This document shows, piece after piece, positions 1 through 43,685 of a DNA stretch of 43,685 bases (within the stretch, counting starts at the first letter, position 1; every line of letters starts with the position of its first letter). The stretch is from Anaeroplasma sp. (lineage in GTDB: Bacteria > Bacillota_I > Bacilli_A > Acholeplasmatales > Anaeroplasmataceae), in assembly GCA_022768655.1 (NCBI GenBank), contig JALEQD010000107.1, positions 1 to 43,685 of the forward strand, in the 5' to 3' direction. The position numbers were made by a program, and so were the translations under genes. A model generated the notes under the pieces. It worked only from the letters and a program-made list of their open reading frames with translations. It searched no databases and was not told the DNA's origin.

Positions 1-204
1 ATTTTCTATCAAATATTGAGCTTTGATTTGTGACATCATTTGGTCTTGAGAAAGCTTCGAATCAGTATTTAATATTTGAAGTTGCTGAGGATTTTTGATT
101 GTATTATTAATTTCATTATTGCCAATTTCTGCTTTATTACAGCTTGATAAGCTAATACCTAAAACAGCAATTGATAATAATCCTAATACCTTACGCTTTA
201 ACAT
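1..204 (-). CDS. Lipoprotein, N-terminal fragment (cut by window edge)
   Basis: Only the first 68 codons are in the window; the rest lies beyond base 1. The start has a basic n-region (MLKRK), a hydrophobic stretch and a lipobox ending LSSC, with Cys22 as the predicted lipidation site. A polar, Asn/Gln-rich linker follows, as in other surface lipoproteins here. The ATG at 202-204 is preceded by AAGGAGG (about 211-217), which overlaps the stop codon of the upstream 76-aa gene, so the two are translationally linked and probably belong to the opp operon. The function cannot be read from this fragment; an accessory binding or surface protein is only a guess. Confidence 0.8.
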   Translation of the reverse strand, partial: MLKRKVLGLLSIAVLGISLSSCNKAEIGNNEINNTIKNPQQLQILNTDSKLSQDQMMSQIKAQYLIEN

Positions 205-216
205 AATTTACCTCCT

Positions 217-447
217 TTAATTTAGCCATAAGAAATACAAAAGAACAAGAGCAAGAATAAATCCAATAATTAAAATAAGTAACGGAATAAAATATACTCT
301 ATAACAAGCTTTAATCATTGCTCTTTTTTCTTTTTTTGTAACATAAGAATCAGTAGCACTTGGCTTTTTATAGCCTGGCATGCCATCAATATTCATATTA
401 TATATAGTATGTCCGTCATCTTCTTTATATTTGGTTTTATTCTTCAT
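217..447 (-). CDS. Small single-span membrane protein of unknown function
   Basis: This 76-residue protein has a charged, hydrophilic N-terminal half (about residues 1-47) and one strong transmembrane segment near the C-terminus (about 50-74). It lacks a lipobox and a recognisable domain. AGAGG sits a normal distance upstream of the ATG. The gene starts 12 bases after the oppF stop, and its own stop overlaps the ribosome site of the next lipoprotein gene, so it is part of the opp transcript. I do not recognise the family. Its position suggests an accessory role for the transporter or the following lipoprotein, but nothing in the sequence proves that. Confidence 0.75.
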   Translation of the reverse strand: MKNKTKYKEDDGHTIYNMNIDGMPGYKKPSATDSYVTKKEKRAMIKACYRVYFIPLLILIIGFILALVLLYFLWLN

Positions 448-459
448 AAAATTCCTCTT

Positions 460-1704
460 TTATTCTTTATAATCTATAGCTTTTTCACTTGCTTCATTAG
501 AAGCTTCATTTTCTTCATACTCATCCTTATGTGCCATAATTTCTTCATTAAATAAATGACAAGCTACATAATGGTTTTCCTCTGCCATAATCCATTTAGG
601 CTCAAGCTTTTTACACACACCCATGCATTTATCGCAGCGTGTATGAAATTTACAGCCCTTTGGCGGATTAGCTGGTGATGGAATATCACCCTCTAAAATG
701 ATTCTATCCATTTTAGCATCTGGATTTGGAATAGGTACAGCAGAGAATAATGCCTTTGTATATGGATGCAAAGGATTATTGAAAATATCCAAGGTATTAC
801 CATATTCCATAGTGTTACCTAAATACATAACAAGAATTTGACTTGTAATATATTTAACAACTGATAAATCATGAGAAATAAAAACATATGTAATATTTAG
901 CTCATTTTGTAATTTTTTCAATAAGTTAATTATTTGTGCCTGTATTGAAACATCTAGTGCTGATACTGGCTCATCACAAATAACAAGCTTTGGATTAACA
1001 GCTAACGCTCTAGCAATACAAATTCTTTGTCTTTGTCCACCGGAAAACTCATGTGGATAACGATCATAATATTGTGGCTGTAATCCACACATTTCCATAA
1101 TTTTATGAACATGATTATTTATTTCATTTTTAGGTACAATCTTATGAACCTTAACTGCTTCAGAAATAATCTGACCTACAGTCATTCTTGGTGGTAAGGA
1201 TGAATATGGATCCTGGAATACTAATTGCAATTCAATGCGAAGCTTTCGCATTTCCTTCTTACTCAATTTAGTTAAATCCTTTCCATTAAAATATACCCTA
1301 CCATCTGTTGCATTATAAAGCTGTAAAATTGTTCTACCTAATGTTGTTTTACCACAACCAGATTCTCCTACTACACCAATAGTTGTACCAGCCTTAACCT
1401 TAAAGCTTACATCATTTACAGCATGTAAATAAGCATGAGGTCTACCTAAAAAATCCTTCTTAAGAGGGAAATATTTTCTTAAGTGCTGTACTTCTAGAAT
1501 ATATTCATCAGAAGGCTTTTCATATTGCTCATCTGAAAGCTTTTCTACTAGCCAAGGCTTATTTTTATCAAATATTTCATTTTTAAAATCAATGATTTTC
1601 TTTTTTGTATTTAATGCTAATCCCTTAAAGAATCTTCCAATAGAAAAAATTATCTTTACAATGAAATTAGCCATAGCCTTTAATACCTTTTTAATTTTTT
1701 CCAT
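460..1704 (-). CDS. oppF: Oligopeptide ABC transporter ATP-binding protein OppF
   Basis: This is a cytoplasmic ATPase of a peptide importer. It has Walker A GESGCGKT at about residues 113-120, ABC signature SGGQRQRI, Walker B LVICDEP, and the C-terminal oligo_HPY region with its Cys set (CKFHTRC...C...ACH). I chose the ATG at 1702-1704 over an in-frame ATG at 1720-1722, because AGGAGG at 1714-1719 is a perfect ribosome site for the former and would lie inside the longer reading frame. That gives 414 residues and a 14-base overlap with oppD. About 65 basic, partly hydrophobic residues precede the ABC domain, longer than usual for OppF. Dpp or App transporters are hard to exclude by sequence alone. 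Confidence 0.93.
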   Translation of the reverse strand: MEKIKKVLKAMANFIVKIIFSIGRFFKGLALNTKKKIIDFKNEIFDKNKPWLVEKLSDEQYEKPSDEYILEVQHLRKYFPLKKDFLGRPHAYLHAVNDVSFKVKAGTTIGVVGESGCGKTTLGRTILQLYNATDGRVYFNGKDLTKLSKKEMRKLRIELQLVFQDPYSSLPPRMTVGQIISEAVKVHKIVPKNEINNHVHKIMEMCGLQPQYYDRYPHEFSGGQRQRICIARALAVNPKLVICDEPVSALDVSIQAQIINLLKKLQNELNITYVFISHDLSVVKYITSQILVMYLGNTMEYGNTLDIFNNPLHPYTKALFSAVPIPNPDAKMDRIILEGDIPSPANPPKGCKFHTRCDKCMGVCKKLEPKWIMAEENHYVACHLFNEEIMAHKDEYEENEASNEASEKAIDYKE

Positions 1705-2869
1705 TTTCAGATTCCTCCTCATATAAATAGCAGCTTACACTATGAGTTTCTGTAATCTGAACATATCCTGGATATTTACCATCACACTTTTTAATACATT
1801 TATTACATCTGTCCTTAAAAAAGCATGTATCAGGCAAATTGATAGGATTAGGTACAGAACCAGGAATAGAATATAATGGCTCGTTAGCATCTGAATCTAA
1901 TACTGGCTTTGATTTTAATAAGCCAATTGTATATGGATGCCTTGGATCATTAAATATTTCACGAACTGTACCACGTTCAATAACCTTACCTGCATACATT
2001 ACTACTACTAAATCAGCAGTTTCTGCAATAACACCTAGGTCATGTGTGATTAGCATAATTGCACAACCAGTCTTCTTTTGAATCTTCTTTAAAAGCTCTA
2101 AAATCTGAGCCTGAATTGTAACATCTAGTGCAGTTGTTGGCTCATCAGCAATAATAAGCTTTGGTGAACCAGAAAGCGCCATTGCAATCATAACACGCTG
2201 TCTCATACCACCTGATAGCTCGTGTGGATATGAATTGTAAACACGCTCAGGCATAGAAATACCAACAAGCTCTAGCATTTCAAGATTACGCTTTTTTGCA
2301 TCTTCCTTTGTTGCACCCTCTACGTGAGTCAAAATTACCTCATCAAGCTGATATCCAATTGTAAATACTGGATTTAAGCTTGTCATTGGCTCTTGGAATA
2401 TCATAGTGATATCCTTACCTCTAATCTTATACATTTCCTTTGTAGGCATTTTAGCAATATCATAGGCAATCTTTTTACCATCTTCTCTATAGCCTAATGA
2501 TTCATCATTAAATCTAATTTCTCCACCTACAATTTGTCCTGCTGGTGCTTGAACAAGCTGCATAATAGATAAGCTTGTAACAGATTTACCACAGCCCGAT
2601 TCACCTACAACACCAACAATTTTACCCTTAGGTATAGCAAATGATACACCATTAACACTTTGTACTGTACCATTGTCTGTAAAGAAATTAGTATTTAGAT
2701 TATCTAATTCAATAATATTATTTTCATCCTTCATAACAGTAGTAAAATCTTCAAGGCTTTTGTTTTTGTTTTTTTGTGCCTCATAATATTTCATCATCTT
2801 AATGTTATGCTTGATTATTTGTCTACTTTCTTTAATAGTAAGATAATTACCTTTTTTCTTTTCCTTCAT
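1691..2869 (-). CDS. oppD: Oligopeptide ABC transporter ATP-binding protein OppD
   Basis: This is the second ATPase of the importer and pairs with OppF at the cytoplasmic face. It shows Walker A GESGCGKS at about residues 89-96, a Q-loop region ([12 protein letters not shown]), signature SGGMRQRV, Walker B LIIADEP followed by the D-loop TTALDV, and the oligo_HPY tail with Cys residues (CFFKDRC...C...SCY). The ATP-binding domain is preceded by about 50 Lys-rich residues that most OppD proteins lack. The gene lies 12 bases downstream of oppC, with GGTGAG as the ribosome site, and its end overlaps the start of oppF. Confidence 0.94.
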
Positions 2870-2881
2870 ATTCTCACCATC

Positions 2882-4000
2882 TTACTTTCTACCCTTAGGG
2901 TCCATCGCATCTCTTAAACCATCACCTACGAAGTTAAATCCTAATACTGCAACAACGATTAAACAACCAGCAGGTAACCATAATAATGGATAGTTTTCTA
3001 AAACGATATAATTATTAACGCTTGATATCATTGTACCCCATGCAGCATATGGAATTTGAACACCTAGTCCTAAATAGCTTAATGTTGATTCATATAAAAT
3101 TACACTACCTAAGCCTAATGTCATTGATACAATAAGCTGTGGCATTACATTTGGAATTAAATGTAGGAATATTTTTCTCCATGTAGGTAATCCCATTACC
3201 TCTGTTGCGGTAATATATTCCTGTTCACGTAAAGACAAAATTTGACCACGAACGATTCTAGCTGTACCACTCCAACCGAAGGCGGTTATAATAATCATCA
3301 AATAATAAATTCTGTCACTTGCGGCAACCCAAGTCCATGAATCTAATATTGCAGATGCTATTAGCAATATTGGAAGTGTGGGAATACAGTTAAATATATC
3401 AACAATACGCATAATTACAGAATCTACCCAACCACCAAAATAACCAGCTAAGCCACCTAATACTACACCAATTATAGTTTCTAAAATAACTACAATAAAT
3501 CCAATTAATAATGATATTCTTCCACCATACATTAGTCTTACAAAAACATCCATACCCTTATCATCAGTGCCTAGGAAATGCTCACCTGATGGATTTGCAT
3601 ATTCATTATAACCAATCTCAATTTCAACAATTTGCTCAATTGTTATTTCCTCACCATACTCATTTACATATGTATATTTTTCAATATTTTGATATGTTTT
3701 TGGAGTTGTATCCTTATCTGTTTCAGCAGAACCATCAGACCAATCAGCCCAGCTTGAGCCATAGCCACACATTCTTAATGTTAATGGGCCTAAAAATGAA
3801 AACAAAAATAAGAAAATAACCATACATAATCCAACAATAGAAAGCTTTGATCTGAAAAATCTTCTAACAATTAATCTAATAGGAGACATTTCCTTATAAT
3901 TAGATTCTAAGCTCTTCTTTTCTGAATTATTATCATTATCAAGATTAGTATCTGTTATAGAAGTATTTTCTTCGTTATTTAAATTCTCTTTATTTTCCAT
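2882..4000 (-). CDS. oppC: Oligopeptide ABC transporter permease OppC
   Basis: This is an inner permease subunit of the importer. After a polar N-terminal tail (about 40 residues) and the first membrane segment comes an extracytoplasmic loop ending in the OppC hallmark GTDDKGMDVFVRLMYGG. Five more membrane segments follow, with the EAA-type coupling loop (EYITATEVMGLPTWRKIFL...P). The loop after the first helix is longer than usual and acidic. I place the start at the ATG at 3998-4000, nine codon-bases inside an in-frame GTG at 4007-4009, because GTAGGTG lies six bases upstream of the ATG. This gives 372 residues, starting nine bases after the oppB stop. Confidence 0.93.
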   Translation of the reverse strand: MENKENLNNEENTSITDTNLDNDNNSEKKSLESNYKEMSPIRLIVRRFFRSKLSIVGLCMVIFLFLFSFLGPLTLRMCGYGSSWADWSDGSAETDKDTTPKTYQNIEKYTYVNEYGEEITIEQIVEIEIGYNEYANPSGEHFLGTDDKGMDVFVRLMYGGRISLLIGFIVVILETIIGVVLGGLAGYFGGWVDSVIMRIVDIFNCIPTLPILLIASAILDSWTWVAASDRIYYLMIIITAFGWSGTARIVRGQILSLREQEYITATEVMGLPTWRKIFLHLIPNVMPQLIVSMTLGLGSVILYESTLSYLGLGVQIPYAAWGTMISSVNNYIVLENYPLLWLPAGCLIVVAVLGFNFVGDGLRDAMDPKGRK

Positions 4001-4009
4001 AACAAACAC

Positions 4010-5017
4010 CTACTTTCCTAATTTGACTCTTGGGTCAACAACAGAATACATTATATCTGAAAATAATGTACCAATAACTGTTAATACAGCCAAGAACATA
4101 TTATATCCCATTACAAATGGAACATCACCTTCTTTTAATGCATCATATGCTTTAAGACCAATACCTGGAATAGAGAATACCTGCTCAGTAATCATCATAC
4201 CACCAAATAATGAAGGCAAAATACCAGCAAGTAATGTTACTAGTGGAATTAAGGTATTTCTAAATGCATGAACATATACTACCTTTTTTTCTGATAATCC
4301 CTTAGCTCTTGCCGTTCTTATATAATCAGAATTTAATACCTCTAAGGTGTTAGTTCTTGTATAACGCATCAAGCTACCTAATGATAAAACTACTGATACA
4401 AAAATAGGTAAAATTAAATGCTTAAGCATATCTCCTGTTTTTTGTAGCCAGCCTACAAATGTAGTATCATAAATAGCTCCCGCATCAACTAAGCCTCCTG
4501 TAGGAAGCCAGCCAAAATTAACCGCAAATATTTTAATACAAATTGCAGCAAAGAAATATGTTGGTAGGGATAAGCCAATCATAGTTAATACTGTAACTGT
4601 ATAGTCTCTAACTGAATATTGATGTGTCGCACTTGATATACCAAGTGGAATTGCAATTGCGAATTGTAAAATTGTTGCTACTAAGGCAATAGAAAATGAA
4701 ATCCACATATTATCAGCAATTACTTTTGTAACAGGCATATTATATTTAAATGATTCTCCAAGATCACCTCTTAGCATATTTCCTAACCATTTAAAATAAC
4801 CATTACAAATACCAACAAATGATTTATCACCAATACCGTATGATTCCTTAAATGCATCAATTTGCTCCTGTGTAACTGTACCTTGCGCAAGTGCTGTAGC
4901 AAATTTAGTATCAATGTAATCATTAGGCATCATACGTACTAATGTATAAATGATAATTGAAACACCTAGTAAAACAACTAAGGAAATCAACAATCTTTTA
5001 ATTATATATTTAAACAT
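4010..5017 (-). CDS. oppB: Oligopeptide ABC transporter permease OppB
   Basis: This 335-residue permease begins with the conserved OppB start (MFKYIIKRLL...), has a long extracytoplasmic segment after helix 1, and five further membrane helices. The EAA coupling motif is seen as RTARAKGLSEKKV...HAFRN. The C-terminus contains the family-typical DPRVKLG. The ribosome site GGGGAGG lies six bases before the ATG. It sits 17 bases downstream of oppA and nine bases before oppC, as in the classical oppABCDF order. It forms the heterodimeric channel with OppC. I see no anomaly. Confidence 0.95.
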   Translation of the reverse strand: MFKYIIKRLLISLVVLLGVSIIIYTLVRMMPNDYIDTKFATALAQGTVTQEQIDAFKESYGIGDKSFVGICNGYFKWLGNMLRGDLGESFKYNMPVTKVIADNMWISFSIALVATILQFAIAIPLGISSATHQYSVRDYTVTVLTMIGLSLPTYFFAAICIKIFAVNFGWLPTGGLVDAGAIYDTTFVGWLQKTGDMLKHLILPIFVSVVLSLGSLMRYTRTNTLEVLNSDYIRTARAKGLSEKKVVYVHAFRNTLIPLVTLLAGILPSLFGGMMITEQVFSIPGIGLKAYDALKEGDVPFVMGYNMFLAVLTVIGTLFSDIMYSVVDPRVKLGK

Positions 5018-5034
5018 AAATTACCTCCCCTTAA

Positions 5035-7734
5035 TTACTTTACTAATAAAGAAACCTTTTCTAAATTGCTTAATAAGCCTGTATATGGACTAATATCCTG
5101 ATTTAATGTGCTTTCATCAATTTTATTTGCATTATAAACATATAAATCATCACGTTGATATGTTGGAAGCTCTATTGCAAGCTGCATAACCAAATCTAAG
5201 CATTGACTATAAATACTAGCTCTTTGTACTTGATCTGTAGTTTCTCTACCCTGATCAATTAAATCAGATAATTCTACTAAAAGCTCATATTCTTCTGCAT
5301 ACTTAACTGGATTTGCTTTAATAGCATCATATCCCCAGTTTTTAACTGATGTTGCTGTTGAATCCATATGATATACCTGATACATGTCTGGGTCAATTGT
5401 TGCACTCCATGCTGCAGCCCAAACTGTTAATGCACCAGTTGATAGCTTCTTTAGTGCATTTGCATCTGTAGATGTTGTAATTTCAAATCCACATTTATTT
5501 AATATAGCACCAGCACTTGATAATGCTTGATATGCAGGGTGATCTGTAGTTTCACCAGCAATAGTAAATGTCATTTTTAATTTCTCAGAGCCCTTTGTAT
5601 AAATACCATTACCATCTTTTGTAAATCCAGCAGATTCAACAAGTCCAGTAATAAATTCTATTTGCTCATCAACAGTAAATTTTTCTCCTGCCTTTTTACC
5701 CTTTGCCTCTACAAATGCCTGATAATCAGGATTAACTAAAGATAAATCAGCTGGTATTTCACCACCAATAAATGGATAATAGCTTGTTGCATTGCTTAAT
5801 GCAGTAGATTTTTTATATACCCAGCTTGTTAATGACATAGAACGATACAACGCTTGAGCAGTACCCTTATAATATGAAACAGTATCTTGAGTATTAATTG
5901 AATGCATAATAGCCTGTCTAACCTTCATAGATGTTACCTTTGATGCATTAATACCTATGTAACCATAACCATTTGTTTCACTTGTAGCATAAGAAATACC
6001 TTTTGATGTTTTAGTTTTTAATTCATCAATTGTTTCCTGCTTAGCATTTGGTTGAACATAATCTAATTCACCAGTATATAAGCTATTAAGCATATTATTA
6101 GCATTTGAAACCTGATATCTAACCATTTTAATAATAGGTGAACCTAATAGATAGTAAGGATTTCTTTCATAATATAATACGTTATTATCAAAGAATTCAC
6201 CTGATGATGGATTAATTCCACCAGATGATTTTGCAGCTTGATATGGACCTGCCCCTACAGGAACACCAATTTTACTTTCCATTTTAATAACATTTGATTG
6301 GAAGCTTTGTGATGCATATTCAACACCAAAATTTTCAACAAAATCAAATTTTTTTATATGCTCCTCATCTGAATAATAATACATTGGAGCAACACTAAAT
6401 GAGAAATTATAGATTGCCTTTGGATCTACATTGTTAATAGTAACACTTAATACCTCATAAGAATCACTTAAAAGATTACCAGCTTCATCATAGCTTGCTT
6501 TAGCATATTCTTTTCCATTAACAGTGACTGATTCTTCCATATTAGCAAATTTAATTCCAGAAATATTTTTATATTTTCTATCATTATTTCCGCTATGGAA
6601 AAATTCTTCCATTGCTAAATTAGTTAAATATTCTCTTAAATCAGTAGCAGTTGCCCAATATGATACAATTTGAACAATCTTATTAGGTACCATATCAGCC
6701 AATACTTTCTCAATAGCCATCTCTTTAGTATAATTTTTAAGCTTAAGTACATCATTTTCTAAATCTGAATAAAGCTTTCCATCCTTCTTTACCCAATATA
6801 AATATCCTTCAGCATATAAGAATGCCTCAACATCTGTAGTTAATAAATTTTCATATTTCTTACCCTTTGAATCAGTAAATGAAATATCCTTATATGTATC
6901 TACATTGTTATTATAATCATTAGATAATTCTTCCTTGAATAGCTCAATAGCCTTATCATAATCAACTAAAACGTTGTTATATTCCTTCTTTTCTGCTTCA
7001 AACTTTTTTAAGGCTTCCTTCTTTTCCTCTTCGGATTTATAATCTCTATCATAATAATCCTCAAGTTCATCAATCATATCAGTAACATATGATTCTAAAT
7101 CTAATCTAAACTCTTCATTAGAAGTATATATTTTATTAGAATTGTCATCAAAAACATCCTCACAAAATGAAATCAATAAATCAATTCTTGTATCAGCTAT
7201 TTCTTCAAATTGATTCATAAATTCATCTTGCTCCTTTGAGCTTGATTCTTGAGTTCTATATTCCTTTAATCCAACAATATCAGTTGAATACATTGTAGTT
7301 GAACCAGTGTATGCTGGGTCTAAAAACTCATACATGTTAAATATTACATCTTTTATAGTAAGAGCACTACCATTAGAAAATTTCACATTATTTTTCAAAA
7401 CAAAATAATATGTAGTTTGTAAATCTACATCCTTTTTAGTACCAGTAGTAACCTCTTCATATTCCTTAACAACTGTTGCATATTCATCACCACAAACAAT
7501 ATCACCATTCTTATCATTTGTTAGCATACCAAGCTGTGTTAAGCCAATCGCATTACTATCACTACCTGAAGTAGAATAAAATGGATTAAATACTCCATCA
7601 AATGCCTCTGATGATAAAATTAATGGGGTATTCTCGTTATCATATTGCTTACTTTTTCCACCACATGAGGCAAGGGTGATAATTAAAAGAATAGATAATG
7701 ATAAACCAAATATTTTCTTTTTTAAATTATTCAT
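5035..7734 (-). CDS. oppA: Oversized oligopeptide-binding lipoprotein OppA
   Basis: This is the extracytoplasmic peptide-binding subunit (SBP_bac_5 family). It has a signal peptide with lipobox LASC (Cys24), followed by family-like segments (VKFSNGSALTIKDV near residue 118; the AARxY-like and NANNMLNSLYTGELDYV blocks in the C-terminal half). At 899 residues it is far longer than the usual 530-600. The extra material is a highly charged, largely helical insertion at about residues 162-390, including a Lys/Glu-rich probable coiled coil near 225-270, between the two lobes' conserved segments. The reading frame is intact. GAGGTGA precedes the ATG. It starts two bases after the stop of the upstream lipoprotein gene. 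Confidence 0.9.
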   Translation of the reverse strand: MNNLKKKIFGLSLSILLIITLASCGGKSKQYDNENTPLILSSEAFDGVFNPFYSTSGSDSNAIGLTQLGMLTNDKNGDIVCGDEYATVVKEYEEVTTGTKKDVDLQTTYYFVLKNNVKFSNGSALTIKDVIFNMYEFLDPAYTGSTTMYSTDIVGLKEYRTQESSSKEQDEFMNQFEEIADTRIDLLISFCEDVFDDNSNKIYTSNEEFRLDLESYVTDMIDELEDYYDRDYKSEEEKKEALKKFEAEKKEYNNVLVDYDKAIELFKEELSNDYNNNVDTYKDISFTDSKGKKYENLLTTDVEAFLYAEGYLYWVKKDGKLYSDLENDVLKLKNYTKEMAIEKVLADMVPNKIVQIVSYWATATDLREYLTNLAMEEFFHSGNNDRKYKNISGIKFANMEESVTVNGKEYAKASYDEAGNLLSDSYEVLSVTINNVDPKAIYNFSFSVAPMYYYSDEEHIKKFDFVENFGVEYASQSFQSNVIKMESKIGVPVGAGPYQAAKSSGGINPSSGEFFDNNVLYYERNPYYLLGSPIIKMVRYQVSNANNMLNSLYTGELDYVQPNAKQETIDELKTKTSKGISYATSETNGYGYIGINASKVTSMKVRQAIMHSINTQDTVSYYKGTAQALYRSMSLTSWVYKKSTALSNATSYYPFIGGEIPADLSLVNPDYQAFVEAKGKKAGEKFTVDEQIEFITGLVESAGFTKDGNGIYTKGSEKLKMTFTIAGETTDHPAYQALSSAGAILNKCGFEITTSTDANALKKLSTGALTVWAAAWSATIDPDMYQVYHMDSTATSVKNWGYDAIKANPVKYAEEYELLVELSDLIDQGRETTDQVQRASIYSQCLDLVMQLAIELPTYQRDDLYVYNANKIDESTLNQDISPYTGLLSNLEKVSLLVK

Positions 7735-7736
7735 TC

Positions 7737-9428
7737 TTACTCACCTCTTAAATCCTCATATGTTGCGCTTCCTATAATGTTAGTTAGGATATTATTTCCT
7801 AAATCAGTATAGAATTTTTCATTTTCCTTATGGTAAATATTCCATTGAGCCTTTGTTCTAGGATCAATAGTAAATGCTACATTATATTCAACATTTGTAA
7901 TAGTTGAATTCTTAGCGGTTACTGCAAGAGCAGCAACAAATACATTAGTAATCTTATCTGGTGTTGATGCATAGAAATTCATCTTTACATTTTCAAATTT
8001 AACATCAGAAATAGTTGCACCATCTAACGAAGCAAAAATTGAATAATAAATTGCATTCATAGATTCATTATCCTCTAAATTTAATTTTGCATCATCATTA
8101 TTTAATGATGCCTTACCAGTAGACTTTTGTGGAACAATATTAAAGTTAGAAATGGTATGACCATTACCCTTAAATGTACCACTATAATTATCAAATGATA
8201 ATGTCTTCTTCTTTTCTTTATCCTGATAAGCCTCTTCAAAATCAATATCATTAACTAAATAAATATTCTTTCCAGCTGCTGCAGCTGCCTTTAATTCATC
8301 AGCAGTTGTAACAAGTGCATATTCACCCTCAATTACCTTAAAATATACTGGAATAACTAAATTTGTTTCTCCACCTGGATGCTTGAAATCTTGATCCCAA
8401 TATTTTGTACAATCCTTATCACTATAGAATCCAGGTAATGCAGTATAGCCTGTGATTTTAGATGCATATTTAAAATTATCAGCAAATGCTTGACCCTCAT
8501 TTACATTATATTTACCAGCACTTACAAGCACTCCTTCATTATTTGTATAGAATAGCTCATAAGAATATGTGGTAATTGGTACCCATCTAGCATAAAGTGT
8601 CATATCCTCGACAACTCGCATTGTTGAAAAATCCCATCTATTAGAATATGTTACGCTACCATCACTATTAGTGTTTTTATTTTGATACCAGCCTTCAATT
8701 CTATAGCCAGGCTTTGTTACATTTGTTTCACCGAAAATACTATCATTTGGATCAAAAATATGAATATTTTGCTTACTATATGTATGGACAATATCTTTTG
8801 TACTTTCCTTACATTTTCCACCCTCTAAAGCAAATGTAACACTAATTTTTTCATCTGTATTATTGTGAACATAATAATATACTACACTAATTGAAGCATC
8901 TCTATTAGTAGAAGTTTTATAGGTAGATGTAAATTCTAAAATTCGATTATCATTTCTTTTAAATGCTACATCAATATTTCCATTACAATCTAAATCAATA
9001 TTAAAAATACTTTTATATTGCTCCTTAGTTAAAGATGCAGTTATTAAATCATTATCACTTTTATAATTGGATAATTTATTTAATTCAACATTAAATAATG
9101 TATCAATTGAAATAGCGGCAAAAGAACTAGATTCTATAGATTCTTCTAGCTCAAATGAATCACCCAATTTTGTTGTTGTTATAGAAATATCACCAGCAAT
9201 ATCAGTTTGATTTCTATCAGTTATATATACGTTTCTTTGTTCCTCAAATACTAATATATTTTTATCAGTAATAGATATTTTACTTCTAACAGAAGCAACA
9301 TCCTTCATATTATCCTTAAAGTTTTCCTCTATAGCTGATAAATTAAAATCATTATTTTTATTTTTACATGATGCTAAAGAAACACATGCTAAACCTATGA
9401 ATAAAAGACCAAATATTTTTCTACTCAT
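7737..9428 (-). CDS. Surface lipoprotein with B-repeat and GLUG-like region
   Basis: This predicted 563-residue lipoprotein has lipobox LASC (Cys21). The N-terminal half is a beta-rich region without a recognised family. A Listeria-Bacteroides B-repeat-like unit follows (GYRIEGWYQNKN ... WDFSTMRV...DMTLYARWVP), then a region resembling GLUG/beta-helix repeats (GTFKGNGHTISNFNI ... GATISDVKFENVKM). Such units are typical of cell-surface proteins in gut Bacillota. The start is the ATG at 9426-9428, eight bases after GGAG. An in-frame ATG at 9432-9434 and a TTG further up are too close to, or upstream of, that site. It is the first gene of the opp transcript and two bases from oppA, so a role in peptide capture or surface display is possible but unproven. 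Confidence 0.82.
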   Translation of the reverse strand: MSRKIFGLLFIGLACVSLASCKNKNNDFNLSAIEENFKDNMKDVASVRSKISITDKNILVFEEQRNVYITDRNQTDIAGDISITTTKLGDSFELEESIESSSFAAISIDTLFNVELNKLSNYKSDNDLITASLTKEQYKSIFNIDLDCNGNIDVAFKRNDNRILEFTSTYKTSTNRDASISVVYYYVHNNTDEKISVTFALEGGKCKESTKDIVHTYSKQNIHIFDPNDSIFGETNVTKPGYRIEGWYQNKNTNSDGSVTYSNRWDFSTMRVVEDMTLYARWVPITTYSYELFYTNNEGVLVSAGKYNVNEGQAFADNFKYASKITGYTALPGFYSDKDCTKYWDQDFKHPGGETNLVIPVYFKVIEGEYALVTTADELKAAAAAGKNIYLVNDIDFEEAYQDKEKKKTLSFDNYSGTFKGNGHTISNFNIVPQKSTGKASLNNDDAKLNLEDNESMNAIYYSIFASLDGATISDVKFENVKMNFYASTPDKITNVFVAALAVTAKNSTITNVEYNVAFTIDPRTKAQWNIYHKENEKFYTDLGNNILTNIIGSATYEDLRGE

Positions 9429-9445
9429 AAACATAGCTCCTTTCA

Positions 9446-9467
9446 ATTATAAGTAATTAAAATTACT
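9446..9467 (-). promoter_or_regulatory. Candidate promoter -10 with overlapping palindrome (opp operon)
   Basis: On the minus strand, TATAAT occupies 9446-9451. It is directly preceded by a perfect inverted repeat, AGTAATT/AATTACT with a 2-base spacer, at 9452-9467. No good -35 hexamer stands 17 bases upstream, where the sequence is AAATAA. This looks like a regulated promoter in which a dimeric protein binds the spacer, but AT-rich DNA makes chance matches common. Confidence 0.4.
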
Positions 9468-9502
9468 CTTATTTTTAATCCAAATTAATTTTTAAAACAT
9501 GG

Positions 9503-9527
9503 AAAAAAAGAGCTAAAAGGCTCTTTT
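9503..9527 (-). terminator. Rho-independent terminator ending the redox/VWA operon
   Basis: The arms are AAAAGAGC (9506-9513) and GCTCTTTT (9520-9527) with a 6-base loop, followed on the minus strand by a run of seven U (9503-9509). It stands 14 bases beyond the stop of the 248-aa lipoprotein gene and separates that operon from the opp operon. Confidence 0.88.
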
Positions 9528-9541
9528 CTTTTAGAAATTAA

Positions 9542-10288
9542 TTATTTTTTTATTACTGTAAATACAAAATTTGCACTGATTTCTTCCTTTGTTTTAATAG
9601 AAAAAACAAATGTTTTATTTTCTGCTACCTCTTCTTGAGAAACTACTAATTCAAACTTAAAGTTTTTAGCATTTCCGTCATCCTCACTATATTTCTTTTG
9701 ATATTCAGGATTAGGAAGCTGTCCATAATAGCTAATGTATGGATCATTTGTTTCATCAGCATATGATTCAAATACATAAGTTCCTGCCTCTGTTGGCGTA
9801 ATAACATAATATCTTGCTGTCTTATCTGCAGTAATGCTATACATACCAGTTTTTATAACATATGGAGAAGTAATTTTACCATCTCCTGATTCAATACTAT
9901 TTAGCTTTGTAAGCTTAATAGTTGAAATCTTATTTTGATCATTTTGTATAACCTCAAATGGATTATATCCATATCCCTCAGGTGTTTTTAAAACATGAAC
10001 ATTGTAATCAACACCCTTATCATAGTCAGTCAAAATGGCAACTCCATTATCATCAACCTTTACAGGCAGCTTACATACCTTTTCACACCATTGAACCTGT
10101 ACATTCTTAGCAGGTGTTCCATCTGGCATTAAAACTGTAACCTTTAATCCATCAACATCTACTTGATTTCCTCCATTAGGAGTTTCATTTTGATTTGGAT
10201 CCTCTGGTTTTTCATTATTTCCACATGAAGCCAAACTAAATGATAAAAATAATGCTAAAGCTAAAAAACATAATTTAATTTTTTTCAT
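9542..10288 (-). CDS. Lipoprotein, shortest of three operon paralogues
   Basis: This 248-residue lipoprotein has lipobox LASC (Cys22), then the linker DPNQNETP shared with two other lipoproteins in the window. Residues about 45-130 look like a prealbumin/Cna-B-type beta-sandwich (DGTPAKNV...DNGVA...YNVHV...PEGYGY). Residues about 140-248 form a second beta domain (RYYVITPTEAGTYVFES...NDPYI) that clearly aligns with a segment of the 579-aa lipoprotein further up the operon. A Cys pair spaced CEKVC lies in the first domain. AAGGAG precedes the ATG. The function is unknown. I infer an extracytoplasmic partner or substrate of the redox proteins next door. Confidence 0.8.
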   Translation of the reverse strand: MKKIKLCFLALALFLSFSLASCGNNEKPEDPNQNETPNGGNQVDVDGLKVTVLMPDGTPAKNVQVQWCEKVCKLPVKVDDNGVAILTDYDKGVDYNVHVLKTPEGYGYNPFEVIQNDQNKISTIKLTKLNSIESGDGKITSPYVIKTGMYSITADKTARYYVITPTEAGTYVFESYADETNDPYISYYGQLPNPEYQKKYSEDDGNAKNFKFELVVSQEEVAENKTFVFSIKTKEEISANFVFTVIKK

Positions 10289-10360
10289 ACAATTTTCTCC
10301 TTTTTTTTATACTTAACTATTTTATAATATATCAGATTCATTTACAAGAATAATGAATTG

Positions 10361-12271
10361 TTAGTTATTTAATGCTTTATCAATCTCAGCCTCTAATAAT
10401 TCAATTGTTACAGAACGAAGTGATTTATAGGTAATAACTCCATTTGCATCAATAATAACTGTCATTGGGTAGCTACCATTACCACCTAAAGCTTGATAAT
10501 AGCTTGAATCCTCATCATCATAACCATATTTAATACTACTATATTTTACAAGTGTCTTATTCAAACAATCTAAATAATCAGATTCTTCATAAAGCATACC
10601 ATCATGAATTGCGATTACTTCAATCTTATCCTTATACCTTTCATCATTAGCTACCGCATCAAAATATGGAATTTCTCCAATACATGGTCCACATGTTGTA
10701 TACCAGAAATTAATAATTCTTACTTTACCCTGTGATTTAGATACATTGAAAATACCTTTATTTCCATCCTTATCTAAAAGATTAATATTTTTAGAAATAC
10801 ATACATTCCCAATTTCCTTACCAATTTTCTTTCCTAAAATTGCACAATCTATACTATATAGATCCTCGACAAATGATAAAGAAGAAAAATACATAATTTC
10901 ATCATTCTTATCTAACCATACATAATATGGATAATTATTTCCTCCAAATGATTTTAATAAACCCAATTTATCAGAATCATAAGCGTAAATAAAACCATAT
11001 TCATCATTAATATATGTTTTATTTAATTCTCTATTTGAATAGCTACTAACAGCTATAATATTCAAACTCTTATCCTTAAATGTATTATATATTTCATCAA
11101 ATTGTTCCTTATTATAATTATCGTAAAAGAAAATTAATGTAACATTATCATCACTTACAATATCAAATGAATCAGCTTCATTATAATAATTAACATCTAA
11201 TGTAGTATATTTATCACCTATTGAAACTGTATTTGATTTATTCCAATTAATATTAGAATATAAAATTGCTACAAGTAAAATAATAAGACAAACTGCTGTA
11301 GAAATACCATTAATTAAAAATTTCTTATTTATTTTCTTTTTAGGCTTTTCTATATTATTATCTTCAACTAATTCTGAAGAGCCTTCTTCTTTTATTGAAG
11401 CATTTATTTCTTTTCTAATTAGCTTCCAATCAATTGCTTTAGCATGACATGAATCTATACATTCACCACACATAATACATTCATGATCACCAACATGCTT
11501 AACGTCCATTTTACATTTTGAAACACATGCACCACAATGGTTACACTTATCTTCATTAACCTTAATACCTAAAATAGAAAGCTTATTGAATAATCCATAT
11601 ATCGCTCCAAGTGGACAAAAAAATCTACAGAATATTCTATAAATGAAGATTGAACCAACAATAAATAATACAAGCAATATAAATTTCCATGTGAATAATG
11701 GACCAAGCATATCAAAATAATTTGCATTATTATTATTTGCTAGTAAGCCTAAAGCACCCTCAAATGTACCAATAGGACAAATATATTTACAAAAGCCTGG
11801 AATAGTTTTACCAGAGGTAATTGTAAATATGATTGGCAAATAAATAACAAGGCCAAATAATAATACATATTTAAAATATGATAATACTCTAGTTATTTTA
11901 TTCTTTTTTAGCTTTGGTGTTTTAATCTTATATAATAGCTCTTGGAAAAAGCCCCCTGGACAAAACCATCCACAGATCATTCTTCCAAAGGAAATTGCAT
12001 ATAACAATAAGATACCAACAACATATGTAATTGTTTTATAATTTTTACTTGATAATGCATTTTGTAATGAGCCTAAGGGACAAGCACCAATCGCACCAGG
12101 ACATGAATAGCAATTCATACCAGGCAAACAGATAACCTTACTTTTACCAGTAAAAATATTACCAGTAACATAGCCCATTAAATGTGCATTATATAATAAT
12201 GCTGCATAAAGCTGGATAAGCTTGCGCTTACTAGGCATTATTCTTATAAAAAATGACTTAATTTTACTCAT
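10361..12271 (-). CDS. NapH-like 4Fe-4S membrane protein fused to two thioredoxin-fold domains
   Basis: The N-terminal half (about residues 1-285) resembles NapH/CcoG-type polyferredoxins. It has several membrane helices, CP motifs at their ends (CGWFCPGG, CKYICPIG, CRFFCPLG), and two 4Fe-4S clusters, CNHCGACVSKC (243-253) and CIMCGECIDSC (265-275). A further membrane helix at about 318-338 leads to an extracytoplasmic part. Its first thioredoxin fold (about 355-475) has a cis-Pro (YP, 448) but no CxxC. The second is TlpA-like (about 490-636), with active site CGPC (527-530) and cis-Pro 602. It probably passes electrons from cytoplasmic carriers across the membrane to the thioredoxin domain. 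AGGA lies upstream of the ATG, and the gene starts four bases after the CxxC-tail gene. Confidence 0.85.
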   Translation of the reverse strand: MSKIKSFFIRIMPSKRKLIQLYAALLYNAHLMGYVTGNIFTGKSKVICLPGMNCYSCPGAIGACPLGSLQNALSSKNYKTITYVVGILLLYAISFGRMICGWFCPGGFFQELLYKIKTPKLKKNKITRVLSYFKYVLLFGLVIYLPIIFTITSGKTIPGFCKYICPIGTFEGALGLLANNNNANYFDMLGPLFTWKFILLVLFIVGSIFIYRIFCRFFCPLGAIYGLFNKLSILGIKVNEDKCNHCGACVSKCKMDVKHVGDHECIMCGECIDSCHAKAIDWKLIRKEINASIKEEGSSELVEDNNIEKPKKKINKKFLINGISTAVCLIILLVAILYSNINWNKSNTVSIGDKYTTLDVNYYNEADSFDIVSDDNVTLIFFYDNYNKEQFDEIYNTFKDKSLNIIAVSSYSNRELNKTYINDEYGFIYAYDSDKLGLLKSFGGNNYPYYVWLDKNDEIMYFSSLSFVEDLYSIDCAILGKKIGKEIGNVCISKNINLLDKDGNKGIFNVSKSQGKVRIINFWYTTCGPCIGEIPYFDAVANDERYKDKIEVIAIHDGMLYEESDYLDCLNKTLVKYSSIKYGYDDEDSSYYQALGGNGSYPMTVIIDANGVITYKSLRSVTIELLEAEIDKALNN

Positions 12272-12275
12272 AATC

Positions 12276-13046
12276 TTATCCTAGCCCTATACATTCTGAA
12301 CATATTTTAGCTGCCTTTAAAAATACATCATTAGCTCCACCGATTACACCACCAACTATAACCATAATAACCGCAGCTACAAGGATACTATATTTAATAA
12401 TGTTAATAGCTTTTTCATTTTTCTTTGGAGCAACATTACAATTTTTAGAATCTATAATTTTTTTTGCTAAATCACATGATGCCTTAGCATTATAATCTTC
12501 ATATATTTTAGCAATAATAAATGCAAAAAATGAAATAATTATTAAAGGAGTAACATAAATAAATAATTTATTACACTGTTCTAATGCATTTCCTGTTGAA
12601 ATGAAATGCTTAGTATTAAACATGTATAAAAATGCAATAACAATACATACTAAAGAAATTAGTGTGGCTACAAAATAAGCATAATATCTCTTATTTCCCA
12701 ATTTAATTAATTCTTTATAATCATCTGTATTTTTATTTTCCTCTGGTATATTGTGCATTATTGTTTTTAATTTAGCTAAATTTTCCTTTTTAGGAAGCTT
12801 TTTATCCTCTAAATTATATTTATATGATAATACACCACCGACAATAACAAATAAAATTAATAAGATTATAACAATTAATATATCTAAAATAGCCTTACCA
12901 GCTAATTCTCTTGTAAAAATAGGAATTTCATTTTTACGACCATAATATATTCTTAAAATTTGAATAATAAATAATATTGCAGTTAAAAAGATTTGGAATG
13001 ATATAATCCCCCAGGTTAATCTTTTAACTAATTTTTCATTACTCAT
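12276..13046 (-). CDS. Multi-span membrane protein with C-terminal CxxC tail (CD1871A-like)
   Basis: This 256-residue protein has about five membrane segments (near residues 13-30, 53-75, 123-143, 163-180 and 220-240). It ends in KAAKICSECIGLG, with Cys249 and Cys252. That ending matches my memory of the short 'CD1871A family CXXC motif-containing' proteins of clostridia, which are encoded between a TlpA-type thioredoxin and a 4Fe-4S membrane protein. The gene order here is the same. Those proteins are normally only about 40-50 residues, so this looks like the same tail on a much larger membrane protein. GGGGAG precedes the ATG. The likely role is a thiol relay between ferredoxin-like and thioredoxin-like partners; this is inference from motif and context. 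Confidence 0.78.
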   Translation of the reverse strand: MSNEKLVKRLTWGIISFQIFLTAILFIIQILRIYYGRKNEIPIFTRELAGKAILDILIVIILLILFVIVGGVLSYKYNLEDKKLPKKENLAKLKTIMHNIPEENKNTDDYKELIKLGNKRYYAYFVATLISLVCIVIAFLYMFNTKHFISTGNALEQCNKLFIYVTPLIIISFFAFIIAKIYEDYNAKASCDLAKKIIDSKNCNVAPKKNEKAINIIKYSILVAAVIMVIVGGVIGGANDVFLKAAKICSECIGLG

Positions 13047-13062
13047 AATATCACTCCCCTAG

Positions 13063-13097
13063 TTAAATCCCAAATCATTGTTTGATTTGGGATTTAA
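13063..13097 (-). other. Perfect 15-bp intercistronic hairpin
   Basis: The arms TTAAATCCCAAATCA (13063-13077) and its exact complement (13083-13097) flank a 5-base loop. It fills the gap between the TlpA-type lipoprotein stop and the ribosome site of the CxxC-tail gene. No U-run follows on the minus strand, where the sequence continues CTAGGGGAG. An ordinary terminator is therefore less likely than an RNA-stability, processing or translation-control element. Confidence 0.7.
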
Positions 13098-13104
13098 TTA
13101 TGTC

Positions 13105-15888
13105 TTAAATACTTCTAACGTAATAGCAAAGCTTTAGCCAAGAATATGTTATACCTTCAAATGTATACTTATCCATTAAAAGCTGTAGCATTTCAGCTAA
13201 ATCCTTATCAACCTTAATTAATCCATAGAATTGATTTGTTTCATCTTCGGCTTCAATAATTTTTGTATCTAAATATTCCTGCATCTTTTCAGTCATATCA
13301 GTATTTTCAGTTCCTTCAATTGCATTTCCAAATTCATCCTTTGTGAAATCAAATGCACCATTATTGACTAAATCAACCATGTTTACTGAATTAAAGATAC
13401 CAGTCAAATATGCAACATCTAAATATACAAATGCATCAGTTGCTGGTTGACCATTAAATACCGGATGATAATATTTATCAGTTGATAATATAACATCAAT
13501 TACCTTATTTGGAAGAATATCACCAGTTAAATCATCATTTGCTGTAGTAAATGATGTATAAGCACAAACATTTAATATTTCTAATGTTTCATTTTCATCC
13601 TTAACCTTTTCAATAACAAATTTTAATTCACCTGTATCAGCAACATTCCAGAAGCATGGAAGAATGTAATATTCCTTTCCAGCCTCAAGACGTAAATATG
13701 TGAAGAAATTAATATTTGTTATTTCACTACCATTTTTAAGATTAATATATGTTTCTCTAAATTCAACTGATAAAGAGTCAACAGTTTTCATTTCTCCATC
13801 AGGGAAAATAATGAAGCAATCTGTTTCCTTTTCAGCAAGACCATAAATCTTATATACACCAGATGTTTCAGGAACAAACTTATTATATAAGCCTCTTGGA
13901 ACAATAGCTCTATCATATGTAACAGTATTTTCACCCTCTGTAGCTACATATGAGCTAAATGGAGCAAGACCCTTAATTGGATCACCAGGAATAGTATCCT
14001 GTCCTTCTACACCGTATTGATCAACATATACACATAATTCTAACCATTGATTATCAAATTCAACATCACCAATTTCATTTGTAATATCAACTAATATATC
14101 CTTTAATTCTCTTGTTACAGGTGTTAAGCCTGAAGTGGCTAAATCTGTTAAATTGAAATATGAATTAGATGCATAATTGAAATATTGCAATAATATTTCA
14201 GAACGCATATTTTCTTCAGTATCAAGGAATGTTAATTTATCTGCTGCATAATATTCATAAATAGAGTGCTCAGCAAACTTTGTATAACCATCAAGTAGAT
14301 TTGCTAAAACAAGCTTATCTGTACCCTTAATGTAATAATAGCCATCTGTTTCATTGAATTCTACCTCAGCATAATTTTCATATTGTAAAATTTCTGGGTC
14401 AACTAGTCCAGTAGCACAATCTCTAATTATGTAAGTAGCCTCATTAACCTCTGAAACATTAACAAATCTAACATTTTTAATATATACAGTATCATCACCA
14501 TCAAAGCCACTAGTATCTTTCATATAGCATAATGCTATTTCAACCTCTTCATCCTCGCCAGCAACATAAATGTATTTAGTTTCAAAGCCATTAGTAATAC
14601 CTGAAATTAAACCAATTCTTCTATTATCCTTTAAAAAATATAGACAGTCTGCTGATTCAGTAGATGATTTATAATCAAATGCTAAAACTGTATTAGCTTT
14701 GATAGAAACATTCATATATAAAATAGAATATGAATTATTAATCTTTATATTTGAAGGCTTAATACATTTTTCACCATCTATTTCATCAACAACCCAAGGC
14801 CAATTATATTTTGCATCCTCTTCCTTTGTTTCTGTCTTATATGTTACAGTTGTACCATTTTGATTTGCAGCTTCAGAAATTTTATCATCACCTGGATATT
14901 CTGTTGTAGGTAAAGCAATTTCTTCAGATTCATACTTAGTTTGATAATCATTACCTAAGAATTCTCCAAAAGTACTTGTCCACTTAGAAACAGTAGTAAT
15001 AGCACCATCTTCCATATAAGCAATTACACCAAATCTATCAATAAATATGCTTGTTGGGAATGCATTAATAGAAAATGCTTGCATCATACCTATTTCTTGA
15101 TCATCACGAACACAAGGGAATGTAAGATTATTTGTTCTTTTAAATTCCTTAATATCTGCCATTGTATCTTGGCTTGAAGTTTGATCACCAGGATTGATTG
15201 CTACAACCTCAACCTTTTGATCCTTATAAGCCTTATATGCTTCTTCAAGATACGGGAATTCTGTAATACACCATGAGCACTCAGAATACCAGAAATTTAG
15301 AACAACTAAATCATTTTCCTCAAGTAATTTAGATAGCTTAATAGTATTTCCATCAGAATCAATATATTCAAAATCATACATTGAATCTCCTAAGCTATAT
15401 TTATGACCCTCAGGCATTTTAGATGAAATTAAATGCTGTGTTAATTTAACCTCAGAAACTAAATTACTACCTGTAGCATCTGTATAAATTTTAGCTTCAT
15501 CCTCTAATTGATAGCCATCATCATATTCTACATTAACCTCATAAATATCCTTTTTAACATTAAAATCCGCATATCCATTAACATCAGTGTAGCTTTCCTT
15601 TACAACATTACCACCCTTTGATAATGAAACATATAGATTCTTTAATGGCTTACCACTAACTGCAGTAACATGAACACGATATGTTACATTTTCTTCAGTG
15701 TCTTGGCCACCATTATTGTTATTGTTATTATTGTTATTGTTGTTATTGTTTCCACTATCTCCACCATTGCCTGGAGTTTCATTTTGATTTGGATCATCAG
15801 CTGGCTTGTCATCATTACAAGCTGCTAAAGTAAAGGTAACTCCAAAAAACAAAGCAAATAAAGATAATAACTTTAAAAATTTTTTCAT
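13105..15888 (-). CDS. Large lipoprotein with TlpA-type thioredoxin domain
   Basis: This 927-residue surface lipoprotein has lipobox LAAC (Cys24), the DPNQNETPG linker and a run of 13 Asn (47-59). A Cna-B/prealbumin-like domain follows (about 68-150). Next is a TlpA/AhpC-type redoxin domain (about 165-300) with NFWYSECSWC (CxxC at 204-207) and cis-Pro 278. The remaining 600 residues are beta-rich. They include a carbohydrate-binding-like segment (about 340-480) and two copies of a block of the pattern V-x-x-(E/D)-L-x-(D/E)-x-L ... W-L-x-L-C-x-Y-V, one mid-protein and one at the C-terminus. It starts 17 bases after the 579-aa lipoprotein gene with GGAGGAG. It probably reduces or isomerises disulfides outside the membrane, fed by the two downstream gene products. 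Confidence 0.85.
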   Translation of the reverse strand: MKKFLKLLSLFALFFGVTFTLAACNDDKPADDPNQNETPGNGGDSGNNNNNNNNNNNNNGGQDTEENVTYRVHVTAVSGKPLKNLYVSLSKGGNVVKESYTDVNGYADFNVKKDIYEVNVEYDDGYQLEDEAKIYTDATGSNLVSEVKLTQHLISSKMPEGHKYSLGDSMYDFEYIDSDGNTIKLSKLLEENDLVVLNFWYSECSWCITEFPYLEEAYKAYKDQKVEVVAINPGDQTSSQDTMADIKEFKRTNNLTFPCVRDDQEIGMMQAFSINAFPTSIFIDRFGVIAYMEDGAITTVSKWTSTFGEFLGNDYQTKYESEEIALPTTEYPGDDKISEAANQNGTTVTYKTETKEEDAKYNWPWVVDEIDGEKCIKPSNIKINNSYSILYMNVSIKANTVLAFDYKSSTESADCLYFLKDNRRIGLISGITNGFETKYIYVAGEDEEVEIALCYMKDTSGFDGDDTVYIKNVRFVNVSEVNEATYIIRDCATGLVDPEILQYENYAEVEFNETDGYYYIKGTDKLVLANLLDGYTKFAEHSIYEYYAADKLTFLDTEENMRSEILLQYFNYASNSYFNLTDLATSGLTPVTRELKDILVDITNEIGDVEFDNQWLELCVYVDQYGVEGQDTIPGDPIKGLAPFSSYVATEGENTVTYDRAIVPRGLYNKFVPETSGVYKIYGLAEKETDCFIIFPDGEMKTVDSLSVEFRETYINLKNGSEITNINFFTYLRLEAGKEYYILPCFWNVADTGELKFVIEKVKDENETLEILNVCAYTSFTTANDDLTGDILPNKVIDVILSTDKYYHPVFNGQPATDAFVYLDVAYLTGIFNSVNMVDLVNNGAFDFTKDEFGNAIEGTENTDMTEKMQEYLDTKIIEAEDETNQFYGLIKVDKDLAEMLQLLMDKYTFEGITYSWLKLCYYVRSI
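15712..15750 (-). repeat. Asn-codon microsatellite (13 codons)
   Basis: This is a run of AAT/AAC codons encoding 13 consecutive Asn in the linker of the TlpA-type lipoprotein. A trinucleotide tract like this can change length by slippage without shifting the frame. Confidence 0.9.
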
Positions 15889-15905
15889 AGTCTCCTCCTC
15901 ATTAA

Positions 15906-17645
15906 TTAACTATAAAATCCACATGCGAATAACCATTGATCCTCTTCTGTTGCAAAAACATTATCTTTTTCACACCAGCCTATACCATCAAAGAAATAAG
16001 ACGCGCTATTACTTAGCTTCTGTAAAAAATCCTTTAATTCCTTTGTGACATAGCAAACACCATCGCTATTACACATATCTGTATATTCTGCTTCAATAAA
16101 ACGTTTATAATTTTCCTTACCAAAAAGTCTTAATTGAGCATTACCAGGATCCTCAATGTGATTTAAGCCACCGTCAAAAAAGACTGGTGCTTTTGTTATT
16201 TTCGCACATACGATAGGATCAGTTGAAGGATTATCAATTTCTCCAATTCTAAAATGATAATAGCCATCGCCTTTATAATAATACATTCTATTTCCATTTA
16301 ATACAAGTCTATTATTTACTTTAAACTGACTATATTTCGAAAAATCAATATATGTTTTAGAGCTATCTGGTGTATTTATTGTACCAACCCTAACATATTC
16401 ACCATTAGGATCCTCAATATATTTTCCATTTTCTAATCTATATCTTATTCTAATATATTGATTATCTTTTTCATTTTCAGGCTTGCCAGAAATGTAAGCA
16501 TTCATTCCACCAATACCATGTAATGAGCCACCAGCATTATCTACACAGGTATAAATTGCATTAAAATATTCAGAAATAAGACTACCACTAGATTCAGGGT
16601 ATCTATTTCCTATTTTTACATAATTATAGGCTAAAGACTCATCCTCTAAATTAACTAGCTTACCATTATCATCAACCTCATAGATAAGCATTCCATTATT
16701 ATCTCTTTTATAATAAACATCGTTTGCTAAAACTACTGTTATCTCTTCATGCTCCATCTCATAAAATGATTTATAAATAATTCTAAAATAAACAGTGACA
16801 GGATAGCTATTATCCTTGGTTTTAGCCCTTATACCAAAAGCAAATACATTTCCAATTTCTTCTTCTGAAACATTAACCTCATATAAGAAATTCTTTGTAT
16901 ATGCTCCTTTTTTAGTAGTACCACCATCATCCTTACTTTCAGCAAAAAACTTTGAAGCTGAGGTACCATTATAAATATCAACAATAGGATTTATTATATC
17001 ATCATTAACATCAACAATTGATTCAATAATATATACACCAGGACTGTTTGGAATAAATTGGTAATAAACTGTCCCCTTTTCTTGGGCATTCACATATTTA
17101 CTTATGCTAGCTTGATAAGCATAGGCCTCACCAACATTATTTTTATCCTTAATGGTAATATTTTCAATCTTAAAAATATTACCATATATATCAGTACCCT
17201 TACCCTTTGGCTTATTAATCTTCATCATTTCAATTGAAGCCTCAGGATTATCACTTGTTACAATAGTCGCATTTGGATCATATGTATAACCTGTTGGGCA
17301 TTTAGAAAGATGAACATTATATTCTCCATCTAAATTATTAGTTTTTGCTATACCATCCTTTACTAATGCCTTAACCTCTTGATTTCGGTTTGTCCAAACA
17401 ACATAAATTTCTTCGCTTTCGCTTATAGGCATAACGCCACCATTATACATTATTGTAATAATAAAATCCTTTTTTTCTACAATAGGATTATCATCACCAG
17501 TATTACCACTATTGTTTTCATCACCACTAGTGGGATCATCAATAATAGTTCCACCACCATTATTAACATCAGTTACACTTCCACAGGATGCAAGACAAAA
17601 AACCAAAAAAATAGATATTAACATTGAAAATATTGTTTTTTTCAT
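15906..17645 (-). CDS. Lipoprotein paralogous to its two operon neighbours
   Basis: This 579-residue lipoprotein has lipobox LASC (Cys21) and a Gly/Asn/Asp-rich linker. Residues about 60-145 form a Cna-B-like domain (EYNVHLSKCPTGYTYDP). A second beta domain (about 160-300; YYQFIPNSPGVYIIES, KNFLYEVNVSEEEI) aligns with the 248-aa lipoprotein. The C-terminus carries the YVTKELKDFLQKL...W...LFACGFYS block that also occurs twice in the 927-aa protein. The gene overlaps the end of the VWA gene by ATGA (17642-17645), so the surface lipoproteins are translationally coupled to the VWA/MoxR part of the operon. No catalytic motif was seen. A substrate, scaffold or ligand-binding role is inferred. Confidence 0.82.
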   Translation of the reverse strand: MKKTIFSMLISIFLVFCLASCGSVTDVNNGGGTIIDDPTSGDENNSGNTGDDNPIVEKKDFIITIMYNGGVMPISESEEIYVVWTNRNQEVKALVKDGIAKTNNLDGEYNVHLSKCPTGYTYDPNATIVTSDNPEASIEMMKINKPKGKGTDIYGNIFKIENITIKDKNNVGEAYAYQASISKYVNAQEKGTVYYQFIPNSPGVYIIESIVDVNDDIINPIVDIYNGTSASKFFAESKDDGGTTKKGAYTKNFLYEVNVSEEEIGNVFAFGIRAKTKDNSYPVTVYFRIIYKSFYEMEHEEITVVLANDVYYKRDNNGMLIYEVDDNGKLVNLEDESLAYNYVKIGNRYPESSGSLISEYFNAIYTCVDNAGGSLHGIGGMNAYISGKPENEKDNQYIRIRYRLENGKYIEDPNGEYVRVGTINTPDSSKTYIDFSKYSQFKVNNRLVLNGNRMYYYKGDGYYHFRIGEIDNPSTDPIVCAKITKAPVFFDGGLNHIEDPGNAQLRLFGKENYKRFIEAEYTDMCNSDGVCYVTKELKDFLQKLSNSASYFFDGIGWCEKDNVFATEEDQWLFACGFYS

Positions 17646-20287
17646 CTTTTCATCCCTTTACTATTTTTTTTAAATAAACTGACAATATCCTGCCATCTAA
17701 GCTTTCTAATAATTACATCACAAATAAATAATACAACACAAATAATCATAAATAATGGCATAAATTCATATGTATAAAGTTGTAAATCCATTCCATCATT
17801 ATTGATTGAAAGCTTTCCATCCTCTGAAACCTTACCATTATGATTAACCATTGAATATAAATTAGATGGATCATATTTTTGGAATTCATTATATTCCTTA
17901 TTATAAGAAATACATAAATTCTTTGTTTCTATAAATTCTATATTTCCTTGGCTATATTTTAAATTAATAACATATTTTCCATTTAATGATGTATCTATTG
18001 TTACAAAATAATTCATCGAATCAAAAGCCATTTCATATTTGGCTTCATTATTATTTGGATCAACAACAGTTAATTCCATCTTTGCCTTATCTGTAGCAAC
18101 AGGCGCATTTATAATTACATCAGTTTTATTTCCATTTTGTTCTAAATTGAATATAAATGGTGAATATACCTGAAGCTTTGGCATATTAACATCTATAACA
18201 TTTGATAGAATTGAATGACCAACACTATCATCATTTCGCCAAGATTGCATTGCATTTCCTGTAATGCTTGATGCTAGTGATGAAACAAAACCATTTCCAT
18301 AACTCCAAGTTGAATATAATGGATAGCTAGTGCTTTTTTCATAAACATCAATAATTGATGAAGCAGTAGGCTTTAAAATACAAGTGAAGAATTCACTAAT
18401 ATTTTCTGGCTTTCCTGAAATTTTATCTACTAATTCATCCTTTGTCTTTACAATACTAACTGAAAAATCACCATATTTATGATTTTCAGTAATTTTATCA
18501 GCTATAGTTGTTAAAATCAAATTCTTTGCGCTTTCCCTATCATAAACCTGATAATAATTACCATTTCCATTTGAAGCAATAGCTTTTAACAAAGAATTTT
18601 CAGAATCAGATTCTGTATTAGCAGTATAAATAACACTAACATGAACATTAGCCTCAGCAAGCTTTGTTGCTGTTTCTGTTGATTTATCCTCATCTAATGA
18701 ATAAGCTCTACCATCTGATATAAGTATTGCTTCTTTTTTATAATAATTTAATTTTTCAACAAGACTTAATGTTCTACTTAATCCAGCAGAAATTGATGTA
18801 GCTTGCTTTGCTTCTAAATTCATTATTTCCTTTTTAGCAAGCTCTTTATTTGTAGGAGTCATTTTATCAATATTAAAAACAATCTCAACATCTGCATAAA
18901 AAGCAACAACTAATAAATCATAATTTTCATCAAGCATATCAATAATTGCACAAGCAGATTCCTTAGCCATAATAAAATGACTTATTTGATTCATACTTTT
19001 AGAAATATCTAATATTAATGTATATAACTTTCTATTATTATCATTATTATCAAATTTTACAGGTAGAATAGAACCAAATTCTATTAATATTTCATTATCC
19101 TCTCCATTTTGAATATATGTATTTCCTAAGGTAACTAAGCTTTTACCAAACTCTGAAACAGCAATTTCTAAATTTGATACAAACGCATCAGCATTATTTA
19201 GCTTGCTAACATCAGTATTAGAAATAACTATTTCATCAAATGTACATAATTCCTCTAAAAGATATGGAACATCTTTATTACCTACATAATAGGTAACATC
19301 ATATTCAAATGAATCATAAATTGAATCAAATTCTTCCTTATCTGTTTCTTCCTCAGAAATAAATAATACCTTTACATTTCCTAAAACCTCTTGAGTAAAT
19401 AAATAATTATTATTATATTTACTATTATCATATACCTCATTATCTTCAGTATAATCTGATAATTCAGCCTTATAAGTAAATGAACCTTCACTTTCAGTAT
19501 CAGTTTTCATTGTAACAGTATTCATTCCTTCATTTAATGCTTCTACTGTTTCACTAAATAGTAAATCATCCTTATACAATCTAACAACAGCCTTAGAAGC
19601 TGTATTAGATTCAATAACAATATCTACAAGGCTTTCACTATCCACGTATGCTTTATCATCAAATCTTACATCTGATATTTGAATTTCCTTGTCATCTGGC
19701 TTTAAATTATTATCTAAATAGATTGCATCTATAAATATTTCTTTTGATTCTAAATCATCTGCAAGTCCAGAGATAACTTGATTATTTGTATCATAGCCAT
19801 CTGTAATTAATACAATTCTTTTTATTACATTATCATTAAACAATGATGCTGTAAAATTTAATGCATCAAAAATATTAGTTTCAGATGTATCAACCTTTGT
19901 ATTTTTAACCGATACCAAATCAAATCCAAGCTCAACTAAAATCTCATGATCCTTACCAAAGGCAACAACTCCAAGCTTACTATTTCTTGGAAGATTATCC
20001 TTTAAATCCTCAATATATTCATCAATCTTTTCATAATTATCTATTGAAGAATAGCTAACATCTGCCATAACATAAACATTAGTTTCAGTTACAACTCTTT
20101 CAAGCTTCATACCTGCTAAGCATAGTGATACTAAAACAATTATTACAGCATGTAAAACTAAAGATCCAACATTATGAAAATTGAAGCTTTCCTTCTTTAT
20201 TGATACAAAAAATGAAATAAATAATAATACTAATAAAACCAATCCTATGATTAATAAATATGGATTATCGAAGCTGATATTGCTCAT
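17642..20287 (-). CDS. Membrane protein with two von Willebrand A domains and an amidotransferase-like linker
   Basis: In this 881-residue protein, two N-terminal helices (about 10-30 and 42-60) precede VWA domain 1 with MIDAS DVSYS (76-80) and LITDGYD. An unassigned beta segment is followed by a region resembling a class I glutamine amidotransferase fold without its catalytic residues (about 303-400). VWA domain 2 has DISKS (427-431) and ISDG. A beta domain and one C-terminal helix (about 845-865) complete it. The architecture is that of large VWA proteins encoded with MoxR and DUF58 genes. Both metal-binding sites look complete. It overlaps the preceding VWA gene by 23 bases and the following lipoprotein gene by four. 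It probably acts outside the membrane, with MoxR remodelling it from inside. Confidence 0.85.
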   Translation of the reverse strand: MSNISFDNPYLLIIGLVLLVLLFISFFVSIKKESFNFHNVGSLVLHAVIIVLVSLCLAGMKLERVVTETNVYVMADVSYSSIDNYEKIDEYIEDLKDNLPRNSKLGVVAFGKDHEILVELGFDLVSVKNTKVDTSETNIFDALNFTASLFNDNVIKRIVLITDGYDTNNQVISGLADDLESKEIFIDAIYLDNNLKPDDKEIQISDVRFDDKAYVDSESLVDIVIESNTASKAVVRLYKDDLLFSETVEALNEGMNTVTMKTDTESEGSFTYKAELSDYTEDNEVYDNSKYNNNYLFTQEVLGNVKVLFISEEETDKEEFDSIYDSFEYDVTYYVGNKDVPYLLEELCTFDEIVISNTDVSKLNNADAFVSNLEIAVSEFGKSLVTLGNTYIQNGEDNEILIEFGSILPVKFDNNDNNRKLYTLILDISKSMNQISHFIMAKESACAIIDMLDENYDLLVVAFYADVEIVFNIDKMTPTNKELAKKEIMNLEAKQATSISAGLSRTLSLVEKLNYYKKEAILISDGRAYSLDEDKSTETATKLAEANVHVSVIYTANTESDSENSLLKAIASNGNGNYYQVYDRESAKNLILTTIADKITENHKYGDFSVSIVKTKDELVDKISGKPENISEFFTCILKPTASSIIDVYEKSTSYPLYSTWSYGNGFVSSLASSITGNAMQSWRNDDSVGHSILSNVIDVNMPKLQVYSPFIFNLEQNGNKTDVIINAPVATDKAKMELTVVDPNNNEAKYEMAFDSMNYFVTIDTSLNGKYVINLKYSQGNIEFIETKNLCISYNKEYNEFQKYDPSNLYSMVNHNGKVSEDGKLSINNDGMDLQLYTYEFMPLFMIICVVLFICDVIIRKLRWQDIVSLFKKNSKGMKR

Positions 20288-22130
20288 AACAATACACCGC
20301 CCAATCAGCTACAAATAGTAGCGCAAGTAATACATAAAAAATAATTAAATTATCATATGTACCATTTAAACTATCATTTGATGCTTGTCCATTTATTACA
20401 ACATTTAAAGCATCAATTTCATTTTCAGAAAGTGGATAGCTACTATAAATATTAAATTCTTTATCATAATCCTGATAAGAAACTATTATTTTATAGCTAC
20501 CAATTTCTTGAAGCTTATAATTAACTACAGAAGATGAAACACCCAAATTCTTTACATTTTTTAATGGAGTTTCAATTCTAATGTTTTTGACTGCTGATGT
20601 GGTATTTATTGTGATTTCATCTCCACAAACATAATTACTATTTTCTATTATTTCTGGGAATGAATAATCCAATAAATTTCTAAATAATACTAAATAATTA
20701 TACGTAAGTGGAAGATTAGTATTATGTAAATTGAATGCAAATACTATTTCAGTATTTCCATATGTATTTGTACCACTAAATACTACTGGACTACCATTAG
20801 TAGTCATTAGCGTAGTAAATTGTCTATATTGTCCATATCGATTATATTCCTTAACATACATATCAATATTACTCATACCATCAGTAAGCTTCTTATAAAT
20901 ACTTGTGCTACCTTGAGCAAGCTCAAGCTTTGCACCTGAGATAAGTGAAATATTTTCTTTAAAGCTAATTCCAGAATCAACTGGACTTCCCTTTTGATCA
21001 AATAACCAAACACTTCCATCATTTGGCATAGAATTAGGAATATATGAATCAAAGACATATAATCCATAGCCTCTATTTTCATTGTAATCCTTTGTTGCTA
21101 AAACATCGATATTATTAACACCAAAGGCCTTCATTATATTATTTAAATAAAATGGATAATCACTTACAATAAGTGCTTTATATTCATGTTCTTTGACAAT
21201 ATTATAAACAATATATTGATTATCTAAGGCTAAAGCATCCTCATTTTCGATTCTTACCTCTAGATAATCAAAATTAGCATTATTTGATTCAAATGTAATA
21301 TCTTTTGAATCATTATCACTAAAATCTATTTCCTTAGTTTCAATTAATTGATTATCACTATATAATGATACATTAATCTTATTATTAGCACCATTTGAAT
21401 TTACATTTGTACTTACAAGTATAGCCTCACTTGAAATTAGATTATTTGAATCATCATATACAGCAGGAATAACTTTATATTCAACATTTGTAACACTATA
21501 ATTAATTACATCACTTCCAACATTAATAAGCTCAATATTTGAGGTATTAACATTTTTATCAGTAATTAAATAAGTTTTAACTGAAGGATTATTATCAAAA
21601 TACTTTTGTGCATATGAAATTGCTGAAGTATAATTATTTGATAAATATGCACTGCTTTGCTTATTTAATAATTCAATTGCTGATTTTTTATCCTCATTTT
21701 TTTCATAAACAATTGTTGTAGAATTACCAACATAAACAAGTGTATATATACTTCCATCATATGAATTTTCAATAACATTAGCTATTTCAAGCTTTGCTTT
21801 ATCAAATCTTGATGATTCACCATCTATTATGTTCATACTTGCAGATCCATCTAAAATGAAGCAATATTCCTTTGCACCATTTTTTACGATAAATTTCGGA
21901 TGAGCAAGCAATATGCTTAAAATTACTACCATTAAGCATTGTAAAATAAGTGAAATTAATCCTCTAATTTTAGAGATAGGCTTTCTATTTTTCAAAAATC
22001 TTTCACTTAAATGCCATATATAATTAGATGTAATAGTTTGTTCAGTATACTTATTCTTAATAATATAAATAATAATAAGAATTGGTACACCTATTAAGCC
22101 TAATAAGGCTAAAGGATAAACAAATGTCAT
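20265..22130 (-). CDS. BatA-type membrane protein with VWA domain
   Basis: The N-terminus (about residues 1-80) matches the BatA N-terminal two-helix unit (YPLALLGLIGVPILIIIY ... LQCLMVVILSILLAHPKF). A VWA domain with MIDAS DGSAS (94-98) follows, then a long beta-rich extracytoplasmic part and one helix near the C-terminus (about 594-612). Bat proteins were named for aerotolerance in Bacteroides; in other bacteria the same arrangement accompanies MoxR-dependent assembly of surface or metal-containing proteins. The ATG overlaps the DUF58 stop by ATGA and has AAGGAGGT upstream. The length of 621 residues is in the family range. The exact partner is unknown. Confidence 0.85.
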   Translation of the reverse strand: MTFVYPLALLGLIGVPILIIIYIIKNKYTEQTITSNYIWHLSERFLKNRKPISKIRGLISLILQCLMVVILSILLAHPKFIVKNGAKEYCFILDGSASMNIIDGESSRFDKAKLEIANVIENSYDGSIYTLVYVGNSTTIVYEKNEDKKSAIELLNKQSSAYLSNNYTSAISYAQKYFDNNPSVKTYLITDKNVNTSNIELINVGSDVINYSVTNVEYKVIPAVYDDSNNLISSEAILVSTNVNSNGANNKINVSLYSDNQLIETKEIDFSDNDSKDITFESNNANFDYLEVRIENEDALALDNQYIVYNIVKEHEYKALIVSDYPFYLNNIMKAFGVNNIDVLATKDYNENRGYGLYVFDSYIPNSMPNDGSVWLFDQKGSPVDSGISFKENISLISGAKLELAQGSTSIYKKLTDGMSNIDMYVKEYNRYGQYRQFTTLMTTNGSPVVFSGTNTYGNTEIVFAFNLHNTNLPLTYNYLVLFRNLLDYSFPEIIENSNYVCGDEITINTTSAVKNIRIETPLKNVKNLGVSSSVVNYKLQEIGSYKIIVSYQDYDKEFNIYSSYPLSENEIDALNVVINGQASNDSLNGTYDNLIIFYVLLALLFVADWAVYCYEQYQLR

Positions 22131-23008
22131 TTTAATACCTCCTTACTTGGAAGCATAGAAATAAATAAATCATTCATTTTTACATCCTCAGCTACCATGA
22201 TGTATTTAGCACCCCTAGATAAGCAAAAGCTTTCTAAATCATCTTGAATAAATTTAACTGCCTTTCTATAGGCTGACATAACATCCTTATTGATGTTTTT
22301 ACGATAAAAATCATTTACATTTTCTGAATCAAAGAAATGAACCTTTCCTCTAACTACAGGATTTAATTCCTCATTTGATAATACCTGCATACATAAAACA
22401 TCTCTTTTTTTACTAACAAGATAATCAATGCCATCTTTGAAATTATCCTCAGTTAAAAAATCTGAAATAATAACAGATAGTCCATCACCATATCCAACAT
22501 TAGCATTTCTTATTGCTTCAGAAAATCTAAAGCTTCCATCAAAAACAATATCATTTATTTTATTTATGGATGTGTAGAATTGATCCTTACCTACCATATT
22601 AACAACAACTTCATATACAATATCATTTTGTATGTAGTAGATTGATACTTTGTCCATACAAGCTAAAGAAATATATGCAAATGCAGCTGCAATTTGTAAA
22701 GCCTTATCAGCTTTTTTAGTATTAAGCTCCATAGATCTTGAAGCATCTATATATATTTTAGTATTTAATCTTCTTTCATCAAGATATTGCTTAAGATATA
22801 AATTTTCACTTCTTGCATATTGATTCCAATCAATTTTTGAAATGTCATCTCCTGGCAAATAATTCCTATAGTCTGCAAACTCACATGAAGAACCAAAGCT
22901 TTTACTTTGATGCATACCACCGAATAAACCAGCAACATTATTTTTTATAATCATTTCAAGGGTTTCAATGTCCTGCAAGAATTCTTCATTAATTGCATAC
23001 TTTCCCAT
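22127..23008 (-). CDS. DUF58 family protein (MoxR partner)
   Basis: This 293-residue soluble protein carries the DUF58 signature, Y-R-x-Y-x-P-G-D-D-x-x-x-I-D-W at about residues 48-62, followed by a VWA-like fold (IYIDASRSMEL). DUF58 proteins sit directly downstream of moxR in most MoxR operons and are thought to act with it. The gene begins six bases after the moxR stop; AAAGGA lies upstream of the ATG. Its end overlaps the BatA-type gene. The segment SFGSSCEFADYRNYL is the typical lead-in to the motif. Function beyond partnership with MoxR is not known for the family. Confidence 0.9.
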   Translation of the reverse strand: MGKYAINEEFLQDIETLEMIIKNNVAGLFGGMHQSKSFGSSCEFADYRNYLPGDDISKIDWNQYARSENLYLKQYLDERRLNTKIYIDASRSMELNTKKADKALQIAAAFAYISLACMDKVSIYYIQNDIVYEVVVNMVGKDQFYTSINKINDIVFDGSFRFSEAIRNANVGYGDGLSVIISDFLTEDNFKDGIDYLVSKKRDVLCMQVLSNEELNPVVRGKVHFFDSENVNDFYRKNINKDVMSAYRKAVKFIQDDLESFCLSRGAKYIMVAEDVKMNDLFISMLPSKEVLK

Positions 23009-23014
23009 AAAAAA

Positions 23015-23998
23015 CTAATCCTTTTTACATTCCTTTAATAATAATCTAATAACATCATCTACAGATAAATGTTCATTAATTGCATTAAAATTAACCTTCA
23101 TTCTATGACGTAATACTGGATATGCTAAAGCGTCAATATCCTCAATTGAAACATTGTAATTTCCGTTCATTAACGCTCTAACCTTCGCAGCAGTAATCAA
23201 TGCTTGTCCAGCTCTTGGAGAAACACCATGCTTAATATACTTAATTGCAGTATTAGAAGTACCAGGAAGCTCAGGATGAGTTTTAGAAACTAAATTCATT
23301 GCATATTCTAATACATCATCAATAACTGGAACACTTTTTGCTAATTCTCTCATTTCAAGAATAGTTGCACCATCAACTACAGAATTTGCTGTTTCATCCA
23401 TAGTAATTTGTGTCATTGTGACAATATCCTTTAATTCCTTAACAGTTGGAAATTCCATTAATAATTTAAACATAAAGCGGTCCATCTGTGCTTCTGGAAG
23501 AGGATAAGTACCATCCTGCTCTATCGGATTTTGTGTTGCAAGCACAAAGAATGGCTCAGCCATTTTATATGTTTCATTTGATACAGTAACCTTATGCTCC
23601 TGCATTACCTCAAGCATCGCAGATTGTGTTTTTGGTGTGGCACGGTTAATTTCATCTGCTAAAATTAAATTTGCAAAAATTGGTCCACGGTTAAATACCA
23701 TGTTCATTTTTCCATCTGCATCTTTTTCAATTATATTTGTACCTGTAACATCAGAAGGCATTAAATCTGGTGTAAACTGAATTCTAGAAAATGGTAAATT
23801 TAAAACCTTACCTAATGTTCTAACTAAACGAGTCTTTCCAACTCCAGGAATACCCTCAAGTAATACATTACCACCAGAAATTATTGCAATAATAACATTA
23901 TTAACAATATCCTCCTGACCAACGATATCCTTGCTTATTTCTTCTTTTACTTTATTAATCGTTTCACTAAACTTTTTTACTTGTTCTAAATTATCCAT
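23015..23998 (-). CDS. MoxR-type AAA+ ATPase
   Basis: This 327-residue cytoplasmic ATPase has Walker A GIPGVGKT (49-56), the MoxR block FSRIQFTPDLMPSDVTG, Walker B LILADEIN (111-118), and the sensor region VLATQNPIEQDGTYPLPEAQMDRF. The C-terminal lid contains the SPRAGQAL motif. MoxR ATPases act as chaperones that mature or insert cofactors into partner proteins, usually with VWA-domain proteins as adaptors. AAGGAG precedes the ATG, six bases after the stop of the upstream 572-aa gene. All catalytic residues are present. Together with DUF58 and VWA genes this forms the standard module, here extended by redox genes. Confidence 0.95.
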   Translation of the reverse strand: MDNLEQVKKFSETINKVKEEISKDIVGQEDIVNNVIIAIISGGNVLLEGIPGVGKTRLVRTLGKVLNLPFSRIQFTPDLMPSDVTGTNIIEKDADGKMNMVFNRGPIFANLILADEINRATPKTQSAMLEVMQEHKVTVSNETYKMAEPFFVLATQNPIEQDGTYPLPEAQMDRFMFKLLMEFPTVKELKDIVTMTQITMDETANSVVDGATILEMRELAKSVPVIDDVLEYAMNLVSKTHPELPGTSNTAIKYIKHGVSPRAGQALITAAKVRALMNGNYNVSIEDIDALAYPVLRHRMKVNFNAINEHLSVDDVIRLLLKECKKD

Positions 23999-24004
23999 TT
24001 CAAT

Positions 24005-25723
24005 TTACTCCTTATTATTAACCTTTAATAAATAGCTATAATATGAATTAATATAAGCTACCATTTCTTCTGTCAATTTTCCTTCATTGATTAATCCATT
24101 AATAATAGCATAATAGCTATCATATAGCTCTCCATATGAAACAAGCTCATTCTTTTCATAATCATATATTAAATCTGTACTACTAAAGATGAAGTCTCCA
24201 TCTCCTAAGCCTCCACCACCACTAAAATCAGTATTCCAGCTTGAATCAGAATCAGCACCATTTTCTCCACTGTTTATCTCATCTTCTCTATCTGCCTTTG
24301 GAAGACCAAATAATTCACGAAGCTTGTCTTCTACATAATAACAAACATCTCTATTTTCAGCCTTTTCTGAAACCTGAAAAACCATAACAGGCTCAAGCTT
24401 ATCAAGCGCAGCCTTTATATTTTCAGATAGCTTAAAGACAGACCCTGAAATTGCTGTATTCAAATCAATAGTATATTGACTTAATGCTTTGTAAAAAGCA
24501 TCCTCATGATCTAATTTAGTCGTTTCTAAATAAGAATTTACAGAAGCAATATCCTTTTTTATTATATATGTAGCTCCACCTGCATTTTTATCTAATGCTT
24601 CATTATATTTTCTTTGAATAGCTAAAAGCACAGATTGAACATCACTACTTGAATAGTCATTACATGCCTCAGCTAGCAAAAAATACTTACTAGTTCCTAG
24701 GCTTTCAATAACATATGTGTTATTTGGTACCTCAATTTTATAGGTTCCAGGTGAAGGACAAGTAAATTCATGCTCAATTAAATAATTTTCATTTGCCGAA
24801 ATACTTTCAACCACTGGTTCCTGTGTAACAATTTGTGTTGTACCATCCTCTGCCTTAATAGAATATGGCACAAATGATAATTTAGCAGTTGAAGATGCTT
24901 TTCCATCAGCAACAAATTTAACTTTCGTATTAGCTTCTAGCTTATATTCTTCATTATCATTTGAAGAAATCAAATTATAATTTACTACATCCTTTAATGT
25001 ATTATAAACCTCTTTATTTGTGCTTTCTGTAAGCATTAATAAATTAATATTAGCTATAGCTGTTAATACATTACTTTTCATTTGACTTTCTTTTTTTGAT
25101 TCCTTTAATCCATCAATTAATAAATTCAATTCATAAACATATTTTTCTTTATTAACATCACTCATTTTAGAATCATTAACATATTTCACTAGCTTCTCAA
25201 TCTGAAGAATTTGCCATTCAGATAGTGTATAATCCTTATCTGGATCTTCAGGCTCAATAATTGGATGAATAACCTTTGGAATAATTATTGAGGTTGTAAG
25301 TAATACACAGCTAAGTCCAAATAAAATATAAATAATATAATGTATTTTAAATTTTAATTTCTTAGTGGTTATTTCTTTTAATTTATTTAAGGTATCTTCC
25401 CTTTGAATATTTATAATAAGCTCATCCTTATCTTTATATTCAATCATTGTCTGTACCTTTTCATTTAAATCAAGCTCATTATCTAATCTTATAGCTATCT
25501 TCTTATCATTTGGCTTAAAGATAAAATATAAAACTAGAAATAAAACTAATCCACTACTTAATCCTATGATTAAATCTAACCATATTTGTAAGCTAATTAC
25601 TTCTCTTTTACTTAAAATAAATAAGATAGAAAAAATAATAAAGAAAAGTGAGAATGAAATAATTAAACATTTAATTAAAAATTCAATCATAATTTTCTTT
25701 TTAAAATTATTAAATTCATTCAT
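24005..25723 (-). CDS. Membrane protein of unknown function, first gene of the MoxR operon
   Basis: In this 572-residue protein, two helices at about 14-35 and 45-66 are followed by a cytoplasmic loop, a third helix at about 126-148 and a large extracytoplasmic part. The two-helix, LDNELDLNEKVQT..., third-helix layout resembles DUF4175-like proteins that are often encoded upstream of moxR, but I cannot confirm the family. A Gly/Asp-rich stretch (SGGGGLGDGDF) lies near residue 500. Start: AGGAAGTGAG upstream of the ATG. It lies six bases from moxR and is very likely a membrane component of the same machine. Confidence 0.75.
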   Translation of the reverse strand: MNEFNNFKKKIMIEFLIKCLIISFSLFFIIFSILFILSKREVISLQIWLDLIIGLSSGLVLFLVLYFIFKPNDKKIAIRLDNELDLNEKVQTMIEYKDKDELIINIQREDTLNKLKEITTKKLKFKIHYIIYILFGLSCVLLTTSIIIPKVIHPIIEPEDPDKDYTLSEWQILQIEKLVKYVNDSKMSDVNKEKYVYELNLLIDGLKESKKESQMKSNVLTAIANINLLMLTESTNKEVYNTLKDVVNYNLISSNDNEEYKLEANTKVKFVADGKASSTAKLSFVPYSIKAEDGTTQIVTQEPVVESISANENYLIEHEFTCPSPGTYKIEVPNNTYVIESLGTSKYFLLAEACNDYSSSDVQSVLLAIQRKYNEALDKNAGGATYIIKKDIASVNSYLETTKLDHEDAFYKALSQYTIDLNTAISGSVFKLSENIKAALDKLEPVMVFQVSEKAENRDVCYYVEDKLRELFGLPKADREDEINSGENGADSDSSWNTDFSGGGGLGDGDFIFSSTDLIYDYEKNELVSYGELYDSYYAIINGLINEGKLTEEMVAYINSYYSYLLKVNNKE

Positions 25724-25762
25724 TAATTCTCACTTCCTTTTTATATTTTATAAACGTGACAA

Positions 25763-25790
25763 AATCATAGACCAAAATCAGTCTATGATT
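25763..25790 (-). terminator. Hairpin between the repeat lipoprotein and the MoxR operon
   Basis: The 10-bp arms AATCATAGAC (25763-25772) and GTCTATGATT (25781-25790) have an 8-base loop. On the minus strand only a short U-run (UUUU-G) follows. It may be a weak terminator of the upstream lipoprotein gene that lets some transcripts read into the MoxR operon; I see no convincing promoter in the 84-base gap. Confidence 0.55.
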
Positions 25791-25807
25791 AGTCAAATAT
25801 TAATTAT

Positions 25808-28800
25808 TTACTCAGTTGTAGTTTGCTTTGTAAAAGTATTTGTATTATCTGAAATAGTATTTTCATCTACTATTTTTAATGCAATTGGTTTTGCATTAAT
25901 TCCATAAAGAACTAGATATCCATCATTATATGTTATTTCTTGTGCAGCTTGATTATTTAATGATGCTGATGTTTCTGTAATTACTAATACCATCTCATCA
26001 CATGTCCATGTTCCTATAAATCCACTTGGTATTGTTACTTCTGATTCTGATGATTCTTCCTTAGTAAAGTTAGCATTACCATCATTTATACAACCTGTTG
26101 TTGCATCATATGTAAAAGTCATTTCATATCCAGTATCATCTACCATCACTAATGTTGTTGCATCACATGAAGTAATTGTATATGTAAAGTTATCATATTC
26201 TACTTCTAACTCGTTTGCTGCAAAAGTAATTGAACTCATACCATATGTCCATGTTCCTATGAAATTTTCATGTACCGTTACTTCTTTTTGAGTATACTTT
26301 CCACCACTTTGTTCTTGAAGTGTTCCATCTTCATTCATTGAAATATATAGTTTATATGAAGGAGATGTAACATCTGTAAAAACAGCAATACCATTATTAT
26401 ATGATGTAAACTCATACTCATATGTATTATCAATACAAACTTGCATAACTTTATTCTCGCTAATGATTAAAGTATCATTCTCTCCAACCCAAGTACCAAT
26501 CATCTTGTTAGGAGTAGCTGGTCTTGAATAAGTTATTGAAGGATCTGCCTCACCAGAAACATATAATGTTGCTGTAATAGTACCATTTTCATTTACTACA
26601 ATAACCAATTGATAATTAGGGCTAGTAGGATCTGTAAAAGTATAAACACCATTTAAAATAGAAGTTAGCTCATAACTAAATGTTCCATTTTCTAGAACTG
26701 AAGTTTCATCAAAAACTAAAGTATTTGTATTCCATGATGAAGAATATTCCCATTTACCTAACATACTATTAGGAACAACTCTTTTTGTTAAATTGATTGT
26801 ATTTCCTTCCACTGAATCAACGTACTCTGTAGCAGTTAAAACAGCATTATTTAATGATAACGTATATGCATAACTAGAATCTGTTTTATCAACATAAGTA
26901 TAAATGCCATTTTGTATTGAAGTAATAGAATATTCATAACCATTTGCAAATATTGAAGTTTCTGATACGATGATTGTTGTTGTCACACCGCCTTTATTAG
27001 TGAAATCCCATTTACCAATCATTTCATCAGAAGAGGCTAATTTAGTATAACTAGCATTATCAATTGTAATTGTTTTATTGCCATTTAAAGTAATTTCTAA
27101 AGTATAAGATGGACTAGTTACGTCTGTAAATGTATAAACACCATTTTGAATTGCTGTTAATTTATAATCATAAGAAGCATCAGAGTATATTTGTGATAAA
27201 CCTGAAGTAGTGATTTCTAAATCAAATTCATCACCCAACCATTTACCAACCAATTCATTAGGAATCACAAGTTCAACATCTTGACTTCCCTCTTTAGTTA
27301 ATTGGTAATCATTACCACCGAAAACTAAATATAATTTTTCATCAACTATTTTTAATGAAGCATTTGACATACATTCTTTACCCTCTACAAATGTAAGAGT
27401 AATAGTTCCATTAGATTCAACAACATATGTATACTTTCCAACACTTTGGAAATTCATAGTTAAATTATTTTCTTCAAATTCTGCCTCAACTGAAACCATT
27501 CCATTCATTACTGAACCAGTGTACTTTCCAGCAAGTTCAAATTTTGTAACTTCTGGATTTTCTGTTGATAAAGTAAATTTATTATCATTTGCATCAACTA
27601 ATTGTAATTTATATTTAGAATTTACAATGATATTGTAATTTAAATTATCTCCTGTAGAATCAGTTAATACAATTTCATTATTTGTATAGCTATATGCAAA
27701 GCTTTGAGTTTGTTCACCCTTAGTGATTGATACTCTTCCTTCATTAAATACTACAGTAACTAAATCAGTTCCAACTAATGTATAATATGTTCCACCTAAC
27801 ATGTTATTAACATCAGGATTTTCTAATACATTAACTGTAATAGTATTTGTTACAGTTGGATCTTCCTTTGCAGCGAATGTAACTACATAACTACCAGCTT
27901 CTGTTGCAGTAAATTTATATGCTTTTACACCCTTAACAGTTTCTTCTACTATTGAAGCTCCAGTTGTGTTTGCAGGTAAGCTTACAACACATGCTTGATC
28001 AAGTTTTGGAGCAATGCTAGGTGCTAAATACAATGTATTAGACTTATATATTTCATAAGTTTCTGTTGCATCAATAAAATCTGAATTTGCATTTAAATTC
28101 TCATAAGTTTTAATTCCAATTTCACTTGGGGTTTCAGGAGTAACGTTAATAGTGACAGTCTTTGTAACTGACTTTGATGAGAATGTAACTGTATAATTAC
28201 CAGCACAGTAGAATGTTATTGTTCCATTTGTTTGAACATTAACATAAGTGAAATCCAAATTCATTTCATCACTAGACATATCAATTTCAGTACCATCAAA
28301 CGCAGTACCTACTACTCTAACAGTTATTTTATCAATATCTGAATTTGCAGTTGATGGTGTAACATCTGTAATAGTAAATTGATATTGTTGACGATGAATT
28401 CCATCAACATCAATATTACCATTATCTAAATCCACATTAACTACTAATCCATTTGTCATTTCATTTTCGCCATATTTAACCTTAAAATCTGCTACAGCAA
28501 GATTAGAATAAGTATATTCACTATCACTTAGTTTAGCACCAATAGTTTGAACCATTTCATATTCTCTTGTAGTAAATTCTGGTGTTTCAGGTAAAGTAAA
28601 TGTATGATTTTCAGTATTAATTTCAGCATTAGAATATTTCTTTTCAGTTACTTTTGCTGTTTCAATATTACCAAATAGACCTAATGTGAATTCGGCATTC
28701 ATTTCAAAGCCATATTCTCCTTCAACAATCTTAAAGGCATAGCTATAAACTGTTTTTCCTTCAACAACCTCAACCTTTTGACTAAAATCATAACCATATT

Positions 28801-29704
28801 CTTGGCCATAATCAAATAAAAAGATAATTGTATCTAGTGCACCATAGCTATCCTTAGTACCATTGTTGAATAAATCAACACCTATTCCATATACTTCTTC
28901 TTTATCTACAGAATAATTATATTTTTCAACTGTTTTATTATTTCCACTACCAGAAACCATTACAGCAAAGCCTTCATCCTCATTATCAAGAGAATATACA
29001 AGCATTTGTTTTTCTTCATCTTCGCCAGCAATAAGTTCTAAGAAATTATTACCTAGATGATATGTTGCTGTTGCTTCATTTGTATTTTCAGAATAAATAT
29101 ATTTTGATTTTAATGTTCCACCATTAACTAATGCATCTTTTGATTGAGCATAAGCAATTGCGGCAGTAACATTATCAAATTCTGCTTTCTTAACGTTAAT
29201 ATCTAATTCCTTTGTAAAAGTACCATAAGTTAAAACAAGCTTATAAGAGCCTGCTTGAACAAACTTATTACCTTCTACAGTATTACCTTCAGAATCCTTT
29301 ACTGAAAAGCTAAAATCAGTTATAGATTCTGTTTTTTCTTCATTAGAAACTGAATTCTTCAATGAAATAACTAATGAAATATCAGATGCATTAACTACAT
29401 CACCAACTAAATATTCATTTTTAAATGTAGTTGAATCGCTAATTCCCTGAACTTCAAATTTTCCAGGATCTGGAGTTGGATTCGGATTGTCAGTGCCAGG
29501 ATTATCTGTTCCTGGATTGTCAGTGCCAGGATTATCTGTTCCTGGATTATCAGTACCAGGATTGTCAGTACCAGGATTGTCTGTTCCTGGAGTTTCATTT
29601 TGATTTGGGTCTTCTGGAGTTTCAGTCTTACCACATGAAACAAGTGATAAAGCTAAACCAGATAATAATAGACCTGTAAATATATGTCTTTTTTTCATGT
29701 TCAT
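25808..29704 (-). CDS. Giant surface lipoprotein with PGTDN linker and eight C-terminal repeat modules
   Basis: This 1298-residue lipoprotein has lipobox LVSC (Cys24). Then come DPNQNETPG and seven tandem PGTDN units (39-73), a Pro-rich wall-spanning linker. The middle has bacterial Ig-like segments, and the C-terminal 600 or so residues hold eight related modules of about 70-80 residues. Each of the last six begins with a (L/M/I)-(I/V/L)-G-(K/T)-W motif (LVGKW, MIGKW, MLGKW, MIGTW, FIGTW, FIGTW) and continues with a YxF/YxLTSxxNGxYTFTDxTSPSYxL-like core. These resemble lipocalin-like small beta-barrels. The ATG at 29702-29704 follows GAGGTGATT and gives a proper signal peptide; an upstream in-frame start would add 16 residues with no function. 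Probably a surface binding protein; ligand unknown. Confidence 0.85.
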   Translation of the reverse strand: MNMKKRHIFTGLLLSGLALSLVSCGKTETPEDPNQNETPGTDNPGTDNPGTDNPGTDNPGTDNPGTDNPGTDNPNPTPDPGKFEVQGISDSTTFKNEYLVGDVVNASDISLVISLKNSVSNEEKTESITDFSFSVKDSEGNTVEGNKFVQAGSYKLVLTYGTFTKELDINVKKAEFDNVTAAIAYAQSKDALVNGGTLKSKYIYSENTNEATATYHLGNNFLELIAGEDEEKQMLVYSLDNEDEGFAVMVSGSGNNKTVEKYNYSVDKEEVYGIGVDLFNNGTKDSYGALDTIIFLFDYGQEYGYDFSQKVEVVEGKTVYSYAFKIVEGEYGFEMNAEFTLGLFGNIETAKVTEKKYSNAEINTENHTFTLPETPEFTTREYEMVQTIGAKLSDSEYTYSNLAVADFKVKYGENEMTNGLVVNVDLDNGNIDVDGIHRQQYQFTITDVTPSTANSDIDKITVRVVGTAFDGTEIDMSSDEMNLDFTYVNVQTNGTITFYCAGNYTVTFSSKSVTKTVTINVTPETPSEIGIKTYENLNANSDFIDATETYEIYKSNTLYLAPSIAPKLDQACVVSLPANTTGASIVEETVKGVKAYKFTATEAGSYVVTFAAKEDPTVTNTITVNVLENPDVNNMLGGTYYTLVGTDLVTVVFNEGRVSITKGEQTQSFAYSYTNNEIVLTDSTGDNLNYNIIVNSKYKLQLVDANDNKFTLSTENPEVTKFELAGKYTGSVMNGMVSVEAEFEENNLTMNFQSVGKYTYVVESNGTITLTFVEGKECMSNASLKIVDEKLYLVFGGNDYQLTKEGSQDVELVIPNELVGKWLGDEFDLEITTSGLSQIYSDASYDYKLTAIQNGVYTFTDVTSPSYTLEITLNGNKTITIDNASYTKLASSDEMIGKWDFTNKGGVTTTIIVSETSIFANGYEYSITSIQNGIYTYVDKTDSSYAYTLSLNNAVLTATEYVDSVEGNTINLTKRVVPNSMLGKWEYSSSWNTNTLVFDETSVLENGTFSYELTSILNGVYTFTDPTSPNYQLVIVVNENGTITATLYVSGEADPSITYSRPATPNKMIGTWVGENDTLIISENKVMQVCIDNTYEYEFTSYNNGIAVFTDVTSPSYKLYISMNEDGTLQEQSGGKYTQKEVTVHENFIGTWTYGMSSITFAANELEVEYDNFTYTITSCDATTLVMVDDTGYEMTFTYDATTGCINDGNANFTKEESSESEVTIPSGFIGTWTCDEMVLVITETSASLNNQAAQEITYNDGYLVLYGINAKPIALKIVDENTISDNTNTFTKQTTTE
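29484..29588 (-). repeat. Seven tandem 15-base units encoding PGTDN
   Basis: Seven exact-length 15-base units lie head to tail within the giant lipoprotein gene. Units differ only at silent positions, in an alternating pattern (two codon variants: ggattgtcagtgcca and ggattatctgttcct), which indicates past duplication of a 30-base pair of units. Copy-number change keeps the frame. Confidence 0.93.
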
Positions 29705-29914
29705 AATCACCTCATACTCCCCTATTATACAACCAATATATGTAATATGCAAAGATTTTTTTGTTTTTTATTCAATTTTTTTGAATTTTTTTATTAAAAA
29801 TGCATAAAATTGCAATTTTTAGTCTCAAAACGAAATAATATTTTGTTTACAATATTTTACATATTATGTTTGTGCGTCAATAATTATCATTTTTTTTAAT
29901 TTTTTCTACAAAAA

Positions 29915-29952
29915 AGAAAAAAAGAATTACTTCTTTTAAAGAAATAACTCTT
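29915..29952 (-). terminator. Terminator of the diguanylate cyclase gene
   Basis: Arms of about 13 bp with two G-U pairs (29922-29934 and 29940-29952) are followed on the minus strand by a U-rich run. It directly abuts the stop codon at 29953. The remaining spacer to the giant lipoprotein (29705-29914) is very AT-rich and contains TTGACG at 29875-29880 on the minus strand as a possible -35 element. Confidence 0.75.
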
Positions 29953-32082
29953 TTACTGATTTGATTTATAATACTTATCTTTTTCTTCATACATTAGCTT
30001 ATCAGCAAGCTTTATCATTTGCACAAATGACAAATCCTTATGCTCATAACAATGTACAATACCAAATGAAATAGATAATTCATTTATATAATTTCCTTTG
30101 AAATTATTTATCAAATGCTTAAAGGTTATCATGCATTCCTCAAATTTTTCTTTAGAGCATTTAACTATCGCAATGAATTCATCTCCACCAGTTCTATAGC
30201 ATTTGCCATACTTTTGGAAAACATTCATAATACAATGTGCTGAACCAATGATAAATTCATCACCTGCAGTATGTCCTTTTGTATCATTAATCATTTTTAA
30301 TCCATTTAAATCAAATTCGATTATATGAATATTGTTATAATTATCAATATTATTATATTTAACAATATCTTGAGTATAAGCATTTCTATTAAATAATCCT
30401 GTCATTTCATCTGTTAATGCAGCTTTTTTCTTTTCGATTATGGTTTCATGTGCTCTTTTTTCATCAATATATGTAATAACAAAAAATACTGCTAACAATA
30501 CTAAGCCAACCGAAAAAATAATAATACTTGGTAATACAATTTGAATAACAATATTACTACTAACATTTAAAACATCAATAACAAAATACATATCAATATC
30601 AGATAAATATCTTGTCAATTTAAATATATTATTTGACTCAATCAAATGATAATTATTAGAATCAACATTTGCAAAATAATTAGAATCAATATATTCTTTT
30701 TCAATTTTATCAATAGAACTTGATGCTTTAATTAATCCGTTTTCATCTGTTAATGCAATGCTAACATTATATTTTTCCTCATATTCTAAGAACAAATCTT
30801 TAATGTGTTGCATTTCAACACCAACACCGCAAACACCTAAAAGATTACCATTTTCATCTCTAACCTTTGAATTAACAAAATATGAAATTAAATATCCATT
30901 ATCCTTGTCCTTATCAATATTTATTTCATATTCCTTATCACTTTCAATAAAATCCTTATACCAAATATCCTCACCATAATTATTTTTATCAATATATCTT
31001 CCTATACCATTATAATTATAGTAAACCATAGATTTATTTGATACAGCATAAACCATTTGATATCCAAAGCCTTCTTTTATTGAGGATAAATATTTACGCA
31101 TATCAGATTCCACTGATGTAGCGCCATATTCACCACTTTTATACAATGCTTCCTTCATTGTATAAGCTTGACACATTGTTTCTGACACAGTAATTGATTT
31201 AAAAAATTCATTTTCAATTCTATCACAAACCATACTAGCTATTATTTTACTATTATTTTTCTCATTATCCTTTGATACTCTATTAATTGAAAAAACACAT
31301 GAAGTAATAGACGCAGTAATAAATACAGCCATTAGAAAAAATACAGCAATTGATTGAAATCTTTTTGATTTAAATGAATCAATTTCTTCATCATTAAACT
31401 TTGTTTGCTTTAGCTTAATTAGATGAAAAATAAACATAAAAAATGAATCAATAGCAATTCCAATTGATAAAATTGAATAACCATATATAAATGCTTGTAA
31501 AAAAAGTAGCAAATATGGACTCCAAATAAATATCAAGAATATCCAAAAAATTTTTTTAGATATTTTACTTTTATTACTTATAAAAATAATTGTTGAGCAT
31601 ATAGGAAATGAAAAAGAAAATAAAGAGAAAACATACCACATATAATTTCTTTTATAATAATCATTATCATCAAAACCATACATCCAGCCAGTAAATAAAT
31701 TAACAATTAAAATGATAACTGCTAATAGAAAAAATATATCTACAATTTTAATATAATTTTTAGAAGGATATACACCATATTCTCCAAGAATACAATATAG
31801 ATATCTTATGAAAATAGATAGTATAAAAAAGTTAAGAAAAAATACTAAAAAATTAGATAATCTTGTAAAAAATATATTAACTGTATCAATATTTCCTCTG
31901 CATATATATGCTACAGATTCAGATATTAGCATCAATGATATAGTAAAAAACATTGCTATAAATAGCTTAATACCTCTTACCTTCAATGAATAACTCATTA
32001 ATAAAAATGCTGAAACAATAAATGCTAAAGCAATAGATAATTCAATTGTTGCTTGTGTAATTTCTAAAGATGACACGTTCAT
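29953..32082 (-). CDS. Membrane diguanylate cyclase (GGDEF) with extracytoplasmic sensor
   Basis: This predicted 709-residue protein has seven N-terminal helices (about 15-222) and an eighth at about 246-266. A Cache-like extracytoplasmic sensor follows (about 270-508; ...DIWYKDF..., NGNLLGVCGVGVEM), then a ninth helix (about 512-537) and a cytoplasmic GGDEF domain (about 555-705). The active-site GGDEF is intact (632-636), as are LTDEMTGLFNR and DLNGLKMINDTKGH. The RxxD product-inhibition site is absent (the position reads KYGK). It should make c-di-GMP in response to an outside signal. The start is ATG 32080-32082, eight bases after GGGGAG; ATG codons further up lie too close to or before that site. 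No EAL or PilZ gene is nearby. Confidence 0.9.
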   Translation of the reverse strand: MNVSSLEITQATIELSIALAFIVSAFLLMSYSLKVRGIKLFIAMFFTISLMLISESVAYICRGNIDTVNIFFTRLSNFLVFFLNFFILSIFIRYLYCILGEYGVYPSKNYIKIVDIFFLLAVIILIVNLFTGWMYGFDDNDYYKRNYMWYVFSLFSFSFPICSTIIFISNKSKISKKIFWIFLIFIWSPYLLLFLQAFIYGYSILSIGIAIDSFFMFIFHLIKLKQTKFNDEEIDSFKSKRFQSIAVFFLMAVFITASITSCVFSINRVSKDNEKNNSKIIASMVCDRIENEFFKSITVSETMCQAYTMKEALYKSGEYGATSVESDMRKYLSSIKEGFGYQMVYAVSNKSMVYYNYNGIGRYIDKNNYGEDIWYKDFIESDKEYEINIDKDKDNGYLISYFVNSKVRDENGNLLGVCGVGVEMQHIKDLFLEYEEKYNVSIALTDENGLIKASSSIDKIEKEYIDSNYFANVDSNNYHLIESNNIFKLTRYLSDIDMYFVIDVLNVSSNIVIQIVLPSIIIFSVGLVLLAVFFVITYIDEKRAHETIIEKKKAALTDEMTGLFNRNAYTQDIVKYNNIDNYNNIHIIEFDLNGLKMINDTKGHTAGDEFIIGSAHCIMNVFQKYGKCYRTGGDEFIAIVKCSKEKFEECMITFKHLINNFKGNYINELSISFGIVHCYEHKDLSFVQMIKLADKLMYEEKDKYYKSNQ

Positions 32083-32117
32083 AATCATCACTCCCCTTGA
32101 CAAGCACTGATACATTA

Positions 32118-32146
32118 ATTCTAGAATTAAAACTAAAAAAAGTAAA
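32118..32146 (-). promoter_or_regulatory. Candidate promoter for the diguanylate cyclase gene
   Basis: On the minus strand, TTTACT (32141-32146) and TAGAAT (32118-32123) are separated by exactly 17 bases, about 35 bases before the start codon. This fits a housekeeping sigma-70/SigA promoter. Confidence 0.55.
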
Positions 32147-32238
32147 CAAATAGTTGAGATTTATCACATAAAACACTAATTTATTAATAAATTGTTTACA
32201 AATTGCACATTAACATTATATTGAAACTTGAAAATTTA

Positions 32239-33789
<1,551 letters not shown>

Positions 33790-33790
33790 T

Positions 33791-34393
33791 ATGGATATAT
33801 ATACTGATTACGCAAATTGGAAATTTGAAAATTTTGATTTCATAAACAATCTAGTTAAAAATAAAAGTAAATCAATTTCAAGAATATCATCTGTTATTGC
33901 AGTAGTTGATTATTTATACGAAAAATACGTTGAAAATAAGAAATTAACCGAAGATGAAGAAATATTCTTTTCAACTGGATTTGATTATATATATGATCAA
34001 TTTTACTTATTAAAAACCTTATTTGAACTTAAATTCAATAATTCATTTAAAGAAATGGAAAAATATTCAAAAACAATCAATCTTCTTCTATATATTAATG
34101 AATTCCAATCTGAAGCATTAGAATATGAAAATATTGATATTACTCCTTTAGATGATTTAGAGGATAAAGTAAATAAGTGCTTAGATAAAAAAGAAAATGC
34201 TCCTGATGAATATTTTCAAATACTTAATGAAGTAAATGAATCTATATTTGAAAAAAATAATATTGAGGTTCATACAATGGACCAAATATTTTACGAAATT
34301 GCAATAGAATATGGAATATATAAGGAAAATGACTACGACTTATATAATGAGATTTTAAATCGTCAGATAGAAAAAACAAGAAAAGCCGAGTAA
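33791..34393 (+). CDS. Hypothetical helical protein coupled to lysS
   Basis: This 200-residue, acidic, Asn/Lys/Glu-rich protein is predicted to be almost entirely helical. It has no membrane segment, signal peptide or recognised motif. It starts one base after the lysS stop and has no obvious Shine-Dalgarno, so translation probably depends on ribosomes finishing lysS. The base composition matches its neighbours. Its stop codon lies in the loop of a terminator hairpin. I do not recognise the family. The coupling suggests a protein needed at a level tied to LysRS, but nothing indicates the function. Confidence 0.75.
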   Translation: MDIYTDYANWKFENFDFINNLVKNKSKSISRISSVIAVVDYLYEKYVENKKLTEDEEIFFSTGFDYIYDQFYLLKTLFELKFNNSFKEMEKYSKTINLLLYINEFQSEALEYENIDITPLDDLEDKVNKCLDKKENAPDEYFQILNEVNESIFEKNNIEVHTMDQIFYEIAIEYGIYKENDYDLYNEILNRQIEKTRKAE

Positions 34394-34413
34394 TTTCGGC
34401 TTTTAATTTTTTT
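34381..34413 (+). terminator. Terminator with a stop codon in its loop
   Basis: The arms AAAAGCCGA (34381-34389) and TCGGCTTTT (34396-34404) have a 6-base loop containing part of the TAA stop (34391-34393) of the hypothetical gene, followed by seven T (34407-34413). The ribosome site of the next gene starts at the very next base. A ribosome ending at this stop would cover the hairpin, so termination may depend on translation. Confidence 0.85.
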
Positions 34414-34425
34414 AGGAGGTGTAGT

Positions 34426-35463
34426 ATGAAATTAAGAATTAATATGCTTTCGAAAGCTGATAGTGTTGATGGACAAGGAGTAGGTTCAGCATATAAAGAA
34501 CAGGTAAGCTTAGTTAAGGAAGCAAGTGATTTATTTGATGTATCAATAAATGGTCGCGGAAATAAATATGATATTTATCATATTCATTCTGTCAATCCAA
34601 GCTTTTATTTCAAATTATTAAGAAAGAAAAAAGCTATATTTGTTACATATGTTCATTTTTTACCAACTACACTTGATGGTTCAATAAAGCTAGGCAAGCT
34701 AAGCTTTAGTATTTTCAAAAAATATGTTGTATCATTATATAAACGTTCAAAGGAAATTGTAGTCGTTAATCCAATTTTTATTGAACCATTAGTCAAGCTA
34801 GGTATAAAAAAAGAAAATATAACATATATTCCAAATTACGTTTCAAAGGATTCATTTTATAAACTAGATAATGATAAAATCGATCAAATAAAAGATAAAT
34901 ACGAAATAGACAGAAATAAATTCGTTGTTTTAGGTGTTGGACAAGTCCAAAATAGAAAAGGAGTTTTAGACTTCGTTGATGTTGCGAATAAAAATCCAGA
35001 TATTCAGTTCGTATGGGCTGGTGGATTTTCATTTGGAATGATAACAGATGGATATAAGGAGCTTAAGGCAATTGTAGATAATCCTCCTAAAAACGTAAAA
35101 TTTTTAGGTATTATACCTCGTGATAAAATGAATGACATATACAATATTTCAGATTGTCTATTTATGCCATCTTATAATGAGCTTTTCCCAATGTCAATTC
35201 TTGAAGCAGTTAATACTTCTATTCCAATCGTTTTAAGAGATCTAGATTTATATAAAGATATTTTATTCGAAAAATATCTTAAAGGAACAAACAACGATGA
35301 ATTTTCTAATATAATTAAAGAGCTTAAGAATAATAAAGAATTATATGAGTCAGCTGCTTTAGATTCTGAATATATAAGTAAATATTACTCAAAGGATCAT
35401 GTATTAGAAATATGGAAGGAATACTATCCAAGAATATATAATAAATATAACAAAGAAAAATAA
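34426..35463 (+). CDS. GT4 family glycosyltransferase, possibly glycolipid-forming
   Basis: This 345-residue protein has two Rossmann lobes. The N-terminal lobe carries NMLSKADSVDGQGVGSAYKEQ and DIYHIHSVNPSFYF. The C-terminal nucleotide-sugar lobe carries FVVLGVGQVQNRKGVLDF and the GT4 E-x7-E motif in YNELFPMSILEA. The opening resembles, from memory, LafB-type glycosyltransferases of streptococci and lactobacilli that add a second sugar to glycosyl-diacylglycerol, the lipoteichoic acid anchor. AGGAGGT lies six bases before the ATG. The gene immediately follows the terminator hairpin and has no promoter of its own in the gap. Substrate assignment is uncertain; membership of the GT4 group is not. 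Confidence 0.85.
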   Translation: MKLRINMLSKADSVDGQGVGSAYKEQVSLVKEASDLFDVSINGRGNKYDIYHIHSVNPSFYFKLLRKKKAIFVTYVHFLPTTLDGSIKLGKLSFSIFKKYVVSLYKRSKEIVVVNPIFIEPLVKLGIKKENITYIPNYVSKDSFYKLDNDKIDQIKDKYEIDRNKFVVLGVGQVQNRKGVLDFVDVANKNPDIQFVWAGGFSFGMITDGYKELKAIVDNPPKNVKFLGIIPRDKMNDIYNISDCLFMPSYNELFPMSILEAVNTSIPIVLRDLDLYKDILFEKYLKGTNNDEFSNIIKELKNNKELYESAALDSEYISKYYSKDHVLEIWKEYYPRIYNKYNKEK

Positions 35464-35470
35464 CAAATTA

Positions 35471-35526
35471 AAAGGCATGTTAAAGTAGTAATTTAAATAT
35501 TACTATACAACATGCCTTTAATTTTT
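35471..35526. terminator. Bidirectional terminator between convergent genes
   Basis: The outer arms AAAGGCATGTT (35471-35481) and AACATGCCTTT (35509-35519) pair perfectly. An inner stem of TAGTAAT with ATTACTA extends the structure. TTTTT at 35522-35526 serves the plus strand, and a TTTAATTTG stretch serves the minus strand. It ends the lysS-glycosyltransferase transcript and the Rpn gene from the other side. Confidence 0.85.
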
Positions 35527-36361
35527 ACATATTTAATATTTTTTTAACTTCATCAACTGATAGATTAACAGCTTTAGCTATTAATTCTATTTCCATACCC
35601 ATTTGATACAAATTTAATGCTACTTCTTTTTGATTTTTTTGAATTCCTTCTTCAATTCCTTCCTCTTTAGCTTCAATCATACCAACATTATAACGTGATT
35701 CACTCTTTAAAGTTTCCATGGCAAGCTGAAATGCTTTATTTGATTTCAAATAATCATTCATTTTAAAAGCCTCCTTCTTTATTAAGTCATTAGATGATTT
35801 TAGATTTAAAAGAATATTATTATTAGATGCAATCATTGATAGGTATTCCTTTAATTCTATGTTATCACAGTATTCTAGTTTTTTCAAATCAATAATGATT
35901 GTTTTACTTTTACCTTCTATTAATTCCTTATTTGTTTTTTTACTCATAAGTTTATATTCATCATAGAAATAATCTTCAAAAAATGATGTGGTTGAATTAA
36001 CAAGAAAAATATTTACATAGTTCTTACTTTTTTTATGTCTTTTTCCTTGTCGTACACTACTTATTATCATAGATGCAAAATAATAATATATTCTTTCTTT
36101 AAAATATTTTTCTTTATTATTTTGCATTTCAATATCAATATCTACTTCATTTAATATCGATACATTTAAATCAAATATTGGCTTTTTACCTTCAGGTGAT
36201 ATTATAATTTCATTTGGTCGATATTTAATATCATCTGGCTTGATGTCCTCCTTTAAAATTAATGATAATAGAATTGATAAATTCTTAGCATTACTATAAT
36301 AATCTTTAAATAATGCATCATTTGTTAAACTTAAGTTTAACTCTTTTTCTTCTTGTTCCAT
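35525..36361 (-). CDS. Rpn-family PD-(D/E)XK nuclease/transposase-like protein
   Basis: This 278-residue member of the PDDEXK_2/Rpn group opens with LTNDALFKDYYSNAKNLSILLSLIL. It then has the nuclease core FDLNV (Asp) followed by VDIDIEMQ (E-x-Q) at about residues 60-80. The C-terminal tail EAKEEGIEEGIQKNQKEVALNLYQMG is typical of the group. Rpn proteins promote recombination or act in phage defence, and copies often multiply in gut Bacillota genomes. AAGGAG precedes the ATG. It is flanked by terminators on both sides, so it is a single-gene unit and looks like an independently acquired insertion. The frame is intact. Confidence 0.9.
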   Translation of the reverse strand: MEQEEKELNLSLTNDALFKDYYSNAKNLSILLSLILKEDIKPDDIKYRPNEIIISPEGKKPIFDLNVSILNEVDIDIEMQNNKEKYFKERIYYYFASMIISSVRQGKRHKKSKNYVNIFLVNSTTSFFEDYFYDEYKLMSKKTNKELIEGKSKTIIIDLKKLEYCDNIELKEYLSMIASNNNILLNLKSSNDLIKKEAFKMNDYLKSNKAFQLAMETLKSESRYNVGMIEAKEEGIEEGIQKNQKEVALNLYQMGMEIELIAKAVNLSVDEVKKILNM

Positions 36362-36495
36362 TTTATTCTCCTTATTATTATAATTTGAAGTAAAAAAAAA
36401 TAAGGTTTTTACTCCTTCATATAAATAATAGTTAGAATATTAAATTTTTTTTAAAAAAAAGTTTTAAAATATGAAAAAAAATACTTTTTTATAAC

Positions 36496-36526
36496 AAAAT
36501 ATGAGTCATCCTAACGAATGACTCAT
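36496..36526 (-). terminator. Terminator of the SipW-type cluster
   Basis: The 9-bp arms ATGAGTCAT (36501-36509) and ATGACTCAT (36518-36526) have an 8-base loop, followed on the minus strand by ATTTTGTT. It lies four bases past the stop of the 216-aa peptidase gene. The remaining spacer to the Rpn gene (36362-36495) is A/T-rich, with several homopolymer runs and no clear promoter. Confidence 0.75.
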
Positions 36527-36529
36527 AAA

Positions 36530-37180
36530 TTATTTATTTTGATTTTCTTTTTGTTGCTTCAATTTTTCAAGCTCTTCAGCAAGAATTTCTTGTTTTAGTT
36601 TTTCTAGCATTAATTGTTTTTCTTCTTCTGTATTTTTCTTAATTTCATCTGCTTTATTTTTAATAGCAATAGATACTATTTGCATAATTATCATAATTAA
36701 AAAAATTAATATTAACACAGTAAAAACAACATTTTTAGAAATTCCACCTGAAAAAATACTTAAAAAACCTAATGTCATAATATATCTCCCATATACCATG
36801 TCACTAGTGACATGTTCTATATCTACTGAACTATTATTATCTCCTTTTGTAATTAGATATCCATCACATATTTCTTCAACCCTATGGATTATATATATAT
36901 TATTTATCTTACTTTTATATATGATGATATCTTTTTCTTTGATATCATCATAATTTACTTTTTTATAGGCAACATATTCACCAGCATGAATAGTTGGTTC
37001 CATAGAAGGAGTAGGAACATAAGAAACACTTATTGAAAGAATTCTTGGTGGTCTATCCTCATTATTAGCTCTAATAACCTCAAGTGTAATAAAAAAGCAT
37101 AATAGTACACAAACAACAGTTATAATTGTAGATATAATTCTTCCAATTCTAATACTTTTATTCTTCAGAATTTTCTTCAC
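36530..37180 (-). CDS. SipW-type signal peptidase I (Ser/His dyad)
   Basis: This 216-residue S26 peptidase is of the ER/SipW type. An N-terminal helix (about 13-34) is followed by Ser59 in VPTPSMEPTI, His99 in YIIHRV (where the bacterial type has Lys), Asp114 in ITKGDNN, a second helix (about 150-173), and a Lys/Glu-rich coiled-coil tail in the cytoplasm (about 175-216). SipW-type enzymes cleave the special signal peptides of TasA/CalY-like filament proteins; two candidate substrates lie upstream in this cluster. The start is GTG at 37178-37180, overlapping the preceding gene by 23 bases, with AAGGTG six bases upstream. The charged tail is unusual. Confidence 0.9.
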   Translation of the reverse strand: MKKILKNKSIRIGRIISTIITVVCVLLCFFITLEVIRANNEDRPPRILSISVSYVPTPSMEPTIHAGEYVAYKKVNYDDIKEKDIIIYKSKINNIYIIHRVEEICDGYLITKGDNNSSVDIEHVTSDMVYGRYIMTLGFLSIFSGGISKNVVFTVLILIFLIMIIMQIVSIAIKNKADEIKKNTEEEKQLMLEKLKQEILAEELEKLKQQKENQNK

Positions 37181-38837
37181 TCATAGCACCTTGATTTCTT
37201 AATTCCTTTAAGTGTTCACGACGCTTCATAGCAAGTTCTCTTGCACGGTTCTTTTGTTGTTGTTGCTTAACAAGATCACTAACCTCAGATGATTTTCTCT
37301 TAAGATTAGCTTTACGCTCAGCTTCTTTTTGCTTCTTAATTGCTTCTTCTTCAAGACGCTTACGCTTAGCTTGTAACGCTTTTTCCTTCTCGATAGCTTG
37401 AAGTCTTTGCTTTTCTTCTTTAATTCTTTGCTTTTCAAGACGTTCCTTTTCACGCTTTTCTTGAAGCTTAATTTTATCTTGCAATGTAGTTAAAAGCTTT
37501 TCAATTCGCTTTTCTTCCTTTGCCATACGTAATATGTTCATTTGCTTTTGTTGACGAACAATATTAAATATCATCTTTTTACGTCTTGCAAACTCTAATT
37601 GCTCATATAAATTCTTTGATTCTAATTCTTCATCAGACACTCCAAATGCTTTTGGATATATTTGATCAAGCATATCAAGCATTTGTCTATATACTACTCT
37701 AATTGATTCATTATAAGGATTACCTGTTCTTTGCATACCCTTCATAGATGATTCAAAATATTGAGAGGTTTGATCTAATAATATTTGATTCATTGTATAA
37801 TCTTCAAGCTTTTTATTATCTGCATTAAGATTAAGCTCAAGATTAATTTCTTCATTTTGTAAAGGCTTTGGAGCCTTTATTGAAGGTAAAGATTTTGAAG
37901 TATAAATACCATCGATTTCTCTATTTTTAATAAATGATGTTACAGCTAGTGCCATTATATCATTCATATCACTATCAAGTACTGGTGTGTATTTATAGCT
38001 TTTTTCTTTAACATCAATATTTGTTGCTATACCGTCAACCTTATCAAGATATAACCATAATCCATAACACAATTTGAAATCTGGGTTATGCATGATAATA
38101 TTAGTTTTCATGATTGGTGGTACAACATCACGTGCTTTTGCTAAAGCACGCATAAATTCGGTACCTTTTAAGCCCTGAATCATTTCTCTAATGTATAACA
38201 ATCTATTATATTGTTCCTTAGTAGTTTCAGCATTAACTGTTAAATCGTTTTTTACGGCAACATCAATACTTACAGTTACTTTTTGTCCTGAGATAAGGAA
38301 CTCATTATTAACATTTAATTTTTGAGTTTCGAAGCTTTCAAGGGAAACCTTCATTACCTCATAACGTCTTTCTAGGAACATCTCAATTCTTTTTACTAAA
38401 GATTTAATAAATCTATTTTCATAAATAGCTAATTCTTCTTCAGCATATGTTGTTAAAACTTTAGAGGGGATTACATCCCCCTCTTTAGTAATTTCTTTAA
38501 TTAATTGAGTATGGCTAGAAAGATGTCGCACAGTTTCAGAATTAACTTTTTTAGCTTTCTCAACAGCTACGATTTCTTCTTCATATCTAATTGACTTTTT
38601 AGGGTCACGCATGATTTTTAAAATCGCAGGATAAACAGATTCGATTGTATCAAGGAAGCTCATATCGAAATTACGTATTTCTGTTTGAGTTTTATTGAAT
38701 ACAGTCTTTTGTCCACTTTTAACTCTGTTTAAGATGTATTTACCATAATCATCAGATTGAGTTCTAGCTTCAATAGCACCATAAACTTGTTTATAGTAAC
38801 CAGTTAATTCATCAGCACTATAATCTTGTTTTGCCAT
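37158..38837 (-). CDS. Coiled-coil partner of the McrB-like ATPase (DUF2357-like?)
   Basis: In this 559-residue soluble protein, the segment around TYAEEELAIYENRFIKSLVKRI resembles the E-N-R-F region of DUF2357 proteins, which accompany McrB-like ATPases. I do not see their C-terminal PD-(D/E)XK nuclease motifs. Instead the last 120 or so residues (about 440-555) are an extreme Lys/Glu/Arg/Gln-rich coiled coil. Start: ATG at 38835-38837, six bases after GTAGGTG; the in-frame GTG nine bases upstream sits within that site. It begins 12 bases after the stop of the ATPase gene and overlaps the next peptidase gene. I infer a cytoplasmic effector or scaffold working with the ATPase. Confidence 0.72.
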   Translation of the reverse strand: MAKQDYSADELTGYYKQVYGAIEARTQSDDYGKYILNRVKSGQKTVFNKTQTEIRNFDMSFLDTIESVYPAILKIMRDPKKSIRYEEEIVAVEKAKKVNSETVRHLSSHTQLIKEITKEGDVIPSKVLTTYAEEELAIYENRFIKSLVKRIEMFLERRYEVMKVSLESFETQKLNVNNEFLISGQKVTVSIDVAVKNDLTVNAETTKEQYNRLLYIREMIQGLKGTEFMRALAKARDVVPPIMKTNIIMHNPDFKLCYGLWLYLDKVDGIATNIDVKEKSYKYTPVLDSDMNDIMALAVTSFIKNREIDGIYTSKSLPSIKAPKPLQNEEINLELNLNADNKKLEDYTMNQILLDQTSQYFESSMKGMQRTGNPYNESIRVVYRQMLDMLDQIYPKAFGVSDEELESKNLYEQLEFARRKKMIFNIVRQQKQMNILRMAKEEKRIEKLLTTLQDKIKLQEKREKERLEKQRIKEEKQRLQAIEKEKALQAKRKRLEEEAIKKQKEAERKANLKRKSSEVSDLVKQQQQKNRARELAMKRREHLKELRNQGAMSEENSEE

Positions 38838-38849
38838 ATGAATCACCTA

Positions 38850-40388
38850 CTAAGCATTTTTCTTTAAGTCAGCAATAAAATCTTTTGATACTAAGAATTG
38901 TTCCTTACCAAATAATTTATCTAGTAAAACAATTAATTCATCTAATTCCTTCTTTAGGAACGTTAGATTTAACATTTCAAATTTTCTTAAAATCTTAAAT
39001 GTAAGCATGTAATCAAGACCATCAAATTCAGTAAATCCACAAGCCATATATACTGGAACAAATAGTTTGATTTGCTTCATAATACGGTTACCGAATGCAA
39101 TCTTGAAATTTGTTTGAATGAATTGGTCTAATTGATTAAAACCAGATTGTGCAATCTCAGATAATTGGTATCCAGATTGTGCACGTTTGAATAAGTCATC
39201 TAAATATTCAAATGTCATAGATACATTTTCTGTATATCCAGCATCAATGAATTCAGCCTTTTTATTAATCGCAATCGCAACAGCACGGTCATAAACCTTA
39301 TCTGTAATAGTAAATGTTGAATCATCCTTGTTGGCAGTTCCAATAAACCAAACATTTTGTGGTATTAAAATCTTACCATTAATTAGATTCTTAGGATCTG
39401 TTTTTTCACTTGTTGGTACGATATCGATTTTCCATTCATTAACATCTGGCATTTCCATTACTGATAGGAATTCAGCAAAGTAATACTCAATACGTGCCAA
39501 GTTCATTTCGTCTAGTACTATTAAATTAATAGTATCAGAATAAGATGCAGCATAAACACTCTTTAAGAAGTCTGTTTCATTAAATCTCTTTGTAAATTCG
39601 TTTAAATAACCTAATAATTCAGCTCTATCTCTCCATGATGGTTGAACTGAAATGATTGATGTATCATTTTGGAAGAATTTACCCATCGCATAAGGTAGAG
39701 ATGTTTTACCTGTACCTGAAATACCTTCTAGAATTAATACCTTTGATGTTGCAAGTCCTGCAAACCATCTAGCAATAATTTCTTTTTTATAGAATAGCTT
39801 TAATTGAGAAGCAGCATAATTGATGAATCTATCACATAATCCAGGTAGATCAAGCATATCTGATTGATTCATAACTGTAATTCTTGGGTTTTCCTCAGCC
39901 TCTCTATCAACTTGAATAAGTTTAGAGAATCTTGATTCATTTTCGCCTTTCTTCTTTGTTGATTGACCTTCATAATCAACTACACCTGGCGCACCAGCAC
40001 CAATTTGAGAAACACGCATTGCTAGAATTTTATTCTTTTCATCAATTAATTCAACAATCTTTTGATTTAATAGGGATACTTCCTCTACTAATCCATCTTT
40101 ATCAACCTCACGCTTGACAAAACGTACGTACCTACGAATTAACTGGAATAATAAGATAACTAATAATGCAACAAAACCAACATTAATAATTAGTACTAGA
40201 ATAAATGCTATATAATCTAGCGCATTCCAATCTCCTATTGAATTCATAAATAAGTTTGCATATCCGTTATCTGCCCAATCACCATAGAATATTTTAACTA
40301 TGATCGCCCAATGCATTTGAAACCACTGTCCAATGTTTGAAGCAAGGTCCTTTAGAAATTGGATATAAAATTGTGAAAATCCATTCAT
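38850..40388 (-). CDS. Membrane-anchored McrB-like AAA+ ATPase
   Basis: This 512-residue protein has an N-terminal region with one strong membrane helix (about 58-82), a short coiled coil (about 98-120), a linker, and an AAA+ domain. Walker A is EGISGTGKT (221-229). Walker B is within LIVLDEMN (289-296), running into the McrB-clade signature LARIEYYFAEFLSVME. Sensor 1 is FIGTANKDD (349-356). McrB ATPases are normally soluble GTPase/ATPase motors of restriction systems; this one is tethered to the membrane and lies between two signal peptidase genes. The ribosome site is weak (GAAGAGTGA). A role in remodelling membrane or secreted proteins is inferred. Confidence 0.85.
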   Translation of the reverse strand: MNGFSQFYIQFLKDLASNIGQWFQMHWAIIVKIFYGDWADNGYANLFMNSIGDWNALDYIAFILVLIINVGFVALLVILLFQLIRRYVRFVKREVDKDGLVEEVSLLNQKIVELIDEKNKILAMRVSQIGAGAPGVVDYEGQSTKKKGENESRFSKLIQVDREAEENPRITVMNQSDMLDLPGLCDRFINYAASQLKLFYKKEIIARWFAGLATSKVLILEGISGTGKTSLPYAMGKFFQNDTSIISVQPSWRDRAELLGYLNEFTKRFNETDFLKSVYAASYSDTINLIVLDEMNLARIEYYFAEFLSVMEMPDVNEWKIDIVPTSEKTDPKNLINGKILIPQNVWFIGTANKDDSTFTITDKVYDRAVAIAINKKAEFIDAGYTENVSMTFEYLDDLFKRAQSGYQLSEIAQSGFNQLDQFIQTNFKIAFGNRIMKQIKLFVPVYMACGFTEFDGLDYMLTFKILRKFEMLNLTFLKKELDELIVLLDKLFGKEQFLVSKDFIADLKKNA

Positions 40389-40447
40389 AAACTATTCACT
40401 CTTCTCTATCTATATTTTATTTCCTTTTTAGCAAAGGATAGACTACA

Positions 40448-41869
40448 CTATTCTGTAGTCTTCTTTGTTGTTGTCTTTTTTGTTGCTGTAGACTTTTTAG
40501 CAGCTGTAGAGGTAGATGCCTTCTTAGCTGTAGATGTTTTTGATGTTGTTGTTTTCTTTGTTGTAGAAGAAGATGACTTCTTAGCAGTTGTTGTAGTTTT
40601 TTTAGCTGCAGGCTTCTTTGTTGTTGTAGGCTTTGCTTCTTGAGCAGGCTCTACAACCTCTTCAGTATTTTCTTGAACACCTACAACTTCAGTTTGAGCC
40701 TCTGGTTCTACTGCTTCAGCTTGTACTTCTTCTTGAGGAACAACCTCAGTAATAGAAGATGGTTCATCTAATGTTTGAATAACATTTTCAGTAACTACAG
40801 CATCAGCTACTGGTTTTTCTTTAGCTTCCTCTTTAGTTTCTTCTTGAGCAGGCTCTACTTCAGCATCTGTTGTTTCTTCAACTACTACCGCATCAGTTGT
40901 TACAGCCTCTTCTTTAATTTTTTCAGTAACTTCAGGCTCAGCTTGAACCTCTGGTTCTACCTCAGCTTGCACTTCTTCTTTAACTTCCTCAACCTGAGTA
41001 GTGGCTTCTTCTTTTGGAGTTTCAGCTTGTTGTGTAGGTTGTTGAATACCCATTTCAGCTAAAATTTGACGACGTAATTCTTCCTTTTGAGCTTCTAAAT
41101 CAGCCATCATTGCTTCCTTATCATTTGCAAGTTCAGCTTTTTGCTTAGCACCCTTTAGATCCATTATGTTTTTAACAACCATAAATACTTCAAATAATAA
41201 GAATACTAAAACTGGAAGAACAAAATACCATAACCAGTTTTGTTGAATATTTTCTAATACCCTACCAGCACCAGAATTTACACCAGTTACAACACCTTTG
41301 ATGTTTTCTAAACCATTTCCAGATAAATATATTACATATGGCTCATCTTGACCAGTTTGTTTTTGTTCAAGCATAGTATCAAAAGCAGGATTACCAGTTT
41401 TTCCATATACACCTAACTCACTAGCTGATTTATCTCCTTGAACTGCAATTGATGATATTTCACCATCAGCATTTCTTCCTATATATACGATTCTATGTGA
41501 GTTTAAATTGTTAATATATGTATCAAAGAAAGTGATAACATCGCCTTCTTTTAATTCATTTAAATTTTTGCTAGAAACTGTTTTTACTAAAAGTAAGTCG
41601 CCTTTTGAAAAATGTCCAATCTCATATGAATCATAATCACTAGTTAGATTATTACCATTTTTTTGCATTGAGTTTGATTGAACTGATAAGAATCCTCTGC
41701 CAAAAATATTAGGGAAACCACCATTTTTACTTCCCGCATTAATATTCATTATTGAAAATAATAGTAATGTAATTATTACAGCATAAAATAAAACATTACC
41801 TACTATCTTTAGTATAAATAATGGAGTATTTTTCTTTTCTGTTTCTTTTACTAATTCTTTATTCTCCAT
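40448..41869 (-). CDS. ER-type signal peptidase with acidic and histone-H1-like cytoplasmic tail
   Basis: In this 473-residue protein, residues 1-240 form an S26 signal peptidase. There is a helix at about 16-42, Ser67 in VQSNSMQ, His125 in NSHRIV, Asp146 in VQGDKS, and a second helix at about 211-234. The remaining 240 residues face the cytoplasm. They comprise a short coiled coil (about 238-275), a Glu/Val/Pro-rich acidic stretch (about 280-410), and then about 60 residues of Lys/Thr/Ser/Ala repeats (TTKKPAAKKTTTTAKK-like), as in histone H1 tails. Start: ATG with GGATGGTGA upstream. The family rarely exceeds 250 residues, so the tail is a striking addition. Confidence 0.87.
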   Translation of the reverse strand: MENKELVKETEKKNTPLFILKIVGNVLFYAVIITLLLFSIMNINAGSKNGGFPNIFGRGFLSVQSNSMQKNGNNLTSDYDSYEIGHFSKGDLLLVKTVSSKNLNELKEGDVITFFDTYINNLNSHRIVYIGRNADGEISSIAVQGDKSASELGVYGKTGNPAFDTMLEQKQTGQDEPYVIYLSGNGLENIKGVVTGVNSGAGRVLENIQQNWLWYFVLPVLVFLLFEVFMVVKNIMDLKGAKQKAELANDKEAMMADLEAQKEELRRQILAEMGIQQPTQQAETPKEEATTQVEEVKEEVQAEVEPEVQAEPEVTEKIKEEAVTTDAVVVEETTDAEVEPAQEETKEEAKEKPVADAVVTENVIQTLDEPSSITEVVPQEEVQAEAVEPEAQTEVVGVQENTEEVVEPAQEAKPTTTKKPAAKKTTTTAKKSSSSTTKKTTTSKTSTAKKASTSTAAKKSTATKKTTTKKTTE

Positions 41870-41984
41870 AATTTCACCATCCTAACATCATAAAAAGTCA
41901 CTTTTTTATATTTTAACATTATTATTGTTAAAAGACAAATAAAAGAAATTTTATATATCCCATTTATCTCTCTTTTAATAATAA

Positions 41985-42022
41985 TTTTGATATTGAGGTG
42001 CTACAACACCCCAATATCAAAA
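41985..42022 (-). terminator. Terminator-like hairpin after the secreted-protein gene
   Basis: Sixteen-base arms (41985-42000 and 42007-42022) pair with one mismatch around a 6-base loop, just past the stop at 42029. On the minus strand the run after it is UUAUUAUU rather than pure U. This suggests partial termination, giving more substrate mRNA than peptidase mRNA. Confidence 0.7.
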
Positions 42023-42028
42023 CAAATT

Positions 42029-43126
42029 TTACAAATCAACTGCGAAATTTAGATTTAAGTATATATTAGAATGGTCAATAAATTGTAAACAATCTGCATC
42101 CCATCCTTCAAACCAAAATCTAACTGTTAATTTAATTTTTGTTGATACCTGATTTTGTATTCCAAAGAAGTTTAATGAATTAGAATCTACATTTTGTTTT
42201 TTCCATATTACAGGATCTCCAGTAGAAATTTCAATATCATTATTTCTAGTTTCTAGTACTTCAATAGTATTATAGTTTGTTTTATATGTAGTATTTAATT
42301 CTTTCAATGCTAAATTATATTCTTCCGGAAGAATACCACCAAAACTATATACTCCATCTATCAATGATGGTTCATTTGTTCCACCTTGATAAATAATAGT
42401 ATTTACAGGTGTATCATTTGTATATGAATCTTCAACCCTTATTGGATTGTAAACTGATAACGCTAATCTAGCACTAGAAGCCGAATTAACTGTGATTTTT
42501 TCTGGTAAATCCTTTAATAAATCATATTTAAAACCTGATGGAATAGGTTCAAAAGGATTCCCATTCAATAATGATCCAGTACACTCTACTCCTGTTATTG
42601 TATTTTCAAGTCCTGAAATCAATAAATTTGAATTTATATTCGTTTCACTTGTGATTGGAACCTTCGATGATATCATTAAATACAAATCAAATTGATAATA
42701 TTTTTTTGAATTTGTAAAACTAATTGTATGATTTGACTGATCAACTTCTATAGCATAAAAATCAGAAAACTGATTATTTGCTAAGCTTGCACTAACTGGC
42801 TCCATTTTTGCAAATCTATCAAAGAAAGTATTAATTGTACGTTCGTCATCTGGATTGGATAGGATGCTGTAGTCTATACCCATATTTGTTAAAATTTGCT
42901 TTTTAATATCTATAGAAGATACACTTTGTGAAAAGTCAGTGCCATTAGTTGATATTAATAATTCATAATCATTATTTTTCTTAGAGGATGAAATATCAAT
43001 ATCAAACCCTCCAACGCTTGTTGTTGTAAGGATACCAACCCATGCAAATGTAGTAGCTACCATAGTTATCATTACAATAACACAAGTTAGTATACTTATA
43101 TATACTTTTTTCACTACATTTTGCAT
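42029..43126 (-). CDS. Secreted SipW-substrate-type (TasA/CalY-like) surface protein
   Basis: This 365-residue protein has an N-terminal signal of the SipW-cognate kind, a hydrophobic helix ending MVATTFAWVGIL (about 23-33) with T-x-A-W after it. The mature part is beta-rich, begins FDIDISSS, and ends with RFWFEGWDADC followed by a short beta strand. The G-W-D-x-x-C ending is shared with the neighbouring secreted protein. TasA and CalY (camelysin) family members form extracellular fibres and are matured by SipW. GGAG lies seven bases before the ATG. I do not see sortase signals. Filament or matrix subunit is inferred from the signal peptide and the two linked signal peptidases. Confidence 0.82.
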   Translation of the reverse strand: MQNVVKKVYISILTCVIVMITMVATTFAWVGILTTTSVGGFDIDISSSKKNNDYELLISTNGTDFSQSVSSIDIKKQILTNMGIDYSILSNPDDERTINTFFDRFAKMEPVSASLANNQFSDFYAIEVDQSNHTISFTNSKKYYQFDLYLMISSKVPITSETNINSNLLISGLENTITGVECTGSLLNGNPFEPIPSGFKYDLLKDLPEKITVNSASSARLALSVYNPIRVEDSYTNDTPVNTIIYQGGTNEPSLIDGVYSFGGILPEEYNLALKELNTTYKTNYNTIEVLETRNNDIEISTGDPVIWKKQNVDSNSLNFFGIQNQVSTKIKLTVRFWFEGWDADCLQFIDHSNIYLNLNFAVDL

Positions 43127-43184
43127 GAGTTATCTCCTTTCATTTTCTAAAAATTTTTAATATTGAGAAGGTGTAGTTGAAGGT

Positions 43185-43685
43185 TTAAGCCCAATTGTTT
43201 GCTGCTGCATATCCTGAAATAGTTGTAGCTGCATCTGCAACTGCTGAAGTAAAGTCCATTACAACGCTAATTCCTTGTTGACGGCAAACATCATAACAAT
43301 AGCTATCCCAACCATCAAGATAGAATGCAAATCTTACTTCAACATAACCAGTATCACCAGGAATATAGAATAAAGGTGCACTGGCTTTAGCTTGAGTAAG
43401 AACAGTTCCACTTGAATAATTTGCAACAGCTGGAACTTCTAATGCAGTTCCCATAATACAATTATAGAATCCTAATGCATTTGCTCCTGATGTGGCAATA
43501 TTTACATCAGCTTCAGTTGCATAATTAGCTAAATCATATACATTTACACTCTTATCAGCAGATTCTGATGATAATGTTGTTTCATCTGTCATTTTTGTGA
43601 TAGTTATATTCATCTTCATAGCCTTTAAGATATCTACAGCATAATCTGTACCAGCAGTAGAAATACCTGTTTGCTCTGAGGTAAA
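43185..43685 (-). CDS. Secreted surface protein, paralogue of the preceding one (5' end beyond window)
   Basis: The open frame runs to the last base of the window (it reads on through FTSEQTGISTAGTDYAV before an internal Met), so the true start lies outside. At least 166 residues are visible. The C-terminal part has RFAFYLDGWDSYC and a VVMDF strand, matching the ending RFWFEGWDADC...LNLNF of the next gene, so the two are paralogues. The Ala/Ser/Thr-rich composition suits an exported protein. It lies 58 bases from the next gene with no terminator visible between. The signal peptide cannot be assessed. Confidence 0.8.
   Translation of the reverse strand, partial: FTSEQTGISTAGTDYAVDILKAMKMNITITKMTDETTLSSESADKSVNVYDLANYATEADVNIATSGANALGFYNCIMGTALEVPAVANYSSGTVLTQAKASAPLFYIPGDTGYVEVRFAFYLDGWDSYCYDVCRQQGISVVMDFTSAVADAATTISGYAAANNWA

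Follow-up and report, generated by a model that had tools for sequence, protein, structure and literature searches.

We propose that a fusion gene and its neighbour in the 43,685-nucleotide stretch of Anaeroplasma sp. DNA analysed here (the window) encode a ferredoxin-driven transmembrane thiol reductase, which would fill the role of DsbD/CcdA but be built from iron-sulphur clusters; judging from sequences and predicted structures, we put the probability of this reading at roughly 60%. The fusion gene encodes, in this order, a NapH-like polyferredoxin, a fifth transmembrane helix (TM5), a degenerate thioredoxin fold, and a TlpA-type thioredoxin fold, and the adjoining gene encodes a membrane protein with a C-terminal CxEC tail (from here on, the partner). 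The features referred to in the text are as follows.

10361-12271, - strand: fusion gene, 636 amino acids, ATG start (open reading frame list, Pfam, AlphaFold2)
11417-12271, - strand: polyferredoxin membrane unit, residues 1-285, four predicted helices
12080-12130, - strand: outer four-cysteine motif C48-x5-C54-x2-C57-x6-C64 (CLPGMNCYSCPGAIGAC)
11957-11974, - strand: first inner CX3CP motif, CGWFCP, C100/C104, NapH-like
11774-11794, - strand: outer FCKYICP motif, C161/C165
11612-11632, - strand: second inner CX3CP motif, FCRFFCP, C215/C219, NapH-like
11447-11545, - strand: two cytoplasmic ferredoxin-type [4Fe-4S] motifs, C243/246/249/253 and C265/268/271/275
11255-11326, - strand: TM5, residues 316-339, which takes the chain outside
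10838-11209, - strand: degenerate thioredoxin fold, residues 355-478, without CxxC, first cysteine C476, cis-proline P448
10364-10822, - strand: active TlpA-type thioredoxin fold, residues 484-636, with the extra conserved cysteine C491
10682-10693, - strand: CGPC active site, residues 527-530, C527 and C530
12276-13046, - strand: partner gene, five-helix membrane protein, 256 amino acids, C terminus outside
12279-12302, - strand: CSECIGLG tail of the partner, CD1871A-type (NF040920)
9542-10288, - strand: lipoprotein, 248 amino acids, with a C-x3-C pair, last gene ahead of a hairpin
13105-15888, - strand: large lipoprotein, 927 amino acids, with a second TlpA-type domain (CSWC), a conserved neighbour in related clusters
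14995-15390, - strand: TlpA-type domain of the 927-residue lipoprotein

The preliminary description had joined a NapH/CcoG-like iron-sulphur unit to two extracytoplasmic thioredoxin folds in one reading frame, and the frame itself proved exact in its coordinates, strand, start codon, and length. On the N-terminal side, Pfam matches to Fer4_5 (E 9.5e-17) and Fer4/Fer4_7, together with two CX3CP and two [4Fe-4S] motifs, bear out a NapH-like unit. At the other end, Redoxin matched residues 504-626 (E 3.6e-14), and the C-terminal fold scored 53.2 bits against a gathering score of 26.6 for Redoxin and 43.8 against 26 for AhpC-TSA, with CGPC found at 527-530 as had been described and with P602 as its cis-proline. 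The solved structures closest by fold to the whole fusion model are ResA-type, Etrx1/2, CcmG, and DipZ proteins; AlphaFold2 modelled the membrane part with moderate confidence, the pLDDT falling below 50 at residues 28-51. The active fold also carries C491 (codon 10799-10801), an extracytoplasmic cysteine 36 residues ahead of CGPC that 14 of the 15 fully read fused proteins have in common, and the separate TlpA proteins of two loci (L032 and L052) have no cysteine at this position.

Loop charge places both ferredoxin motifs inside and the outer motifs, the partner tail, and TlpA outside: across 43 sequences, the mean charge is +6.1 in the loop after the first inner motif and +2.6 and +0.5 in the outer loops. 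The C-terminal half is thus extracytoplasmic, as previously described. We note that 18 cysteines are common to all 19 aligned polyferredoxins; eight belong to the ferredoxin motifs, and the membrane part holds the other ten, four in the inner CX3CP motifs and six outside. The 5-2-6 spacing of the outer motif (C-x5-C-x2-C-x6-C) is identical in 48 of 48 sequences. To our knowledge, NapH is without the outer cysteine motifs, which is consistent with the low score of the fusion protein against the NapH model (TIGR02163; 89.7 bits against a cut-off of 213, a partial match). Against CcoG (TIGR02745) the protein scored 17.1 bits, for a cut-off of 316.7. Hence, of the label NapH/CcoG-like, the NapH-like module stands, but the label is too modest for a protein with six invariant outer cysteines that lies far under both cut-offs.

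NapH-like proteins, including those with flavin arms that have been surveyed (PMC8238504) and the FMN-bearing PceC and NosR, share with the present protein the four-helix module and two inner CX3CP motifs (PMC8238504, PMC5928378), and NapH and NosR also share the two [4Fe-4S] motifs. The module described here differs from them in its six extra outer cysteines, in bearing a thiol rather than a flavin arm, and in having the partner with its CxEC tail. The role of CX3CP motifs is unsettled (PMC5928378); because iron for no more than two clusters was found in NosR, disulfides instead of cluster ligands may be present at these motifs (PMC5928378), which counts against the electron path proposed below.

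The partner gene ends 4 bases upstream of the fusion gene, and its last codons (GGG CTA GGA TAA) overlap the presumed ribosome-binding site of the latter. Like members of the CD1871A family of CXXC proteins (NF040920), the partner ends in a helix followed by C-x-E-C-x-G-x-G; against the family cut-off of 32 it scored 27.9 bits on the whole protein and 32.1 bits in the genome search. Most Clostridia members that we saw are short proteins of 40-60 amino acids with one helix, whereas the partner is of the long, five-helix form. When 18 partner relatives were aligned, they were constant only at the end, in K, A, C, E, C, G, and G and in one glycine of the last helix. In the long form, the charges put the tail on the outer side, and the short forms point in the same direction with a small charge difference. 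In the intergenic stretch that separates the partner gene from the large lipoprotein gene (13046-13105, - strand), we noted by eye an inverted repeat, AAATCCCAAATCA...TGATTTGGGATTT, which possibly acts as an attenuator or terminator.

We next consider how the module is distributed among 392 genomes drawn from the phylum of the window and 243 Clostridia genomes, the assemblies being largely draft. NF040920 tail genes were found in 10 of the 392 phylum genomes and the polyferredoxin subfamily (defined by E<1e-100) in eight, and all eight lie among the ten, with the two genes adjacent; if kinship is ignored, the chance of such co-occurrence is about 3e-15. In one of the two remaining tail genomes (G371), a broken polyferredoxin remnant is present at 7315-7551 of locus L054, and in the other (G397) no intact polyferredoxin was seen at the locus read (L057); these loci (in L054, 7215-7551) are decaying copies of the module. 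At both, the tail match lies near ABC-transporter and two-component genes. Among Clostridia, 38 of the 243 genomes have the tail, and a polyferredoxin adjoins it in all 30 loci read (29 by the strict motif and L107 by CX3CP count), many of which also hold a TlpA-type lipoprotein. Outside these 30 loci, the tail gene adjoins a polyferredoxin in nearly all others. Two-component regulator genes adjoin the separate-gene module at L052, L089, L093, and L098, which suggests that the module is induced by a sensed stress.

The same fusion occurs elsewhere: seven relatives match the two-fold layout of the window's protein, and others have one fold or separate genes. Counting that of the window, 15 proteins read over all or almost all of their length combine polyferredoxin and thioredoxin in one chain, as does that of L108; L109 is cut by the end of its locus. 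In a tree of 48 polyferredoxins, the fused forms are nested within the separate-gene forms, and the two-fold proteins together with that of G255 form one starred group of nine, within which branch support is moderate. G255 keeps a short helix stub and has TlpA as a separate lipoprotein. The likely order of events, read from these sequences, is that separate genes preceded the TlpA fusion and that the second fold was gained afterwards, with a loss in G255.

The first of the two folds lacks an active site. Residues 339-475 hold no cysteine, and, of two stretches matched by Thioredoxin_8, the better (390-459) falls within this fold, although the Pfam score of the isolated domain is under the cut-off. 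In the AlphaFold2 model of the full protein, the first fold repeats the strand and helix order of the second (pLDDT about 74-92), and residues 339-476 modelled alone also gave a thioredoxin fold (pLDDT 79.5, pTM 0.77). With this isolated model, Foldseek against the PDB gave a best E of 2.4e-07 and, as best matches, ResA-type 4nmu, CcmG 2b1k, and peroxiredoxins, with TMq up to about 0.7; among the matches listed were thioredoxins, ResA/CcmG/DsbE-type oxidoreductases, peroxiredoxins or Bcp proteins, and a few unnamed structures. Further, hhalign aligned the degenerate fold with the TlpA fold (probability 97.7, E 2.4e-12), leaving a six-column gap where TCGPC stands and keeping the YP motifs in register. 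A PDB profile search with the degenerate domain returned chance matches only, unlike the clear Foldseek and hhalign results. The claim that this is a thioredoxin fold without CxxC therefore holds by three methods that concur, and so does the cis-proline ascribed to it, P448, where six of eight relatives have proline and two have serine or lysine. Neither outcome that would have refuted the preliminary description, a first domain of some other fold or a cytoplasmic C-terminal half, was thus obtained from structure prediction or loop charge.

From the gene layout, the folds, the charge topology, the invariant cysteines, the adjoining partner, and the pyruvate:ferredoxin oxidoreductase (PFOR) encoded in the window's genome (a metagenome-assembled genome, 94.6% complete), we infer the following path. 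Reduced ferredoxin made by PFOR would pass electrons to the two cytoplasmic [4Fe-4S] clusters, from which they would move to the inner pair of CX3CP motifs and on to the outer cysteine set. This set, C48/C54/C57/C64 with C161/C165, probably forms a further cluster beside a dithiol and would reduce the C-terminal CSEC dithiol of the partner, which in turn would reduce the CGPC of the fused TlpA domain. The latter would then reduce disulfides of exported proteins or lipoproteins, and the neighbouring 927-residue lipoprotein, with its own TlpA domain, may also act as an acceptor. The fold without CxxC would serve as a folded spacer for the reach of the active domain. The low potential of ferredoxin favours flow in the reductive direction.

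The preliminary description had implied a complete path on one chain, from the clusters to the TlpA thiol. Were the clusters to reduce the fused TlpA directly, the CxEC-tail protein would be left as an assembly factor or a non-redox subunit; the recurrent fusion of a thioredoxin to the polyferredoxin speaks for this reading, but we consider it improbable, given that the tail adjoins the polyferredoxin with both cysteines invariant irrespective of TlpA fusion, that fused forms still have it, and that a protein with an assembly role only would have no need to retain two cysteines. Because the tail gene accompanies the polyferredoxin even in fused forms, we favour over the single chain a path that probably runs through the partner, with an electron wire made up of two or three components (ferredoxin, clusters, CxEC tail, and TlpA). 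The description had further suggested that the degenerate fold is a docking site, for a client or partner, which would be compatible with the proposed reductase. Catalytically dead thioredoxin folds are binding domains in other proteins, and the fold is kept in eight relatives from several genera, none of which has CxxC there. Set against this, only F382, D432, F442, and Y449 are invariant in these relatives, the mean identity is 28%, below that of every other folded part (the active fold has 38% and the polyferredoxin 70%), and single-fold relatives dispense with the degenerate fold. These findings make docking unlikely as a role, and since the fold is poorly conserved and missing from single-fold relatives, a folded spacer, determining how far the active domain extends, is the simpler reading of the sequences.

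Two further alternatives concern the source and the purpose of the electrons. The module could be a NapH-type quinol dehydrogenase with menaquinol as the donor, as in periplasmic nitrate reductase or organohalide respiration; its two inner CX3CP and two ferredoxin motifs are as in NapH, which it partly matches, and some NapH-like systems in the literature are thought to use quinols. We regard this as very improbable. The NapH score falls well under its cut-off, the neighbours scanned include no terminal reductase, and no quinone pathway was found in the window's genome: a UbiA-family prenyltransferase (PF01040) was over the cut-off in 0 of 10 module genomes of the phylum, in contrast to 14 of 14 controls. 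Hardly more credible is a CcoG-like metal unit, whose outer cysteines would bind copper or iron and whose TlpA would keep the metal site reduced. CcoG has the same membrane module (hence the weak TIGR02745 match), and copper chaperones are substrates of TlpA in other bacteria (PDB 4txo), but the CcoG score is very far from its cut-off, no copper protein was found among the neighbours scanned, and a haem-copper oxidase is unlikely in a genome with no recognisable UbiA. The ferredoxin-driven thiol reductase remains the reading that we prefer.

If the reductase reading is right, the module resembles DsbD/CcdA/ScsB in its proposed task of supplying a TlpA/ResA/Etrx-type thioredoxin with reducing power from across the membrane, but it would do so through iron-sulphur clusters rather than pairs of membrane cysteines, and the window's genome has no DsbD_TM homology. 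Its thioredoxin has the fold, the CxxC, and the cis-proline of TlpA, ResA, and Etrx and differs from them in being fused to its presumed donor, with an additional, inactive copy of the fold ahead of it. DsbD/CcdA (DsbD_TM, PF02683) is absent from 19 of 20 module genomes, with none recognisable in that of the window, and VKOR was found in 0 of 10. Absence of DsbD/CcdA alone does not argue for replacement, because it is also missing in 361 of the 392 phylum genomes; likewise, we set aside a complementary distribution with CcdA as uninformative (0 of 8 module genomes as compared with 31 of 392 overall). A wider proposal, for which we see slightly less than an even chance, is that the module is a distinct system for the export of thiol-reducing power, in which an outer cluster or dithiol would turn single electrons from ferredoxin into the two-electron CxEC dithiol and which would take the place of DsbD/CcdA in many anaerobic Bacillota. 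Taken in that wider sense, the chemistry would be comparable with that of ferredoxin:thioredoxin reductase, but with the module acting across the membrane.

A module of this kind has been seen before but left unexplained. A preprint of November 2025 (bioRxiv 2025.11.06.686285, PMC12637426) describes an operon of gut bacteria, chiefly Clostridia, whose three products are a 4Fe-4S protein, TlpA, and a CxxC protein; Blautia wexlerae, Anaerostipes hadrus, and Phascolarctobacterium faecium are among the species that have it. According to the preprint, the operon had not been characterised before and is associated with immune-related adverse events in melanoma therapy; the passages covered contain no mechanism, topology, or cysteine analysis. 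Very probably, the operon represents the present module in its separate-gene form, matched by description rather than by sequence. The genes are separate there; in the window, TlpA is part of the polyferredoxin chain, a dead fold has been inserted, and the CxxC protein has five helices, so that the window's protein is a new fused, two-fold variant. A study of Clostridium ljungdahlii describes an operon for three proteins, one of the DsbD superfamily, one that is NapH-like, and one that is periplasmic (PMC5640608). For Clostridioides difficile CD1871, the literature gives a place under a conjugative transposon and the name ABC transporter permease, neither of which is informative on function. 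In the literature searched, outside which most subscription papers lie, we found no mention of CD1871A or of a polyferredoxin together with TlpA.

The genes for the partner, the fusion protein, and the 248-residue lipoprotein are followed by a terminator-like hairpin (9503-9530), and from this and the gene order we take the three as a unit, in which the lipoprotein is a possible client of the thiol module. It shares a domain with the lipoprotein encoded at 15906-17645 (- strand); the former has WCEKVC, the latter ends in WLFACGFYS, and lipoproteins close to further copies of the module (L058, L029) carry comparable cysteine pairs. A 434-residue lipoprotein of G007, which matched residues 352-634 of the fusion protein, was considered as a free tandem thioredoxin and rejected, as the alignment shows it to have a domain of the 248-residue lipoprotein type and one TlpA fold but no degenerate fold. 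The 927-residue lipoprotein, which has 13 cysteines and belongs to a conserved family of large lipoproteins, gave no convincing Pfam match outside its TlpA domain; relatives of it occur in the clusters of G034, G029, G035, G335, and G287 and, shortened, in that of G256. Further along, genes of the MoxR, DUF58, BatA-type, and VWA kinds (17642-23998, - strand) run unidirectionally towards and into the module. Genes of these kinds, some of them truncated where the stretch read ends, were also found close to the two-fold fusion in G034, G029, G035, and G287, and G007 has them on another contig in the vicinity of a TlpA lipoprotein.

Of the 392 phylum genomes, 361 are without recognisable DsbD/CcdA, and the module may keep exported proteins reduced in such anaerobic bacteria, which lack the usual thiol-reducing pump. 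The fused form is handy for testing this, with presumed donor and acceptor on one chain. The apparent human gut counterpart has been reported to predict which immune side effects arise in melanoma therapy (PMC12637426). If our proposal is true, fermentation, in the form of reduced ferredoxin, would be tied directly to thiol repair at the cell surface, and, going by the tail gene (38 of 243), this would reach about one sixth of the Clostridia species sampled.
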